From Limisphaerales bacterium (GTDB lineage Bacteria; Verrucomicrobiota; Verrucomicrobiia; Limisphaerales; AAA164-E04), in contig JAMASS010000007.1 of NCBI GenBank assembly GCA_024761205.1, positions 62,001 through 126,000 on the forward strand: a DNA stretch of 64,000 bases. The letters are read 5' to 3'. The translations under genes and the position numbers were made by a program. Positions 1 through 64,000 of the stretch are shown here, piece by piece (positions within the stretch are counted from its first letter, which is position 1; each line of letters opens with the position of its first letter). The notes below the pieces were generated by a model. It was given only the letters and a program-made list of their open reading frames with translations. It was not told the origin of the DNA and did not search any database.

Positions 1-1110
1 ACTCGCCAACTGGACATTTACGTCGTTTTGTGAAACCTCAAGATAGATTGAGAGGATCGATGAGTTGAGGTAGAGAAGCAGGCCCGCTTTGACTAGTAAC
101 GATTTTTCGCAACCTAGCGGTCCAATAGATCATTCCCACGCGCAGGGCATCCCGATTCTGACTTTCCAAAAACGGACGCTTTCAGAAAGCCGATGCCAGT
201 CTCTTGGGGTCTGGCAAAAGTTGAAGAAAAAACTCCGCTTCTTCCTCATCAAAAGATTGCAGCCCTCTAGAAACCGCGATGACGCGAGAATTCTTGGCCT
301 GCTCGGTTTAGTGAAGAAAATGCTGAAGATCATCGGTGGACACCTTGGCGCTTTCATACTTATCCTCAAGCAAGCGAGCTATATCCCTGAGACAGATCCG
401 TTCGGGCTCCCCCGAACGGCAGGAAGGTTTCCAGGGATAACACGGTTAAGAATCTTGCATCGGGCACCATGAAAATGGCCGCTGCCGAGTCAGGAGTTCA
501 TATAGAACAGCTCCTAGGCTAAAAATGTCAGAACGTGATTCCACCAAATAATCTTCACCCCTTACTTGTTCCAGACTCATGTACGCGGGCGTTCCGACAA
601 CAGTGAAGTTTTTGACAAAATATCCCTCCAGCGTGCAATGCTAAAATTGATGATTTGTGGATACTCCTTTTTTGTCGATGAGGGTGTTTGTCGGCTTGAT
701 CCAGCAATCTAGTTGGAGACCACGTAGCACCCTTCATTGGCTCTACCCCAATCGTACACAGATAACATACCGGGGTGATCATCCAGCGCCACCGGCATAC
801 GGGCTTCTTTCTCGAATGAAGCGCCCGGAGTAATAATTACCCAAGCGAGACACTTTGACGGCGACAGCTTGCGCGAGTCGTTCATCGTAACCTAATAGCC
901 CTCAGCTACCCCTGTGCCCCAGGTCTTGTCGATTCGGCATCTGCCACCTATTCGTTTGGGAGGGGGTTCCGCATCGGAATCAAAAGCATCGCCATTGGGA
1001 TCGTGTTCCAATTTTTCGGTGTCTTCACTGCCTGAAGGGCTCAACACACTACTCTTATTGATTGACGGGAGCGAGGTTGGATCCTTGCAGACTGATTCCT
1101 GAAACATCCC
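1..1110 (-). pseudogene. Decayed Ser/Thr protein kinase fused to a STAND NTPase (cut by the window edge)
   Basis: Reading the minus strand through all three frames recovers, in order, a Hanks-type kinase followed by a P-loop NTPase. Kinase relics are RIGGRCRIDK (about 925-960), the lysine segment VAVKVSR (845-889), HPGMLSVYDWGR (711-785), a catalytic-loop relic KPTNTLID (about 660-690), [10 protein letters not shown] (about 565-597) and [14 protein letters not shown] (493-535). Then come FDEEEAEFFLQLLP (206-254) and a Walker A relic GPLGCEKSLLVKAG (about 84-125). This order is typical of kinase-nSTAND signalling proteins of planctomycetes and verrucomicrobia. Several stops and frameshifts interrupt it, and the second Walker glycine has become Glu, so it is dead. 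The rest lies left of the window. Confidence 0.8.
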
Positions 1111-1989
1111 GCACATTCGTTTCCTATTTCTAGTTTGTGACGCCGGGAGACACTTCCCGTTACCATGCGCAGGGTGCCGACATAGGATTGCGGCTTGAAA
1201 AATCTGGATTCTCCGAACAATAACAAAGCAAGTAACTGCCAGACCGAACCCTGGAATTCCAACGTCTGTCTTCTCTTCGCCTAGAACGAATGAGTGCAAG
1301 GTCAGGGAGCGCAGGGCAGGCTCTGAAGGGCGTTAGCGAAAACTCGGTTTCATTTATTTTTGGACTAAAATGCTACGTTCTATAGGCAGCGGATTGGAAA
1401 CCAGCATCTGCGGAAATCACCGGTAAAAGACCTAGTATAGACCGAACGTCAGCGGTCTGTCATTGCAGGAAATCCCTCAGTCGCGGGAAGCATTTGATCA
1501 CAAACTGCCCTGTAGTGTAGCTGAATCAAATATGAGTGGACCATTTTGCTCTTAAGTGCCGATACGGAAAACGTGCTCGCTCCTAGCGCTCCTCCTATCT
1601 CAACTTGTTCAGAAACACCCATGATTTTGCAGACGATTGATTTTCTACGCCCAGTTGCGGAAGAATATTGCTCACTTACTTTGATCGTTTTTCTGTGACA
1701 TTCAGTTCCTTCGTGATATGCTTACTTATTCTCCCTCTCCCCAAAACGACCTCACGCATAACTTATATTCTCTGCATGACAATTCAAACAGACTTCATGC
1801 GCCACACAGAAAACAATGGCTTTATTTTCGACAAAAGCACCAAGTCCTTTCTTTTGGAGGGCGTGTTGCGGTTGCAACCACAGAGTCAACCTTCGTTCCT
1901 CCCGATTTTGATCGTCGAGGATTAAAATTCCGTAACCCTTAACAAAATATAAAGATGATCCCAAGATGCCGCTTTCTCGGTGCCTTCTC
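1111..1989. other. Stretch without a recognisable gene
   Basis: No frame here shows a recognisable family. A hydrophobic minus-strand run (PGFGLAVTCFVIV, near 1,215-1,255) could be a relic of a C-terminal membrane anchor. A CLNCH string read on the minus strand near 1,790 resembles a haem c motif but has no supporting context. The stretch lies between two decayed signalling genes and is probably decayed sequence too. Confidence 0.4.
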
Positions 1990-2330
1990 TGATTGTCGTA
2001 TCAAAATCTTCGGATCAACTATCAGTAGTCGGACTGATAGAACGAAACGTAAAGGTGTTGAGTGTGATTTCGATGGAATCGCCGTCCACCAGTCTCGTGA
2101 TTTCCGAATTAAAACTCCGTTGACTTGGCTTCCATTGGCTTCCCCGCAATCAATCAGCTAAACTCCGTTCGGCTCAAATTCTTGGATCACCGCATGCCAT
2201 CGCGACACTTTCTTGTCATTCAGTACGATGTTATTGGCCAGCAATTTCTCGATAAAAGGCATCAATTTCCCAACGTGAGCCGTTATTCGATTCGACCCAA
2301 GCGGTTATAGCTCGCTGCTGTTATCGCTTA
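1990..2330 (-). pseudogene. Decayed FHA (forkhead-associated) domain gene
   Basis: FHA domains bind phosphothreonine peptides and often work with Ser/Thr kinases. On the minus strand 2,162-2,236 reads NNIVLNDKKVSRWHAVIQ, followed after a stop by LIDCGEANGSQVNG (about 2,110-2,158). After a frame change, RLVDGDSIEITLNTFTFR follows (2,044-2,100). These match the FHA core order of NDIVL, the SRxHA motif, the G-S/A-NGxxVNG motif and the final L-x-DGDxI strand. A TAG and at least one frameshift break it. It lies upstream, on the same strand, of the kinase-STAND relic, so the two may have been one phospho-signalling locus. Any domain fused to the FHA is not recognisable. Confidence 0.75.
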
Positions 2331-3095
2331 TCAAATCACAGCTCTCGCATCGAGCCTTATGCAAATCTTTCTTTTACTCACAGGTGCGCTGTTTCTCATT
2401 GAGATCGTGAGTATTTCTTCAGCGTGAGGCGAGACGGGAAGTTTAGGAGGACTGTTTTTGAACCGTCCGACGGAACACCTAGGCCTGTAACATTGGATTT
2501 GCTGATTTGCGACTCTTGCGACGATCGTTGGTGTCTACTGTGGCTGTGTCCACTCTCAATTGAAAGGCCGTTCCCGAAAGATATATGTATCTTTTTAAAG
2601 AGCTTAAGAAAACTGGGCATCACCCCGATTTCTGGAGAGCACTATTCGCCTCCTCGATCTTGTTCATGGTAGTCTACTCCTCCCGCGATAAACAACCGGA
2701 TCCGTCCTTGGGCTGTTGTTTACGTTTGAGAGTATTTCTTTTGCAACAAAGTCCTGGAAGCAAAGAGAGAAGCAGGGGGGATAAGATTGGCCTTCTGATC
2801 ATTGCAGTGCTGCACGCGCTAGTTTTATAATTCACCCACTAACGATACCCAAGCAAAGCTACCAGATAGCCACCGAACTCAGCAAAAACACTGAGTATCT
2901 GGTCGAGGATACGAAGGGGACTGTATCTCAAGGCATCAGGTGACTTCTACGCAGAGCAGAATCCCGGCTAAATTGGCAAGTAAACGGATTACCCGCGTTG
3001 AACAGCGTCAATCTTTACCTCGTTAGAGGAAGCAGAGCTAGGTTCGCAGAAAGTCGTCTGGTGAGAAAAACTGCGGGTGTGAGGCACACCTTGGG
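2331..3095. other. Stretch with unidentified coding relics
   Basis: Plus-strand fragments such as EYFFSVRRDGKFRR (about 2,408-2,450) and ELKKTGHHPDFWRALFASS (about 2,600-2,655), with a hydrophobic run just after, look like shifted pieces of a single protein. I cannot name the family. No intact gene, RNA gene or repeat was seen. Confidence 0.35.
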
Positions 3096-3392
3096 AATCA
3101 GGGAATAATCGTCATCGCCACCGACGCTCTCAAATCATCCTTTGTAAATCACCAGCTTATTCCGCTCGAGAGATGCGGAACAGGGCGAATGGAACAAATG
3201 CGAGAATCTCTGTTTCGCTAGGTCCTCGGCCATGAAGTTGCGCACGTAATTTTGGGCCACGATGCAACATGCTTCGAAAGCGGCTCGTTGTTGGAGTCAA
3301 TACCAGTGGACGCTTGGATATGCTCAGACCTTCTAGATTCGTCTTACACGTGTGCTCCGAAGTCATTGTTGCCGTTTTGCCAAAGCAGATGA
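3096..3392 (+). pseudogene. Relic of an HExxH metallopeptidase (M48-like)
   Basis: One plus-strand frame reads NQGIIVIATDAL, then an in-frame TAG, then VLGHEVAHVILGHDA (about 3,222-3,266), ending at a TGA at 3,390-3,392. The LGHExAHxxxGH pattern is the zinc-binding signature of M48-type membrane-associated metallopeptidases, and a hydrophobic strand about 40 residues before it is also usual in that family. The N-terminal part is not recognisable. The stop just before the active site makes it a pseudogene. The exact family is inferred from the motif alone. Confidence 0.6.
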
Positions 3393-3399
3393 AAATATA

Positions 3400-3761
3400 C
3401 GCTTAGGATTTAGAGGCTTTAATGAGTTGGAATGAAATTGCTGTTGTGGGGATGAATTTGATTAAGGCCATGGAAAAATTTTCCCGATCAAGCGCTCCGC
3501 ATTAGCCACTTGGAGTGCACTTGGTGGGGCGATGCCTCCCCAATGTCCGCTTTGTCAAAGCAAACAGGGGGCTTGCAAGTGGGCGTTGCAAAAGATTGGG
3601 CGGTGAAATTGCCATGCCGGCCGCAGCAACTTCAACGTGTTTTCGAGGAGGATCTTTCAAAAGACAAAACCCCATTGCCAAAATGGTTTGCCGCCATCGC
3701 CCTGCTGCTCAACGCCAAGAAAAGCCGGTCAAACTTCTTAAGCCTCTAAATCCTAATTGCG
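3400..3761 (+). mobile_element. Short non-autonomous IS1595-like element with both inverted repeats
   Basis: The ends carry a perfect 17-nt inverted repeat: TTAGGATTTAGAGGCTT at 3,403-3,419, with its complement at 3,740-3,756. A further ACGC pairing extends it with a 2-nt offset. Inside (about 3,540-3,735) are shifted pieces of an IS1595-type transposase N-terminus: the zinc-ribbon start CPLCQSK, RWNCHxxRSNFNVFS and the TPLPKWFAAIALLLNAKKS segment. The catalytic DDE part is absent, so it could only move with a transposase supplied elsewhere. A related truncated copy lies at 27,138-27,383 on the other strand. About 105 bp ahead of CPLCQSK has no counterpart in that copy. Confidence 0.75.
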
Positions 3762-3809
3762 TTTTGTTTTGCGCGATCTATCTTCCTGCCTAAGGTTTGG
3801 TCAGCGCAT

Positions 3810-5489
3810 ATGCCTGACAAACTCAACTGGAATAGTCGACGGCTCACGACTTCATCAAACGCGGCTATCACCGCCTTCTTACACGGCCTTAAGTGGAGCG
3901 ACGCAGAATTCGATCGCCCGATCATTGCCGTCGGCGCGCCGGAACTAGACCTCAATCTTTGCAACCGTGGCAGCCATGAATCGGCCCAAGCCGTCATCGA
4001 TGGTTGCGAAGAGGAAGCAATTCACGCCTATAAGTGCGGTCTCCCCGGCATCAGCGACAATCTTACGCAAGGAATCGAAGGTGGTCGTTACTCCCTCCCC
4101 TCACGCGACGCCATTGCCGACAACTTTGCCGCTATGGCCTCGGCGCATTGCTTCGACGGCATGATTGGCATTCACTTCTGCGACAAGAACTTTCCCGGCT
4201 TAGCCATTGCTTTGGCACGCAACAATTTCCCCGGCCTAATCTTTAGCGGCGGGAGTATCTACCCTGGGCAACATAACGGTCAGCCGACAACGATTCTGTC
4301 CGCTTACGATGCTCAGGCGGCGGCCCAACAAGGTGCGTTATCTCAGGAAGAATCCAACAAGATTATTCGAACCGCTTGTCCCGGGCGAGGTGGATGCGGA
4401 CTGATGGCAACTTTCAACACGATGGCCATGGCCGGCGAAGCAATCGGCCTTATCCCTCCCTCCAGCGCGTCCATTCACGCGGAAGATCCGGAGAAACCGA
4501 ATGATCTCAAACGCGCCGGCCAACTGATCAAGAGGCTCATTCAAAAAGATATTCGTCCACGAAACATCCTGACCAAACAGGCATTCGAGAACGCCATGAA
4601 GACCGTGGTCACCATTGGCGGTTCCACCAACGCCACGCTGCACCTCCTCGCCCTGGCTCATGAGGCTGGTGTCACTTTCACCATGAAGGATATTCAACGG
4701 ATCGCTCGCGAGACGCCCGTTTTGTGCAACTTTGCACCGCGAGGCTCCTTTAACATGATTGATTTACATCGCATCGGCGGTACTCCGGTTCTGTTCCGTC
4801 ACTTGATCCGATCCGGCATCCTCAACGGTGATTGCCTCACCGTCACCGGCGATAACTTGGCCGCCAATTACGCCGATGCGCCTGCCTTGCCACCGGACCA
4901 AGAATTGGTCGCGCCGGCGGAGGCGCCGTTCAAAGAATATGCCGATATGCAAGTCTGCTTCGGGAATCTAGCCCCTGAGGGAATCGTCTTTAAGGTCTCC
5001 AGTTTACAAACACCGGAGTTCGCTGGAGAAGCCATCTGCTTTGAAAAGGGTGATCAAGTCGTTGACGCTGCAACCGCCGGAAAGATCCAACCCGGACACG
5101 TCGTCGTGATGCGCTATCAGGGTCCTGTCGGTTCCCCTGGCATGCCCGAACTCCTGATCGCTTCCTCCGCCCTTTCAACGCCTCAGCTCAACGGCAAAGT
5201 GGCCCTGGTCTGTGACGGTCGCGTCTCGGGCGTCGCACACGGAGCCATCGGCGTCCATTGCTCACCAGAAGCCGTCGTCGGCGGCCCGATCGCCGCCGTC
5301 CAAGACGGCGACCGCATCAGCTTTAACCTCCTCAAAGGCCAAATCTATCTCCACATCAGTGACCAAGAGATTGCAGATCGACTGCAGCAATGGGAGAAGC
5401 GTCCCCTGCCCGCTGAAACTGACCCCTACCTCAAACGCTACGCAGCATTGGTTTCACAAGCCAGTCAGGGCTGCATTTTACAGGCCTAG
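3810..5489 (+). CDS. ilvD: Dihydroxy-acid dehydratase
   Basis: This 559-residue protein belongs to the IlvD/Edd family. It dehydrates 2,3-dihydroxy-3-methylvalerate and -isovalerate to the keto acids in isoleucine, valine and pantothenate synthesis. The three cluster-binding cysteines of the family are present: NLCNRG (C51), HFCDKNFPG (C124) and [10 protein letters not shown] (about residue 195). [12 protein letters not shown] and the C-terminal DGRVSG...SPEA block are also there. Length is normal for the family. The ATG at 3,810 is the first in frame. The gene stands alone, directly after the IS-like element. Some family members act on sugar acids, so substrate is inferred; the branched-chain role is the usual one. 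Confidence 0.9.
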
Positions 5490-6858
5490 GCAAAACTGCA
5501 TTCTCCATGGTAGCGATGAATGATTCACACCGACAACCAAGGCCGTTAATTGCCCTTCTTAAGTTCGCATTCACCGCCACAGCCATGCCGAATCTGCAAG
5601 CGGCGATCGCCAATCAATATGGACACGAAGGAATTTCGATTCCCGTTGCAGCGGACGACGAACCGAACTTGGGTACTTATGTGTTGGCTCAAGGTTTTGG
5701 CTAGTTTGGCGTAGCTCCGGCGAATAAGCTAGTGGAGGACCTTTTGCTCCTTGGCGTCCGGCACCAGCTCGTAGACTTGCACGCCTTGATGGGTTGGTCC
5801 TGTCCGTTGGAGTTTTTTGCCAGCCGTAGGGGATAGTTCCTCTTACTGGCCCATGCTGTCTGGGAGTGTGCAGGTGTTACGCATGGCCGAGCGTGTTGAG
5901 GATGCGTTGGCGAATCGCGCCTCGCTCAAATTCCGCGAATACCGCCAAGGAGGCCAACAAACAACTTCCCCAAGGCTGGGGCCTTTGTCAATAATGTTGC
6001 CCTCCAAGTTCACCAAGTGGACGGACACACCTAGATCATGGGCACCCAGGATGATGTTTAGCATGTCCCCCTCTAACCTCTCCTTACCTTGTCAACCGAT
6101 GGAAACACGAGGTTCGTGATCTCGCCCTGCTTCATTGCTTTTCAGCAACTCGGATCTGTTGTCTCTTTTTTCTCACAAGCGGTGTCGCCAGACTTGCCCG
6201 GGTCCGTGTATCTGCCTGGGTTCTTGGATTCAGGGCGTCCCGCTCGCACCATGTGCTGGTGGGAATAGTCAGCACATGGGGCGATTTGTAATTGAACCTC
6301 TTGTCGGGTGGTGGAGCCCCGGATGTAGATGGCGACTTTTCTCGTTTTTGTTTTGCTCCTGTTTTCTTCCTTGTTGGGTGGTGTCGTTCATTGGTGGCGA
6401 GCAATCTCGTCGATGACTCACTAGGCGGCAGTCTCCTCGGTGTCACGGCCCGCCGCACTAGTTCCTCGATGTTGTGTTCAAGCGATGACGATTGAACGGC
6501 CCACTGCTCAATGTCTGCTATGCCGGGTTTCCCCATGTAATTATCATCCGCCAGGTTGTTCTTCGAGGTTTGAAAAGCAGCGAGCGTGTTCTCAAGTTGG
6601 GCCACCGCACGGGGTCTAGTCAACCCGTGAATCAATTTCGAAACAGACCGGAAGAAACAGAATATGAGGTTCTCCACTGTGCTTTCAGAAATGAGGCCGA
6701 CTGCTACTCGAATCAGCACCCTGGTATTCCACAGATCTTCTAAAGGTTCGGTGAAACTGATTGGAAGGAACCCTCAAAAACGTGCTGGCGCGTTCAAGTG
6801 CAGAGCTATTGACCGAGACGACAATCTGGCTTAACCTCGCGCCTAGAATTCAGTTTAG
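5490..6858. other. 1.4-kb stretch without a confident gene
   Basis: No frame shows a recognisable family. Minus-strand pieces such as HLVNLEGNIIDKGPSLGEVV (about 5,965-6,025) and GVQVYELVPDAKEQKVL (about 5,740-5,790) look protein-like and may be relics of one minus-strand gene. A 195-residue minus-strand frame at 6,132-6,719 has a plausible helical middle (LENTLAAFQTSKNNLADD), but its second half is basic and low in complexity. I treat it as unproven. Confidence 0.4.
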
Positions 6859-7683
6859 TTGATCATGAGAACCTCCTCCATCTCAGAATCATTCGCAGCG
6901 GTGAAAACAAAACTATCTCGCGGTTTTACCCTAATCGAATTGCTGGTTGTCATCGCCGTTATCGCGATTCTCGCCGGCATGCTGCTCCCTGCACTCAGCA
7001 AAGCCAAGGCCAAGGCCACTCAGGTCCTCTGCATGAGCAATGAAAAACAATGGGGCATCGCTCTCGAAATGTACGCCGGAGACAATGACAACTCGTTCCC
7101 GGACAACACAGACGGCCGACACCTAAGTTGGATGGGACGCACCATGAGAAACTTCTGGAAAAACTACCTCATCGAATCGAAGGAGACGAAAAACGAGAAA
7201 GGCAAATTTCACGTTATATTCTGTCCCACTGACAAATGGCACCGCGTGGCTGATCTTTGGAGAAACGACGACCCAGACCCTGAGCAAATCTTAACCGGCT
7301 TCTTTTATCTCCCCGGACGCACCCTCAACACCGCCAACTACGATGTTACCGGAGTCAAGGAATGGGTGACTCGAAAGAAAATGGGTGGTCCCTTCAAGAA
7401 CGCACCCGTCCTGATCGACCGGCTCCAAGGGCTCGGCAACTGGAACCCTCGGAACAACAGCGGCAAAGTCAATTGGTTTGTGGACAGTAACGGCAAGAAA
7501 GTTCCTACCGCGACCCATCGGAACAAAGATGCTTCACCAAGGGGGGGAAACTTTCTCTTTGAAGACGGCCATGTTGAGTGGCACAACTTCAACATCACTG
7601 ACGCCCGCAACTCGATTGATCTGGGAGCCACCGTGGGTCAATGGTTGTGCTTCTACAAACTTCCTGGCCTTACCGAAGAGTAA
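6859..7683 (+). CDS. Prepilin-type protein with N-terminal methylation/cleavage motif
   Basis: This 274-residue protein starts with a short leader and the [32 protein letters not shown] segment (split here: [10 protein letters not shown], then [20 protein letters not shown]). That is the type IV/type II pseudopilin processing site and transmembrane helix. The rest is a globular domain ending in an aromatic H-x-DG type block, [11 protein letters not shown], typical of the many pseudopilin-like proteins of verrucomicrobia and planctomycetes. It is processed by a prepilin peptidase and held in the inner membrane. Individual roles are unknown in these large paralogue sets. It stands alone; two decayed relatives lie at 18,571-19,279 and 31,663-32,335. 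Confidence 0.88.
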
Positions 7684-7699
7684 CACCAGACTATCAAAA

Positions 7700-7745
7700 G
7701 TGGGGTGAGACTCCGTCGAGTCGGCCTCCTTCGCCGGGCTGCGGG
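7700..7745 (+). repeat. REP-like intergenic repeat, copy 1
   Basis: The core reads GTGGGGTGAGACTCCGTCGA followed by a GC-rich segment. It starts 17 nt after the stop of the pseudopilin gene. Related copies lie at 29,621, 45,598 and 54,201 (plus strand) and 54,303 (inverted). Confidence 0.5.
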
Positions 7746-7872
7746 AGCAGGATGCCCGTCTACCAAATGCCTCGTGAAAAAGGATGTATCCCCTTGCCAC
7801 AACTCGGTGCCCCCCACGTTAGCTTTGAGATGGACTTTGAGACAGAGCCCTGCCGACGATAACCCAACCCGT

Positions 7873-8700
7873 TCAGTCACGACCAACCGTCAGCACCGAG
7901 AACCGGCGTCTGGCAATCAATCGGTCAATCGCATCACGCTCGAGAACGATCACGCGCCCCGCTTCAATCCCCAACACCTCGACGCTGGAGTCCAAACAAG
8001 CTTCGATTGTTGACACTCCGATACATGGGATATCGAAGCGCATATCATGATCCTCCTTGGCCACCTTAACAGCCACCGCCCCTCCCTTCTTGCCCGCCAA
8101 CTCTCCACCGCGGCGCAGGCATCGATCCGTTCCCTCAAAGCCCTCCACAGCGAGAACCACCCCCCTCTTCACCACGACGCTTTGCCCAATCTCAAGACGA
8201 GAGACCGCCTTCGCCAGCCTCAATCCAAATGCTAAATCTTCCTGTTGATCCGTCAATAGACGGGGGCCGATCAAGAACCCAGCACCCGGCATCAGTGAAC
8301 TCAACCAAGGAGTCGCCCTTATCAACTCGATTCCGTCCTTCTTCAATTCATCGGCGATCCCGCCAAAGATCGTATGTGCGTTCTTCTCCTTCAACCGAAG
8401 CAGCAAAGCCGCAGCCCGCAGGTCAGGACGCACATTGAACAGATTCTTCGGCGCGATCTGCCCCCCCATGACACACTGCGTGATACCGAAACGCTTAAAC
8501 GCACGAATCATCTTGGAGAGCTGGCCGACACGGACATAGGTGATTTCATCCACAAGATCCTCCAATGCTGAGTCCGTCTCCCCCTCAAACCCCACCGCCA
8601 CCAGTCGGCCGACGCCTCCAGCACGCGCCAAACGCGCAATCTCCAGTGGCAATGACCGACTCCCCGCAATGATCCCCAGTGATTCCAACGCCAAACCCAT
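7873..8700 (-). CDS. lpxI: UDP-2,3-diacylglucosamine diphosphatase LpxI
   Basis: The 275-residue product matches the LpxI (DUF1009) family, which hydrolyses UDP-2,3-diacylglucosamine to lipid X and UMP in lipid A synthesis at the inner face of the membrane. Visible family blocks are the N-terminal LGIIAGSRSLPLEIA, GITQCVMGGQIAPKNLF, LMPGAGFLIG and the C-terminal DMRFDIPCIGVSTIEACL, where the DxRxDxP-type catalytic region lies. Length is normal. LpxI replaces LpxH in many non-gamma-proteobacterial Gram-negatives, so this implies a lipopolysaccharide-bearing outer membrane. The gene runs opposite to the small membrane protein at 8,826. Confidence 0.9.
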   Translation of the reverse strand: MGLALESLGIIAGSRSLPLEIARLARAGGVGRLVAVGFEGETDSALEDLVDEITYVRVGQLSKMIRAFKRFGITQCVMGGQIAPKNLFNVRPDLRAAALLLRLKEKNAHTIFGGIADELKKDGIELIRATPWLSSLMPGAGFLIGPRLLTDQQEDLAFGLRLAKAVSRLEIGQSVVVKRGVVLAVEGFEGTDRCLRRGGELAGKKGGAVAVKVAKEDHDMRFDIPCIGVSTIEACLDSSVEVLGIEAGRVIVLERDAIDRLIARRRFSVLTVGRD

Positions 8701-8825
8701 GCCCTAACCCTACTGAATCATCCCATAACAAGAAATCCCCAAAACCTCTGCGTCTGTGCGTGAGATTTCCTTACCCACCGTTTCTGTCATTGCCAACACC
8801 ATCGAAACTGGCACCATTGCTGCCG

Positions 8826-9158
8826 ATGCGCCGCTACGCCATCCACACGCTCAACATCAGCCTCCTCATTATCATTGTCATCGGCGTTCCGGCTGCCACA
8901 AGTATTCGTCTCGGTTCTATCCAAATCAGTTCCCGGCCAGCCAACGAGACGGTCACTCTCGCCGCTCTCCTCATCACCGCAATTTTCAATGGATTCGCGA
9001 GCATCGCTCTCGCCCCAAAATCAGGAGAAAAGATTCTCTGGCGCAACTGGGCAATCACCGCTGCGGGTCTGCTTGGGTTTTACCTGGCACTCTACGCAAA
9101 GTTCGTCCATTTCCAATGGCTGAAACAAGGGCTTCTGTGGTTGAAATCACTCCTCTAA
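8826..9158 (+). CDS. Small membrane protein, three predicted helices
   Basis: I chose the ATG at 8,826 because the in-frame sequence upstream is proline-rich and non-protein-like. From there the 110-residue product begins MRRYAIHTLNISLLIIIVIG. It has three hydrophobic segments: SLLIIIVIGVPA near the start, LAALLITAIFNGFASIAL in the middle and WAITAAGLLGFYLALY near the end. No family is recognised. It is divergent from lpxI, with about 125 bp between the starts, so the two may share a promoter region. Confidence 0.55.
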   Translation: MRRYAIHTLNISLLIIIVIGVPAATSIRLGSIQISSRPANETVTLAALLITAIFNGFASIALAPKSGEKILWRNWAITAAGLLGFYLALYAKFVHFQWLKQGLLWLKSLL

Positions 9159-9226
9159 GACCTGAGCTCAAGCGCATCAGCCACAAATAGCTACCATGGC
9201 CTTTGCACCACCAACCAGCGCAATCC

Positions 9227-9586
9227 ATAACGCCGCCGCTAAGGCATTTTTTTGAAACCGCCCTAGGCCTTGAAGCCCCTCCACCGCCCTAGCAACATCG
9301 ACGTCCAAGCCGCCTGACTCTGCACCGCCCTGATCAGGAACTGCACATCGTGGAATGCCAGAAATTCGAATCCTCACCCTACAAGCGAGAATTCCGTCGC
9401 CACATGATATCAACACCCCCCCCTCGCCGAATTCTCCTCCCTCAAAGAACGGCTCACCCAAAAAACGGTGCTGAAATCATTCCGCCCCAACGTGAGGCCC
9501 CCTTCGAGCGCTTTTTCTTCCGCAATCCCAACGGCTGCATCTTCAAAGTCATTCCCACTGAACGCCAATCCAAAAGCAATCCCTAA
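9227..9586 (+). pseudogene. Broken VOC-fold (glyoxalase/bleomycin resistance type) gene
   Basis: One frame reads RHFFETALGLEAPPP, a TAG, then LHRPDQELHIVE, and ends with PFERFFFRNPNGCIFKVIP. These resemble the FYxxxLGLE start, the central beta strand and the DPxGNxxE end of small VOC-domain proteins. The end normally supplies a metal-ligand Glu, and here it reads PNGCIFKV. A second frame over 9,400-9,470 reads TPSLAEFSSLKERL, which fits the middle of such a protein, so at least one frameshift is present beside the stop. Function was probably a dioxygenase, isomerase or resistance protein and cannot be narrowed further. Confidence 0.55.
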
Positions 9587-9687
9587 AAATCCTCCGTTCT
9601 CTCCGCTTCCTCCTTGTTCAAACAAAAAAAGTATTTTTCCATATTTAGTCTTTTAGGAGCCCCTTCACTTCTTGTATCACACCCTGA

Positions 9688-11214
9688 ATGCTCGCAAAGG
9701 TGTACTCAGCCGCCATCAACGGTATTCATGCTTACCCCATAGAAGTGGAAGTCAATACCGGCTGGGGCGACACCAAGATTCTCATTGTCGGCCTTCCTGA
9801 CGCCGCCGTCCGAGAATCCCGAGACCGCGTCACCACGGCTCTCACCAACAGCGGTTATAGCTTTCCAATGGGAAAAACCATAATCAACCTAGCCCCTGCC
9901 AACATCAAAAAGGAAGGCCCCAGCTTCGACTTGCCCATCGCCATCGGCATGCTGGCCGCCAGCGACCAATGCCATGCCAGCGACCTCTCAGACTACACCA
10001 TGGTCGGTGAGCTCGCCCTGACGGGCGCCGTCCGCCCGGTGAAAGGCACGCTCCCGATCGCCATCCGAGCCAAAACCGAAAACAAAAAAGGTCTTTTAGT
10101 CCCGCACGCCAACGCTGCTGAAGCTGCCGTTGTGGACGGCCTTAAAGTATATCCCCTCCGAAATCTCCGCCAGACCGTCGAGTTTCTGGATCAAATCCAG
10201 ACCATCAACCCGATTCAAATAAACGTCGACGAACTCTTCAAAGCGCCCCAGGAAGAGGAGGTCGACTTTGCCGAAGTCCGGGGACAAGAACTCGTCAAAC
10301 GCGCCCTCGAAATCGCCGCTGCCGGCGGGCATAATGTCCTACTGATCGGCCCACCCGGCACTGGAAAATCCATGCTCGCCAAACGGCTTCCCACGATCCT
10401 GCCTCCCCTAACCCTAGACGAGGCCCTGGAAACCACCAAGATCCATAGCATCGCCGGCCTCCTTCCCGCCAACCAAGCGCTCATCACTCAGCGCCCCTTT
10501 CGCACTCCACATCACACTGCCAGCGACGCCGGCCTCCTAGGCGGTAGCGCCAACCCCACCCCCGGTGAAATCTCCATTGCCCACAACGGCGTCCTCTTCC
10601 TCGACGAACTTCCGGAATTCAAACGAAGCGTCCTTGAGACCATGCGCCAACCACTCGAAGAAGGGCGCGTCACCATTTCCCGCGCCGTCGGCACCATGAC
10701 CTTCCCGGCCAACTTCATGCTCGTGGCCGCGATGAACCCAAGCCCTGACGGGAAGATGCCGGGTGAATCCCAATGCTCTCCCCGAGAGATCCAAAGCTAC
10801 CTCGGCAAAGTCTCCGGTCCGCTCCTCGATCGCATCGACATGCACATCGAAGTGCCTCTCGTTCCCTTCAAAAAAATAACCAGCCAACAACCCGGCGAAG
10901 ATTCCGCCACCATCCGGGAACGCGTCGCTGCCGCTAGAACCATTCAGCTCCAACGCTTCAAACAACACCCCACCGTGAACCACAACGCCGACATGGGAAG
11001 TCGGCTCCTCAAAAAGCACTGCCCTCTCCCCGGCCCCACCCTCGACCTGCTACGTCAAGCTATAGAAGACCTCCACCTCAGCGTCCGCGCCTACGACCGC
11101 ATCCTCAAAGTGGCTCGCACCATTGCCGACCTTGCCAACGACGGTCCGCTCAATACGCCTCACATCGCCGAAGCCATCCATTACCGCAGTCTCGACCGAC
11201 AAATCTGGGCTTGA
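9688..11214 (+). CDS. comM: ComM/YifB family Mg-chelatase-like AAA ATPase
   Basis: This 508-residue protein has the ComM layout: an N-terminal Lon-protease-like fold (residues about 1-170), an AAA+ ATPase domain with Walker A GPPGTGKSML and Walker B GVLFLDELPEF, and the C-terminal Mg_chelatase_C part ending SLDRQIWA. ComM is a hexameric helicase that promotes branch migration during natural transformation in gamma-proteobacteria. Relatives are widespread and often of unproven role. Length and order are typical and no lesion is seen. The gene stands alone and is followed by a short GC-rich hairpin. Confidence 0.92.
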   Translation: MLAKVYSAAINGIHAYPIEVEVNTGWGDTKILIVGLPDAAVRESRDRVTTALTNSGYSFPMGKTIINLAPANIKKEGPSFDLPIAIGMLAASDQCHASDLSDYTMVGELALTGAVRPVKGTLPIAIRAKTENKKGLLVPHANAAEAAVVDGLKVYPLRNLRQTVEFLDQIQTINPIQINVDELFKAPQEEEVDFAEVRGQELVKRALEIAAAGGHNVLLIGPPGTGKSMLAKRLPTILPPLTLDEALETTKIHSIAGLLPANQALITQRPFRTPHHTASDAGLLGGSANPTPGEISIAHNGVLFLDELPEFKRSVLETMRQPLEEGRVTISRAVGTMTFPANFMLVAAMNPSPDGKMPGESQCSPREIQSYLGKVSGPLLDRIDMHIEVPLVPFKKITSQQPGEDSATIRERVAAARTIQLQRFKQHPTVNHNADMGSRLLKKHCPLPGPTLDLLRQAIEDLHLSVRAYDRILKVARTIADLANDGPLNTPHIAEAIHYRSLDRQIWA

Positions 11215-11226
11215 ACAGAAGAAAAC

Positions 11227-11247
11227 GGAGGCAACAGAGAAGCCTCC
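11227..11247 (+). terminator. Short hairpin after comM
   Basis: GGAGGC and GCCTCC are separated by a 9-nt loop and begin 13 nt after the comM stop. There is no clear U run, so this is a weak candidate for a terminator or a 3'-end stabiliser. Confidence 0.35.
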
Positions 11248-11337
11248 TTCAATCCACGCTCTCATAAGCCTTTTCGCTCTAAGAGAAATCGAGATCACCT
11301 TGAGTGAAACATCGCAGAGGCTTTACCGGAAGGGAAC

Positions 11338-11671
11338 ATGATCAAAGCATCAGCGGATCGAGATACTAGCTTGGAAAGTGTCTCCTTAGTCTGCGTCATC
11401 ACACCACGCGGAGGGCATGTGACCGGCGAACATCTCAAAAAACCCAGCCGACAGTTGATGCAACTTCTTGCTGACAACATCCTTACCTATAGAAAGTCGA
11501 ACCATATCTCGCAGGAAAAACTCACTGGCATGTGCGATCTCCACCGAACAGACGTCTGTTCGGTGGAGAGAGGCGAACGTAACGCTCAAGACATTGGAGA
11601 TTTTGGCTGCTGCATTTGGTGTCAGTGTCTCAGAACTCCTGACCAAGGGAGTCTTTGAGGATGACATCTAG
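11338..11671 (+). pseudogene. XRE-type controller protein of the restriction locus, frameshifted
   Basis: The first frame gives LADNILTYRKSNHISQEKLTG...LHRTDVCSVERGERN, a Cro/C1-type helix-turn-helix. After a frame change near 11,590 the second frame gives TLKTLEILAAAFGVSVSELL, the usual end of such a domain. Together they make a complete XRE regulator like the C proteins that time restriction-modification expression. The junction is consistent with loss of five nucleotides from a GTAAC direct repeat. Its stop at 11,669-11,671 overlaps the ATG of the endonuclease at 11,661. Either it is inactive or it is rescued by frameshifting; decay is more likely because the next gene is also shifted. Confidence 0.8.
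11538..11569. repeat. Perfect 32-bp palindrome inside the XRE gene
   Basis: The half-site TCTCCACCGAACAGAC (11,538-11,553) is followed directly by its exact reverse complement (11,554-11,569) with no loop. It encodes the recognition-helix segment LHRTDVCSVE, and because it is self-complementary both strands encode the same peptide. It could form a cruciform or an mRNA hairpin, or be an autoregulatory binding site. Confidence 0.85.
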
Positions 11672-12712
11672 CGGTAGCAGCCCGGAGCGATACATTGAGG
11701 CAATCCGTCGGAGCGGATTGTCGATCTACGATCGTATTGAGGTTGGTGATCCTGATCTTTGGATTCCGACGCTAGCGCGCTGGAGCAGCTACTAGATGCG
11801 GACATGTCCGGCATTTCACTTGCGGGGCTGCCGATAAGAATCCGTTCGAAGGTGGTGAAGGAGCATGTTTGCCGGTCTCTTGGCTACCCGGTTCTGCCAA
11901 AATTTCGAAAAACGCAGCCACGTTTTCCGGGTCAACATTTCGACATCTATGTGCAGAAGTCGAATAACCTTCAGATCTGGAATGAAGAATTGGCGTCCAA
12001 TCGACGCTACGTGATAGTCCGAGTTGGACGGAAAAACGTGATTACCAAGATTAAGGTGGTCACAGGCGATACACTGGCATTGTTGGATACAACAGGTACT
12101 CTAACCCAGAAGTATCAAGCACGACTGATTCCCGGTAGAGTAAAGACCGAATTGGTTACCGATGAGGATACGGAAACACTTCGTGCTCTTGTACGGGCGG
12201 ATGCCGATCTGGAAGTCGGGGCGAGCCCGGTGGCCAATCTGCAAGCTATGCAATTACTCCCTATCAGGAAAATTTTTGATCGACTTCAACCTCTTGTCGG
12301 AAAATCATTCACAGATGTCGGGCACGATCAAGAACGTAATCGAGGCGCATTGTTGCACCGGCTTGTGTGTGAGCACTTAGGATATTCAGACTACCGTGAT
12401 GATGGTCAATTCCCGGATATTCGGCATCAATTGTTGGAGGTAAAGCTTCAAACTTCGCCGACTGTTGATCTAGGTTTAGTGAGCCCAAATAGTGAGGAAC
12501 TTTTGGGTGTGCCAAAGATCCAGGGCGTCCGGATTCGGCATTGTGACGTCCGCTATTCGTTGTTTTACGCTAAGACGGATGGGAATAGTGTAACCTTGAC
12601 TCATCTGTTCCTGAGCACCGGCGAGGGATTCTTTAAACGGTTTCCGCAATTTCACGGTAATGTAGTGAACAGGAAACTTCAGATACCATTGTCGCCAGAC
12701 TTCTTCGACTGA
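11661..12712 (+). pseudogene. Putative type II restriction endonuclease, frameshifted near its start
   Basis: The ATG at 11,661 opens a frame reading ERYIEAIRRSGLSIYDRIEVG...DLWIPT, which runs into a stop at about 11,795. The main body continues in another frame from about 11,770 (ALEQLLDADMSG onward) for some 310 residues to 12,712. Joined, they give a protein of about 350 residues. I call it an endonuclease from its place between an XRE controller and a convergent DNA methyltransferase, and from a late D...ExK-like stretch (FPDIRHQLLEVKLQ). No named family is recognised. The shift suggests inactivation. Translation from a later start such as the ATG in ADMSG cannot be excluded. Confidence 0.65.
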
Positions 12713-12725
12713 AGATGAGAGTGAA

Positions 12726-14507
12726 CTAGCTTGAGGGGGAAGTGCAGCCAGTAAGAGCTTCCCAGACCATAGCGTTCAGCTCCTGCTGAAGCATCTCAGA
12801 AAATGAGGAAGGCGTATGCACATGTACTTGTTTCGCCTTGGCAATGATGGATTTGCTAAGGGAAGTGCGTGGGTCGGGAAGGGGAAAATTCTCAACGTAC
12901 TGCGTGATGAATCTCCGACGGCCCGCATAAAGCTTGTTGTGGAAACAGAGGTCGTAAAAGCGCTCGATGAATGTAGAGTTGGCGATAGCAGACGCAAGCC
13001 ATAGGAGGTCTATATCGGTAGGGTTTTGGGCGACAAGCCAATAGCAATCTCCGTTCACGACGGAACCATTCGAATCGATCCAGAAAGTCGGTTCTTCCGC
13101 AATATCCCGGAACACGAGCTTGGATTGATTCCAAGCATTCGGGTCTTGCGGAACCCAGATTTCATACCACTGGCGGCCTGCTTCGATAATGTATTTTCGA
13201 CCTTCCAAGGCTAGTCGGTGTGTTGTGAGATAGGCTTGACTGCGAGGGTGTTGGGTCAGGTCGATGGCGCGGCGACGCCCCTCCACGACCTCGTGTGGGT
13301 AGAGTATGTGACTTGGCCGGTTGGAAGAGAGAGCCTTAAAGCGTCGAGCGACGTGGTGAGTGGTGAGCGGCCTGAGAAGCTCGGGCCGCTCAAGCTCGGC
13401 CATATCCTGCCAGTCGTCACGAATGAATATCTTGTCTGCGCAAGTTTTTACGCCGACGCGTATCTTTCCGATGTCGCGAAAGGTTCCCCAACTATGCGCC
13501 TCCACAGTCCTCAACCAAGTGTCGCCGGCTGCCGTGGCAATGCGCCACACACCGTCAGGTCTACCGTTCGTGTCTAGCGTTCCGTGCTGGACGTGGAAGT
13601 GCCGTCCGTCGTCGACTTCAATGACGCCTTCTTCGTTGAGGGCGGTGATTGGGTCGGTGACCAATGCGGTTGCAGGTTCGGAGGTTTGGTAGATGGACGT
13701 GAACGCCGGAGTTTCTCTTTTATGACCGTCCTTCCCCTGAACGAGCAAGACGGCCGGTAGAACAGCCGCGCCGAAGAGCTTGGTATCACCCAAATCCCAG
13801 ACGTGTCGGATATTGAACTGGTCAACGAGAGATTGCCGGATGGACGCACCGGACTTGATGGTCATAAAACGGTTAGAAATGATAATCCCGGCGATGCCCT
13901 GCGGCTTGAGTACTTGGGAGATGCCAAGAACGAAGGCGTAATAGAGGTCGATACGACCGGAGAGGCCAAACTGCTCTGAGAGCAGCTGCGTCTGCTTCGC
14001 ACCCATAATCTGTGTGCGCACATAGGGAGGATTCGCGATGATGAAATCATAAGCCTGGTGAATGGTAGAGCTAAAAAGGTTGCGATGACCATTTGGTCCG
14101 AAGTGTTCGAGAACAAATTCAAGAAAGTTGCCCCGTTCGAAACGGATGGAGATGCCAGGGAAATGTTGAGCGAGCCTGTCCTTGGCGATATCGAGAGCTT
14201 GGGGGTCGGTCTCGAAGCCATAGACTTCGATCTTGCCTTTCTGTTGGTAAGGGAGGTGTTCAAGAAGGCTAACAAGCAGCTCTCCGTGGCCGATGGCGGG
14301 GTCGAGGATACGAAGCGAATGTTCGGTGGTTTGCTCCCTAACAACTTCTGCGATCTTCTGTGATACAAAGTCGGCCAGCGCTTTTGGTGTATAAACTGCG
14401 CCATCGGCCTTTTCTGCGGTGATGAAATCGTAGCGTTTCGTAGAGCGCGTCTCGCAGAGGGCTTCCATGATTTGACAACTGGACGTCGGTCCGCTGCTTA
14501 CAGTCAT
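12726..14507 (-). CDS. DNA adenine-N6 methyltransferase of a type II restriction system
   Basis: The 593-residue protein has the N6-adenine methylase core. Motif I is LDPAIGHGELLVSLL, which binds S-adenosylmethionine. A DFIIANPPYVRT block is motif IV with the catalytic NPPY. GRIDLYYAFVLGISQVLKPQG and GIIISNRFM follow, and the second half would be the target-recognition region. Order and length fit Eco57I-like or gamma-type M subunits. It faces the endonuclease gene with 13 bp between their ends. It is intact while controller and endonuclease are broken, so the host may still be methylated at the old site. Confidence 0.88.
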   Translation of the reverse strand: MTVSSGPTSSCQIMEALCETRSTKRYDFITAEKADGAVYTPKALADFVSQKIAEVVREQTTEHSLRILDPAIGHGELLVSLLEHLPYQQKGKIEVYGFETDPQALDIAKDRLAQHFPGISIRFERGNFLEFVLEHFGPNGHRNLFSSTIHQAYDFIIANPPYVRTQIMGAKQTQLLSEQFGLSGRIDLYYAFVLGISQVLKPQGIAGIIISNRFMTIKSGASIRQSLVDQFNIRHVWDLGDTKLFGAAVLPAVLLVQGKDGHKRETPAFTSIYQTSEPATALVTDPITALNEEGVIEVDDGRHFHVQHGTLDTNGRPDGVWRIATAAGDTWLRTVEAHSWGTFRDIGKIRVGVKTCADKIFIRDDWQDMAELERPELLRPLTTHHVARRFKALSSNRPSHILYPHEVVEGRRRAIDLTQHPRSQAYLTTHRLALEGRKYIIEAGRQWYEIWVPQDPNAWNQSKLVFRDIAEEPTFWIDSNGSVVNGDCYWLVAQNPTDIDLLWLASAIANSTFIERFYDLCFHNKLYAGRRRFITQYVENFPLPDPRTSLSKSIIAKAKQVHVHTPSSFSEMLQQELNAMVWEALTGCTSPSS

Positions 14508-14589
14508 CCCTTTGGATTAGGATGTCAATACCGGGATGGTCGGGGAAAAGTGAACAGGAAAGGACATCCGGCTAAGAGAATAAGCCCAC

Positions 14590-14850
14590 CCGACCCTGCG
14601 CTGCGCGAACCCGGTCGGAAGTAAACGTGATGCCAATGAGACTATGCTTCAAGCTGTCATCGATGTCGATGCTTAACAGTGGAGTGTTGAGAAGGCGATC
14701 CCTCTCGAGCACAAGGATTTTTCCGATCTAGTCGAGAACGAAGACTCGCCCGTCGGACGTGAGAGCCATGGCAGTCACAGCATTGAGTTCTGCTTGGATT
14801 GCCTCTGCCGCAAAATCCGTGGGGTAATTTCTGCCGAATCAAGCTGAAGA
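14590..14850 (-). pseudogene. Relic of a glucose/sorbosone dehydrogenase-like (PQQ sugar dehydrogenase) gene
   Basis: On the minus strand 14,731-14,779 reads VTAMALTSDGRVFVLD, then TAG (14,728-14,730), then IGKILVLERDRLLNTPLL and DDSLKHSLIGITF. This is the opening of the six-bladed propeller of GSDH-type enzymes (TAMAFAPDGRLFV...GxIRVxK...ERGLLGIAF). The preceding residues TDFAAEAIQAELNA fit the same domain. The rest of the gene is missing and an in-frame stop is present, so this is a truncated relic. Confidence 0.65.
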
Positions 14851-14949
14851 GTGGACAGGGGCCATAGGATCGCTTGCGCAACAGGTGTTCACGGCGTTTG
14901 ATAACCGTGAAAATCTCGGTGGACGCTCCCATTGGGCAACGGCGTTGTC

Positions 14950-15540
14950 TTAACTCGACTGGTCTGGCTTGCGGATGGCGACTTGCCCTAGGCGTCGATC
15001 ATCCTGTGAGGCGGCCAAGAGCTGATCGAACCGACGCTGGCGTGTCTCCGGTAGTTTTGCGCTCATGATCCATAGGGTAGTTTGTTTGCGATAGCCTGGC
15101 GGTTGCTGTTCAAAGTGCGCTCTGGCTTTTGGATTTGCCCGAAGCGTCTTTTCAAACTCGGGTGCCAACTTGGTGGGAGGACGAGTGGCGAAGCGGGGCA
15201 TGATTTTGTCGGGATTCCGCTCTCGCCAGGGCTTTAAACCTTGTTTGGTCATCTTCTTCTTTCGGCGAAGGACTTCGACCCGGGCCAAATTGACTTCACT
15301 CCATACGCTATTCGGCTTTCGTGGCGTGAAGCGATTGGTGTAGCTGAGGTCGTCGACTTTGCGGCGTACGCCGTCGATCCAGCCGAAACACAGTGCTTCG
15401 TCGAGTGCCTCCGAGTAGGTAATGCCGCCTTTCCCCGTGTCTTTGCGATAGAATCCGACCCAGAGCTCCTGTTCTTTGCGGCCGTTTTTACGCAGCCACT
15501 GGCGGAAGTCTTTGGCGGTTTTGAAGTAGGTGACAGTCAT
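14950..15540 (-). CDS. YdeI/OmpD-associated family protein
   Basis: The 196-residue product matches the YdeI family (bacteriocin protection, OmpdA). It starts FKTAKDFRQWLRKNG and carries the diagnostic GITYSEALDEALCFGWIDG and SYTNRFTPRKPNSVWSEVN blocks, then an RRFDQLLAAS end. Members are small cytoplasmic proteins linked to peptide or oxidative stress protection, with no agreed biochemical activity. Length is typical and the frame is clean, although both neighbours are decayed. No operon partner is apparent. Confidence 0.85.
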   Translation of the reverse strand: MTVTYFKTAKDFRQWLRKNGRKEQELWVGFYRKDTGKGGITYSEALDEALCFGWIDGVRRKVDDLSYTNRFTPRKPNSVWSEVNLARVEVLRRKKKMTKQGLKPWRERNPDKIMPRFATRPPTKLAPEFEKTLRANPKARAHFEQQPPGYRKQTTLWIMSAKLPETRQRRFDQLLAASQDDRRLGQVAIRKPDQSS

Positions 15541-15818
15541 GTCCTGAGAGTAACACGGAAGACAAGTGAGGACAGTGACAATTGGTGCGTTGGCTGAATG
15601 ATAATGTCACAGAGTTGCGTCGATGAATTGCGTCGGGATTCACACTTTAGTGTGCTCGGCCTCCGTCTGGGAATGAACGGAAACACACTGAAGTGCGAAG
15701 CCCAATATGCACAATTCGGACCTTCCCAAACGTATGGGGTGTTGCCCTCTGAAGACCATAAAATAAACGGCGGAGCGCAGTGGCATCGCCGTTCCTCGAT
15801 TGTGAATAGAATAAAAAC
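15541..15818. other. Intergenic stretch
   Basis: No gene is seen. A short hairpin CACACT-TTAGTGTG lies near 15,640-15,655. The text is otherwise unremarkable. Confidence 0.3.
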
Positions 15819-18533
15819 TTACTGGGCTCGATAAAACTTCGATCTGCTCGTGCTGCTCAAGTCGACCGTTAGCGATGACTGTGCGCCGGCTACCGGAGAG
15901 TAGGTCCCGTCCACCGTGTTTGCGGAGAAGAGCATGCCCGTAAAACGGATTGCCAATATGTTACCCTCGCGGCTGAATTCCAGCGTCGCTAGTCCGCCCA
16001 TGGGGAGTGAAGGCAAACCTGACATCGGAGATGTCGATGGCATAGGGGGATGTTTGGGAACGACATCAGGTAAGGGTGAGGCACCACCGGTCAGTAGGGT
16101 ATGTCATCCGCACTGAGAGAGACCGACTAGGCAGCGGCTTTGTCGATGATTCTGGGAAGGGGATCGGCAAAGAATCCGATCACTCCGTCACCAATGCGGA
16201 AGCCGGTATTGACGAATCCGCCTTCGAACTCTTCGTCTTCCAGAAATTTGGCGACGTTGAATTCGATGCCTTCGGCGGGCTCGCCGTCGAGAGTCGTGAT
16301 CGGCTCACCGTCTTAAGATAGAGCATCTTAGAGCCGTGATTGTGACCCCGGCTCCGCTGGTGCCGGGCGAAGATTCCTGCGCCAGCTTCTTCGCCAAAGG
16401 CTGCCAGTCTAAATATCTTGAACATGGCGGACTAAGTGAAACTTTCGTTGGAGTCATACGATTCCGGATCCATCGCTAATATGTGAGTATTTTCTTGCGC
16501 TGACGTGTCGAGAGCCTCGCCGAAACTGCCAAAGCCTTGATTGCCCGACGTGATAACCTCGCCGTTCAAGAGAACGCCGTCGTGTTGTGGTGCGTTGGGT
16601 GATAGGTCTTTTACCGTATCGTTTGGAGCTGCGTCGAAGTTCCAGTAACTTTCCAGGAACGGCGCCACATGGGGAGTTCCCCGCCGGCAAAGTTGGGGGG
16701 TGGCTTCGATCGTCAGTATGGCTCTGATCCGATATCACGGTGTCGGGTGAGAAATTGCTGCTGACCACAACCCGGTACTCACCGGCATCGGAAGTATTAG
16801 AGATAGCAAGTTTCGCGGCGTTGGCACCTGGAATATCGCCCCGTCCCTTCTGCCATCGATATCGTACGGTGGTACCGGCCGCTTCCACTCGGAGCCGGGC
16901 CGTGCGCCCGGTTGTGGCCGTGGTGTCTTCAGGTTGGGCTGTGATGCTCACCGGGATCACTGAGCCGCCTGCGTTCAACATGAGGCTCTGAGTATAGACA
17001 CGCATTTCGTCGGTCAAGCCGGCATAGTTTGGTGTGTCCTGATCGCCGAGGTTGCCGATTTCAGGGAAGTTGTCGCTGCCATAGCCAATGGAGAACAGAC
17101 CTAAATCGAGTTGGTCACCAAATGGTAACCCACTGATGGCGACAGGGTTGCCGTCCACGTAAAAGGTCTGCTCGGTTTCACCATCGACCACTTGATTGAC
17201 GATGGCAACATGGTGCCATTCGTTGTCGATCAGACCCGGGCCGCTGCCAGCGTCGCCGATCCAGCTAGTGTCAAAGCCGAGCGCACCGTCGCGCACAAAT
17301 AGGTTTTTGTTTCCCGGCGCCCATTCTTTATCCGGGTTGCTAATGATATTGCCCTGATCCTCTGATTGGATCATTGCAGTCCAGGTGAAGTCTCCGTGGG
17401 TGTTGTCCAATTTCTCGTCCGGATCCCGAAGGAACGAGTCAAATCCAGTTTCGATTCCCTTGCCTTTGGATCCGTCAGCCGCGAAAATACCAAAATCTTC
17501 GAGATCCGCACCATTGCTACTAGCGTCCTCCCCGGGGTTACCCGAGGTTTCGAACTCCCAGTAACCCGCCAAACCAACGGCTGGATTCCAAGATTCGAGG
17601 AGGGTCAACGTTGCCGTGTCGCTGGTGATGGTTCCGGCCTTCGATGGCAGCGTCACCTTTCATCCATTGGTATTCCAGGACCAAGCCTGAGGCGTTTGCC
17701 GAAAGCGTGGCGCTCCGGCCAAGAATGCCGTCAGTATTCTTGGGTTGTCCGTTGATTTCCGGTGCGGGCAATTCACCGAGTCCATTGATCAACAACTCAA
17801 CGATCTCGCTGACCTCCAGAGCACGGTTATAGATTCTGACCTCGTCGAGATTGCCAAAAAAGGTGTTGGATTCGGGAAACTCCTCGCCGTCTTCTTCGGG
17901 GTCCTCTCCTCCCTGGCTACCTCCCCTGACGCGGAAAATGGAACCGTCGGGTGGTCCGCTGACCTCTTCCAGATCAACTACTACCTCGTAGACCCAACTG
18001 CCGTCAACATAAAGCTCGGACAAGCCGATCTGATCGTCTTCCGGGAAGGTGCCCACTCACCACGGCGGCATCATGGTGCCATTCCCCGTCTTGGATCTCG
18101 CCCTCAAACTCAGCTGCACCCACGAAGCCGACATCGAAACTCAAAAGGGATTCCTCATTCTTGAAGAGCGCTTTGGAACCTGGAAGCTACCCTTCGGGGG
18201 ATTTTGAGATCAGCGTGCCGGCAAGGTTATCGTTGACTTGAAACCAAACGGACCATGTAAAAATGCTGGTCGTGGAAAAACCGCCGTGCTGGTTTCAACT
18301 TTCGAGAAACCATCAAGGATCAGGGCTTTGCCCTTGATCCTGTCGCCGGAAGCACCGCCACTCGAGAGATTGTGTCCGTTGCCGCTCGAATCCGAGCCGA
18401 GACTATTGGCGTTTTCGAAGGCATAGTGGGCGACGAGACCGTCATCAATGGCGGCTTGAAGTCCAAGGCAAGTTGTGAGGAGCGTAGCCGTCATCGCGCT
18501 CCGAATGAGGAGGGTTGGTCGATTTCTGTTCAT
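15819..18533 (-). pseudogene. Large secreted LamG/Ig-repeat protein, multiply frameshifted
   Basis: The start at 18,533 gives a signal peptide (RSAMTATLLTTCLGLQA) and a first LamG domain (GLVAHYAFENANSLGSDSSG). Shifted frames continue with EWHHDAAVVSG and NLDEVRIYNRAL, an Ig-like linker (QPKNTDGILGRSATLSA), and a second LamG domain (GLAGYWEFETSG to DEMRVYTQSL). Another Ig-like unit (GRTARLRVEAAGTTVRYRW) and a third LamG start (ESYWNFDAAPNDTVKDLSP) follow. The C-terminus is the verrucomicrobial ending SANTVDGTYSPVAG...SKFYRAQ. At least five frame changes separate these parts. It would have been a cell-surface or exported adhesion or polysaccharide-binding protein. Confidence 0.85.
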
Positions 18534-18570
18534 AAGACCCTAATCTTCGATTCGAAATGATTACCAGTAA

Positions 18571-19279
18571 TTAGGTGTCGCCGCCCGCAGAAACGTGGCT
18601 GCCGGGATAGCGGGAGGGGATTCGCATTTTGTCGAGGTGAATGAATTCGGCTTTCTTCTTCCAATCGACGTGTCCGTCCCCGAAGAGTTGATTGGCGCCG
18701 GAAATGTTGGGCATTTACCCACCGTTGCGAGGCATGTATTCAACTTGGTTGTAGGCTCAGCCATTCGGACTGTGGTTATAGTGTCACTCTCGGTCCGAGG
18801 CGTCATAGTAGAGAATATCCGTCATTAGGATTCGGCTGGATTCCAATTGATTATCGACGATCTCCTCATTGGCGATGTCGTTCTTATCGAAGTCCGACAC
18901 GAGCCCGATTCGAGCGAAGAAGGTGTATTGATATTCGAGAAAGTTGTGATTCCGAAAATTGACCTCTTTGATCCAACGGTTCATCAGGTGAGCATTGACT
19001 TCGGGACACATGGCCACACTTTCGATGTTCTCGTTCTGCATGTCATAGACCGACACATAGGGCTGAGTTAAATCGATTGACCACTCAATCGGATTTTGCT
19101 GGTGTTCAAAGCGAATGAAGTTGGGGCGGGTGCCCCATTGCTGGACTATCTGCATGATTTGTTCTTTGTTGTCGATTGTGTGGGTCGTGATGGCGATCCC
19201 GTATTGCTGGAAATTGCTGAGGCGCTTGATTTGTTTCGCCTTCTTTTTGGCCTTCGAGAGCGAGGGTAGGGAAAACCGC
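18571..19279 (-). pseudogene. Truncated and shifted pseudopilin gene
   Basis: The minus strand opens at LPSLSKAKKKAKQIKRLSNFQQYG, the region just after the pilin transmembrane helix. It continues through RPNFIRFEHQQNPIEWSIDL and ends at ANQLFGDGHVDWKKKAEF...SGGDT-type text. The FTLIELLVV leader and helix are missing, and there are frame changes near 18,790 and 19,150. It is a dead paralogue of the intact gene at 6,859. Confidence 0.75.
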
Positions 19280-19768
19280 TAATGACTTGATGAAACCGAT
19301 ACGTGACCTAGTCAAAAATGCTGTGGATCAGTGGCAACGTGAGTTCTGCCGTGATCGCCGACGGGGCCGAACTCGCTGAGTTGTGCGTGGAGTGACGCTA
19401 GCCTTTGTATTTGGACTGCTAGTCGCTTCGTGGGTTGTGGACATAGGTTGGTCGGGATGTTCGGCCCGATACGATCGAACTTCGGCGGCACGATCGAGCG
19501 AAATGGGCGTTGTGGCGACTGGTGCGCTTCTCTTGTTGTGGCCAAGAGTCGAGTTTTGTGGGTGATGAACGGACGCCGATTGATGAGTCGGGAAGGGATT
19601 CTTCGCGCCTGTGCCAGTGTCACCGGTCTGCAGTGTCGATTGGATCGAACCATCTCGGAGTGTTGAAGTAGGCTGGATGCATGTTGCAAACAAATGGGCG
19701 TCACGACGTATTTCTATTCGAGTCACTGTTTTCTTGACGAGTTTTGTGCTTAGCTGTGTCGCAGTCGG
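19280..19768. other. Stretch without a confident gene
   Basis: Two hydrophobic plus-strand runs (VTLAFVFGLLVASWVV and MGVVATGALLLLWPRV, 19,390-19,555) could be relic membrane helices. No family is recognised and no frame is long and clean. It lies directly upstream of a gene that is itself interrupted. Confidence 0.35.
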
Positions 19769-20389
19769 ATGGGGTGTTTGAACAAGGCCTGCAAGGAGGT
19801 GAGGTTCGAGCCTTGTCCTTGGTGGAAAAAGGAAATGCCAAAGTTTTATGCGGAGCTCGTCGTGGTTCTACAGCAGGCTCCCGAAATGCGAGGGAAGGTT
19901 CTGGAAACCGTGGTCGATATTCATCAGCGGCATCTCCGTTATTTGGAGATGAAACCCGAGTTGGCGACGATCCATTTGATGATCAAGCGACGTGAGTTCG
20001 AGAACTAGGTTTTAGCGGAGCGCCTTCATCGCCTTTCCGATCCTAAGAAACGATCGCGGGTTTTTAAGCAGTTGGTCGATCATATGGATGTGACCTTCGA
20101 CTTGAATCTCAAACTGGTGCGAGGTGAGCTCGCTTGGTTGGAAGATCAGGTGAAAACGATCTGCGGTGTGGTCGCTGAAGAGAAATCTAACAAAAAACTC
20201 TATATCAAAGGAGTTTTGGGTTCCCTGCTGTTGGCGAATGAGCTGTTGATTCAGGCGTCGATCCTTGATTTGGGGGCGTTGGGGAGTCATTTTAGGTGGG
20301 ACAAATTGATGCAACTGATCGATCAATTGCCGCCCAAGTCTGAGGCGGCTGGAAAAATCTTGGAGCGGAATGAACTTGAGGCAGAGTGA
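19769..20389 (+). pseudogene. Unidentified gene interrupted by an in-frame TAG
   Basis: A single frame runs 19,769-20,389 and is broken only by TAG at 20,006-20,008. The first part reads MPKFYAELVVVLQQAPEMRG...HLRYLEMKPELATIHLMIKRREFEN. The second reads LAERLHRLSDPKKRSRVFKQ...GELAWLEDQVKTICGVVAEE and ends near LERNELEAE. Joined it would be about 206 residues, mostly helical and charged, without signal or membrane segments. I do not recognise the family. The giant gene at 20,426 follows within 40 bp on the same strand. One stop in an otherwise clean frame suggests recent loss or readthrough. Confidence 0.55.
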
Positions 20390-20425
20390 ACGTTTAGTGA
20401 CTCGGACGGGTATAACGACAGAATA

Positions 20426-23400
20426 ATGATGTTAGGAAGATTGAGAATTCTCGGGAGGGCCGCTCTTGGTCTGCTTGGGTTGTTTTCGGTGAATCGGGCG
20501 TGGGCAGCAGAACGGCCCCATGTTGTGATCATTCATGGGGAGCCGGAGTATGGTTCGGTGCGGACCATGCCGGTCTTCGCCAAGGAGTTGGAGCAGCGAC
20601 TGAATTTTAGAACGACGGTGCTCCAGTCCAATCACCCAGAACGCGGTGACTTGCCGGATTTAAAGGTTCTTGATGATGCCGATCTGTTGGTCTTGTTTAT
20701 TCGATTTCGGCTGGCGACGGAGACGCAGTTTAGCCGCCTGAAAGAGTGGTTTGACGCTGGTAAACCGGCGCTGGCGTTTCGTACGACGAGCCACGGATTC
20801 TGGGAGAAGAAGGGATGGTTCGTTCCGTTCTTTGGTGGCCACTACAAGTCCCACGCATCGAACCGGGCAGGAACGACGGTCATCGTTCCTGCCGAACAGC
20901 GATGCCATCCGGTGTTGCGAGGCGTCAATGGGCGTTTCCATGTGGGGCATGGTGGGACGTACAATGCGCAGCCGCTTTCCGATTTCGTAACCCCGTTGTT
21001 GCTGGGGAAAACCTTGGATATCCCGGCGGAACCGGTCGCCTGGACTGCTGAGTATCGTCCGGGGCAGCGATTGTTCTATACTTCATTGGGGGCTGAGGAT
21101 AATTTTGAGAATGCCTCGTTTCGTAATTTGGTATTGAACGCCGCTGCGTGGACTCTCAAAAGAGATGTTCCTCATGGAGGTGTTCTGGGGCGAGAAGTCG
21201 TTGACGATCAGGCGGTCCCGTCGGTTGCTGAAACGGCCCCTCTCAAGAGTGCCCCCGAAGGGGCGGTCGCGTTGCTGGCTAGCGGCGATCTTTCACTGTG
21301 GCGGCACTGGGATCCGAGCGTCGAGCCGCTCGCCATCGGCATCGATGAGCGGGCTGACACGACGAGCGGTGGGCCGGTGTTTAGCGAGGCCCGTTGGTTA
21401 TCGGATCAAGGCAGTGTCGTGGCTCGGCCAGGTTTTGGTGATATCCTCACTAAGGAATCGTTTGAAGATGGGGTTTATCAAATCGACTTTTTGATTCCCG
21501 AGGAACCGAGCTATGTGACCGGGAAGTTTCGAGGCAATAGCGGGGTCTTTGTTGATGGCAAATGGGAGGTGCAGATCATTGATTCGCATGGTTCTGAGAT
21601 GGTCGATGACAAAGATACTTGTGGCGCCATTTTTGGGGTTGCGGCACCCCGGGTGAATGCTTGCGGCAAACCGGGAACCTGGCAGTCGATGGAGATTGCC
21701 GTGCAGCATACAACTGGAGGGGCGGAGTTATCGGTCTGGCTTAATGGTCAGCAGATCCATGATCGCGTTCAAGTCTCGGAGCCAACGCTCTATGGATTTG
21801 CTGCTGAGGAAGAGGAGGAATATCCGGTTTCGGTTGTCGTATTCAATGAAACGGCGTCGGAACAGGCGAATTTTGGGAGAGATTTTACTTGTGTCATTCG
21901 GTTTCGAACGGAGGAAGACGGTCCGCTTTTCGGAAAGTGTCATCCGCTGGATGAATTCCGCAAGAATGATAAGGCACTGTATGTCGCCGAGGACCGATTG
22001 CACTTTGAGGTTAGATCGGTCGGCAGGCTCAGCGGCAAGCAGGAGGTGGCAGACGGCGAGTGGCACACAGTGGTGCTTCGCAACCAGAAGGGGCGCTGGA
22101 GTTTGACGATTGATGGACGGGAGGAAGCGGTGCTGGAGGAAATTAGATCGTCAGATAATGATCCGAGTCGTCTAGTGCTGGGTTATGCGTCGAAAGATTT
22201 TCCCAACGATGATGGTGAAGTGACGCGATGGACCGGAGAGATTGGAGAATTCCAGTTTTTCAAAGGAGTATTGACCGAGCAAGCGCTGAAGCGATCTGAT
22301 GGAATTAAACCCGCTGTGCGTTGGGCAGCCGGGGGAGGGACAGATGTCATTACCGGCCGCGCGGCTCGAAAGTTGAATATGGGTGGCGCTTTTACGACGG
22401 TGGTTCGATTCCGTGGCGAGGGGGATGGTCCGCTCTTTGCCAAAGCGCCGGCTGAAGGCGCGTGGGTTCCGGACGGCAAGACCCTGTTTGTAACTCGCGG
22501 GCGATTGGTCTACGACATTGGCTGGCTAGGCGCGCTGGTGGCCGAGGACGCTGCGGTTGATGATGGTGAGTGGCATGTGGCGGCAGTCACCCATGACAGA
22601 GGAAACACGAGCCTTTATCTTGATGGTAAGTTGGTGGCTCAGTCGGAGGACTTTGGACGGCCGGATGTGCGTAACCATGTGTTTAAGGTGGGGGCTTGTT
22701 CCGAGGACTTTCCAGAAACGTCTTCGCGAGAATATACGGGTGATATTTCTCATGTGGGCTTTGTTGCCAAGGCAATGTCGGCGAAGCGTCTGAAGGCGTT
22801 TGATCCGGCGAAGAATGATGGGGAGGGGTTTGTGTTGTGGCGTTCATATGAGGTTGCGGATTCGCGTGATTATCGCGTTGTGATGCTTGGCGCCGGGGGT
22901 GACGAGGATGAGGAGGCGCAGGGAGCCGAGGCTGTGGGCGGACCATTACGATTACAAGCGGATTCCTCTCAAGTCCGTTTTGCCAATATTTCCGTCGCGC
23001 CGTTATGTGATATCGATCATGCCACGATCATCAAGAGCTGGGACGACGAAACCCTGGTTCGTGGCAAGCGGGTCTATAATGCAATTTGTATCACCTGCCA
23101 CGGCAATTTGGAAAAGGAGGGTTCGTTGCCGACGTCTCGAAAGTTTTGGGAAGCTGAATTCAAGAACGGCAAGGATCCTTACCGTTTGTTCAAGACGTTG
23201 GGAACAGGTTTTGGCCAAATGCCCGCTTTTCCGTTCCTGACCGTTCAGCAACGCTACGACGTCATTCACTACATTCGTGAAGCGTTAGTCAAACCGACGA
23301 ATCAAGGGGAGCACTTTGAAGTCACTGAGAGCTACTTGGCAAGTTTGCCGAAAGGTGCGAGCACGACCGGGACGATGACCGAGGAAATGCTTGAGTATGC

Positions 23401-25546
23401 CAAAGGGTCCAAATATATGCGAATGAACTTCGGTCCGATGTTGGATTGGACCTATCAAGTGGCGCCGGGCAATATTGCCTACAAGGCGATCGCGGTACGG
23501 TTGGATGAAGGGATTGGTGGGGTGAGTAAGGGGAATGCTTGGTTGGTCTACGATCACGATACCATGCGGATTGCTGCTGGTTGGTCAGGGAACGAGTTCA
23601 TTGATTGGAAGGGTATTGCACTGGATCAATCGCACGGAACCCATGCCAGCATCGTGGGCGATGTCGCGTTTGTGAATCCCGTGGGACCAGGCTGGGCGCA
23701 TCCGGAGACCGGTTCCTGGGAAGACCCTCGATTTCTTGGCCGTGATGGGAAACCTTACGGACCCTTGCCGCGGGAGTGGACACAATTTCGTGGGCAGTAT
23801 CTTCACGGCCAAAAGGTGATCATTCGCTACACGGTGGGCGATGCCGAGGTGTTGGAATTACCCGGAATGGAAAAGAGCGATGCGAAGGTGGTTTACACGA
23901 GAACCTTGAATATCGGCAAGTCACGGCGGGATCTCCGGTTGCGTGTTGCTCCGAAGTCGACTGGCGTTGTGCTTGGCGGCGTGAGCGAAGCTACGGTGGA
24001 AACGGTCGATGGATTCAAAGTATTGAAGATCCCGGCGACCGCAACCCCGCTGCGAGCTAAGTTGCTCATTGGTAATGTGGCCGATGATAAGTTGGGCTTC
24101 CAAGCAATAGTTTCCGCTCCGGCCGAGGATTTGAGTGTTTACCTGAAGGGCGGACCGGTACGGTTTCCCGACATTGTGATGACTCAGGGTAGAAATGGCG
24201 GCGACGGGGCACCGTTTGAAGTCGATGAGATCACTTATCCCACGGACAATCCTTGGAACAGCTGGATGCGGTTGGGTGGCTTTGACTTTTTGCCGGGAGG
24301 CAAGCGAGCTGCGGTGGCGACTTGGTTAGGGGATGTTTGGTTAGTGGATGGCATCGATGGGAAGCTCGGAAAGCACAATTGGAAACGCATCTGTACCGGG
24401 CTGTTTCAGCCGCTCGGCGTCAAGGTTGTTGACGGGGTTATTTACATCACCTGCCGCGATCAAATCGCTCGATTATATGACTACAACGGCGACGAAGAAA
24501 TCGACTACATCGAGGCCTTTAATTCGGATCATCAAGTGACCGAACATTTCCATGAATTTGCCATGGGGTTGCAAACGGATACCGAAGGAAATTTCTACTA
24601 TGCAAAGTCGGCCCGACACGCCAAGACGGCCTTAGTGCCGCATCACGGTACTTTGCTGAAGGTCACTCCAGATGGAAAACACACAGAGATATTGGCCGTT
24701 GGTTTTCGAGCCGCCAATGGCGTGTGCCTCAATCCTGACGGGAGTTTCATCGTCACCGATCAGGAAGGGCACTGGACCCCGAAGAACCGGATCAACTATG
24801 TGCGTAAAGGTGGTTTTTACGGGAACATGATGGGCTACCACAACGTTGTTGATGAGAGCGACGAAGCCATGGAGCAACCCCTTTGTTGGATTACAAATGC
24901 CTTTGATCGAAGTCCGGGTGAGCTCTTGTGGGTTCCGGAATCCGCGAAATGGGGGCCGCTGAACGGCCAACTCTTGAACATGAGTTACGGCACGGGGAGG
25001 GTGTTCTTAGTGCCGCATGAAATCGTTAACGGTCAGGCCCAAGGGGGCATGGTCAGTTTGGGGCTGGAATTCCCCACCGGAACGATGAGGGGGCGGTTCC
25101 ACGAATCCAATGGTCAGCTCTACACCACCGGGATGTTTGCCTGGGCGGGTAACAAGCATCAGGACGGTGGCTTCTATCGAATCCGTTACACGGGTAAGCC
25201 AGCCTACCAGATCACGGGGTTGCGAGCGCGAAGGGAGGGAATGGAACTGAAATTTAGCGATCCGCTGGACAGCCACACTGCTGGAGACGCTTCGAACTAT
25301 GCCATCAAGATCTGGGATCTCAAACGAACGAAGAATTACGGTTCCCAACACTACAATGAGCGCCCGCTGGAAGTGAAGTCGGTCGAAGTTTCAAACGATC
25401 GACGATCAATCTTTCTGAGAATTCCGGAAATCATCCCGACATGGAGCATGGAGATCAAGATCAACATCCAGGGCGAAAATGGAGAGTCCGTCGAGCACGT
25501 CATTCACAACACCATCCACAATCTCCAAAACACGGCGATTTTCTAA
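20426..25546 (+). CDS. Giant secreted multidomain protein: ThuA, DUF1080/LamG, cytochrome c and PVC-type propeller
   Basis: The 1,706-residue protein has an N-terminal signal peptide (about 1-28). A ThuA-like glutamine-amidotransferase-fold domain follows (about 30-245, with HGEPEYGS and WFDAGKPALAFRTTSHGF). A DUF1080-type jelly-roll domain (about 280-860) is split by two LamG units (about 480-615 and 650-785). Next is a cytochrome c domain with CITCH at 888-892 and probable axial Met932 in FGQMPAF. A long PVC-specific region with a sorbosone-dehydrogenase-like propeller (about 1,285-1,600) and a C-terminal beta domain complete it. It probably acts in the periplasm or outer layer, oxidising or binding sugars and passing electrons to the haem. 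Substrate is unknown. The frame is fully open despite decayed neighbours. Confidence 0.85.
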   Translation: MMLGRLRILGRAALGLLGLFSVNRAWAAERPHVVIIHGEPEYGSVRTMPVFAKELEQRLNFRTTVLQSNHPERGDLPDLKVLDDADLLVLFIRFRLATETQFSRLKEWFDAGKPALAFRTTSHGFWEKKGWFVPFFGGHYKSHASNRAGTTVIVPAEQRCHPVLRGVNGRFHVGHGGTYNAQPLSDFVTPLLLGKTLDIPAEPVAWTAEYRPGQRLFYTSLGAEDNFENASFRNLVLNAAAWTLKRDVPHGGVLGREVVDDQAVPSVAETAPLKSAPEGAVALLASGDLSLWRHWDPSVEPLAIGIDERADTTSGGPVFSEARWLSDQGSVVARPGFGDILTKESFEDGVYQIDFLIPEEPSYVTGKFRGNSGVFVDGKWEVQIIDSHGSEMVDDKDTCGAIFGVAAPRVNACGKPGTWQSMEIAVQHTTGGAELSVWLNGQQIHDRVQVSEPTLYGFAAEEEEEYPVSVVVFNETASEQANFGRDFTCVIRFRTEEDGPLFGKCHPLDEFRKNDKALYVAEDRLHFEVRSVGRLSGKQEVADGEWHTVVLRNQKGRWSLTIDGREEAVLEEIRSSDNDPSRLVLGYASKDFPNDDGEVTRWTGEIGEFQFFKGVLTEQALKRSDGIKPAVRWAAGGGTDVITGRAARKLNMGGAFTTVVRFRGEGDGPLFAKAPAEGAWVPDGKTLFVTRGRLVYDIGWLGALVAEDAAVDDGEWHVAAVTHDRGNTSLYLDGKLVAQSEDFGRPDVRNHVFKVGACSEDFPETSSREYTGDISHVGFVAKAMSAKRLKAFDPAKNDGEGFVLWRSYEVADSRDYRVVMLGAGGDEDEEAQGAEAVGGPLRLQADSSQVRFANISVAPLCDIDHATIIKSWDDETLVRGKRVYNAICITCHGNLEKEGSLPTSRKFWEAEFKNGKDPYRLFKTLGTGFGQMPAFPFLTVQQRYDVIHYIREALVKPTNQGEHFEVTESYLASLPKGASTTGTMTEEMLEYAKGSKYMRMNFGPMLDWTYQVAPGNIAYKAIAVRLDEGIGGVSKGNAWLVYDHDTMRIAAGWSGNEFIDWKGIALDQSHGTHASIVGDVAFVNPVGPGWAHPETGSWEDPRFLGRDGKPYGPLPREWTQFRGQYLHGQKVIIRYTVGDAEVLELPGMEKSDAKVVYTRTLNIGKSRRDLRLRVAPKSTGVVLGGVSEATVETVDGFKVLKIPATATPLRAKLLIGNVADDKLGFQAIVSAPAEDLSVYLKGGPVRFPDIVMTQGRNGGDGAPFEVDEITYPTDNPWNSWMRLGGFDFLPGGKRAAVATWLGDVWLVDGIDGKLGKHNWKRICTGLFQPLGVKVVDGVIYITCRDQIARLYDYNGDEEIDYIEAFNSDHQVTEHFHEFAMGLQTDTEGNFYYAKSARHAKTALVPHHGTLLKVTPDGKHTEILAVGFRAANGVCLNPDGSFIVTDQEGHWTPKNRINYVRKGGFYGNMMGYHNVVDESDEAMEQPLCWITNAFDRSPGELLWVPESAKWGPLNGQLLNMSYGTGRVFLVPHEIVNGQAQGGMVSLGLEFPTGTMRGRFHESNGQLYTTGMFAWAGNKHQDGGFYRIRYTGKPAYQITGLRARREGMELKFSDPLDSHTAGDASNYAIKIWDLKRTKNYGSQHYNERPLEVKSVEVSNDRRSIFLRIPEIIPTWSMEIKINIQGENGESVEHVIHNTIHNLQNTAIF

Positions 25547-25689
25547 AAGGGGATTTGACAGGAGATAATAGGAAACAGAAAAGGAAAAATAGAAAGAAAT
25601 CTCCATTATCGATGCTAGGTCGCAGTTCAAAAAAAAAGAAAGGCGACATGGCGCCCGGCTGAGCAATCAATGCGATACTTGGTGGAAGA

Positions 25690-26480
25690 TACATGCGATT
25701 GATTTCGGGAACATCACGAGACCGCCAAGGTCTCAGACAACGGCTTCCCCTCCGAGAGAAGGCCCAATTCTGGGGGGTATCCCGCTCGCTGAAACAGGGC
25801 TTAACGGCCCCCAAGGAGAGGGTCCCTTGTGGCAGGCATGAAAGACGAATGGCCGAAAGGACGGGCAAGCATTTCGGCGGCAACGCCTTTGGACGCCGGG
25901 TGCGACTGAAAGCTGCCGAGGCGCCGCCTATCGGTCCCGAACGGGGCACCCCGCCGAAAAAGCGCGAACCACCCGGGCGGTCCCTCCAAGCGGGCGCCGA
26001 GCGCGCCCTCCTGGTGGTGCGGAGAGCGCTTCTTGGCACTCCACTGGCAAGCCGCCCCCTTGCCGCAGGAGCGCTGGCGCTGAAAAAAGCCGCTGGGATA
26101 GGCTGTGGCGAAAGCAGGGTCCAATGGCTCGCCAAGCGTCCGCTCTATGAAGAGCGCGCGCCAGACGGCAAAAGCGGGACTAACGGCACAAGGCGACGCT
26201 CCCTCTCGAAAAGGCTCGGGGGCCTGCCAGGGCAAACGCTGGGAAGAGGATCACCAAGCAGGGAAAACCCCCCGGAAACGGATTCGTGGAGAACAACGGC
26301 GACGCCCGCGCCCGCGAGGAGCAGGCAATTGTCTGTTTGGCCGGACGCCAAGGCAGCCCCTCGGGCTGGACACGGCCATGCTGATTCAAAAGCCCGGGGC
26401 AATCCTGGAGACTCCCCTTGGGGGAGGCGAGGGCATTCCTTGGCTGAATGCCGGTGGGCGCAATGACCGCTGGGATCCCC
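25690..26480. other. GC-rich, stop-poor block with no recognisable protein
   Basis: Base composition jumps here relative to both flanks, and stops are rare in several frames on both strands, giving overlapping frames of about 120-260 codons. None reads like a protein: the products are rich in Arg, Gly, Pro and Ala without hydrophobic patterning. Short inverted repeats such as GAGACC-GCCAA-GGTCTC (about 25,718-25,736) occur. The block lies between the end of the giant gene and a decayed oxidoreductase. It could be a structured RNA, a foreign segment, or a very old relic. Confidence 0.5.
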
Positions 26481-26538
26481 TTTTCTCGCCCCGCTCCAAA
26501 TCATCGCGCTTTCCAAAAATTGAGCTGCTCCCTATCCG

Positions 26539-27105
26539 TTACCTCTTGTTCAAAAATTCATACCACCGATTCCCAACCCGGTCGATATTCCCTAGCCCAT
26601 AGGCCTCTGCTTTGGGATTGTCGATAATCTGTTTCTTTTCCGAGTCGAAGTAGACTCTGCTTGCCCGTGCGGGTAGACGATGTTACCCAAGTGACACATC
26701 AAGGTGTTTTTCTGGTCGATCTCAATCTCTGAGTTGAGGGTTTCACTTGACCGGATGCAGTCGAAGAAGTTTTGCATGTGGCTCCGATTGCTGTCTTCCC
26801 CGGATTGGCTGGCGATTTTGTTTCCTTGAATATCCATGACGCGGTGCTGCCCCCCGAGATGGCAAGTATGCTTTTGGTGCCATAGAATCGCACGAAGTCT
26901 TGTTTCTCGTCGCGTTGAGGAATAGCTACTGCATTTCCAGAAAGTGCCTTTGTTGCCAAAATCATAGGCAAGTGTTCCTGGTCATCGTCGAAGTGAAAGC
27001 GCTATCCGTTGTAGGTCACTCGCAAGGGGTGTTTGATGTCGAGCCTCCACAGCGACAGATATCCAGGGACGTGGATGCTATTGTTTCTTGGGGAAAATCT
27101 GCTTA
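26539..27105 (-). pseudogene. Broken Gfo/Idh/MocA-family oxidoreductase (C-terminal part)
   Basis: Minus-strand pieces give FVRFYGTKSILAISGG, SNRSHMQNFFDCIRSSETLNS and EIEIDQKNTLMCHLGNIVY, then, after a frame change, KKQIIDNPKAEAYG...VGNRWYEFLNKR with a stop at 26,539-26,541. This is the usual end of secreted NAD(P)-dependent Gfo/Idh/MocA oxidoreductases that are abundant in verrucomicrobia and planctomycetes. The Rossmann half is missing and there are at least two shifts. The family acts on sugars and inositols. Confidence 0.75.
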
Positions 27106-27137
27106 ATAATCGGAAACTCGGTTTTTCTCTAAAAAAA

Positions 27138-27383
27138 TCACCGAAAACAGCAAAGTTCAGGGATTAAATCAGAGTTTCCTTCGTTCATCATTGCCCAGTG
27201 CCAGTTGTTAATGAACAAGATTATCTTTTGAAAGATCGTCCTCGAAAGCACGTTGAAGCTGCTGCGGCAGACATGGCAATTCCACCGCTCAATCTTTTGC
27301 AACTCCCGCTTGCGGGACACCTCTTTGCTTTGGCAAAGCGGACATTTCATTCCAACCCGTTAGCCTCTAAATCCTAATTGCGT
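27138..27383 (-). mobile_element. Truncated IS1595-like transposase remnant, second copy
   Basis: Starting at 27,350 the minus strand encodes MKCPLCQSKEVSRKREL, QKIERWNCHVCRSSFNVLSRTIFQK: a four-cysteine zinc ribbon and the first helix of an IS1595-type transposase. Homology to the element at 3,400 stops there, and the next residues are unrelated. The outer end carries the same repeat (complement of AATTAGGATTTAGAGGCT) at 27,362-27,383, just upstream of the start. No matching second end is seen. It sits 70 bp from the tRNA-Gly gene. Confidence 0.75.
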
Positions 27384-27450
27384 ATTTTTATTCTTACTTA
27401 GCCGATTCTTGAGAGGGCAATATGTTGTAAGTTGCTGATGCTGTTAGGGC

Positions 27451-27524
27451 TGGAGCGGGTGAAGGGAATCGAACCCTCGTAGCCAGCTTGGAAGGCTGGA
27501 GCTTTACCATTAAGCTACACCCGC
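27451..27524 (-). tRNA. tRNA-Gly (anticodon UCC), with encoded CCA
   Basis: The minus strand folds as a full cloverleaf: acceptor GCGGGTG pairing with CACCCGC, a D arm containing AGCTTAATGGTAAAGCT, an anticodon arm CCAGCCTTCCAAGCTGG with anticodon TCC, and a T arm GAGGGTTCGATTCCCTTC. The discriminator is U and CCA is encoded at 27,453-27,451. It decodes GGA and GGG codons. The length of 74 nt including CCA is normal. Confidence 0.95.
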
Positions 27525-27600
27525 ATCGGAATGATGCCAAGGACAGCTACCAAACGAGGCTTGCGTTGTCAATTCTGACGTCGCTATGTTCTTGCCGAGC

Positions 27601-28986
27601 ATGAGCACGCTGCTGCTTTTGAACGGACGTCTGATCGATCCGGCGAACGACCTAGACGATCAGAAGGACCTCCTCCTTCTCGGAGGAAAGGTCGCCGCGA
27701 TTGGTGATTCCGCGCAAGCCGCTGCACCGGAAAATGCCCAAGTCATTGATGTTTCGGGCCTCGTCGTCTGCCCGGGACTGATCGACGTCCACGTTCATTT
27801 CCGTGAGCCTGGCCAGAGCGCCAAAGAAAACATCGGTACGGGTAGCAAGGCAGCGGCCAAAGGTGGGTTCACCACGGTGGTGTGCATGCCCAATACGACG
27901 CCTGCGATCGACACTGCTGGGACCGTGGCTTTGATCCAGAACAAAATCGAACGCCAATCCGATATTAACGTCTTGATTGCTGGCGCGATTACCAAAGGTC
28001 TGGCGGGCGAAGAATTGGCGCCCATCGGTTCACTCAAGGGCGCCGGTGTGGTGGCGATCACTGACGATGGACGGTGTATTCAAAACAACGAGCTCATGCG
28101 TCGAGCTCTCGAGTACGCCAACATGTTTGAGATCCCGATCTTGGATCATTGTCAGGATGACCAACTCACCGGTGATGGCGTCATGAACGAAGGGTATTGG
28201 AGCATGGTTCTTGGGCTGGCCGGTTGTCCCGCCTCCGGTGAAGAGATCATGATCGCCCGGAACATTCATCTGGCCGATTTGACGAAAACGCATATCCACT
28301 GCCAAAGCGTCAGCACCGCCGGCAGTGTCCGGCTCATCAAAGAAGCCCAGCACCGAGGCATTCCCATCAGCGGCGAAACTAGCCCGCACTACTTCACTTT
28401 GACCGATGCCACCATCGGTGGCAGCGACGCCTTTTGGGAAAAAGATGGACAGGAATTGCTCCATCTAGTGAAGTCCGATCAGGAAATTCCCCAGTGGCCA
28501 TCCTACGACACTTGTTTCAAAATGACGCCCCCTCTTAGATCGGCAGCAGACCGGCAAGCCATTATCAACGGCGTCGCCGACGGCACTTTGGAGATCATTT
28601 GTAGCGACCACGCGCCTCACTGCAACTATGAAAAGGAAGTCGAATTTGACGTCGCTCCCTTTGGTATCACTGGACTCGAAACAGAGTTAGCACTGAGCCT
28701 AAGCCTGCTTCACCACACCGGCTATCTCTCACTCTCCAAACTGATCGAACGATTTACGATCGGGCCCAACAAACTACTGAACCTGGACAAAGGGGATCTT
28801 GCCGCCGGCAAAGTTGCGGATATGACGGTTTTTGATCCCGATCAAGAATGGAAATTTGACCGAAACGATAGCCTCAGCAAAGGCGAGAATACGCCGTTTC
28901 ACGGGTGGCCGATGCGAGGACGCAATTTAATGACGATCGTGGGAGGGGACGTGGTTTGGAAGGACAAGAGTCGATTTGGGGACTAG
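27601..28986 (+). CDS. pyrC: Dihydroorotase
   Basis: This protein of about 461 residues is a type I dihydroorotase, which closes carbamoyl aspartate to dihydroorotate in pyrimidine synthesis. Metal ligands are in GLIDVHVHFREPGQ. Other family blocks are TTVVCMPNTTPAID, ITDDGRCI, DHCQDDQL, HCQSVSTAGS, ETSPHYFTLTD and the final metal ligand in CSDHAPH. A segment of about 25 residues (SDAFWEKDGQELLHLV region, near 28,420-28,500) is inserted before FKMTPPLR, compared with the common form. I prefer the ATG at 27,601; an in-frame ATG at 27,586 is possible and neither has a strong ribosome site. The gene stands beside tRNA-Gly. Confidence 0.92.
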   Translation: MSTLLLLNGRLIDPANDLDDQKDLLLLGGKVAAIGDSAQAAAPENAQVIDVSGLVVCPGLIDVHVHFREPGQSAKENIGTGSKAAAKGGFTTVVCMPNTTPAIDTAGTVALIQNKIERQSDINVLIAGAITKGLAGEELAPIGSLKGAGVVAITDDGRCIQNNELMRRALEYANMFEIPILDHCQDDQLTGDGVMNEGYWSMVLGLAGCPASGEEIMIARNIHLADLTKTHIHCQSVSTAGSVRLIKEAQHRGIPISGETSPHYFTLTDATIGGSDAFWEKDGQELLHLVKSDQEIPQWPSYDTCFKMTPPLRSAADRQAIINGVADGTLEIICSDHAPHCNYEKEVEFDVAPFGITGLETELALSLSLLHHTGYLSLSKLIERFTIGPNKLLNLDKGDLAAGKVADMTVFDPDQEWKFDRNDSLSKGENTPFHGWPMRGRNLMTIVGGDVVWKDKSRFGD

Positions 28987-29014
28987 AATACCACCAAGGG
29001 GGACTTGAGATTTG

Positions 29015-29587
29015 ATGGATTGGGAAGACTGCTATCAGAAGAATGAGTGCCCGTGGGATAAGGGTTCCCCGTCACCCGGGCTGGTGGATTTTCTTGAAGC
29101 AGAGTGTGGTTTAGTTCCAGGTACGGTATGCGTTCCGGGCTGCGGATCAGGCCACGATGTTCGTGAATGGGTCAGACACAAATTTCACGCGACTGGCTTT
29201 GACATCTCGCCAACCGCCGTTGAGTTGGCGAAGACCAAGATGGCTGAAGCCAACGTCGAAGCGGATTTTCAAGTTGCCGATTTTCTGGCGGAGACTCCCT
29301 CAGCTCGTTTTGATTGGGTATTCGAACATACCTTCTTCTGTGCGATTCAGCCGGAGCAACGCGATCGGTACGTAGAATCCGTCCTTCGGTGGTTGAAGCC
29401 CGGCGGTGACTATTTGGCCGTCTACTATCTCCTCCAAGAGGACGGCGGACCACCCTTCCCAAGTGATCAAGACGAAATCATGGAGCGTTTCACACCCAAG
29501 TTTAATCTGAAGCGCGAATGGGTGCCCCGCTCCTACCCCAATCGGACCAATCTCGAACTCATGGCCTGGTGGACGCCGAAACCGTAG
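29015..29587 (+). CDS. Thiopurine S-methyltransferase-like SAM-dependent methyltransferase
   Basis: The 190-residue protein fits the TPMT family. It has the N-terminal W-x-x-CYQKNECPWDKGSPSPGL, the SAM-binding VCVPGCGSGHDV and TGFDISPTAVELA, and FDWVFEHTFFCAIQPEQR. Members methylate thiols, selenium or tellurium compounds, or sulfide. The ATG at 29,015 follows an in-frame TTG and a GGGGGA site about 10 nt upstream. It starts 28 bp after pyrC on the same strand, so the two may be cotranscribed. A REP-like repeat follows the stop. Confidence 0.85.
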   Translation: MDWEDCYQKNECPWDKGSPSPGLVDFLEAECGLVPGTVCVPGCGSGHDVREWVRHKFHATGFDISPTAVELAKTKMAEANVEADFQVADFLAETPSARFDWVFEHTFFCAIQPEQRDRYVESVLRWLKPGGDYLAVYYLLQEDGGPPFPSDQDEIMERFTPKFNLKREWVPRSYPNRTNLELMAWWTPKP

Positions 29588-29620
29588 CGAACCTGGACAT
29601 CAATATTGTTCGAAAAAGGT

Positions 29621-29674
29621 GTGGCGAGACTTCGTCAAACCACCGCTCTCCGAAGCGTAACGAAGGAGGACGGA
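29621..29674 (+). repeat. REP-like intergenic repeat, copy 2
   Basis: The core GTGTGGCGAGACTTCGTCAA is followed by a CCACCGCT...CGAAGGAGGACGG segment that can pair imperfectly. It starts 34 nt after a stop codon. It aligns with copies at 7,700, 45,598 and 54,201. Confidence 0.5.
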
Positions 29675-29869
29675 ATCACTCGAAACTGAAACTCAAAATT
29701 TTGAACCCACACTGAGGATAGCTCGGCTAAATCACGCCCCATCTGACTAGTCCTCCACCATGACCTCCAGACTAGGCGGCTCTGAACCTTCATCCCATGG
29801 TCTCCAAAACACCGTAAAGATTCGCCAACTCTTCAACGGTTCCACGCATGAGTCCCGAAGTACTGTTAG

Positions 29870-30340
29870 AGCACCTGTCCGGATAAGTTTCCGGAAACTT
29901 AGGCTGTGCTAGGTTCTGTTTTTCTGCTTTGAGTTGCCTCTGCAGCGGTGGCGCTTCGAACGAAATTCAACTCAGGGCCGAAAACGCCACCACCGAGGAA
30001 TAGGCGGCAACCATGCCGAGCGACGGGAGGCTTACTCCCGGCAACTCCAGCACTCTGGTGCGCCCGCCGGTTTCCTCACGCGGGACAACACTTCCCGACC
30101 CAAGGACGGGCGCCGCTTCAGGCCCCTGTGCCGCCTCTCCGCCAGAGGGCAACCTGATCAAAAGGGCGCTCGCGGCGGCTCAAAGTCGCCGGGTTTCAGG
30201 ACGACATCGCCCGCTCCCCATGGGAGGTGGCGGACAGTTTCAGCTCAGCGCTTCCATCCACACTTTCCGAAAATGATTTTCGGCAGACAAGATAGTATCG
30301 TTTGTGATCGCTGTCACGAGCGCTGGCTTCTAGTGCCAGA
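29870..30340. other. Hairpin-rich GC block without a recognisable protein
   Basis: It starts with a perfect palindrome AAGTTTCCGGAAACTT (29,885-29,900). Strong short hairpins follow, among them GGGAG-GCTTA-CTCCC (about 30,026-30,040), GGCGGC-TCAAA-GTCGCC (about 30,173-30,190) and CCGAAAAT-G-ATTTTCGG (about 30,269-30,286). GC content is well above the flanks and no frame reads like a protein, apart from a CDRCH string at the right end that may belong to the next pseudogene. The stretch 29,675-29,869 before it shows nothing. Confidence 0.45.
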
Positions 30341-30389
30341 ACCAAAAGCCTAGCGACACATTTCTGCCACATGATTCCTCTAAGCCTCA

Positions 30390-31580
30390 TTGGAATTGTT
30401 CCGGTCATGGCTTATCTCGAGCGTCATTGTGTTCGTTTGGATGATCGAAGTGCACCCGCCCCAAGACCGGCCAATCAAGATATCCAAAGGCAAATATGTC
30501 ACTTCGGACACCTGCCAATTCTGTCATCCAAACCAATATTATTCTTGGCACGTGTCTTACCATCGCACAATGACTCAAGTGGCCTCACCTTTATCTGTAT
30601 AGGCAATTTCGATGATGCCGAAATAGTGATCCAAGGTCAGAAGTATTATTTTAGCTATAATGGCGAGAATTATTGAGTAGAGATGCCTGATCCTGAATGG
30701 ACGGGACTCATTGAAGACGGACCCCGAACCTGCAAACGAATCGTCATGACAATCGGATCTCATCACCTGCAGGTGTATTGGTATCCAACAGGGGAGGCAC
30801 GCGAACTCAGTCGGATCCCGGTGGTGTAACCGAAAGAGGAACACCGTTGGATACCAAGGGACGCAGACTTTCTTCGACCACCATCGGCTAAGGAACCTCT
30901 GAATCAGTATCCGTGTTCAAGCTCAAGGCGCAAAATTGCCGGCATGCTGGCCACGCCTCAAAAGTCTGGCTTGCAAGCCCGGGCGCCTGCAAACCCTGCC
31001 ACTGTGCGTTGTGCTTGTTCAGAGGTTCCCTAAGTTTGCCCAAGAAACCGCCAGCAATATCACCTACCTTCGTTGTCACACGACCAATGGTCGAGGACGG
31101 ATCTCTCCACCCCCATCAGATTGAAACGGACATCTCTGAATTCGGTATCGCCTGCGAGTCCTGTCACGGTCCGGCCGAGGATCACGTGGACTAACATCGC
31201 AACCCCCTCGCCCGTTACCAACAGCACTTTATTGACGATCACGATTCCCAGCATCATCAATCCAAGTCGTTTGCTAGGCGATCGAGCCTTATACGAAACT
31301 GCAGCCAATGCCATGGCATCTTCGAATTTCACACACCTCAGGACGCACTGGCCTGATTAGAGAACGGTTACCGTTATCGGCTTAGCGATGATCTGAACGA
31401 CACCCGCATCATGGTCCAACACGGAGAGACTCCCACGGAACCCAAGTGCAGCATTTCCTTAAGATCGACCCCGACTACATGGATGGACAATTTTAGTCCG
31501 GCGGTATGGTGTGGATTCCGGGTTGTGAATACACCGCCAAGTTAGTTTGCATTGTGTGAAAGAAAACCAGTTTTCCTGTC
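30390..31580 (+). pseudogene. Multiheme cytochrome c, extensively decayed
   Basis: Several frames give haem-binding CxxCH motifs in family-like context: SDTCQFCHPNQYYSWHVSYHR (CQFCH at 30,513-30,527), CKPCH (30,988-31,002), FGIACESCHGPAEDHV (CESCH at 31,153-31,167) and NCSQCHGIFEFHTPQD (CSQCH at 31,300-31,314). A RCHTTNG string (31,071-31,090) and CLSSH near 31,580 look like damaged motifs. The order matches exported multiheme cytochromes related to cytochrome c554 that end in TPR-like repeats. Stops and shifts are frequent, so no product is expected. It would have worked in periplasmic electron transfer. Confidence 0.75.
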
Positions 31581-31662
31581 TGTCTAGTCATGCAATGCGC
31601 CAATATCTCGACGATTCACAACCAATAGCCGATTAGACTAACGACCATCTGACGGATCAAAA

Positions 31663-32335
31663 TCATCCGAACCAATCGTGTCTCCAATACCATCTGCAGA
31701 TTGGCATAAACATCACCGTCCGGCTTCGGACAGAAGAGAGTGTTACAACTGCCACATACCCCTTCTCATTATGCCAGAATTCAATATGACTATCACCGAA
31801 GCCCATATATGATACGGGCGTTATAAATAACGAATTCACTCCGCCGTCCATACCCCCCGGACTGAAACTGGCATTATACATGATTTTGGGATCCTCGTTG
31901 AACAAAAGAAGCTTCTCGCTCAGGGAAGCCACAGCGCTCATCTTCACACCTTTTGAGCCTGTCGATCTCCCTTAAGCCAAGTCCTCCACGGCATCGAGTC
32001 TTGAATTCATGCTAAAGTTAGCTCGCTAGGACTGTTGATATCACCGGTATCTTGACCACCAAAGACCCAAATCGATTCTAAATTGCGATCGCGAACGCGC
32101 CGGGCCAGGGAATGTATTTATCATTGTCGTCAGCGTAGAAAATCATTCCCAGTGTGATCTGGTGCAGGTTGCTTTTGCAGACCGTGGAGCGTGCCCGCTC
32201 TTTAGCTTTTCCCAATGCGGGTAGCAATAACATGTCTGCCAGGATGATAATTATCGCGATAACGACAAGGAGTTCGATTAAGGTAAAGACTCGGCGAATG
32301 CCAAGTTGCGAAGGACGATTTGTTTTCGTTGTCAT
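31663..32335 (-). pseudogene. Decayed pseudopilin gene
   Basis: The start at 32,335 gives a leader and [19 protein letters not shown], then [21 protein letters not shown] and [15 protein letters not shown], the classic verrucomicrobial prepilin start. The frame ends at about 32,078. Further pieces in other frames reach about 31,663, including IMYNASFSPGGMDGGVNSLF and an FGDSHIEFW string like the DGHVEWH block of the family. It has the complete N-terminus that the relic at 18,571 lacks, but a broken body. Confidence 0.75.
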
Positions 32336-32726
32336 GCCAGTGCGACAAATTAAACAGACACTAAGCGAAACTCTTCCGGGATTCGGTGACACAACAGTAA
32401 CAAATCGTGGAGGATGTAGGACAATCTCCGGATAAGCACTACATCAGCGAGAGACCGGGAGCTCTGACCAAAGCGTAGCCTCGCACTGGCACTCTTAGCC
32501 TTCGCCAAGGCTTCAGCTTGGTAAGCAAAACCTACCGGGAAGGAAATCGATTATCGGGTTCACTCGCGAACCTAGCTTTGATATTCCCGCCGGACTTCCT
32601 CTCGGGAGCACCGAGATCGAAGCACAGCCCGCACTCTAGTCGATACCACTGAGCCACTTCGAATTCAGGAATGATCAATTGAAAATCCCAGACTGAATTC
32701 GTAGTTTGGCGTTCCAGGTTTAAGCC
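32336..32726. other. Intergenic stretch
   Basis: No gene is recognised. A small hairpin AGCCTT-CGCC-AAGGCT lies near 32,503-32,520. The text is otherwise unremarkable. Confidence 0.3.
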
Positions 32727-33324
32727 TCACCGGATGGGGAATGAGAGAAGCGAACCAGCGATGGCGAAATCAAACATGACGATCCAAATCATCTCACCGT
32801 AGTTTCCATAATAGAACGGATAGCAAAATCGCAGATGCGAATGATTTCGAAACAGGTATAACAGGGTATCAAGATAGTCGGCCGTCACCTGAAGTTTGAA
32901 GTCATCATCGGCTGATCGCATCGTGCTTTGGTCGTTGTGAAACTGGGTGCAACCCTGCAACCAAAGAGACTGATCCAGATCATTCCCGCCCAAGAAGTAA
33001 ATGCTCTTATCAAACGGCGCATTTGATATAGCTCGCCCCCAAAAAAGTCCAATGTGGAACCGGGTCTAACTCTCTAATTCAGAGGTCGGTGTGGCGCTTG
33101 ATGCAGTTCGATGGTGTTGGCTGCTGGACGGCTAAAGTCATGGGGGCAAAACGAGGCCCGAAGAATACCTCGAGATCGAACGGTGGCGCACCGTCAAAAT
33201 ATGCTTCAGGTTCAAACCCGCTTACGCAGGCATAAGAGATTCCGATCCAATGAGCGATGATTGAGGCTCTGCAGGCCATTGTAGCCGGCACGATGCGGCG
33301 GCTCCCGTTCGCCGTTGTCACCAA
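32727..33324 (-). pseudogene. Unidentified decayed gene
   Basis: Minus-strand frames give ISYACVSGFEPEAYFDGAPP and DLEVFFGPRFAPMTLAVQ (33,120-33,240). After a break follow LFWGRAISNAPFDKSIYFLG, NDLDQSLWLQGCTQFHNDQS and RFCYPFYYGNYGEMIWIVMFD (32,780-33,050). These are clearly protein-like and aromatic-rich, as in secreted carbohydrate-active or structural proteins. I cannot name the family. At least one frameshift separates the two halves. Confidence 0.5.
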
Positions 33325-33614
33325 GTCACCGCCATCAGGTCGCTAATGGGAGCGTTTAGAAAGCTATGTTCATGCTTTAAAGAAGCGTAGCCGTGAAATT
33401 CCGGCAAGTCTCATCATGTGGCCATAGGTTGACCCAACGTGTTTCATAGCTGGCGGACGATGCTCACGAAGCTGTCTGTTGAGCGAAATCCAAAGCGGCG
33501 AAGAATCGCCACACTTGCCAACCTGTGGCGGCATTCACATCGCCCCCCACACTCTAGCTTCTTGGAGCGCGATGATTCTTCGCTACTTTCATCTCAGCTC
33601 CTCCAAAGTTTAGG

Positions 33615-34838
33615 CTAAACAGAAACTGCTTGAGAAGCCGGTTGCAACGCCGCAAAGTAAAGTTGCTCAAAATCTGTTGCTTCGATGGCGCGTGGATTAA
33701 AACCTGCTGTCCATTGCTTGGCCGCTTCGTCCGCCAAGGTGGCGATTTTAGACGCGTTGACGTCGAGGGTCTCTAAATCAAGAAGCATTTCTGCATCATT
33801 CAAGATTCGTTGCAAACAATCGACGAGAGACTCCACCGCGGTTTCCTTATCGGAATAAGGTTCTGTCAGATTTCCAATCGCAGCCAACTCTGCATAGATG
33901 GCTTGCACTTCCGGTTCGGCTGCATTAAAGGCAATCACGTGCGGTAGCATCATACCAACTGCTTGGCCATGGATCATGTCAAAGTGCGCCGTGAGTGGAT
34001 TGGCAGCGGAATGAGCCGCGCCCAACATGCTGTTTTCGATGGCGACCCCGGCCATCGCCGCCCCAAGCAACATCGCGCCGCGGGATTCCAAATCATCCTC
34101 GTTTGCCAAGACCTTGGGAAAGGCGTCCACCAGGAGTCGAAAGGCCTCCCGCGAATAGATTTTCGAGATCGGCGTTCGCTTTTTCGTGACCGCTGACTCG
34201 ATGGCGTGGGTGATGGCATCCACACCGGTGCAAGCTGTCACGCGACGCGGTTGGGACAAGGTGAGCTCTGGATCCAAGATCGCTACCTTGGCCGCCACTT
34301 TTACATCGCCACAGGCCATTTTCTGATGAGTCGCCTCATCCGCAATTAAAGCGAAGGACTGACATTCACTCCCGGTTCCCGCAGTCGTTGGGATGGCAAT
34401 CAGCGGAAGCATGGGTTGGGTCGCTTTACCCCCCCCCCAGTAGTCTTTCATTGCACCCCCGTTGGTCAGGATGAAGTTGCATCCTTTTGCGGTATCCATG
34501 CTGCTGCCACCGCCCAAACCGATCAGAAAGTCAACCTGTTCACGCTGCGCCACGGCTACACAATCGTTGACGTCGCGGGTGGTGGGATTCTCGCGAACCT
34601 GATCAAACAGCGAAAACGCAATTCCCTCGCCTTCAAGCGCCTGCGCCACCCGACTCGCATGGCCTGCGGCCACAATGCCAAGATCGGTCACGAGCAGCGC
34701 CTTGGTTCCACCTAGCTCCCTGATCAGTTGCCCCGCTCTATCGACAGTGCCATTCCCAAACACCAGCCGGAGCGACGCAGGGGATTCAAAGCCCGCAAGA
34801 CTTGCCGCTACCGATTTGTTTGGATCACTGAAACTCAT
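33615..34838 (-). CDS. Iron-type alcohol dehydrogenase
   Basis: The 407-residue protein belongs to the Fe-ADH family (type III), NAD(P)-dependent. Visible parts are the GGGSSMDTAKG nucleotide-binding loop, IPTTAGTGSEC and the metal-ligand region with D...H in CTGVDAITHAIE, AAHSAANPLTAHF and FDMIHGQAVGMMLPHV. Length is normal. It is the last gene of the minus-strand cluster symporter, adenylating enzyme, aldehyde dehydrogenase, alcohol dehydrogenase, with a gap of about 113 bp from the aldehyde dehydrogenase. Context suggests it converts the aldehyde made by its neighbour to an alcohol, or the reverse. The substrate is unknown. Confidence 0.88.
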   Translation of the reverse strand: MSFSDPNKSVAASLAGFESPASLRLVFGNGTVDRAGQLIRELGGTKALLVTDLGIVAAGHASRVAQALEGEGIAFSLFDQVRENPTTRDVNDCVAVAQREQVDFLIGLGGGSSMDTAKGCNFILTNGGAMKDYWGGGKATQPMLPLIAIPTTAGTGSECQSFALIADEATHQKMACGDVKVAAKVAILDPELTLSQPRRVTACTGVDAITHAIESAVTKKRTPISKIYSREAFRLLVDAFPKVLANEDDLESRGAMLLGAAMAGVAIENSMLGAAHSAANPLTAHFDMIHGQAVGMMLPHVIAFNAAEPEVQAIYAELAAIGNLTEPYSDKETAVESLVDCLQRILNDAEMLLDLETLDVNASKIATLADEAAKQWTAGFNPRAIEATDFEQLYFAALQPASQAVSV

Positions 34839-34951
34839 TTATTCCGAAATCCCCTTCCAGTGCATTGGCGGCTTTCCCGAAACCACTGCCTAGAGTCCAC
34901 TCACCAATCTAAAAGACTGAGAGAAACCATCGCGAGTTACGTCGCAATGCT

Positions 34952-36385
34952 TCAGGCTCTTTCGATCGACCGTCGCTTGTAGAGAAATTCAAACATATTG
35001 CCTTCGTGCGGCTGATCCCACGAAATCTTCGTCGTCGTTATCGGCCCAAGATTCAGGCGTTCAATGAACGGTGAGTTCAACAAATCCTCGGTAAAACCCT
35101 TGTCCTTGGTAATGGCGCTAACTACTAACGAGGGACCTATGCGATCCAGTATCTCGGCCTGAGGCACTTCAACGACGCTGGCGTAGGGACAGAGGAACTC
35201 TCGGTTGTAAAGCGGGTGATCGGTCCTCTCACAATAAACCACAGTAGGTCGGAGATAAGTGCCACCATCAAACTCGATCTTCCGATCTCCATCACGGTAC
35301 CGCATGGCTACGTCTTCAGCACCCGGAGATTTCAGACCTTCCTCAATCGCCCCGTCAATATACTCGGCCATCTTGGGATCGGCAAAACCGGAGAGGCGCG
35401 CACCTTCATCGTCGACCGCCGTAGGCCGGAGGGTGCCCAGCTTCTTACCCAAAGCTTCAGCGATATCCCTTCCGTGTCGCGGCACCACAATCGCTGATGC
35501 GTTGATACAACTCCGGCCGCCATTCTCAGCAATACTGGAAGCCATTAAATCAATATGCTCCTCCCAATTTTCGATTTCATCCTCACCCATCAGGATCTTA
35601 CTGAAGCCCGGGCCATGGATCTGAATGGCGGGATTGTTGGCATACTGATCCGTGGTACTCTTGTCCCCAAAGATCAACGCGCGACCACACTGCTGCAAGA
35701 TCGCTCCGGCCCCCTCGTGATCCGTGGGGTAGAATCCAAACGCCTCTTGAGAACAACCGGCAGCGATGAAGGCCTGAATCAATCGATAGGGAGTCCACGG
35801 CTCCTCATGCCCCGGCTTGATGATGACGGGAATCTTCAGCGCAATCGAAGGCAACCACAGAGAATTCACCGCCGGTGAATTGCTAGGCATCACCAAACCA
35901 AGGGCCTCCGTCGTGGGAGAGAAACTGATTCGTGTCCCAAATTGCTCGCCGAAACCCCGATCAATGATTTCGAGATCCAAGCCCCGCGTCAGCCCCGTGA
36001 GAATCGTCCGCATAGTGGTCAACGCATAGTGGATCTTCTGCATGTTGCGGCGCACCATCACGTAAGGAAGACCGCTCGTAGATGAAAGCGTCGCGACGTA
36101 TTCATCGGCAGTCTGCTCGTGTCCTCGATCCCCAAGGGGCAAGGTGTCATTGAGAAAATGTTCCCCCGCCTTCGCCGAAATCTCGATCAACTCATCCACT
36201 GTGTGACGCCGCAACGCCGCCCGCGCTTCCCCCGCTTTCCGGAGATCGCGCCGGACCGTGCCGGCGTTGACTTGACTTACTGTGGCCAGCGGCTGGTGAT
36301 TGCGATAGTCGGTGACGTCGTTCTGGGTCAGGCTGACATAGTGAACGCCCTGACGCAGGCAAGGGATATGCGGCAAATCCATCAC
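34952..36385 (-). CDS. Aldehyde dehydrogenase / acyl-CoA reductase-like protein (LuxC-sized)
   Basis: The 477-residue protein has the ALDH fold: a cofactor-binding region (LGLVMPSNSPAVNSLW, VIIKPGHEEPWTP), the catalytic cysteine in NGGRSCINASAIVVP, and a C-terminal oligomerisation end. It lacks the usual E-L-GGKSP block of ordinary ALDHs. The length and a direct adenylating-enzyme partner recall LuxC-type acyl reductases, which reduce an acyl thioester to aldehyde. Start GTG at 36,385 overlaps the TAG of the upstream gene by 1 nt and has AAGGAG 7 nt ahead; ATG at 36,382 is the alternative. Translational coupling to the ligase gene is likely. Confidence 0.8.
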   Translation of the reverse strand: MMDLPHIPCLRQGVHYVSLTQNDVTDYRNHQPLATVSQVNAGTVRRDLRKAGEARAALRRHTVDELIEISAKAGEHFLNDTLPLGDRGHEQTADEYVATLSSTSGLPYVMVRRNMQKIHYALTTMRTILTGLTRGLDLEIIDRGFGEQFGTRISFSPTTEALGLVMPSNSPAVNSLWLPSIALKIPVIIKPGHEEPWTPYRLIQAFIAAGCSQEAFGFYPTDHEGAGAILQQCGRALIFGDKSTTDQYANNPAIQIHGPGFSKILMGEDEIENWEEHIDLMASSIAENGGRSCINASAIVVPRHGRDIAEALGKKLGTLRPTAVDDEGARLSGFADPKMAEYIDGAIEEGLKSPGAEDVAMRYRDGDRKIEFDGGTYLRPTVVYCERTDHPLYNREFLCPYASVVEVPQAEILDRIGPSLVVSAITKDKGFTEDLLNSPFIERLNLGPITTTKISWDQPHEGNMFEFLYKRRSIERA

Positions 36386-37473
36386 TAGTACACTCCTTCT
36401 AAGATCGTCTTTTCCATGTCTCCAAAGGGCCGAACCTCAGCCACACCATCCCACGCATACGGTGCACGCGGCGCGCGACGGATCGCTTCATCACGCTCCA
36501 GGAAACGCGGCATGAAAAACTCCTTTGTCAGGGTCGTGAGCTCGACTCGGCCCCACTCCTCGTAGCCCTTCACCTGCGCGGTTTGCTCCGGATCCACCAC
36601 CCGAAGCACGGCCCGCGGCTGTGGTGCATAGTAGGTGATTGAAAAGTGATCCTCAGTCTGTAGCGGCACGCTCGCCGCCAAGCCCATCAAGGTATTCCCG
36701 TAGGTCGGATAGAAACCAATCTTTCCTTCCAACACCTCCTCGGTCAGAAAGCGAACATACTGCGGATCCATGGTGGTTCCCCCACAGAAGACACCCCGGA
36801 GGCCGGCCTTCCAAAGATCGATGCGCTCGGAGAGGGCTTCCAGAAGCTTCGGCGTCGTGAATAACGCGCTGACCTGTCGATGCTTAAAAATGGTCACGGC
36901 CTGATTCACCACATGATCCATGTAAAATCGCGCGACATCAGACTTCCGTTCAGCGATCACCTTCTTCACAAAGCGTGGATCCAAATCAATGAAATAACAC
37001 GAACAGCCGCGAACATTGGCGAGATGTTCAATCGCCAATCGTAAGCGCCGCGGTCCCGTCGGCCCCATCATGAGCCAGTAGTGATTTCGCGGAAAGTGCT
37101 CATCGGAAATCTTGTCGGAGAACTCGCTGTAATCGACCTTATAGTCGTTCCAATCAATACGCTGCTTCGGCATTCCGGTGGTTCCACCCGTTTCGAAGAC
37201 GTTGAACGGTTTGCCTTCAAACGCCTTCGGCACCCAGACATCGGGTTGCAAGTCCCGCAACCATTCATCTTGGAAATGAGGGAATCGTTCGATGATATCG
37301 GCGAACGACTTAATCTCATTCGCCGGATTCCAGCCGGCCTTCTCCGCCCATTCGAGCCAAAACGGACAGCCCGTTTCCGGAGAGAAATGCCACTGCACAA
37401 TCTCTTGCACATGGGCATTTAGTTGCTCCTCCGCTTTCTGGATGGCGTCTTGTGTTACGGATTGATCACTCAT
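36385..37473 (-). CDS. Adenylate-forming enzyme, PaaK/LuxE-like
   Basis: The protein has about 362 residues from the ATG at 37,473, which I prefer over an upstream in-frame TTG at 37,515 because residues before it are not conserved-looking. The P-loop of ANL enzymes reads FETGGTTGMPKQRIDW. The later blocks GVFCGGTTMDP, FYPTYGNTLMG and WGRVELTTL are like phenylacetate-CoA ligases. At this length it lacks much of the C-terminal domain of PaaK and is close to LuxE acyl-protein synthetase. It probably activates a carboxylic acid as acyl-AMP and passes it on as a thioester to the neighbouring reductase. Confidence 0.78.
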   Translation of the reverse strand: MSDQSVTQDAIQKAEEQLNAHVQEIVQWHFSPETGCPFWLEWAEKAGWNPANEIKSFADIIERFPHFQDEWLRDLQPDVWVPKAFEGKPFNVFETGGTTGMPKQRIDWNDYKVDYSEFSDKISDEHFPRNHYWLMMGPTGPRRLRLAIEHLANVRGCSCYFIDLDPRFVKKVIAERKSDVARFYMDHVVNQAVTIFKHRQVSALFTTPKLLEALSERIDLWKAGLRGVFCGGTTMDPQYVRFLTEEVLEGKIGFYPTYGNTLMGLAASVPLQTEDHFSITYYAPQPRAVLRVVDPEQTAQVKGYEEWGRVELTTLTKEFFMPRFLERDEAIRRAPRAPYAWDGVAEVRPFGDMEKTILEGVY

Positions 37474-37527
37474 TTTACTCAGCAAGTCTGCCTCAAACGC
37501 AGACGCTTGGATCAATGTACGGATTTA

Positions 37528-39225
37528 TTATTGAGGAAAAAACTTCGCCAATGTTTTGTCGCCAGGCGGATGAGTCATCAAGGAAACCGTCACTAGCGCC
37601 ACGGTAGATGCGAGCACACAAACCGCGGCCGGCACGATACCCGGACCGATGGCATACTCGCCACCGTAACCGGAGGCGCGAAAATAGTAGAACCAAGCAA
37701 GTGCCGCTACGGCAATCGAAGCATAGGCGCCAGCCAGAGTCGTTCGCCGCCAATAAATACTCGCCACCACCAGCGGCGCCAGAGCGGAAAAACCAGTGAA
37801 ACACCAAACCGCTAAATTGAAAACATTCTGTGGTGCAACCAGAGACAAAAGGTAGGCCACTGCCACCGTCCCAATCACAAAGCCGCGGGCGATCATAATG
37901 ATTTGCCGATCTGAAAACCGTTTCGAATCCACCCCCTGCAACACAATGTCATTCGTAAACATGGTGCCGAGACTGAGAAACTGAGAATCCAACGAAGACA
38001 TGATCGCAGCCAAAACACCGGCAGTAAGCAATCCAGAAAATATCGGACTCTCTACCAACATCCGCACCATCATGCCTAGAACAGCACTCACCTGACTCGA
38101 TTCCAGCGGGGGCAAAACCCCCGTCGCCCAGGTCCCGATGAGAACACACGGCACCCAGACGACTAAAATACAAAGTGGATGCGCCACAAGAGTGAGCCGG
38201 AATGCCTTCGCACTTCGCGCCGTCAGCCAGTGCTGAAACAAATGAGGGAACATACCCGTGCTGAAAGGAATGAACAAATAAGAAAAGAACATCCAGGTCT
38301 CAATCCCATACTGCCGGGAGAAAGTGATCTCCTCACCGGTGGCGACATTTTTAGTGTAGAGCTCAACGCGAGTCGGTGTCCGAGCCAACAGCGGTTGTTT
38401 TCCGGCAACTGCTTTCGGTTCGCCCACATACTTTCCAATCACTTTCGGCGGATTATTTTCCAACAGAATCCCCGTCTCAGGGTTGTAACGATGGCTTTGC
38501 ACCAAGAACCCTTGGTTGTCAAATTTGGCGGACAAGGCCGTCGCCTGCTGGAAGCCGCCCAAACTCCTGGCAATAAAGAAAAACGCCAGAACACCCATCG
38601 CCATGAAGACCAATGTTTGAAAGGTATTCGCCCAAGCCGCTCCCCGAGAACCACCCATGAAAACGTACGTTAGCACCACCCCGCAAACAACCAAGCCTGT
38701 GAGCCAAACAGGGATGCCACCCGCCCACTGAGGCGTCTCCGGATTCGGGAACAAGTTTGGCAACGCCCCGGACGTTACCGGGAGCAAGGTCTTGCCGGCA
38801 CCAATAATCCCAATCAACAAGTAGGGAATGACCAGTAACACCAAGAGAGGGAACATCACGTAGCCAATGGCAACCGAATCGAACCGAGCGCGAAAAAACT
38901 GCACTTGGGTCACAAACCCGTTTTTCTTCCCGATCGCCCACAATCGAAGTCCGACAAAGAAAAAGACCGCAACGTGAATCAATCCACTCATCGACGCCAT
39001 GAGACCATAAACACCGATGCCTCGCTCAAAGGCTTTCCCCGTCGAGCCCACCAAGGCAAAAGCCGTCATGGTGGTTCCGAAGACACTCATCAACAGCAAG
39101 AAGGGACCGATCGAATGGCTCGCCACAAAGAAATCCCGACTCGTTCCCCGAAACCAGCGGCTGCTCCAGACACCCAGCCCGAGTAACAGCCCAAGATAAA
39201 GGATGACGATGAGTAGCGGTGTCAT
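37528..39225 (-). CDS. Sodium:solute symporter (SSS family)
   Basis: About 565 residues with 13 or so hydrophobic segments. The first is LLIVILYLGLLLGLGVWSSR, and the family signature region GGSRGAAWANTFQTLVFM is visible. It imports an organic solute with sodium. A hydrophilic insertion of about 65 residues (from SHRYNPETGILLENN to YGIETW, near residues 245-310) is longer than usual between helices. I chose ATG at 39,225, with GGAGGA 5 nt ahead, over the TTG just before it. It is the first gene of the cluster with the adenylating enzyme, so it may import that enzyme's acid substrate. Confidence 0.87.
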   Translation of the reverse strand: MTPLLIVILYLGLLLGLGVWSSRWFRGTSRDFFVASHSIGPFLLLMSVFGTTMTAFALVGSTGKAFERGIGVYGLMASMSGLIHVAVFFFVGLRLWAIGKKNGFVTQVQFFRARFDSVAIGYVMFPLLVLLVIPYLLIGIIGAGKTLLPVTSGALPNLFPNPETPQWAGGIPVWLTGLVVCGVVLTYVFMGGSRGAAWANTFQTLVFMAMGVLAFFFIARSLGGFQQATALSAKFDNQGFLVQSHRYNPETGILLENNPPKVIGKYVGEPKAVAGKQPLLARTPTRVELYTKNVATGEEITFSRQYGIETWMFFSYLFIPFSTGMFPHLFQHWLTARSAKAFRLTLVAHPLCILVVWVPCVLIGTWATGVLPPLESSQVSAVLGMMVRMLVESPIFSGLLTAGVLAAIMSSLDSQFLSLGTMFTNDIVLQGVDSKRFSDRQIIMIARGFVIGTVAVAYLLSLVAPQNVFNLAVWCFTGFSALAPLVVASIYWRRTTLAGAYASIAVAALAWFYYFRASGYGGEYAIGPGIVPAAVCVLASTVALVTVSLMTHPPGDKTLAKFFPQ

Positions 39226-39590
39226 CAAGCTCCTCCGTTACTTTGTCGGTCCGCCCTTGTTCGGTTCCGGAGCCTCCTCTTAGGAAAGGGAAAGACTTCT
39301 GCAAGCGACGGCCAGAAATTCAAACAGGATTTTTTAACTTTTTTCATTATGTAATTATAAATGTATCTTAGCGGAACTGTAATAGCAATAAAATAATACC
39401 ATAAATTTTCGTTATTATGTCGTATAGGTTCATTCCATTCTTTAATGCTGCTTTATTCTGATAGGCCCAAATAACAACCAACAAAACAAATAAAATCCTC
39501 AGCAATGACTAGGCCATTCCTTCAATCGTGTTTAGCATACGTAGACAAAGCCTAAATAACAAGTTAATGAGTTTTGCCATCCGCCACACT
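39226..39590. other. AT-rich intergenic region upstream of the symporter cluster
   Basis: About 365 bp with no gene. The part 39,325-39,500 is strikingly AT-rich compared with the rest of the window and holds many TATAAT-like strings, so promoters for the minus-strand symporter gene are likely here. No clear operator palindrome was picked out. Confidence 0.5.
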
Positions 39591-39707
39591 TCAATACCCA
39601 ATCGAGAAGAATAAGCTAAGCAACGCTGTCACTCCGGTTATGATTAACCAGTATTCCGCCGCTATCCGAGTGATTCCCTCAAGGACGTGATGAATCTCAC
39701 CATTCAT
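39591..39707 (-). CDS. 38-residue single-helix membrane peptide overlapping the upstream gene
   Basis: The frame begins ATG at 39,707, inside the last codons of the small membrane protein gene (its TGA is at 39,697-39,699), and ends at TGA 39,591-39,593. The peptide is MNGEIHHVLEGITRIAAEYW followed by LIITGVTALLSLFFSIGY: an amphipathic start and one membrane helix. The overlap suggests translational coupling. No family is recognised. It could be a small subunit or regulator of the neighbouring transport proteins. Confidence 0.5.
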   Translation of the reverse strand: MNGEIHHVLEGITRIAAEYWLIITGVTALLSLFFSIGY

Positions 39708-39972
39708 TACTGTCTTTATCCTGCCTTTTTGGAGATTCTTTAGCGACCTCTATATCGTGCGTCTCGTCGGAAGCGTCCAATTCCTTCGGCCAAGCAAAGT
39801 TCACCGCCCACCACCAGAAACCTGCGACGCCAATGGTATACACCGCATGATACGCCAGCCCGACGGGAAGAAATCCTAGTAAGAGCGTCTCTCCTTCCGC
39901 CCAGAACCAAACATCCTGATGCAAGCCGAGGAATACCAGACAGGCGACAATGACAATGGCGTTTCGTGACAT
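39697..39972 (-). CDS. Small membrane protein, companion type of SSS symporters (DUF3311-like)
   Basis: I chose the ATG at 39,972 (MSRNAIVIVACLVFLGLHQD), which gives about 91 residues with two membrane helices. The central text FWAEGETLLLGFLPVGLAYHAVYTIGVAGFWWWAVNFAWP resembles small two-helix proteins often encoded next to sodium:solute symporters. The C-terminal tail is acidic and polar. An upstream start at 40,020 is possible. The next symporter gene lies about 370 bp downstream on the same strand. Family assignment is tentative. Confidence 0.6.
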   Translation of the reverse strand: MSRNAIVIVACLVFLGLHQDVWFWAEGETLLLGFLPVGLAYHAVYTIGVAGFWWWAVNFAWPKELDASDETHDIEVAKESPKRQDKDSNEW

Positions 39973-40068
39973 GTTGATTTGTTGCGAGACTTCGGCAAGA
40001 TTTAGGGGACCACCAACCAAGGTTTCCCGAGCTCAATAAATAATTTCAGGAGGATCTCCTCATTCCAT

Positions 40069-41610
40069 CTATTTAGCGATCGCGTACAAGTGAGTCTGAG
40101 TGCCAACATAAAGCACCCCATTCGCCACAATCGGTGAAGAGTAGATCGGCGCACCAAAGTTGACTTCGTTCAAAACTTTCTTTCCCTTCGAAGCCTCCAA
40201 AATGACAAAGTCGCCATCCTCATCGCCGAGGAATACCTTTCCGTCAGCCACCAAGGTGGAACTCCACATATGGGCCTTCATATCGTAGATCCAGTGCTCC
40301 TTGCCGGTCTCGGCATCCAAACAATAAAGAAAACCCGAGTAATCGCAGACAAAGAGGAGCTCGGTCTCCGGATCGATCGAAACCGTCGAGATCGTTCGAT
40401 TAATCTTATCATAGGTCCAAACGGCGCCATTGGTTGAGATATCACCTTCCTTCGTAGCATCGATACAAGAGAGCATCCCCACGCCTTCGCCGTGCTCGGG
40501 ATCCTGACCAATCGCAACGTAAACGCGGTTCTTGTAAAATACCGGCGTGCTGATGATTTCACTAGGGCCGTCGGCCAGGGGATATTTGATGGGCTTGCCA
40601 TCCTTTTGCTTATACTTCTCCGGCACACCATCGTACTTCCAAATCTCTTTGAGCTTCATGATATCATCCTCACCGGCTACCGGTTTCGGATCGAAGGCAT
40701 AGGTGAATCCATCGCCTGCACCGAAGAACACCATCTCCCGACCATTGACTTTGCCAAACGCCGGTGACGACCAGTTACAGTGCATAAGGTTCTTGCTGAT
40801 GCCAGAAACTTCCTCGCCCAGCAGCTTGCCCGTATTCTTATTCAACGCCACCAAGCACGGAGCGAACGGGGACGGGATATTGAGGTGAGACCAATCTTGT
40901 CCATTGGAGGTTGTGGCGAAAACGGTATCGCCGGCGATTACCACGGAACTACTCGCAATATTGTGCGGAAATACACCGAGTTCTCGCATGTCGAAGACCC
41001 AAATGATATCGGCATCGGTCGGACCGACTTCTATCGGCGGATTACCCGCCCCGGCCATGTATTCGGCCTCGTCTTTGAAGGGACCGTCGTTGCCGTTACT
41101 AAATCCCTCAGCATCCAAGCAAAGGACCTCGCATCTGTTGGAAACCACATAAATCCGATTGCCTTCCACAGACGGCGATGAGCAAATCCCCAAATACTCC
41201 CAATCACTCACCTTCCCGGCACCCAGCTTGGGCACGACCAATTGCCAGAGGAATTCGCCGGTCTTTTCGTCAAAGCAGTAGACGACGCCACGATCACCTT
41301 TGTGCTTCGGATCCCGTGGGGACTCATTGTTGGTACCGATGTAGACCTTGCCATTAGAGACCGTGGTATTGCCATAGGCTTGGGATCCCAGCTTGGCCAC
41401 CCACTTTACGTTCTCAGTCGTCGCCATGTCGACCTCTTCCGTGCCGCGTTTGAAATCACCCGGTTTAAACTCATGGGGAATTCCCTTTTCGGGCGAGTAG
41501 AGATTCTTGCTTTGGTTACGCCCCCATTGCGGCCAATCTTCGGCTAGGGCAAAAGACGATGCCATTGCCGAAGCGGCAATGGTCGTGAGAAGCAAGCGCT
41601 GCGTTTTCAT
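40069..41610 (-). CDS. Secreted PQQ-binding-like beta-propeller protein
   Basis: The 513-residue protein has a signal peptide (LLLTTIAASAMASSFALA) and repeated propeller strands such as GVVYCFDEKTGEFLWQ, LLFVCDYSGFLYCLDAETGKEHW and GVLYVGTQTHLYAIAK. This is the PQQ-like fold shared by BamB and quinoprotein dehydrogenases. The text DWPQWGRNQSKNLYSPEKG is typical of PVC outer-membrane or periplasmic members. No quinone-ligand set can be assigned, so catalysis is uncertain. It follows the 763-residue relative by 27 bp and is probably in one operon with it. Confidence 0.87.
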   Translation of the reverse strand: MKTQRLLLTTIAASAMASSFALAEDWPQWGRNQSKNLYSPEKGIPHEFKPGDFKRGTEEVDMATTENVKWVAKLGSQAYGNTTVSNGKVYIGTNNESPRDPKHKGDRGVVYCFDEKTGEFLWQLVVPKLGAGKVSDWEYLGICSSPSVEGNRIYVVSNRCEVLCLDAEGFSNGNDGPFKDEAEYMAGAGNPPIEVGPTDADIIWVFDMRELGVFPHNIASSSVVIAGDTVFATTSNGQDWSHLNIPSPFAPCLVALNKNTGKLLGEEVSGISKNLMHCNWSSPAFGKVNGREMVFFGAGDGFTYAFDPKPVAGEDDIMKLKEIWKYDGVPEKYKQKDGKPIKYPLADGPSEIISTPVFYKNRVYVAIGQDPEHGEGVGMLSCIDATKEGDISTNGAVWTYDKINRTISTVSIDPETELLFVCDYSGFLYCLDAETGKEHWIYDMKAHMWSSTLVADGKVFLGDEDGDFVILEASKGKKVLNEVNFGAPIYSSPIVANGVLYVGTQTHLYAIAK

Positions 41611-41637
41611 AGCTGTTTATACTTCAGATGAGATTCT

Positions 41638-43929
41638 TTAGTTTGAACCCTTGGGATTGGAGTAAACGGAAATATTATCCACGTAGACACTATAGCGGCT
41701 CTGCGGCGAAAAACCACGAATACCCGGCGCACCCTTGTCATGAGCAACTTTGTGAGGCACTTCGATCGTCCAATCATCGGGTTCCGGCTCGTCGCGCTTC
41801 CACGCTTTGGCCCGTACCACACCCGATCCGTCATTAGCCAGATCCACACGTGACTTCAACCGATGCCAAGTCTTGGTACTCCACTTGAACGGAACGGACA
41901 CCTTGATTCTATCGTGGTTGGAGCTGACCTCCAACCGCTGCCAATTGCCAATCAATTCAATGACGTATCGCTGATTGATCAAGCCGACATTGGACTTCAT
42001 ACGGCGATTCCCATCGGTCATCACATCGGCTTCAATCGTGTATTCGGACATCTCCGGATCACCAAAAAAGGTCGTGGCTCGCTGAAACAACACGCGATCC
42101 AGAGTTTTGACCAAGACGTTATTCCCGTTGCGGTTTTGGATATCCCATTTGAACCGAGCACCAATCCACGGGAGGGGCGGATAGGCAAATTCGACGCCCC
42201 CGTGAACGTGCCCTTCCGGATATTTCTCCGTGATCTTGAAGCCTTCGAAATCCTCCGTGAATCGCTCACCGGACAACACGCGTCCTTTGCCCAGGCCGAC
42301 CAAGGAGTAAGCATTCGCTCGAAAAGCCCCCGCAGACGCTTTGGTGCTGCCGCTGGCTATGATCGTCTTGCCGTTAAATGTGGCATCGATTTCGGTCTTC
42401 ACTCGTGCCGTTGGCGTAGTGAATTTTTCAAAACTCGCCGCAATGTTTTCACCAACGACCCGGCCGTTGGCATCCAGCGCCCGAACCTCAAAACTGGCCT
42501 CCTCGTTCGGATCCAACAAGACATCGGAAGGGATGATCTGCAGCCGTGTCGCTACTCCGTTGGTTCTCCCCTTGGACAGATGACTCGCCCAAGCCTCGCC
42601 TTTCAAGGAGCCTCCCGCCTTGCCGAAGCAGTAGAGTTTCTTCTTGCTGTGCAAATAGATCTTGCCGTTCCAAACCGTTGGTGCCCCGAGCAATCCACCG
42701 TCAACCCTCACCATATCCAACTGCTCCACCCCTCCATCCTTCAATTTCAAGATGTAAAAATTACCGCTCACCATCGGCACGTAGAGCTTGCCATCGGCAT
42801 AGAGCGGAGAGGCATGGAGTTGCCCGTTCTCGAGCTTGTGATGCCACAAGATGCTGCCGCTGTTCGCATCGAGGCATTCCAGCTCGCCAGTATGGGATAC
42901 TTGGTAGATGCGGTCTCCAACCAAGACCGGAGAACTGGTAAACATCACCAAAGATTGCCGCCAAAGTTCCGCGGACTTGTCCAGCACAACCGGCCCCTTC
43001 TGACCGGTAACCGGCTCCGCGCCGATCTTGATCGCTGCCATACGGCCGACCTCCGTGGTATCAATGTTCTCTTTCCCATGGATAGCAATCAGTTTGTTAT
43101 TGCTATGCAGAAGGACTGATGAATTCACACCGCCATGGGAGAAATGGTAGCGCCAGAGTGGGTCGCCCGTCAGCACGTTAATCGCAACCAGGTTCCCACA
43201 ACCGGTGCCACAATAAAGCACCCGCTTGTCATTGACGGAGGCGATGACCGGAGACGAAAACGAGCTGTCCTTCGGCGGCGTCCCCGGAGTTGAGCTCCAG
43301 ACAAGCTCGCCGGTCTTTTTCCTAAAGGCAAAGAAACGGTCGCGAGCCGGTCCATCAACGCCCCAGTAGGAGGTTATGCAGTGATGAATCACTAGTTCGC
43401 CCTCTATCACAGCGGCACCACGTCGACCATTCGGAAACGTCAACAACCCGAACCGTTCCATCATGGAATATCGCCAGAGGATGTCCCCAGCCGGGTTGAA
43501 GCAGACCATTTCACCAGCGGTGGTCATCAGATAGATATTGCCAGTCTCACTATCGACCGTTGGTGCGCCGATCGCATAGCGCTCATAAACGATATCGCTC
43601 AAGAAATCGTTGAAACCGTGCTGCCAAATCACCTTCCCGGTACCGGCTTCCAAACAGGTCAGGTATTCCCGCAAATCCGGTCCCTCACCCGCATAACCAA
43701 AGGCATAAACGCGATCCCCCGCAATCACGGCCTCGCCCCGTCCCGCCATCTCAAAGGTCCATAAATGGTTCTTGCCACCGATCTCGATGTTATCGGGCAA
43801 TCCGGTTTCATCCGAAGTGCCGTTCTGGTGCGGGCCGCGCCAATGGAGCCAACCTGTCACGGGAGCCGCGTAAAGCGACGACACTGGCAAGCTACAGAGC
43901 AGGGAAAATAGTACGAACTTGGATTTCAT
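41638..43929 (-). CDS. Large secreted PQQ-like beta-propeller protein with a C-terminal lectin-like domain
   Basis: The 763-residue product has a signal peptide (FVLFSLLCSLPVSSLYA). An eight-bladed PQQ-like propeller runs over residues about 30-450 (for example YAFGYAGEGPDLREYLTCLE, AGTGKVIWQHGF, GELECLDANSGSILWHHKL). After it comes a separate all-beta region of about 300 residues (FTEDFEGFKITEKYPEGHV, then YTIEADVMTDGNR and VYVDNISVYSNP) that looks like a jelly-roll or concanavalin-like domain. It is probably exported and may bind or oxidise a polysaccharide product. It is divergent from the MarR gene, with 165 bp between the starts. Confidence 0.85.
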   Translation of the reverse strand: MKSKFVLFSLLCSLPVSSLYAAPVTGWLHWRGPHQNGTSDETGLPDNIEIGGKNHLWTFEMAGRGEAVIAGDRVYAFGYAGEGPDLREYLTCLEAGTGKVIWQHGFNDFLSDIVYERYAIGAPTVDSETGNIYLMTTAGEMVCFNPAGDILWRYSMMERFGLLTFPNGRRGAAVIEGELVIHHCITSYWGVDGPARDRFFAFRKKTGELVWSSTPGTPPKDSSFSSPVIASVNDKRVLYCGTGCGNLVAINVLTGDPLWRYHFSHGGVNSSVLLHSNNKLIAIHGKENIDTTEVGRMAAIKIGAEPVTGQKGPVVLDKSAELWRQSLVMFTSSPVLVGDRIYQVSHTGELECLDANSGSILWHHKLENGQLHASPLYADGKLYVPMVSGNFYILKLKDGGVEQLDMVRVDGGLLGAPTVWNGKIYLHSKKKLYCFGKAGGSLKGEAWASHLSKGRTNGVATRLQIIPSDVLLDPNEEASFEVRALDANGRVVGENIAASFEKFTTPTARVKTEIDATFNGKTIIASGSTKASAGAFRANAYSLVGLGKGRVLSGERFTEDFEGFKITEKYPEGHVHGGVEFAYPPLPWIGARFKWDIQNRNGNNVLVKTLDRVLFQRATTFFGDPEMSEYTIEADVMTDGNRRMKSNVGLINQRYVIELIGNWQRLEVSSNHDRIKVSVPFKWSTKTWHRLKSRVDLANDGSGVVRAKAWKRDEPEPDDWTIEVPHKVAHDKGAPGIRGFSPQSRYSVYVDNISVYSNPKGSN

Positions 43930-44094
43930 CGTCTGAAGTATATGCGTGTCTACAACTACCAGGTTTGCCGTCCGGAGATGGAATACGATCTGGTTTTCCT
44001 TCTCAAAGTGGGGTGAGTATTCTACGCTAAGACTCCCGTTGCAACAAAATAATACCTACACGTAACAATTGGCTCCGTACGGTGGTTAGACGGC

Positions 44095-44619
44095 ATGACG
44101 GACGACTCGTATCCAATCTTAGATGAACGCCTGGAAGAACCCATTGACGCTCCTACGCGCCGCCGTTTACCCCCCTTGCTCCGCCGCAGCTGGTATGGCC
44201 TGAACCAGGCATTTCGCCGTCGAATCACCCACCTGGAACTCACGCCGGATCAGTTCACGGTGATGCGGTCTCTCCTTGAGGGCGATCCTGAGGGTATGAC
44301 CCAACGCCAACTCACGGAGACAATAAGCAGTGACCCCAACACCATCGCCTCCCTCTTGGAACGAATGGAAAGAGCGGGCTTCCTGGAACGAAAACCACAT
44401 GAAAAGGACCGGCGCGCCCACCGGATCCTCCCACTGGAAAAGGGTCGAACCACCTACGAACAAGCCAGAGATATCGCCGTGCAATTGCAATCGGAAGTCC
44501 TCGGCGCCCTCCCCGAAGAAAAGCGGGAAGCGTTTCTCGAATCGCTCACTCTGATCGCCGATGCGTGTCGTCAGGCAGTCGAGTCCTCACCCCGAAAAGC
44601 TAGAGCGCCAAGCGAATGA
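44095..44619 (+). CDS. MarR-family transcriptional regulator
   Basis: The 174-residue protein carries a MarR winged helix: LTPDQFTVMRSLLEGDPEGM, TQRQLTETISSDPNTIASLL, and the wing ERKPHEKDRRAHRILPLEKG. Such regulators respond to small phenolic or lipophilic ligands and repress adjacent genes. It is divergent from the PQQ-propeller operon, which continues toward the symporter cluster, so that is its most likely target. It ends 74 bp before purC on the same strand. No clear palindromic operator was found in the 165-bp region between the divergent starts. Confidence 0.88.
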   Translation: MTDDSYPILDERLEEPIDAPTRRRLPPLLRRSWYGLNQAFRRRITHLELTPDQFTVMRSLLEGDPEGMTQRQLTETISSDPNTIASLLERMERAGFLERKPHEKDRRAHRILPLEKGRTTYEQARDIAVQLQSEVLGALPEEKREAFLESLTLIADACRQAVESSPRKARAPSE

Positions 44620-44692
44620 TTCGCCAAAATCGCGCCATCGGAGATCAGTTCCAGTTTGTCTTTCAGTAAATTCACCCTATGGTCGGGCAGTA

Positions 44693-45583
44693 ATGTCCGA
44701 CCAGGCATTTCTAAATTTCGACCCCAAGGGACTCACACATCTCGGCCAAGGCAAGGTCCGAGAGCTCTTTGACCTCGGCAACCAGCTTCTGATTGTGGCG
44801 ACCGACCGTATCTCAGCCTTTGATATCATCCTTCCCAATGGCATCCCTCAAAAGGGCGAAGTATTGACCCAGATTTCAGATTTTTGGTTTGAGCGAACCC
44901 GGTCAATCGTCCCAAACCACCGTCAAGACATCACCGCCGCCGCTTGGCCAGAGCAGCTCGCACCCTACGGAGACGCTCTGAAAAAAAGAGCGGTTGTGGT
45001 TCAGAAGGCAACGCCACTCCCGATCGAATGCGTTGTACGCGGATACCTGGCCGGATCAGGGTGGAAGGAGTATCGACAAAACGGCACGGTTTGCCAAATT
45101 CCGCTGCCGCCTGATCTTGCAGAGTCCGCAGAGCTCCCGGAGTTGATCTTTACACCCGCAATCAAGGCAATGTCCGGTCATGACGAAAATATCTCGTTCG
45201 AGCATGCCGCCACTCTGGTAGGCAAGGAAATAGCGGATCAAGTGCGCAAGTTCAGCCTGGCACTCTACCATCATGCCCGCGAGTTCGCTCTCAAGAAAGG
45301 GATTATCATTGCGGACACCAAGTTCGAATTCGGCCTCTGGAACGGCGAGCTAGTGTTGATCGACGAGGTTCTCACTCCAGATTCCTCACGCTTTTGGCTT
45401 GCTGCGAACTACCAACCCGGACGCCCACAAGAGAGTTTCGACAAACAATTTGTCCGAGACTATCTCGAATCGCTCGATTGGGATAAAACCGAGCCCGGAC
45501 CCGAGCTCCCCGACGAAATCGTTGACAAGACCCGATCCAAATACATCGAAGCCTATGAAACCCTCACCGGCGAGAGCCTCTAA
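44693..45583 (+). CDS. purC: Phosphoribosylaminoimidazole-succinocarboxamide synthase
   Basis: From the ATG at 44,693 the protein has 296 residues, the normal size of SAICAR synthetase. The longer in-frame extension upstream lies inside the MarR gene and was rejected. Family blocks are QGKVRELFDLGNQLLIVATDR, SAFDIILPNGIPQKGEVL, PIECVVRGYLAGSGWKEY, SGHDENISFE, IIIADTKFEFG and LIDEVLTPDSSRFW. The enzyme ligates aspartate to CAIR in purine synthesis, using ATP. A REP-like repeat follows the stop by 15 nt. Confidence 0.93.
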   Translation: MSDQAFLNFDPKGLTHLGQGKVRELFDLGNQLLIVATDRISAFDIILPNGIPQKGEVLTQISDFWFERTRSIVPNHRQDITAAAWPEQLAPYGDALKKRAVVVQKATPLPIECVVRGYLAGSGWKEYRQNGTVCQIPLPPDLAESAELPELIFTPAIKAMSGHDENISFEHAATLVGKEIADQVRKFSLALYHHAREFALKKGIIIADTKFEFGLWNGELVLIDEVLTPDSSRFWLAANYQPGRPQESFDKQFVRDYLESLDWDKTEPGPELPDEIVDKTRSKYIEAYETLTGESL

Positions 45584-45597
45584 GAAGCCACTTCAGA

Positions 45598-45656
45598 TTG
45601 GGGCGAGAGATTTCATCGAGCCGCCGCCGCCCACAGCGACAGCGGAGGAGGGCGGA
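45598..45656 (+). repeat. REP-like intergenic repeat, copy 3
   Basis: The core TTGGGGCGAGAGATTTCATC is followed by GAGCCGCCGCCGCCC and, after a spacer, GGAGGAGGGCGG, which pairs with it as a hairpin. It starts 15 nt after the purC stop. Cores at 7,700, 29,621 and 54,201 align with it. Confidence 0.55.
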
Positions 45657-45763
45657 ACCCCAGCAAACGTCGTAGCAGAAGTCAATCAGCTTAAGTATAC
45701 CGCCTCATTTACTTCTGCAAATGAGCGAGCTCACGCCCCGCTGCGATTCAATCTCACGATCCC

Positions 45764-46684
45764 TTACCCGCGCGGATGAAAACGCTGGTGTATCCCCTGC
45801 AGCCGAGACGATTCCACATGCGTATAAATCTCAGTGGTCGCAATACTGGCATGCCCCAACATCTCCTGAACCGCCCGCAAATCCGCCCCGTTTTCCAAAA
45901 GATGGGTTGCGAAGCTATGGCGTAACATGTGCGGCGTCACGGTCCGTTCGATGCCCGCCCGCTTCGCTCGTCCCTTGATCCGCAGCCAGAGCGTCACCCC
46001 TGCGAACGCTCGTCCCCGCAGGTTCAAAAACACATTGGCCGGTGATCTCCGGGTCACTAACGAAGGACGTCCGACTTCAAGATACCGATCAATCGCCCTT
46101 CGCGCCAGCTTCCCCACGGGAACCACCCGCTCTTTATCCCCTTTACCGATCACCGCGACGAAACCAGCATCCAAATGAAGCTGTTCGAGGCGAAGATTTC
46201 GGAGCTCCGCCAGTCGGAGTCCCGACGCATAAGCCAACTCCAGAACCGCTTGATCACAAAGGGACTTGGGTGTCTCCGGCAATTCCGGAGCGAGCAAATG
46301 TTGGATCTCATCCGCGTTCAAGCACTTCGGCAAACGCTTCCAACGGCGGGGCAAAGAAAGGAACTCCGCGACGTTACGAGGCAAAAGATCCTCGCTTTCG
46401 CAAAACTTGTAAAACGACTTTAGCGCCGCAATCTCCAAATACAAGCTTTCAGAGCTCAGCCGCCGCTTGGACTCCTTGGGTTCGTTCGCTAAGGGACGCT
46501 GGCGCTCGTATTGAAGGAATCCCAGCAAGTGGTCCAAGGTGACGGTTTCCCACTCATCGATGCCCCTTCCCTTGGCCCAATCGACAAACTTCCCCAACAA
46601 AGCGGCATAAGTGCGCTGCGTTTTCTCTGACTGCCCCCGTTCCAGACGCAAGAAAGCCACAAAATCCTCGACCATCGCTTCCAT
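45764..46684 (-). CDS. Tyrosine recombinase, XerC/XerD-like
   Basis: From ATG 46,684 the protein has 306 residues, typical for Xer. An N-terminal SAM-like core-binding domain ([20 protein letters not shown]) precedes the catalytic domain. The catalytic set is visible: Arg in [13 protein letters not shown], Lys in [29 protein letters not shown], and the final [17 protein letters not shown] with His and the nucleophilic Tyr. It would resolve chromosome dimers at dif. No mobile-element context is seen, so a housekeeping Xer role is favoured. Earlier (46,717) and later (46,675) in-frame starts are possible. Confidence 0.85.
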
Positions 46685-46794
46685 GATCAACGGAAACCAT
46701 GACACGTTTATGGCCATCGCGCGAAGAGAAAAACAGCGCGTGGCACCCAGGGCTTGAAACTCATCTGGAATTGACTAAACCTACCCCCCGGTAA

Positions 46795-47313
46795 ATGGAA
46801 GAAACTGAAGCTTCGAGTAGCCTGACTGGCGAACACCTCTGGTGCGTCGCCCATACTCGGCCCCGTTGCGAAAAGAAACTGGTCCAATATGCTCAGCGGG
46901 AAGGATTCCACACCACGCTCCCTTGCATCGACTCCGTCCACAAATATCGCGGCAAGTTGGTGACATTCCAAAAACCACTCTTTCCCAATTACGTTTTTCT
47001 CCAGCTCCTCAAGCATCAGCGACAAAAAATCTGTCAAAGCAACTACGTTGCCAACTTGCTCGATGTGCCCGATCAAGGGGAGTTTCAAGACCAGCTCAAA
47101 GATATCCTGGCTGCCGTTGAAGCGGAGGTTGACATTCGCCTTGCGCCTCAAATCACCATCGGCACCAAAGTGATCATCAAAGGCGGTCCCCTCAGTGGAC
47201 TGGAAGGCTGGGTTGAGAAGCGTGAAGGCATATGCACGGTGCTGCTCCGCTTAGACTTCATTGGCCAAGCCGCAGCCGTCAAAGTCAACGCCAACGATCT
47301 CGAATTGATCTAG
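46795..47313 (+). CDS. NusG-family antiterminator paralogue (NusG/RfaH/UpxY type)
   Basis: The 172-residue product has the NGN domain (LWCVAHTRPRCEKKLVQYAQ, KPLFPNYVFLQLL) and a C-terminal KOW domain (IGTKVIIKGGPLSGLEGWV). This is the layout of specialised NusG paralogues such as RfaH or UpxY, which bind RNA polymerase and help transcribe long operons. Housekeeping nusG normally sits beside secE and rpl genes, which are absent here. It heads a plus-strand run with the Nudix (11 bp away) and tadA genes, divergent from the Xer gene. Its target operon is not in the window. Confidence 0.85.
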   Translation: MEETEASSSLTGEHLWCVAHTRPRCEKKLVQYAQREGFHTTLPCIDSVHKYRGKLVTFQKPLFPNYVFLQLLKHQRQKICQSNYVANLLDVPDQGEFQDQLKDILAAVEAEVDIRLAPQITIGTKVIIKGGPLSGLEGWVEKREGICTVLLRLDFIGQAAAVKVNANDLELI

Positions 47314-47324
47314 TCAAATAAATC

Positions 47325-48340
<1,016 letters not shown>

Positions 48341-48381
48341 GCACTCAGACCCGACTGACCTCCTCACAGCCAGCGCCCCTC

Positions 48382-48699
48382 CTAGCTAACTGACAACAGC
48401 GACGCCTTCGCCTCGTCGTCAAGCTTGACGACACCCTGAGCTTGCGGATCCAAATGGGGCACACCATCAATGAGAAACTGATAACGGTGGTGTCCGCTGT
48501 GCACCGGGAAACTAGACTGCCAAGAACCGTCCGGGTGGCGCTTCATCTGATTAGCAGTCGGATTCCATCCGTTAAAATCGCCAATGACCGAAACACTCTG
48601 CGCCTCCGGTGCAGCACACATAAAGCTGACTGGGACAACGGTGTTTTTCGCCGAGTACCGCTGCCCCTGCCCTACGCCATTTCTCTGTCCTATCTGCAT
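48382..48699 (-). CDS. Small glycogen-binding (CBM48/AMPK-beta type) domain protein
   Basis: The 105-residue protein consists of a short basic lead and one carbohydrate-binding fold: VPVSFMCAAPEAQSVSVIGD, FNGWNPTANQMKRHPDGSW and GHHRYQFLIDGVPHLDPQAQ. The DFNGW...W...Y-F-DG pattern is that of CBM48 or AMPK1-CBM modules that bind glycogen or starch. No catalytic domain is attached. Such free modules in PVC genomes may target glycogen or act as adaptors. It ends 42 bp from the tadA stop, tail to tail. Confidence 0.82.
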   Translation of the reverse strand: MQIGQRNGVGQGQRYSAKNTVVPVSFMCAAPEAQSVSVIGDFNGWNPTANQMKRHPDGSWQSSFPVHSGHHRYQFLIDGVPHLDPQAQGVVKLDDEAKASLLSVS

Positions 48700-48890
48700 T
48701 TTGAATGATCCTAAAAACTCTCTTCACACATTCACCCCGTTCCACCGACAAACGTGTACGTTCGCGACAGATGCCATCAATTGGAAGCGGCCAAATTACA
48801 GGCTGAGCCTCTCCATTCAAGAATGTTTTCAGCAAATCTCAGACCAAAAAACTCAACCTCATCACAACTATAAAAACTCGTTACAATAAA
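48700..48890. other. Intergenic stretch
   Basis: No gene was seen between the CBM48 gene and the terminator hairpin. Confidence 0.4.
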
Positions 48891-48920
48891 CGCCCGCCCC
48901 GGAACATCCGAAGGCGGGCG
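48891..48920 (-). terminator. GC hairpin downstream of the 48,947 gene
   Basis: CGCCCGCC (48,891-48,898) pairs perfectly with GGCGGGCG (48,913-48,920) across a 14-nt loop. On the minus strand it follows the stop of the 48,947-50,167 gene by 27 nt and is followed by TTTATTG, so it fits an intrinsic terminator for that strand. Confidence 0.65.
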
Positions 48921-48946
48921 TGGGAAGCGTTCAAATGGGCAAAGAG

Positions 48947-50167
48947 TCACTCGGTCGGTTTCGCCCCTTGCCCGCCGTCGTGCTGAGCTTGAGCCTCCGC
49001 CTCCGCCATGCCGAGCTTCCGCATCTCCTCAATCTCCGTCGGCGTGGGGATGGTGAGATAACCCTCCTCATCCATGGTCAAAGGAAACTTCTCTCCCGCC
49101 GATGTCCGCAGATGCAAATCCATGCCCTCATACGGCTTGATCGGGTCGCCGTCCTTATCCACCAGGCGGTTGCCTTCAACAACGTCCACCGGAGGAAACA
49201 ACTCAGGCGCAACAGCCTTCAGGGAAGGATCGCCCTGCGCGTAACTGATGTTGAATTGCCGCGTTTGCTTATCCCAATACTCCCTCGCCTCCTCATACCA
49301 GCCGACATAGGGCACCAACATCTCCTCTTCCCCGCTCATCAAAGGATCAACGAAAGTAGCCTCATACGTTCCTAAACCCATGCTTGCTCCTTCAATCTCG
49401 AATAATGACACATCGCGGGGCAACTCTTCCATGCCCCGCATTTCCTTGACGAGCCGGCCGATGAGACCGATGGCCTCGGCTTCCCCGGCGTCGGTTTCAA
49501 AGCGCGGCCGCAACCACTCCCAACTCCCCAGATAGCCTTGCAGACTTTCATAGTCTTCTTCCGCCTCGTCGCCCCAGGTCTTGTAGCTGATGAGGTTCTT
49601 GCGCACTTTCTCGCCGTTGCCCCACGTGAAGTGCTCGTCCGGCTCATGCTCAAACGCGGAGTGATAGTATTTGCGAAAGGCCCAGAAAGCGCTGGCAATC
49701 TGCGCCGGATTATGCCCCCTGTCGTGCTCCTTCAAAATGCGGTAGAACTGTTCGAACTGCGGACTGAACCGCAACTCGCTCTGAAAAAATGCCTTGAGAT
49801 CCGTATGATTTTCCCACGCGAAAAAGTCCTCGCTGGGTCGTTTTACGCCGCTGGTGGGAAGCTTGTCCGGGGTGAACTTCAGGGCCGGATCATGCGTGGG
49901 CTGCCACGGAAAGTTGGCCTTCCAGTTCGCCAGCCGCGCCGCCTCCGCCTTGGCCGCCTTCTCTCGCGCAAGAGCGGGACTCATCAGCCGATCATAGGCC
50001 GACGACGTCTCGCGCTTGAGAGCCTCCGCTTTGTGTTTGGGATGCACGCCGGGATTCAGGAAAAACTTGGCCCGCACCTGAGTGCCGGGGTTGCGGGCAA
50101 ACGCCCACCACACCACGGCGGCGGCGACCAGCAATCCGAACCCGATCCACCAATGTTTCTTTTTCAT
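48947..50167 (-). CDS. Unrecognised membrane-anchored protein, second gene of a two-gene cassette
   Basis: From ATG 50,167 (AAAGGA about 8 nt ahead) the protein has 406 residues. It starts MKKKHWWIGFGLLVAAAVVWWAFA, one N-terminal anchor, followed by a large soluble part rich in charged and aromatic residues (for example YRILKEHDRGHNPAQIASAF, GYLGSWEWLRPRFETDAGEA) and a helical acidic tail (EIEEMRKLGMAEAEAQAQH). I do not recognise a family. It starts 27 bp after the stop of the upstream gene at 50,194, which also has one N-terminal helix, so the pair probably acts together at the inner membrane or in the periplasm. A good terminator closes the transcript. Confidence 0.7.
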   Translation of the reverse strand: MKKKHWWIGFGLLVAAAVVWWAFARNPGTQVRAKFFLNPGVHPKHKAEALKRETSSAYDRLMSPALAREKAAKAEAARLANWKANFPWQPTHDPALKFTPDKLPTSGVKRPSEDFFAWENHTDLKAFFQSELRFSPQFEQFYRILKEHDRGHNPAQIASAFWAFRKYYHSAFEHEPDEHFTWGNGEKVRKNLISYKTWGDEAEEDYESLQGYLGSWEWLRPRFETDAGEAEAIGLIGRLVKEMRGMEELPRDVSLFEIEGASMGLGTYEATFVDPLMSGEEEMLVPYVGWYEEAREYWDKQTRQFNISYAQGDPSLKAVAPELFPPVDVVEGNRLVDKDGDPIKPYEGMDLHLRTSAGEKFPLTMDEEGYLTIPTPTEIEEMRKLGMAEAEAQAQHDGGQGAKPTE

Positions 50168-50193
50168 CGCAATTTCCTTTGTTCCGGGCACTA

Positions 50194-51249
50194 TTAGTTG
50201 GGCTGTCTGCTGTAGTCGACCACCCAGTAGACATTCTTTTGCAGTTTTCTATCGTGGCGTGTGACGTCGCCGGTGAGATTGCCCTGATCGTCGAGAGGCT
50301 GGGTTTCCAATACGGCGCGGATATGTTCGACATTCTTGTGCCACCAGATGTCCATCCCTCCCTTGACATGGACGCTGCGGATTTTGTGATTGGGCGGGCA
50401 AATGTCAATGCCGCTTTTGGAGGCGTCTTCATAGCCCGGAAAAGTGATGGTGAATTTAGGTTTTTTAAGATCATTTTTTACCCACGTGCCTCCTTTCCAA
50501 GAGCCGTTGCCGTTGGGCCGGTTGACCCAGGTCAGTTTTTGTGTTTGAAAATGCAGTCTGGCCTTGTAGGTCAGGTCCAGCTTTCTGGCCGCGCCAACGA
50601 GTTCGCCGTCCAATACGGTTCCGAACCAGGCCGGATTCCAGACATCGGACTCCACCTTCACGGGTGGGTATTCGTATTGGTAGGAGCCTCCAGAAGTAAG
50701 CCAGTATCCGCCCTTGCTCCATGCACGATCCCAAAACTCATACCAGGCATGATTAGGCACAGCGGAGTCGGGATTTGCGTAAACGTCGTCCCACTGCTTT
50801 TTAGACATCCAGTGGGGAGCGTTTATTGTAAGCGTCCACTTCCCTCTGCGATAGTCTTCAAGTTCCTCGTCCCATACGATAGCAATGTATTCCGCATCCA
50901 TTACTGCGTAGTTTCCCCCCATCTTCCCCAACTGCAAATCACGACGTGTTTCCCAAGTGATCCCACGATAGGCGCCACTAGCTCTTCGGGTTGGGTTGTC
51001 ATACACGCTGGGCCGGGCTCGGAGTCCGGCTTCGGTGTCATTGGGTTTGTTGATTTCGTTGAGGAGTTGCCCAAAGGTGACCATGGTTCCCGCGCCGCTG
51101 ATAATGCGCCAAGCCCATTGCCCGGTGCGCGCCCAACCGACGGTGGCGCCAATAGCGGGTATTGCGGCGCTTGCTATCAAACAGGCGACCAGAAATAGGA
51201 TGAAGCCCGCAAAGAGGGCTTTGTTTCTTGTGATAATATTTGTGTTCAT
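50194..51249 (-). CDS. Unrecognised exported or membrane-anchored protein, first gene of a two-gene cassette
   Basis: The 351-residue protein has an N-terminal hydrophobic segment ALFAGFILFLVACLIASAAI, which could be a signal peptide or anchor. A beta-rich, Trp-rich body follows (YRGITWETRRDLQLGKMGGN, HAWYEFWDRAWSKGGYWLTS, TYKARLHFQTQKLTWVNRPN) and ends KNVYWVVDYSRQPN. No catalytic motif or family is recognised. The opposite strand also has a long open frame here, but its product lacks protein-like patterning. The gene leads the cassette with the one at 48,947. Confidence 0.7.
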   Translation of the reverse strand: MNTNIITRNKALFAGFILFLVACLIASAAIPAIGATVGWARTGQWAWRIISGAGTMVTFGQLLNEINKPNDTEAGLRARPSVYDNPTRRASGAYRGITWETRRDLQLGKMGGNYAVMDAEYIAIVWDEELEDYRRGKWTLTINAPHWMSKKQWDDVYANPDSAVPNHAWYEFWDRAWSKGGYWLTSGGSYQYEYPPVKVESDVWNPAWFGTVLDGELVGAARKLDLTYKARLHFQTQKLTWVNRPNGNGSWKGGTWVKNDLKKPKFTITFPGYEDASKSGIDICPPNHKIRSVHVKGGMDIWWHKNVEHIRAVLETQPLDDQGNLTGDVTRHDRKLQKNVYWVVDYSRQPN

Positions 51250-51543
51250 AATCTCTAACTTCTAACTCTGACTGTTTTCTCTTCCGATGGTCGAGTTCCC
51301 GGTCACACGACCGCAAACGCACCGAGCCGTTGCCATCAAAATCAGCGAGAAACTGAAGAATCTTCACTTATTTTGCCCCCCAATAGCACCGGGGGGTTGG
51401 AATCCTCGCCGCTGCTTGTGGGCTGTTACATTGAGTGAGTAACCCGACAAGCGAGCCTCTTTAATTTTAAGGATGAAAGAGAACATAGGCGGAACCCGTC
51501 GACGATTACAACAGGTTTTTCACTCTTTTCACAGCGTCTGATT
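51250..51543. other. Intergenic stretch
   Basis: About 290 bp with no gene. It separates the two-gene cassette from a decayed gene on the same strand and would hold the cassette promoter; no clear consensus was chosen. Confidence 0.35.
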
Positions 51544-52090
51544 TCAAGACTTTTCCGAGGCTTTCTTGTCCGCCTCGGCTTGTTCTTTGGCTTCCTCTTC
51601 CTGAAGGATTTGGTCGCGCTGTTTTTCCAGGTTTCTTCTTCGGGAGAAAGGTAACGGCCCGCGCCGGTGAGGATGAAGGGGACGATGAATTGCGGGCCTT
51701 TGACGCCGTCGATTCGCCGGGTAATGTGCAGGAAGAGTTGATAGCCCGGCATGAGGACGCCGAGCGTGGAGTGGTCAAAAATAGCCATTCACCGGTGTTG
51801 TGTCGGTGTTGTTGCCTTTCAGTGGGTGGCGGAGGATTCGTGGGAGCTTTCGAGAACGAGCATTTCCGGCGAGGTGATGAGGGATTCGGCGGCGGCGCTG
51901 AGGGCGGCTTCGGTGGTGGAAGTGTCGCTGACGGTGACTTGCAAGCCTTCGGTGAAGCTGACTGAGCAGGGCGGGCGGCGAGGTGAGGAGCGGTTCGCCG
52001 ACTTTGCCCTGGGCGGCGTTGACGGAGACGAAGGCCATGTGGCCGGTCATGGTGTATTCCTGACCGAGCGGGCCCGAGGCGTTTCTGGGT
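51544..52090 (-). pseudogene. Unidentified decayed gene between the cassette and the DUF1080 gene
   Basis: Minus-strand frames read in order LGQEYTMTGHMAFVSVNAAQ, EGLQVTVSDTSTTEAALSAA, AESLITSPEMLVLESSHESS, FLHITRRIDGVKGPQFIVPF and, after a further shift, LEKQRDQILQEEEAKEQAEA ending KASEKS with TGA at 51,544-51,546. The pieces form one sensible protein of roughly 180 residues with a coiled-coil tail, broken by about three frame changes. No family is recognised. It lies upstream of the unrecognised cassette on the same strand and may once have been its third member. Confidence 0.5.
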
Positions 52091-52155
52091 CTGGCCGAAC
52101 TTTTTCCAGGCTAGTTTCTGGCCTATTTGTTGCGGTGCGGTGGGGCCCGTCCGCT

Positions 52156-52911
52156 TCAATGTCGGTCTTGGGTCGTTTTGATCCAAAGATCCCGGTACTG
52201 CACCACCATTCCGGGGTTATGCAGTTGTAGCTGAATCATCCCCCGATGCAGTCGCTTCTCAGGCGGCAAATGCTCCACAAATTCCGCCGATGGTTTTCCA
52301 TTGATCGAGAACTTGAAATGGTTGCCTTTCACGACCACATGGACATCGTTCCACCCCCCTTTGTTGATGTCCGCCAACGTCACGGATCCCTCGATCGGCG
52401 TCACGGTCGGTTCATCATTTTCGTCGATCACAAGGCTTTCTCCGCGAAAACAGGCATGCTCTCTCCGTCCGGGTGTATGAAAGTCCCACGCGCCGAGCAC
52501 CTGTTTACCGATCCCGACATGCCCAATGTCAACATGGTAGCCTTGAAAGTCACGTTTCTCGGTCGGATCCGGCCGAGCACGAATATTGACCCCGCTATTC
52601 CCCGCACCAGGGAACCGATAAGTAAATTTCATCTCAAAATCCGCGATGCCATGCCGGTCGTAAACCAAGTAGCCAATTCCCTTGTCGCCATCACCCACAA
52701 TCATTCCATCCTTGGCTACCCACGCATCCGCCGTGCCGCCATCGCGCAACATCGGTGTCCATCCTTTTAAGGTCTTTCCATCAAACATGGAAACGAACCC
52801 CTCGCCATCAGAGTTCTGGCCATTTTCACGATCCGCATCCGACCGCGAGTGATGACACCAAACACAACCCACGTTAAACGAAATAAGTACAGCTAAGAGA
52901 CTATTCTTCAT
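52156..52911 (-). CDS. Secreted DUF1080 (3-keto-disaccharide hydrolase-like) protein
   Basis: From ATG 52,911, with GGAG 7 nt ahead, the protein has 251 residues. It has a signal peptide (NSLLAVLISFNVGC) and the DUF1080 jelly-roll: GFVSMFDGKTLKGW, DFEMKFTYRFPGAGNSGVNI, RGYHVDIGH-type text and a WNDVHVVVKGNHFKFSINGK end. The domain is hugely expanded in planctomycetes and verrucomicrobia, and some members hydrolyse 3-keto-glycosides. A CVWCHH string follows the signal peptide and resembles a haem c site, but is more likely by chance at the cleavage region. The same domain occurs in the giant protein at 20,426. Confidence 0.88.
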   Translation of the reverse strand: MKNSLLAVLISFNVGCVWCHHSRSDADRENGQNSDGEGFVSMFDGKTLKGWTPMLRDGGTADAWVAKDGMIVGDGDKGIGYLVYDRHGIADFEMKFTYRFPGAGNSGVNIRARPDPTEKRDFQGYHVDIGHVGIGKQVLGAWDFHTPGRREHACFRGESLVIDENDEPTVTPIEGSVTLADINKGGWNDVHVVVKGNHFKFSINGKPSAEFVEHLPPEKRLHRGMIQLQLHNPGMVVQYRDLWIKTTQDRH

Positions 52912-53378
52912 GACAAAGCTCCAAGTATAAAATGGACGAGGGCAACCTAGTAAAACGCCCGACTCTCTCAAACACCAAAAACCGAAGGCGCCCCTCTCCC
53001 TGTCTCACCAGCGGTGCGATTGTGGAAGAGTGCAAGAACTTTGCGACACTCCGCCTATCCCATCAACGGATCATGAGACGAATGCTCAATACTCGATTCA
53101 ACATGACCTATCGACTCTCTTCTCCATTCGTCATTCCTCCACGCTCTGATTCAATCAACCTTTGGCCGGGAAGCCGTCAAGTCCTGCATGCAAGCCGCCG
53201 GCGTCGGCCCGGAGGCGTCCCCAAAAGTGAATCTTCCTCAGCAGTAGACCGACTCCAAGTGAAAAGATCGGCACCGGGTTTCCCTCAACTCTGGCTGGAT
53301 GAATTGTTGACTTACTTGCACACCGCCTGCTAACGATCCGTAACGAGTAATTATCAAAAAACCTAACCAACCAGAGAG
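52912..53378. other. Intergenic stretch between divergent genes
   Basis: About 470 bp between the DUF1080 gene and the Rieske gene, which point away from each other, so promoters for both should lie here. A TTGACT string near 53,312 could be a -35 box for the Rieske gene. No coding content is convincing. Confidence 0.4.
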
Positions 53379-54140
53379 ATGACCGACAACACAACCCTCC
53401 CAACCCGCAGGCACTTCGTCAAGATGTTGGCTCTTGGAAGCGCATCGTCCATCTTAGGCGGCACACTTACCCGACAGCTACTTCTGGCAGACATCGGCGT
53501 CGACCTCACAAGCACCGTGGGTTCACTTCGCGTCCGCCTCAGCGACTTTCCAGCTCTGGCCCAAGTCAATGGTTCCGTCCGCCTCGGCGTCAACCCCCTC
53601 CGCTCCAACCACCAACCCGACGGCACCTTTCATCCCATTCTCATTAATCGGCTCCCTAACCATGAGATCATCGCCCTGAGTGCCGAATGCACACACGCCT
53701 CGTGCGCCGTTCGAACCTACGATGCCAGCGCCAATGCTCACATCTGCCCCTGCCATAGGTCGCGTTTTCGCATCGACGGACGACGCATCAGTGGTCCCGC
53801 CCCCTTTAGCTTGGGCGCCTACGAAACATCCTTCGACGGCAACGACACACTGGAAATCAAAATTCCCCAATTGGGATTTACCGTCAACGGCTGCCTCCAA
53901 TCCGCAAATGACGGCCCGCTCTTGAAATTGGAATTCCTAGCCCGACGCTCCATCACTTATCAAGTCGTCCAAAAGACCGAAATCGACGCCGAGTGGACCC
54001 CAATTCCCTTTGCCACCCGGCCCGAAGAACCACCGGACCGTCTTGAATTCCAAGGGAACGATGCTTTCTCCGAATTATACATCCGGCAAACCGATGCAAT
54101 CGGATTTTATGCAGTACAGGCGATGATCGAGGAACTCTGA
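53379..54140 (+). CDS. Rieske [2Fe-2S] protein with Tat signal
   Basis: The 253-residue protein has a twin-arginine leader (PTRRHFVKMLALGSASSILG). The Rieske cluster site has CTHASC as the first Cys-x-His box and CPCHRSRF as the second Cys-x-x-His box, in a domain at about residues 85-165. A beta-rich C-terminal part of about 85 residues follows that is not usual for bc1 subunits. It would be folded in the cytoplasm and exported or anchored on the periplasmic side. No cytochrome b or other complex III gene is next to it, so its partner is unknown. Confidence 0.85.
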   Translation: MTDNTTLPTRRHFVKMLALGSASSILGGTLTRQLLLADIGVDLTSTVGSLRVRLSDFPALAQVNGSVRLGVNPLRSNHQPDGTFHPILINRLPNHEIIALSAECTHASCAVRTYDASANAHICPCHRSRFRIDGRRISGPAPFSLGAYETSFDGNDTLEIKIPQLGFTVNGCLQSANDGPLLKLEFLARRSITYQVVQKTEIDAEWTPIPFATRPEEPPDRLEFQGNDAFSELYIRQTDAIGFYAVQAMIEEL

Positions 54141-54200
54141 ACCACCCAAACGCTCTCAACTTGCTGTGATCAAATTATGCTGAGCCCGTACTGCGAAGAG

Positions 54201-54341
54201 GTGGAGCGAGAGACTCTCGAGCCGCCAGCCCGCAAAGCGGACCGGATTGCATTACCTGATAAGCGAATACATCCGCTTATTCCATGGCTCCAATCTAGAC
54301 TAGACGAAAACGGCTCGACAAAACTCCGCCCCATCTCAACT
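54201..54341. repeat. REP-like repeat doublet, copies 4 and 5 in inverted orientation
   Basis: GTGGAGCGAGAGACTCTCGA with GCCGCC (plus strand, 54,201-54,232) faces its relative GATGGGGCGGAGTTTTGTCG with AGCCG on the minus strand (54,303-54,335). They are the same unit as at 7,700, 29,621 and 45,598, arranged head to head. The pair lies between the convergent ends of the Rieske and Nudix genes. An arrangement of this kind is typical of REP/BIME-like elements. Confidence 0.55.
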
Positions 54342-54343
54342 CT

Positions 54344-54922
54344 CTACGAACGAGTATTCCCCGCACGGTCGAGATCAAAGTAATAAAGCGCCACAATCAC
54401 AAGAGCATGGGAGACCCTGCCTTCGGCAACTGCTGCCCGCACCCTGCCCAACGGAACTAACTCGGTCACGATGTCCTCGCCCGGGTCCAACGCACGGGGA
54501 TGCTTCGATTCGCAGCCCTCAATCAGCACCGTTCGACAAGTATTACTCATGATCGCCGGATTGGGATAGACATCGCCGATCAATCGAGCGGTCTGCCCCT
54601 CATAACCGGTCTCCTCTCGAAGCTCCCGAATCGCCGCATCCACTGGTGAGACGTCCTCTGGCTCCATCACTCCTCCTGGAATCTCGAGTTCCACGGACCC
54701 GGACCCGTGCCGATATTGTTTGATCATCACCAAATGGTCATCGGGAGTCACAGCGATGACATTAACCCAATCCGAACACTCGATCACATAAAAGCCATGA
54801 TCGCTTCCGGTCCGGGGCGAGGTCTTAATATCCGTACGAATGGAAAAAATCGGATAGCAACCCACTGATCGCGTAGTTTTGATCGGCCAAGGAGCCAACT
54901 CGTCATCAGCAGTATGACTCAT
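54344..54922 (-). CDS. ADP-ribose pyrophosphatase-type Nudix hydrolase
   Basis: The 192-residue protein has a Nudix box GGVMEPEDVSPVDAAIRELR followed by EETGYEG, with the catalytic REx2EE. DHLVMIKQYRHGSGSVELEIP lies before it, and the whole layout is typical of the NudF/ADPRase branch that splits ADP-ribose and related sugar nucleotides. Length is normal. It starts 13 bp after the stop of the small gene at 54,936 on the same strand and is probably cotranscribed with it. Confidence 0.85.
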   Translation of the reverse strand: MSHTADDELAPWPIKTTRSVGCYPIFSIRTDIKTSPRTGSDHGFYVIECSDWVNVIAVTPDDHLVMIKQYRHGSGSVELEIPGGVMEPEDVSPVDAAIRELREETGYEGQTARLIGDVYPNPAIMSNTCRTVLIEGCESKHPRALDPGEDIVTELVPLGRVRAAVAEGRVSHALVIVALYYFDLDRAGNTRS

Positions 54923-54935
54923 GAGCTCACTACGG

Positions 54936-55184
54936 TTAAGATTCGTTCGAAAATCCCCGAGCCTTCGCTGCCCATCCCTGGCGCATCAACCCAAGGAGGT
55001 GCTGCATGGCTTCAGTTTCGCTGCGTCCTGTGGTCTCCGCCAATTGACCCGCGCGACGAATTAGCTGGCCAGCCATTTCGTCGGCCTTTTCGGCCGAACA
55101 CCCCATCTGGACCAGCACCGTGGTCAGTTGATCAACAGGAACTCTCTGCGCCTGACTATCCCGCTCATCCGCCATAACCTGCAT
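54936..55184 (-). CDS. Small cytoplasmic protein of unknown function
   Basis: The 82-residue product begins MQVMADERDSQAQRVP. It is helical and charged (TTVLVQMGCSAEKADEMAGQ, GQLAETTGRSETEAMQHLLG), with no membrane segment. The ATG at 55,184 has an excellent ribosome site (AGGAGG about 8 nt ahead), which supports it being a real gene. It lies between the cyclophilin and Nudix genes, all on the minus strand and closely spaced. No family is recognised. Confidence 0.7.
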   Translation of the reverse strand: MQVMADERDSQAQRVPVDQLTTVLVQMGCSAEKADEMAGQLIRRAGQLAETTGRSETEAMQHLLGLMRQGWAAKARGFSNES

Positions 55185-55247
55185 CCGTAGCTCCTCCTTT
55201 TAGGCATCCGACAGACAGCGGAGGCAACTTGGGCTCAGTAGACAGCA

Positions 55248-55763
55248 CTAGGCTACTGCCGTCTCAATGATATCGATACTCGAGACACCCACACGCTCCA
55301 GCGGTTTGCTATTTTCGCCGCCCGCACTCGGCCCAGTCGGGGTGTCGCCAAGTATTCCCAACACATCATCACCAGCAATCAGTTCGCCAAAGGCGGTATA
55401 TTGTCCGTTCAAAAAACTCGCGTCTGCCAAGCAGATGAAAAACTGGCTCCCCGCCGAATCGGGATGATTCGAGCGCGCCATGGAAATCACGCCACGCACA
55501 TGAGGCCGATCATTGAACTCCGCCTTGATCGTGTGCCCGGGTCCGCCAGTGCCCACGTTGGGATCATCGGTCTTACTCAGCGGATCGCCTCCTTGAATCA
55601 TGAAGCCCTTCACGATTCGGTGAAAAGCCGTCCCATTATAGAACTTTTGCTTCGCCAAGGTTTTAAAATTCTTCACCGTTTTCGGAGCCACCTCGGGCCA
55701 GAATCGAATGGACATATCTCCGCACACCGTCTTAATTACTGCAATCTTTTCGGGGTCACCCAT
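55248..55763 (-). CDS. Cyclophilin-type peptidyl-prolyl isomerase
   Basis: The 171-residue protein has no signal peptide and carries the cyclophilin core: FYNGTAFHRIVKGFMIQGGD (catalytic Arg and Phe), MARSNHPDSAGSQFFICLAD and FGELIAGDDVLG. It catalyses proline isomerisation in folding. Length fits the small bacterial cytoplasmic type (PpiB-like). It is first in the run cyclophilin, small protein, Nudix on the minus strand. Confidence 0.9.
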   Translation of the reverse strand: MGDPEKIAVIKTVCGDMSIRFWPEVAPKTVKNFKTLAKQKFYNGTAFHRIVKGFMIQGGDPLSKTDDPNVGTGGPGHTIKAEFNDRPHVRGVISMARSNHPDSAGSQFFICLADASFLNGQYTAFGELIAGDDVLGILGDTPTGPSAGGENSKPLERVGVSSIDIIETAVA

Positions 55764-55961
55764 CCCGTGAACCTACGGAAAGCTCACAGCCCGTCAAGCA
55801 CCGCCTAGAAAAACCCCTGTCCCCGAAACTTGGAACTTGAAACTTTCATCCCCAACCACCCTGACCGCCTTAACTTCCACCCGCTTGGTGGGGAGGCTTC
55901 GCTCACCCGTGGCAATGGCCTTGACCGCAACGTTTCCAATCTTCTTGAGCACCTCCACTCC

Positions 55962-58900
55962 CTAAACCAGTTTATCGCGCATAAACTCTGCCAAATACGC
56001 ATCTGTTGGGTTGTTATCCAGTTCCAACCAATGATGTTGTCCTGTGTTTCCTTTCCCACCATATCTGCACTGACCTCTATTTTGTAACTTGGTTTTATAG
56101 GCAGAGAGGTGTTTGAAAATAGCAGGATATTGCTGTTGCAGATATTCGTGTGATCCATACTTTGCCAGTATCACCCACAACCCCTTCCACTGTGCTTGAT
56201 ACCGCTTGATGTCCCGCCCGCGCAGGATCGGTTTCAGCAATTCTTCAGACTTGGGGTCCTCGGCAACTAATGCGTCTTTATCCGCTTTATCGACGATAAA
56301 GGCGGCGTTCAGCCCGGTGAGTATTCCTCGATAAATGGAATATCCCACTCTTTCAGCGGTGTGCCGAGGGCCTGCATCTTGTCCATAATGCTCCGCTCAA
56401 CGGCAGAGAGGGCCATCCAAGGCTGGCTCTCTTCGATGCGTAGTTCACCCCACAGATTTTCATCCGGTGGGAACGGCTGGCCGGGCAGACGGTCAAGGTC
56501 CACGGTCTTGCCAACGGTATCGCTTTTGCCGGTTTTCGCCAGCAGGATGCTGGAGTCTACAATTGTGTTTTTGAAGATGTCTTTACCCATGTCCAGCAGC
56601 TTCAGAGGAGCGTGGTTTTCTGAGAAATAATGGCGTAGCTTCCCGCCGTATTTGGCTTTCAACCAACTGTTGGAAGTGATGAAACACAGGTGGCCACCGT
56701 CCTTCTTCAACAGTTCCATACCGCACTCATAAAAGAGCACGTAGATGTCACCGGATTTGATAAATGTGTTGTATCCGGCGGGTTGGTAGAGCGCACCTAG
56801 TTTGCCGCCGCTTTTTTGTAATTGAATGTAGGGCGGGTTGCCCATTACCATATCAAAGCCGTCTTTGACACCGAACATGTATTCTGCGTCAAACCAATCG
56901 GCCTTGGCGTTTTGGTCGTAAGGGTCCCATTGGGCGATCTTGTTGGCGTCTTCTTCGGGGAGTTTGGCATTCTGTAATGCTTCCGATAATTCTGTACGAA
57001 TTTCCTTGTCTCTGTCCTTGCAATCACGTTTTTCCTCGCGTGTGGTCGCATGAAAATACTGCTCACGGTTTTCCACCAGTTTCGTTTCCGCAGCTTCAAT
57101 GTCTTGACGGAATAATTCCAGTTGAGGCGGAGCTTCGAGACTCAGCAGTGTATCGGCGGCGACGAACTTGGTTTCGAGGTTGGGTAGGGGGCGAATGCCC
57201 AAGTTCTTGTCCTTTGCTTCGGGTTTTTGTTCGATTGCCAGGGAGATGAAGAAGCGCAGTTTAGCGATCTGGCAGGCGATGGGTTGAATGTCCACGCCGT
57301 GGATGCTGTTTTGGATCAGGTAGAGCTTGCGCCCGAAATCGGAGTTGCGGTATTGCTCGAAGGTCTTGCTGATCTCTTGTAGTTCGGCGTCTCGTTCTTT
57401 TTGGTCCCGGGTCTCAAAGGCTGCGTCCGCCTTTTCTTTGGCGCGGTCTTTTTGCAGTCTTTCCCAGTATTTGTTATCCGGATCGAGTCGCTTGAGTGCA
57501 AGGGTCAGTTTGTGCAGGACACTCATCGGAAAAGCACCGGAACCGACGGCCGGGTCCAGTATCTTGAGACGGGCAATGGCTCCGACCAGCCTTTTGGTTT
57601 CGTCCAGGTCGAACAACTCCGCTGCATCGTCGAAGACATTCTCGTAATCCAGCAGATAGCGCAGCCGTTTGCGCCAGGAGTTTGTGTCGTCATTGGTGGG
57701 CTCAGCTTGCTCGGACAGGGATGCGATCAGTGCTTCGTCCACCATATAGTCCACGATGGGGCGGGGGGTGTAGTAGGAGCCGGTCTGTTTGCGGGCCGTT
57801 TCTCTGGTTTCCGGGTTGTAAGTGGCCAGCAGGTTTTCAAACACTTTGCCCAGAAGCTCCGGATCCAGGGCAACCTCCTGTTCTATCGGCGTGTTTTCCT
57901 CGACGGTGAACTTGTAGCGGTTGAGCAAGGGGAGCAAGCCGTGGTGGTCGAAGAAGAGGCGGTTGGGGACGGATAACTTCCCGTATTCGGTGCGTCTGGG
58001 GTCAATCACATTGTCGGTGAAACAATCAATTCGGTCACCACCCTCTCGACTGCCCTCGAAACTGTCTAGGCAGTCGAACAGGCCACCATTGATGAAAGGG
58101 GTCTTCTTGAACAGGTCACGCAGCTTCTCGGGTTCTGTCATCTCCTTCTTGAAACGATAGCGTGAAAAATCACGGTGTGTCTTGTTAGTTACCTCGCTAA
58201 AGTCCCGCTTGTCCATCTCGGTGTTCAGAGTGGCGAAGAAGAGGTTTTGCAGCACGGCCCGGTAGTAGGAGCCGCCCTCGTTGCGGTCGTAGTTTTTCAG
58301 CAGCTTCGATATCTCCTCTTCATTGAATAGCTCTTCCGCAACCAAACCCTTTTCTTTGAGAAACCAGATGAACAACAAGCGCGTGATCAGGCGGATCACT
58401 TGCCGTTTCTCGCTGCCCTCGCCTTTGCGGTCATCCGGAAATGTAGACTCTTTCCCCGCCCGTTCGAACCACTGGTAAAGCTCCTGATAGAAATGCTTGT
58501 TGAGCGGCTCCACGTTGAAAACGCTTTCCCAGGCTTGGTGCAGGGCGTCAAAGTTCTTAACGGGTGCGCCGTCTTTGTCTGTGAGTTCGGGCAGGTAAAG
58601 CTGAGAAAGGATGTCCAGATGCGCCCGATGCGGCGCCTCAAGCCGGATATCTTTGATGAGCGTCACCTTTTCCAGCACGTCTCGGTCTCTGTCCCGCTTG
58701 TGGGGGCGGCGGTTGATGACGGCTATGGATAGCAGGCCGCCGTAAGTGTAGAGAACCATGACCGGCATGGGAAACAAGCGGTTTATCTGGCGGGTGATGG
58801 TGGCCAGATCGGTGCGGCTGTAGCTGTTTATCTTCAGTCCCAATGCGAAAAAGACGTAGGATTGCATCAGCCCGGGCTCTACTTCTTGTCCGCTTGCCCC

Positions 58901-59158
58901 TTGGAGTTCTTCGCCGGTCAGCTGAAAGAGTAAATCCGCGTGGTGCCAATCGCTGAATTTGGCTTTGTTCTCGTCCAGTTTCTGCTGTGCCTTTTCTTCT
59001 ACCCATTCCTTGAATCTTTTCGGATCGGCGTTCGGGATAGGCAGGGTTCTAGTGCTCTGGTAGCCCAGGGTTTTCAGCAGGGCGAGATGTCCGTCGCGGA
59101 AGTCGCTGTGACGGAGCTTTTGCAAGGCTGTGCGGAGTTGATTCAAGTCGTTGTTCAT
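55962..59158 (-). pseudogene. Type IIG restriction-modification enzyme (Eco57I class), one-base frameshift
   Basis: The first frame (59,158-56,309) gives 949 residues. An N-terminal nuclease-like part is followed by ARKQTGSYYTPRPIVDYMVD, motif I in LKILDPAVGSGAFPMSVL, HGVDIQPIACQIAKLRFFIS, and motif IV in FDMVMGNPPYIQLQ. The target-recognition part then continues in another frame (SIYRGILTGLNAAFIVDKAD, GRDIKRYQAQWKGLWVILAK) to a stop at 55,962. A single base missing near 56,345 (GATATT-CC where GATATTTCC is expected) explains the break. The enzyme combines methylation and cleavage in one chain. The truncated 949-residue chain lacks much of the recognition domain and is probably inactive. Confidence 0.85.
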
Positions 59159-59401
59159 GGGTCAGTCGTTTGTCGCAGCGTTCCCTCAACGCCTCTTTTT
59201 GTCCGGCGACGAGGTCGCGAAACAGCCCTAGGGTCTGCTTGGGCCAAAGGTCAGGCGGACTGTACCGTCGTCATGGACATAAACAAGATAAGAATGGCCG
59301 ATCCGTTCGCACTGTTGGATTTCACAAGACGGGGGTATTGCTCGCAATTACAGGTAGCATCAGGCAGGGCCGCTTTGGATCCTCTCCGAGGCGGGATCGT
59401 C

Positions 59402-59794
59402 TCAATCGAAGAACCAGTTGAGAAAGCTTCCCGGGTCTTTGAATCCGATCCAGAGTACGAGCGAGAGGCAGGCGATGAACACGGCGAAACGAATTCCGTA
59501 GTCGGCGAGGCTTCGATAGCGATGGGCCTCACTGAGGAGGGCGATCCAGGCAATGGGGGAGAGACTCATCATGACGATACCGATGAAGGTGATGACGGCG
59601 TGGAACCCGAAGGGGATTGAAATTTCCGCCAGGTCGCGGACGTCGGCACTATCGCGTCCTGGCCATTCGCCGAGCAAGAGCCCGGCGTGACAGATCAGGA
59701 TATAGAAGATCACGAGCGTGAACAACGGGGTGATGGCGACCATCCAGTGCAGCTGGTCCACCAGCGGGCGTTCGGAGAAGCGAGATGGTTTCAT
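59402..59794 (-). CDS. Small membrane protein, third gene of the padR operon
   Basis: The 130-residue product has four hydrophobic segments: WMVAITPLFTLVIFYILICH, FGFHAVITFIGIVMMSLSPI, then a short helix and YGIRFAVFIACLSLVLWIGF. No family is recognised. It starts 10 bp after the stop of the HAAS/VIT gene and so should be cotranscribed with it and padR. It may be an integral partner of that envelope protein. Confidence 0.7.
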   Translation of the reverse strand: MKPSRFSERPLVDQLHWMVAITPLFTLVIFYILICHAGLLLGEWPGRDSADVRDLAEISIPFGFHAVITFIGIVMMSLSPIAWIALLSEAHRYRSLADYGIRFAVFIACLSLVLWIGFKDPGSFLNWFFD

Positions 59795-59803
59795 GAGGGA
59801 TCG

Positions 59804-62431
59804 CTAGGCGCGGCGCTTGGAAAAACAAGCGAGAACCACGGCGCCTAAACAGAGGAGGAGCCAGGTTTGCGGTTCGGGAATCACCGGAACGGTCACCGGA
59901 TCCACAGGGTTAAGGCCGGCTCGTTCAAACTGTTCTTTGGTTTCCAGGACAACGGCCCCAGAGACCGAGGTCACGAGCTGGTGTTGGCCTGCCAGTTTGG
60001 CTGCTGGGGCGTGCTTTTTTTGGGCGGCCAGGGTCTCAACTTGCGCGGCCGCCCAGAGGCGACGGACATGATCCGTGACTTTCGGAATTTGAGATAGGTC
60101 GGGGACCGAAGTCAGGGGAACGGCCTTACGGTCGAATTGCCATGCCTGAGCTTCGGGCTCTAGCCGAATAAACCATTCACTGAGATCGTCTTCGAGCGAA
60201 CTGAAGCGTGGGATAGGCTGAATCCAACTCGGGCCAAGTGGCTCCAGCAGTCGATTTGGCCCGACGACGGTTTGGATTTCAAAGAGTTTCGGATGGGACG
60301 GGCTCCGTTCAAGACGCTGTTGGAGTGCCTGCTGCGAACTGAGCGTGATAGGCTGCGGTCCGTGGATCCAAAGGACTGCGCCGTTTGTTTTGCCGGATGC
60401 GATGTCCCAGGCACGAATGAGCCACCTGAGATTGTCTTGCCCTCCGGTTGCTTCCAGCGCAGGGATTCGTGTCGCCGCGAGTTCGGCTGTCAACGGGGTA
60501 TCGCCTTGTGAGCGAATGTGCTCATTGGTCCAAATATCCGAGGCATGTACGATGAAGAGTTCGACCGAGAGTGGCAGATGTTCGAGGCTGCGGGCGATCT
60601 CCGGATAGAATGACTCCATGCCCGCTGATCCGTCGATGACGATCGCCAACCGATCGATGTTGAGTGTTGGCGCACTGACGAGATTTTGTAGGATGATGGC
60701 GCTTTCTTCTTTTGAGGTGGACCAGACCCGTTCGGTGGGTTTCGGACGAATGATGTGGATTGTGGATTGTGGCGAGATTAAGTCGGCGTCCGGTACTTGG
60801 CCGTAGAGGGTGGATTCGTCTTTTTCTTTGATGCCGCGGGTCAGGTATTTCAGCGAACTGGATAGTTCAGAGCGTGATTCGATCCAGAGCGCATGCTCAA
60901 GGTCGGGGGCGAGGTTGAAGTTGCGTTCCACCATTTTGGGGAGCTGGAGTTTGGCGTTCAAAAGGTCGCCCATCGCTAGCGGTGCGGTAATCCCGAGTCT
61001 CACTTTCATCATCCCGCCGTTTGGCGGTATGGGGAAACATTGCATGAGGATACGATCTGTTCCGGACGTCGTTACTAAAACGGGGTCTCGGCGTTGACGG
61101 ATGGCGACCTCCTGGTAGGCCGCACGAGTTTCCGCGCGTCCGGCAAAGGCGGCTTCGCGCTCTTCGCCGTTGACCCACAATGTCAGGCGAGAAACAACAC
61201 CGTCTGCGGGGAGCAGAATTTGGGTGCGGGCTTCTCGTTGTCGTGGTGTCTGATTGGTGAACTCAAATGTCCATTCCAGATAGGCGAGTCCTGCTTGGCT
61301 GTGCACATGGCTATCCAATCGAGAGCCCGTGAGCGAGAGCCCGCGGACTCGTCCGGCGACAGCGGTGCCGCCGAGTCCGTCATCGAAGTCCCAGGTCATT
61401 TCGTCGAAAATATCCCAGCGACCGTTTCGAGTGTATAATCGTGGCGGACGAACGGAGTTGAACGGTTTGCCGGTTACTCGAAAGAAGATCATTCGCGCAT
61501 CTTCCTGATGGACATCGTTATCTGGTGAAATGAAAAGGCCAGCTAGGTTGGTAAAATTTCGGGGTCGTTCATAGCATGCGCGCAACATGGTCGTCTCATT
61601 GCCGAGGCTGCGCAGAAGGCGAATGCCTCGCCGTTGCGTCGCAGGGAGCTCTGAATCGGCCAGTTCCAGTCCCACACGGGTGACGAGATTGGTGAACTCG
61701 AGTCCCCCAAGAAACAATGTTGCGATGACGATTCCTAGTGAAAACTCCTTGGCCGTCGTCCGGAAGGACTCCCCGGACAACGTGGTCACATAGTAGCGAC
61801 ATCGCAAGGCTGCAATGAACGCAAACAAGGGCCCCATGGGGAGGAGTCCAAACCCGAAGTAGAACACGGCGACAAGACCTGGAATGAGAAGCGGAATGAA
61901 CGCAATCGCGTAGAAGAATGAGACTGCAATTGCTGCTGCATTTGCGGTGGTCAAGAACACGGGGTGTCGAAGCGATCCCCGACGGAGTCGGGAGATCGTC
62001 AATGCGTTGATGATCGGGACCAATGCAACTGCGAGGATGTGCCACCATGTGGGTATAGGGTCGAAGAAGGTGCGGGCGCATACATGGGAGACCAGTTCAA
62101 AGAGAATCGAGATGGCCGGCAGCATGACCCCGAAGACAATCAAGGCCACACCAGGTTTTGGCTTCGGCTTGTCTTCGGCCACGTTTGGCCGGCTTGGGAG
62201 GATAATCTCTCGGTCTTCCGAAGCGGCTGAGGGACCGACGCGCTGGAGGATCCGGGATATATCCTCGCGGGTGACGACCTGAAAGCCGGCGGCTTTGACC
62301 TCCTCGTCGATGTGGGAACGGAGGTCGTTAATGACCTCGTCGACATTGACGTCGGAACCGCTGAGGGCGTTGCGCTGGTGTGTCAAATAGGCTTCGAGTT
62401 CAACTTTGGCTTCTGCTGACCATTCCGTCAT
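59804..62431 (-). CDS. Envelope protein: HAAS-like N-terminus, membrane helices, VIT/VWA region, PEP-CTERM end
   Basis: The 875-residue protein begins with a helical HAAS-like domain (residues about 1-70, with VDEVINDLRSHIDEEVKAAG), then four to five membrane helices (about 95-245). A VIT-like domain follows (about 360-480, WTFEFTNQTPRQREARTQIL and GRAETRAAYQEVA), then a VWA-like region with LAIVIDGSAGMESFYPEI (about 590-610). It ends in PEP-CTERM form: PEPQTWLLLCLGAVVLACFS then KRRA. PEP-CTERM tails are processed by exosortases. The start has AAAAGGAG ahead and follows the padR stop by 1 nt. It probably senses or assembles envelope material. Confidence 0.82.
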   Translation of the reverse strand: MTEWSAEAKVELEAYLTHQRNALSGSDVNVDEVINDLRSHIDEEVKAAGFQVVTREDISRILQRVGPSAASEDREIILPSRPNVAEDKPKPKPGVALIVFGVMLPAISILFELVSHVCARTFFDPIPTWWHILAVALVPIINALTISRLRRGSLRHPVFLTTANAAAIAVSFFYAIAFIPLLIPGLVAVFYFGFGLLPMGPLFAFIAALRCRYYVTTLSGESFRTTAKEFSLGIVIATLFLGGLEFTNLVTRVGLELADSELPATQRRGIRLLRSLGNETTMLRACYERPRNFTNLAGLFISPDNDVHQEDARMIFFRVTGKPFNSVRPPRLYTRNGRWDIFDEMTWDFDDGLGGTAVAGRVRGLSLTGSRLDSHVHSQAGLAYLEWTFEFTNQTPRQREARTQILLPADGVVSRLTLWVNGEEREAAFAGRAETRAAYQEVAIRQRRDPVLVTTSGTDRILMQCFPIPPNGGMMKVRLGITAPLAMGDLLNAKLQLPKMVERNFNLAPDLEHALWIESRSELSSSLKYLTRGIKEKDESTLYGQVPDADLISPQSTIHIIRPKPTERVWSTSKEESAIILQNLVSAPTLNIDRLAIVIDGSAGMESFYPEIARSLEHLPLSVELFIVHASDIWTNEHIRSQGDTPLTAELAATRIPALEATGGQDNLRWLIRAWDIASGKTNGAVLWIHGPQPITLSSQQALQQRLERSPSHPKLFEIQTVVGPNRLLEPLGPSWIQPIPRFSSLEDDLSEWFIRLEPEAQAWQFDRKAVPLTSVPDLSQIPKVTDHVRRLWAAAQVETLAAQKKHAPAAKLAGQHQLVTSVSGAVVLETKEQFERAGLNPVDPVTVPVIPEPQTWLLLCLGAVVLACFSKRRA

Positions 62432-62432
62432 C

Positions 62433-62774
62433 TCAGGCTCCTTTTTCTCCTATGGTGTTCAGCGTTTGCGACAGTGTTGCAAAGTAAGTGTTCATCAGCT
62501 TGAGCTGGCGGCGACCGTGAGTGGTGAGGGAATAGTATTTGCGGGCGGGTCCCTCAGACGATTCGACGAGGCGCGCTTCAATGAGGCCGCCGGAGCGCAG
62601 CCTTGAGAGCAAGGGATAGACCGTTCCCTCCGTTGTATTCAGCCCGGGAAGCGTCACTAGGGACTTCACCAGATCGTATCCGTAGCGCTCGCTGCGAGCT
62701 AGCGAGCGAAGGATACAAAGCTCCACCAACCCCTTGCGCATTTGAGTCACCCAGTTGTCAAAGAAGCTCGGCAT
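62433..62774 (-). CDS. PadR-family transcriptional regulator
   Basis: The 113-residue protein is a typical short PadR regulator: QMRKGLVELCILRSLARSER, YGYDLVKSL, TEGTVYPLLSRLRSGGLIEA and a wing GPARKYYSLTTHG with a C-terminal dimer helix. PadR genes are commonly cotranscribed with HAAS-domain membrane proteins, as here (1-nt gap). It should repress its own operon through the palindrome at 62,800-62,819. Confidence 0.9.
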   Translation of the reverse strand: MPSFFDNWVTQMRKGLVELCILRSLARSERYGYDLVKSLVTLPGLNTTEGTVYPLLSRLRSGGLIEARLVESSEGPARKYYSLTTHGRRQLKLMNTYFATLSQTLNTIGEKGA

Positions 62775-62799
62775 GGAAACGGTATTGCTTTACATCCGT

Positions 62800-62819
62800 A
62801 TTACAAGATACTTTGTAAT
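62800..62819. promoter_or_regulatory. Palindromic operator upstream of padR
   Basis: ATTACAA (62,800-62,806) and TTGTAAT (62,813-62,819) are perfect inverted arms around a 6-bp centre, 25 bp before the padR start. AT-rich inverted repeats of this size and place are usual autoregulatory PadR sites. Confidence 0.65.
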
Positions 62820-63743
62820 GTATACTAGTGATGTGAGAGATGTGCAAGGCTTTTGTTTGAAGAAAAGCTTGGCAACTGAGGAGTGAGTTATGGGGGAGGG
62901 GAAGTGATGAAGGATCACCGCTTGGGATCGTTGTGTTTATTCCTGCGTGCGCCGCCCTTGTTCGATTTGATCGGCCGGTTCGCGACTTGCTTTCTGAGCC
63001 TAGTATCCTTGAAGAGAGCGGCCTTGGCGGGAGGGGCTCGCCTCAGAGCATGATAAGTCTACTGTTGTTTGATGCCTACTTGATCAGGCGCATATCGCCG
63101 AGGAATCAGTGATGCGGCGAATGTGTTTGTATATGAGCAGTTTGTCAGGGGAATCACCAACTCCGGAATCCTGTTTGTGATGGTTGGATTAAACTTCGGC
63201 AGCATGATCGCTACTTTCCATCGGATGGCGAACGCCGGGGCATCGGGGGGAGTGCTGAAAGTACGCCGTTTTTTGTCCTGAGTCGTCCAATCGTATCACG
63301 AGAGTTTCGAAGGCGCTGTAGGTCTGTTCACAAGTCTTCGGATATTGCAATTTTCGAATACGCGATTGAGCAATTACTGTAGCATACGGCCTCAGTTCAG
63401 ACATCAGGGGCCGAAGATACACCGTGGCGATCATCTGAATATAGGCGAAGGAAAAGGTTCTCGAAACCTTGTTTGGAGCCAGGCAGAAAGAGTGGGATAA
63501 AGGCGGCAATAGAAGCGGTTCCAAGGGGGTTTGTCGATTTTGAGTTTTTTTGATTAGAAAGCACCGCGTTGGTGCCCATTGGTCCTGTGGAACCACTGTT
63601 CTAGGGTTTTGTTGGTCTGTTTTGGATGGACCGAAGATGTTGTAGACGCCGAGGCCTAAGACCACGGGACCGACCAAGAGGCTGCCAACCGGTCATCTTA
63701 ATCTTCTGGCTCTCAGGTCATCCATCTGGATTCGAAGAACAGG
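62820..63743. other. 0.9-kb stretch without a confident gene
   Basis: No clean gene was found. A 162-residue minus-strand frame (63,189-63,677) begins with VGPVVLGLGVYNIFGP, a plausible membrane helix, but soon loses protein character. Another minus frame holds TASIAAFIPLFLPGSKQGFE (about 63,470-63,530), so a shifted membrane-protein relic is possible. Confidence 0.4.
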
Positions 63744-64000
63744 CTAAGGCCCGAGCTTTCTCTTGAGATGATCGCTGGTGAGATGTTTGAGAATGTCTAA
63801 TGGCTTGCAGCGGGTGTCACCTGCGTCGTACTCGATTGGTCCGAGACGTTTGGCAACCTTGATCGCCGCTTTGTTCAACGTGCTGTTGCGTTTGCCAATG
63901 CCCATAAGCGCCCCGCCCATGGCGACGCGAACCCAGTTCTCTTCTTCGCCAATCGTACCATCAATGCGCTGGATGCAATCAAGGAAGAAGGCGTCGGTGA
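63744..64000 (-). CDS. DNA alkylation repair family protein, C-terminal end (cut by window edge)
   Basis: The minus strand from the right edge reads FFLDCIQRIDGTIGEEENWV, RVAMGGALMGIGKRNSTLNK, AAIKVAKRLGPIEYDAGDTR and ends LKRKLGP at TAG 63,744-63,746. The IGKRN...A...V-A-K-R-I-G-x-(V/I)-E-x-D-x-G-x-T-x-C pattern is the C-terminal end of small HEAT-like DNA alkylation repair (AlkD-related) proteins. These bind or excise alkylated bases. About 85 residues are visible and the rest lies outside. Confidence 0.72.
   Translation of the reverse strand, partial: TDAFFLDCIQRIDGTIGEEENWVRVAMGGALMGIGKRNSTLNKAAIKVAKRLGPIEYDAGDTRCKPLDILKHLTSDHLKRKLGP

Follow-up and report, generated by a model that had tools for sequence, protein, structure and literature searches.

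The window analysed here is a stretch of 64,000 nucleotides, in which a single reading frame (20426..25546, +; 1706 codons) encodes a 1706-residue protein that joins carbohydrate-related and redox domains in one chain. It belongs to a large uncharacterised family, of which it is a rare version and the longest one; it is built from known parts, and a pair of LamG units is nested inside its DUF1080 domain. We propose tentatively, with somewhat less than even confidence, that this multi-domain protein is exported and combines carbohydrate processing with redox chemistry: its core would oxidise a sugar and release the electrons through haem c. The window is part of contig C67 in the 92-contig draft genome (4.94 Mb) of an uncultured Verrucomicrobiota bacterium. 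The domains run in the order signal-like leader, ThuA, DUF1080, two LamG units, last DUF1080 strands, haem c, DUF6797 and six-bladed propeller, with the following positions:

20426..20512, +, N-terminal leader (residues 1-29), with the hydrophobic run MMLGRLRILGRAALGLLGLFSVNRAWAAE read directly in the sequence
20513..21175, +, ThuA domain (residues 30-250; PF06283, 52.8 bits; fold matches to 4e5v and 1t0b)
21251..21847, +, first part of the DUF1080 / 3-keto-disaccharide hydrolase domain (residues 276-474; PF06439, 90 bits)
21863..22345, +, LamG unit 1, within DUF1080 (residues 480-640; Laminin_G_2/G_1)
22361..22825, +, LamG unit 2, within DUF1080 (residues 646-800; Laminin_G_3 at 705-787)
22949..23011, +, last DUF1080 strands, GGPLRLQADSSQVRFANISV, past the LamG units (residues 842-862; HMM, alignment and model)
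23027..23299, +, cytochrome c domain (residues 868-958; PF13442, 38.2 bits)
23087..23101, +, haem attachment motif CITCH (residues 888-892; invariant in 50/50)
23219..23221, +, Met932, the expected sixth haem ligand (invariant in 50/50)
23399..23875, +, DUF6797 domain (residues 992-1150; PF20601, 112.6 bits)
24212..25192, +, six-bladed sugar-dehydrogenase-like propeller (residues 1263-1589; model, fold search and iterative HMM)
25193..25543, +, C-terminal beta domain (residues 1590-1706; strands in the model, conserved with the core in relatives)

The leader resembles a signal peptide, and the protein is presumed to be exported. The ThuA profile matched residues 48-243 (52.8 bits vs a Pfam cut-off of 33.4), and this part of the model resembled ThuA-like structures (4e5v, Z 19.4; 1t0b, Z 18.0). 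The first-pass annotation had correctly listed ThuA, DUF1080, two LamG units, cytochrome c and a propeller, and had overlooked DUF6797, which was matched at 1041-1144 (112.6 bits vs a Pfam cut-off of 24.9).

In the proposed mechanism, the LamG pair, projecting from a loop of the DUF1080 jelly roll, would hold a glycan, and the DUF6797-propeller core would oxidise a sugar (or similar polyol) group. Electrons would move along the same chain to the haem c held by His892 and Met932, and from there to an acceptor in the periplasm. The DUF1080 domain may act on, or recognise, the 3-keto-glycoside that such an oxidation can give, and ThuA, another family tied to keto-disaccharide use, may act in the same pathway. 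DUF1080 enzymes act on glycosides in the 3-keto form, which they cleave; oxidation would have to come first, and 3-keto sugars as the oxidised substrate, suggested earlier, do not fit this biochemistry. No operon partner in the window suggested a substrate; the next genes encode an amidohydrolase (dihydro-orotase-like) and a methyltransferase, and an operon reading was dropped on that account.

The nesting of the LamG pair in DUF1080 (PF06439, now named 3-keto-disaccharide hydrolase) was confirmed by profile scores, alignment with unsplit relatives and structure prediction. The Pfam profile matched residues 324-454 (90 bits vs a cut-off of 26.8) over positions 26-158 of its 187; the final ~29 positions were absent from this match, and the piece corresponding to them, GGPLRLQADSSQVRFANISV, lay ~370 residues downstream. 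An HMM built from seven unsplit relatives found two fragments in the window protein (320-460 and 830-859). Joining the two DUF1080 halves in silico gave 125.6 bits with this HMM, compared to 116.5 bits for the left part alone, and a control in which the left part was joined to a LamG piece gave no gain (116.2 bits). Unsplit DUF1080 proteins aligned to the window protein on either side of the insert, and the ThuA-DUF1080 protein L192, an 'empty-site' relative from the same taxonomic order, carries an uninterrupted domain of similar sequence (NGELIHDNVRVNEPTRWGFEEEGSNGPLAGPIRLQADSSTVRFANI) where the window protein has its LamG units.

Structure prediction, named in the first-pass annotation as the check on nesting, matched DUF1080 folds on both sides of the LamG units. 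The AlphaFold model of residues 26-968 had a pLDDT of 81.8 and a pTM of 0.58, at which the placing of domains relative to one another is unreliable. Its best matches were DUF1080 crystal structures (4qhz, Z 24.2; 9fbe, annotated as a 3-keto-glycoside eliminase/hydratase, Z 20.1; 8tda, Z 18.5), and 8rr2 also matched. These alignments covered 167-191 residues between model residues 245 and 835, skipped the LamG units and ended at model residue 835, which is residue 860 of the protein. The jelly roll is complete, last strands included, past the interruption of ~370 residues.

The inserted units are genuine LamG domains. LamG_3 matched in two stretches (63 bits, Pfam), and the corresponding parts of the model matched laminin LG4-5 pairs, pentraxins and CBM40 (Z 16-18 for LamG2), fold matches that rule out the counter-case raised in the first-pass annotation, namely that the units are propeller blades of one domain. 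The pair would be expected to bind sugar. In a LamG tree, in which most deep forks were weak, LamG1 clustered with the single LamG of the relative L065 (support 94/91) and LamG2 fell elsewhere, which suggests that LamG2 was added later, in this genus. A LamG of the window's subtype (DIGW motif) was also observed within the region past DUF6797 in L192:2484-5273 (+), where DUF1080 is unsplit and no CxxCH occurs, and in L042:874-3315 (+), a planctomycete-cytochrome (PSD/PSCyt) protein in which it separates DUF1587 from DUF1595; this is perhaps a case of a recurrent inserted lectin module. Proteins with no insert, one LamG or two LamG units, and with the unit at another site in L192, form a graded natural series; this offers a clean case of lectin insertion and illustrates how a lectin domain can be housed in another domain without breaking its host.

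Alignment revealed that the window DUF1080 retains family-invariant residues (e.g. GNSGVF, EVQIID, NAC, PGTW and NG), and that the usual LQDHG motif reads LQADS. Because the residues typical of DUF1080 are gone in most LamG-core relatives and intact in the window's genus and L065, DUF1080 activity is more likely in the window protein than in those relatives. The ThuA-DUF1080-LamG half might instead be a non-catalytic carbohydrate-binding or docking arm, with the split DUF1080 serving as a lectin scaffold. Such a role would suit a ConA-like jelly roll, which DUF1080 shares with LamG, as well as the LQADS change and the reduced DUF1080 part of most relatives, which lacks the GNSGVF and QI.D motifs (L017, L033, L060). 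However, intact typical residues in the genus and L065 would be unexpected in a pure scaffold, and we consider this alternative doubtful, though well worth weighing. Genetic work in Caulobacter showed that lactose use via 3'-ketolactose depends on a DUF1080 protein (PMC9007349), and another DUF1080 protein was reported to be an endo-xanthanase (PMC10881899). A literature search returned no papers on DUF1080 with ThuA or a cytochrome, which does not prove that none exist.

We assessed how widely this architecture occurs among relatives, which number at least 540 and come from Verrucomicrobiota and Planctomycetota. Named relatives belong to Verrucomicrobiota, and more distant ones to Planctomycetota. 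Among the 80 relatives that matched best in a search of genome contigs, one LamG ahead of the core was found in 51, the core without any LamG or DUF1080 detected in 24, the full architecture in three, DUF1080 plus core in one, and no cytochrome in one. The core alone (cytochrome c-DUF6797-propeller, ~880 aa) was seen in L011-L016 and many others; an unsplit DUF1080-like part plus core in L135 and L036; one LamG in a reduced DUF1080-like part plus core in L017, L023, L024, L033 and many more; ThuA-DUF1080 with one LamG plus core in L065, which is more distant than the genus; and ThuA-DUF1080 with two LamG units plus core in the window, L009/L086 and L010/L058. The DUF1080-LamG-LamG region was whole in three genomes, all of this genus, among 320 of the order, and a match from ThuA to LamG2 was found in the window's own genome only, among 384 genomes of the class. 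The genus member G020 has an 894-aa core only. In L046, a separate ThuA-DUF1080 protein with one LamG ends exactly at the last DUF1080 strand, and separate ThuA genes adjoin the core gene in L040, L043, L073, L074, L125 and L136. The arrangement had been called unusual, and the counter-case was a common identical architecture; that counter-case applies only in part. The long ThuA-DUF1080-LamG-LamG form is rare, since the whole chain turned up in this genus and L065 only, but a LamG nested ahead of the cytochrome core is common in Verrucomicrobiota (51 of the 80 best relatives). No characterised member of the core family was found in a literature search, nor were any papers on DUF6797, which again does not prove that none exist.

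The cytochrome c domain was matched by the CBB3 profile (PF13442) at 879-950 (38.2 bits, Pfam), and its sequence matched CcoP/bc1-type cytochrome c structures. CITCH (888-892) is the sole CxxCH in the chain, and each of the 50 homologues with a cytochrome domain shares C888, C891, H892 and M932, which bears out the ligands named in the first-pass annotation. With CxxCH and a Met axial ligand, the domain has the features of a class I cytochrome c and is predicted to bind haem.

Comparison of relatives revealed that the redox domain beside the core is exchanged. At eight loci (L060-L064, L066, L076, L099), three adjacent genes encode plastocyanin/azurin-PA14-DUF6797, a separate propeller and LamG-cytochrome c-DUF6797-propeller; these domains were read on the first gene of L063 and the second gene of L066, and the other loci were assigned by gene positions. 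At L063:5062-11978 (+), the paralogous pair with a cupredoxin in the cytochrome's stead lies beside the LamG-cytochrome c-DUF6797-propeller gene. Gemmataceae-type proteins have an additional cytochrome c-type region (CxxCH) ahead of the single haem c. Carbohydrate-binding folds, LamG or PA14, adjoin the redox part in both the cytochrome and the copper version. DUF6797-propeller paralogues without any CxxCH also exist, namely L002 in the window's own genome, L192 and L035/L132, which means that the core fold does not depend on haem. The exchange of redox domains around a constant core is the best sign that the core may be a redox enzyme, and an azurin-like copper domain in the cytochrome's place favours the sugar-oxidation reading. 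In Planctomycetota, a DPPIV/S9 peptidase-M90-like part (L128:8246-13828, +) or a SASA esterase-M90-like part (L107:4775-9526, +) stands ahead of the core, followed by an extra CxxCH cytochrome region; some stop/start boundaries may have been missed in these versions.

The model of residues 861-1706 was confident (pLDDT 90.5, pTM 0.88). Its propeller was closest to PQQ sugar dehydrogenases, with 2ism as the best match (Z 19.9, 286 residues, rmsd 2.7), followed by 7cgz (Z 19.7), 3a9g (19.6) and 3das (18.9), and in Foldseek, structures of the soluble glucose dehydrogenase (sGDH) type occupied the first eleven places. Designed Pizza/NHL propellers reached Z 18.7 and lactonases Z 16-17.4; because NHL, Pizza and gluconolactonase propellers score only 1-3 Z lower, the fold alone is no proof of a dehydrogenase. 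An iterative HMM started from the window propeller reached PF07995 proteins, most of them in rounds 1-2 with first-inclusion E-values of 1e-5 to 1e-20, the only values quoted because later-round values are inflated by inclusion. These two results uphold the earlier description of a dehydrogenase-like propeller. PF07995 gave no direct Pfam match in the window protein and was reached by iteration only, and TIGR02604 matched 1324-1475 below threshold (29.9 bits vs an NCBIfam cut-off of 122.2), so a plain assignment to either was rejected. Comparison of the propeller profile with GSDH alignments by hhalign yielded no usable match (E-values of 0.5 and 0.18), the first alignment set including wrong-frame ORFs. 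A PDB sequence search with the propeller gave no match, and one with the core profile returned cytochromes and weak designed propellers only.

These results leave room for a core that is a hydrolase, a lactonase or a glycan-binding scaffold, in which case the haem c would partner another redox agent, perhaps a separate oxidase or an electron path outside the cell. Gluconolactonase/SMP30 and NHL propellers are close in fold (Z 16-18.7 vs 19.9), core paralogues lack haem, and a set of invariant or near-invariant residues (H1374, H1376, H1398, H1406, H1407, D1445 and E1447) could hold a metal. However, the best fold and profile relatives are sugar dehydrogenases, and three forms of redox domain are found next to the core across the family; we therefore regard a non-oxidising core as unlikely.

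If the core does oxidise sugar, it may be a PQQ sugar dehydrogenase of the sGDH/AA12 type that takes PQQ from outside and uses haem c as its exit, as in the fungal enzyme CcPDH. We mapped the PQQ site through the iterative-HMM alignment and an alignment of L139 to sGDH structures. The sGDH residues R228 and R408 corresponded to R1428 and R1555, both invariant in the family, and the column of His144 held E1377, with the invariant H1376 one position before. The columns of N229, K377 and R406, the last of which we take to be a PQQ-site residue, held A1429, G1522 and T1553. In sGDH, roles in the PQQ site are described for His144, Arg228 and Asn229 (PMC6881810) and for Lys377 and Arg408 (PMC6881789). 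The loss of Lys377 is not decisive, because AA12 likewise lacks it (PMC6881789).

Profile searches for PQQ synthesis genes found no PqqC, and no PqqE over the cut-off, in 11 genomes of the window's family. Across 240 genomes of the phylum, PqqC gave a match in 7, of which five exceeded the cut-off; for PqqE none of the control genomes was above the cut-off either, so the positive control holds for the PqqC result only. Genomes of the same family contain strong GSDH proteins with full PQQ motifs (L138-L144), which in at least L139-L142 carry an N-terminal cytochrome c. PqqE and PqqC were not found in these genomes by profile search, and PQQ scavenging or another route to PQQ is conceivable there. 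The fold match, the two arginines, the neighbouring histidine, the AA12 precedent and these GSDH-bearing genomes speak for PQQ use. However, three replaced ligand positions, the missing PF07995 match at Pfam level and the absence of PqqC in the 11 genomes, the window's own being 95% complete, speak against it. PQQ use by the propeller is thus only partly backed by residues, uptake from outside may supply the cofactor, and we consider a PQQ enzyme of this type improbable. The first-pass annotation had described the chain as a self-contained sugar oxidation unit. That description is plausible: it is favoured by the fold, the remote homology and the redox exchange, and is weakened by missed cut-offs, partial PQQ ligands, PQQ synthesis genes that were not found and haem-less paralogues.

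A bolder version of the sugar-oxidation reading, which we rate as a long shot, is that the core forms a class of its own among sugar dehydrogenases, relying on a non-PQQ cofactor and an exchangeable haem or copper domain, and that in this genus it is fused to a working DUF1080 and lectins. If so, a single chain would bind a glycan, oxidise it, export the electrons and cut the glycosidic bond. Oxidative cleavage of glycans via 3-keto sugars calls for three components, namely an oxidant, an enzyme that cleaves and a way out for the electrons; this one chain contains a candidate for each of them, plus lectins. The core is a good target for learning what the many cytochrome-propeller proteins of PVC bacteria oxidise.

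In the neighbouring sequence, the divergent gene at window 15822-18494 (-) encodes a protein with three LamG units and an Ig domain, spread over several frames with changes near 17640-17659, 16722-16727, 16312 and 16097. The same gene is intact in L058 (1233-4190, -, 986 aa) and present as an 839-aa frame in L086; the window copy is either a broken gene or contains sequence errors. Downstream of the gene under study, long overlapping ORFs on both strands of a G+C-rich stretch (25693-26466) are probably non-coding. An assembly or annotation artefact, which the 92-contig draft and the frameshifted neighbour might suggest, can safely be dismissed for the chain itself, as two further genomes of the genus, assembled independently, encode the whole ~1,700-residue protein (~70% identity), and L065 shows the same domain order with one LamG.

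Compared to known systems, the N-terminal half resembles the DUF1080 family (BT2157, 8tda, 8rr2, 9fbe, 4qhz) in its score over the cut-off, its fold (Z 18-24) and its invariant residues, but differs in the ~370-residue interruption by two LamG units, the LQADS motif and the fusion to ThuA and a redox half. The soluble PQQ sugar dehydrogenases (PF07995; 2ism, 3das, 1c9u) share the six-bladed fold and remote profile homology, whereas the window protein has no direct Pfam match, several replaced PQQ ligands and a fusion to DUF6797 and haem c, and its genome yielded no PQQ synthesis genes. Fungal CcPDH combines an AA12 PQQ propeller, an AA8 cytochrome b and CBM1 in one secreted chain (PMC6881789). 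It is the most similar known design, with propeller, cytochrome and carbohydrate module in one chain, and is compared here only for how it works, because the tests for membership of the PQQ families gave negative or divided results; the window protein, with its predicted activity, has cytochrome c rather than b, LamG rather than CBM1, and added ThuA, DUF1080 and DUF6797. The PVC-type heme-binding CxxCH (TIGR02604) and DUF7133 propellers form a broad propeller-cytochrome c group to which the weak TIGR02604 match points; in the window protein the cytochrome precedes DUF6797 and the propeller, whereas in the DUF7133-HEAT-cytochrome protein L069 it follows the propeller. The uncharacterised LamG-cytochrome c-DUF6797-propeller proteins of Verrucomicrobiota have a core 45-63% identical to that of the window protein and a LamG in a reduced DUF1080-like jelly roll, but carry one LamG, no ThuA and a degenerate DUF1080.

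Follow-up and report, generated by a model that had tools for sequence, protein, structure and literature searches.

The block at positions 25690-26480 of the window (the whole stretch of 64,000 nucleotides that was analysed) is one of about 29 scattered copies of a non-coding repeat in one bacterial genome, and is not a gene. Very probably it is a copy of a family of non-autonomous, MITE-like DNA transposons with terminal inverted repeats. This reading is based on the sharp ends that the copies have in common, their inverted repeats, the lack of a coding signal, deletion variants, near-identical pairs and a second repeat that shares the same ends; the transposase and the movement itself we infer. 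The repeat is GC-rich, longer than the bacterial MITEs that have been described and without a convincing target-site duplication in its 15 two-ended copies, hence the term MITE-like instead of MITE.

Composition and extent of the block

A sequence-only reading of this stretch had pointed to a GC-rich, stop-poor block that is open in several frames, and this description holds. The GC content of the block is 64.9% compared to 53.4% for the whole window, and its six frames contain 20 stops, where 791-bp windows average 50.2 (sd 8.9). As few stops were counted in only 2 of 1265 such windows (taken in steps of 50 bases), both of which lie on the block. The GC maximum among the 791-bp windows (65.5%) is found at start 25706, and among windows with starts below 24801 or above 27301 none is as GC-rich as the block. 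Open frames of 257 aa (+) and 144 aa (-) are present, together with others, and the + strand is poor in T (13%, with 22% A).

The location had also been given correctly, though with limits that are slightly short. Similarity to the other copies spans 25618-26537 according to BLAST, and the end motifs place the ends at approximately 25618 and 26532. The recurrence of the block and its inverted ends were invisible to that reading, and its interpretation is partly supported.

Copies across the genome

Comparing the block and its edges with its own genome yields at least 49 BLAST matches, which can be grouped into at least 28 loci including the window copy (a lower bound, based on the scoring of 40 of 54 candidates). 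One further short locus (C15:83143-83377) was found through the end patterns, giving about 29 copies in total. Similarity among the loci cuts off sharply at the edges and the flanks are otherwise unrelated; other short common stretches occur elsewhere at 11 of the 28 loci, each matching one or two other loci. Many dispersed copies with unrelated flanks, here 28 loci by DNA search and the additional one, are a feature of MITEs. Outside the genome, 57 relatives were searched with at most eight candidates scored in each, and no more than two matches emerged, one 28 and one 33 bases long.

The window copy is the longest of the 29 (915 bp, 63% GC over the whole element), the others ranging from a fragment of 68 bp up to about 800 bp. 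BLAST matches to it go down to 71% identity. Among 26 copies the pairwise identity is 78.5-99.5% with a median of 85%, as calculated from the 75 of 325 pairs with a score of at least 250. Three pairs are nearly identical, at 99.5% (L015/L016), 99.2% and 98.7%. Four copies are situated at contig ends (the starts of C6 and C69, the ends of C29 and C20) and make up the latter two pairs; they may stem from a smaller number of insertions that were split in two. Probably the repeat breaks the assembly, which consists of 92 contigs.

Ends and layout of the element

The whole element extends from 25618 to 26532 (+, 915 bp), as determined from the BLAST limits against 27 other loci, the end motifs and base counts in the flanks; its orientation was set by the A-rich 5' end. 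The 5' terminal repeat (25618-25646, +; alignment A1) reads GGTC-GCAGTTCAAAAAAAAAGAAAGGCGA, with family consensus GGCY-GCGGTTCAAAAAGAGGAAGGTGA. The 3' terminal repeat (26508-26532, -; alignment A2) is inverted with respect to the 5' end and reads GGGAGCAGCTCAATTTTTGGAAAGC as reverse complement, the family consensus being GGGCGCAGTTCAATTTTTGGAAAGC. Imperfect inverted ends are common to the copies (GGCYGCGGTTCAAAAAGAGGAA at the 5' end, TTTCCAAAAATTGAACTGCGCCC at the 3' end) and represent a terminal inverted repeat of about 25 bp, GGCYGCGGTTCAAAAAGAGGAA / GGGCGCAGTTCAATTTTTGGAAA. From the GCRGTTC/GAACTGC core, conservation extends outwards for four more bases, after which base counts are near-random (23 five-prime and 21 three-prime ends). 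A conserved subterminal palindrome, AATCAATGCG / GCGATTGATT, is located at 25665-25704 (+) and corresponds to helix 4 of alignment A1, where nine pairs are paired in 98.1% of the cells and five of them are invariant.

Internally, the element consists of a 5' module (25622-25917, +; alignment A1, 12 chosen copies), a central module (25918-26255, +) and a 3' module (26256-26528, +; alignment A2, 10 chosen copies). Both alignments were motif-trimmed and draw on the 28 loci (12 for the 5' and 10 for the 3' module); L016, a near-duplicate of L015, and L027, a candidate for the 3' set, were left out. The copies have the 5' and 3' modules in common, and their interiors are mosaic: the central module is present in few copies; in others it is lost through large deletions, or a second central sequence takes its place. 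With a 590-base query containing this second centre, 31 matches were obtained in the own genome.

In the own genome, the 5' consensus core occurs at 17 places with at most three mismatches, all belonging to this family (reversed control: 0); the 5' end of the window copy is too diverged to be counted among them. For the 3' end pattern 26 places were found at the same number of mismatches (reversed control: 0), 20 of them in the large family, four in a short sister repeat and two unassigned. A 12-base end pattern gave 12 places against one for the reversed control; at C15:73929 and C34:164422, two of these places, no element was visible by eye. Among 320 genomes of the order, own genome included, three others have one match each, with one mismatch. 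A wider genome collection contains two single matches lacking an extended partner end upstream, and viral contigs contain six matches that lie in an identical context of 120 bases and therefore represent one viral sequence; no partner end was seen among the viral matches listed. Both collections may omit the own genome and those near to it.

Target-site duplications and the short sister repeat

A target-site duplication is usual for MITEs, though not universal. In the large family none of the 15 two-ended copies reaches a match of 7/8 between its flanks (offsets 2-6), against 3 of 210 cross-pairings, and the mean number of matches is 3.87 compared to 4.11 for the cross-pairings. Even L015 and L016, which are 99.5% identical, are without a duplication. 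An exact-word search returned flank repeats of only 5-6 bases, in L013, L019, L032 and the short repeat L038. Taken over fixed offsets and defined ends, no convincing target-site duplication was found.

The short sister repeat is present at five loci and has the same ends with a different interior. The three copies with both ends measure 93, 126 and 153 bp. Their 8-bp flanks match at 7/8 directly at the ends in C73, at 7/8 two bases off in C16 and at 1/8 in C81. Because two of the three two-ended sister copies reach 7/8, duplications in the large family may have been lost through decay or exchange; exchange or conversion between copies would, hypothetically, explain their absence. That the short repeat shares only its ends with the large family points to one transposase serving both. 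At L045:825-2832 (G000 C73) a 644-aa frame ends in the 93-bp repeat, which gives it the last residues and the stop (AQFNY*).

Search for a mobilising transposase

A transposase from another element would recognise the ends GGGCGCAGTTCA and move whatever lies between them. The element supplying it would now be lost or absent from the assembly, and recombination and conversion among copies would later have produced the mosaics. The GC-rich, T-poor interior would then be cargo, and its openness in several frames a by-product of composition. Given the four copies at contig ends (C6, C20, C29 and C69), the assembly may lack part of the family, perhaps including its parent.

The domain search of the own genome covered four types of transposase: IS1595 (PF12762), IS4/IS5, IS256 and IS1182. 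No match was obtained for IS256- and IS1182-type domains, and for the IS4/IS5 type a single decayed one under the cut-off. IS1595-family domains were found at 46 places, mostly fragmentary. These elements are dispersed in the same genome, like the repeat, but differ from it in their ends: of 12 loci fetched from the 46 places, eight have readable ends, which begin GGGAATTACATACTTGAT / GGGAATTAC or similar and all differ from GGGCGCAGTTCA, so that IS1595 was rejected as the mobiliser. Scattered 11-base end matches (at most two mismatches) bracket no transposase. Nor do the end-pattern places in the own genome lead to a transposase, and none of the flanking genes at five loci looked transposase-like by eye.

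Two side observations concern the IS1595 family itself. Its transposases and fragments (such as L048-L059) carry related ends of at least three kinds: GGGAATTACATACTTGAT, GGGAATTACTTACTTGACTAG and GGGATTTATTTACTTAGCTAG. In addition, L045:4772-5374 (-) holds a 200-aa frame with DETYFSGK, which we take to resemble an IS1595/ISXO2-type transposase; this frame is absent from the 46 PF12762 places.

Several points stand against the MITE-like reading: the 15 two-ended copies have no target-site duplication, no transposase with these ends was found (among four domain types and eight IS1595 ends), the element is GC-rich and up to 915 bp long, and contig ends truncate two of the three near-identical pairs. 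An unlikely alternative is that the long, GC-rich, genome-private family with inverted ends spreads without target-site duplications, either moved by an undescribed recombinase or through exchange of copies between sites, and that its 3' half carries a domain, of structured RNA or single-stranded DNA, that movement requires.

Structured RNA

The block is probably not a large RNA, although a large structured RNA was among the explanations offered for it. Rfam is silent, the folding energies of the modules do not go beyond those of shuffled sequences and covariation is weak, which together make this explanation unlikely. At the gathering threshold Rfam reports only a tRNA within the window, outside the block; permissive settings add three matches (E 1.8-4.9) to pieces of human lncRNA, far under threshold. 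A nucleotide search did supply homologues, from the own genome, and folding and covariation analysis of these gave no consistent conserved structure.

Folding of whole copies gives mixed z values, from +1.3 to -3.3 (nine copies, 12-30 shuffles). The window copy itself scores -0.41 on the + strand and -1.7 on the - strand. Per module the means are close to zero: -0.11 (+) and -0.21 (-) for the 5' module (12 copies), -0.60 (+) and -0.30 (-) for the 3' module (10 copies), with 60 shuffles each. The RNAalifold covariation terms of the two module alignments are unfavourable (+1.06 and +0.65). In the 5' module 10 cells show two-sided changes, compared to 5.6 in shuffles (17 of 500 as high), but the remaining four covariation measures are unremarkable (66, 71, 230 and 54 of 500 shuffles). 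A faint signal is seen in the 3' module, where two-sided changes affect seven pairs, compared to 3.2 in shuffles (a value matched in 8 of 500), and the covariation score is reached by 1 of 500; four of five measures stand out here (1, 8, 2 and 1 of 500), the fifth being at 74 of 500. These figures have to be read with the caveat that the structures were drawn from the same alignments and that kinship of the copies inflates the scores. Membership of a structured RNA family is thus backed by neither a covariance model match nor consistent covariation, apart from the weak signal in the 3' module.

The same results bear on another idea, a structured non-coding RNA (or a mobile element based on RNA) that is present in many copies and would owe its composition to A-rich loops and GC helices. 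The excess of A over T in all eight copies counted (T 13-17%, A 20-23%) is in line with it, as are the two-sided changes in both modules, the covariation score of the 3' module and the + strand z values of the long copies L015 (-2.7), L018 (-3.3) and L019 (-2.9; 12 shuffles each). Nevertheless we consider it very unlikely, given the sub-threshold Rfam matches, the module means, the window copy's + strand value, the other 5' measures and the RNAalifold terms; furthermore, inverted DNA ends are a feature of transposons, and the interiors are freely deleted. The large bacterial non-coding RNAs in Rfam are likewise long, GC-rich and protein-free with an A-rich strand, whereas the repeat has neither an Rfam match at gathering score nor a consistent fold.

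Coding potential

That the block is free of protein had been claimed as well, and a Pfam scan bears this out: none of the five frames scanned in the block reaches the cut-off (best E 0.34), nor do three frames beside it (eight frames in total, window copy only). Comparison of the copies leads to the same result. Only 16% of 1067 indels (75 non-independent pairs, 26 copies) are multiples of three, from which it follows that the repeat is non-coding. Between L017 and L018, which are 95.5% alike, three out of four gaps break the frame. When mismatches are sorted by codon position, six pairs reveal no consistent bias; the most uneven counts are those of L015/L012 (26/40/28). With frame-breaking indels and no consistent codon-position bias among the copies, the earlier attribution of the open frames to composition is sustained; they are numerous because T is scarce on one strand. 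As is typical of MITEs, the repeat is non-coding and without a transposase, judged from Pfam for the window copy and from indels for 26 copies.

Could the copies derive from a protein-coding insertion sequence or gene that has decayed? Transposon-like ends and internal deletions would suit such an origin, and the mosaic interior could be the leftover of a longer parent. We nevertheless find it highly doubtful, in view of the five window-copy frames without a Pfam match above cut-off, the absence of a consistent codon-position bias in the six pairs and the mostly frame-breaking gaps between L017 and L018.

A relic under unusual mutation, also suggested before, is superfluous as an explanation, though many copies are indeed incomplete. 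The foreign high-GC segment came nearest among the three explanations offered, but a dispersed repeat with some 29 copies in the own genome is not a single import. As a reading of its own, one horizontally acquired segment is hardly conceivable: its GC content is 11.4 points over the window mean, but about 29 dispersed copies have precise ends in common, and plasmid and phage records, which may omit the own or very near genomes, contain no match at E 1e-5.

Comparison with known elements

The MITE-like family shares with bacterial MITEs (such as MITEAba12 with ISAba12 and RUP with IS630-Spn1) its non-coding nature, dispersal, terminal inverted repeats and presumed mobilisation in trans. It differs from them in being GC-rich, in its length of up to 915 bp, and in having neither a target-site duplication (15 copies) nor a parent that could be found. 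The literature describes bacterial MITEs as AT-rich and approximately 50-600 bp long (PMC6382973), against 915 bp and 63% GC here. It likewise mentions bacterial elements under 200 bp, with YPAL/RU-2 as an exception to AT-richness (PMC2229807), and reports target-site duplications for 40% of the 90 copies of MITEAba12 (PMC6382973).

In the listed titles and opening lines of abstracts on MITEs and repeats in Verrucomicrobia/Verrucomicrobiota, and on MITE definitions, the repeat is not described. Apparently it constitutes a new GC-rich MITE-like family that is private to this genome, ordinary in kind and unusual in form, mainly because of its length and GC-richness. A GC-rich, stop-poor block that is open in several frames can therefore be a non-coding repeat of mobile type, a pitfall both in gene calling and in the search for new RNAs. 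The family has about 29 members, and two types of repeat have their ends in common; it could be used to seek the missing transposase and the cause of the absent target duplications.

Frames beside the element

Two further regions of the window were noted downstream of the element. At 26592-26971 (-) there are broken, frameshifted frames without a Pfam match at E up to 1, which are presumably similar to the C-terminus of a Gfo/Idh/MocA oxidoreductase. At 27138-27350 (-) a 70-aa frame shows a zinc-ribbon-like CPLC...CHVC pattern (InsA zinc ribbon, E 0.0047, below the cut-off) and could be what remains of the N-terminus of an IS transposase.
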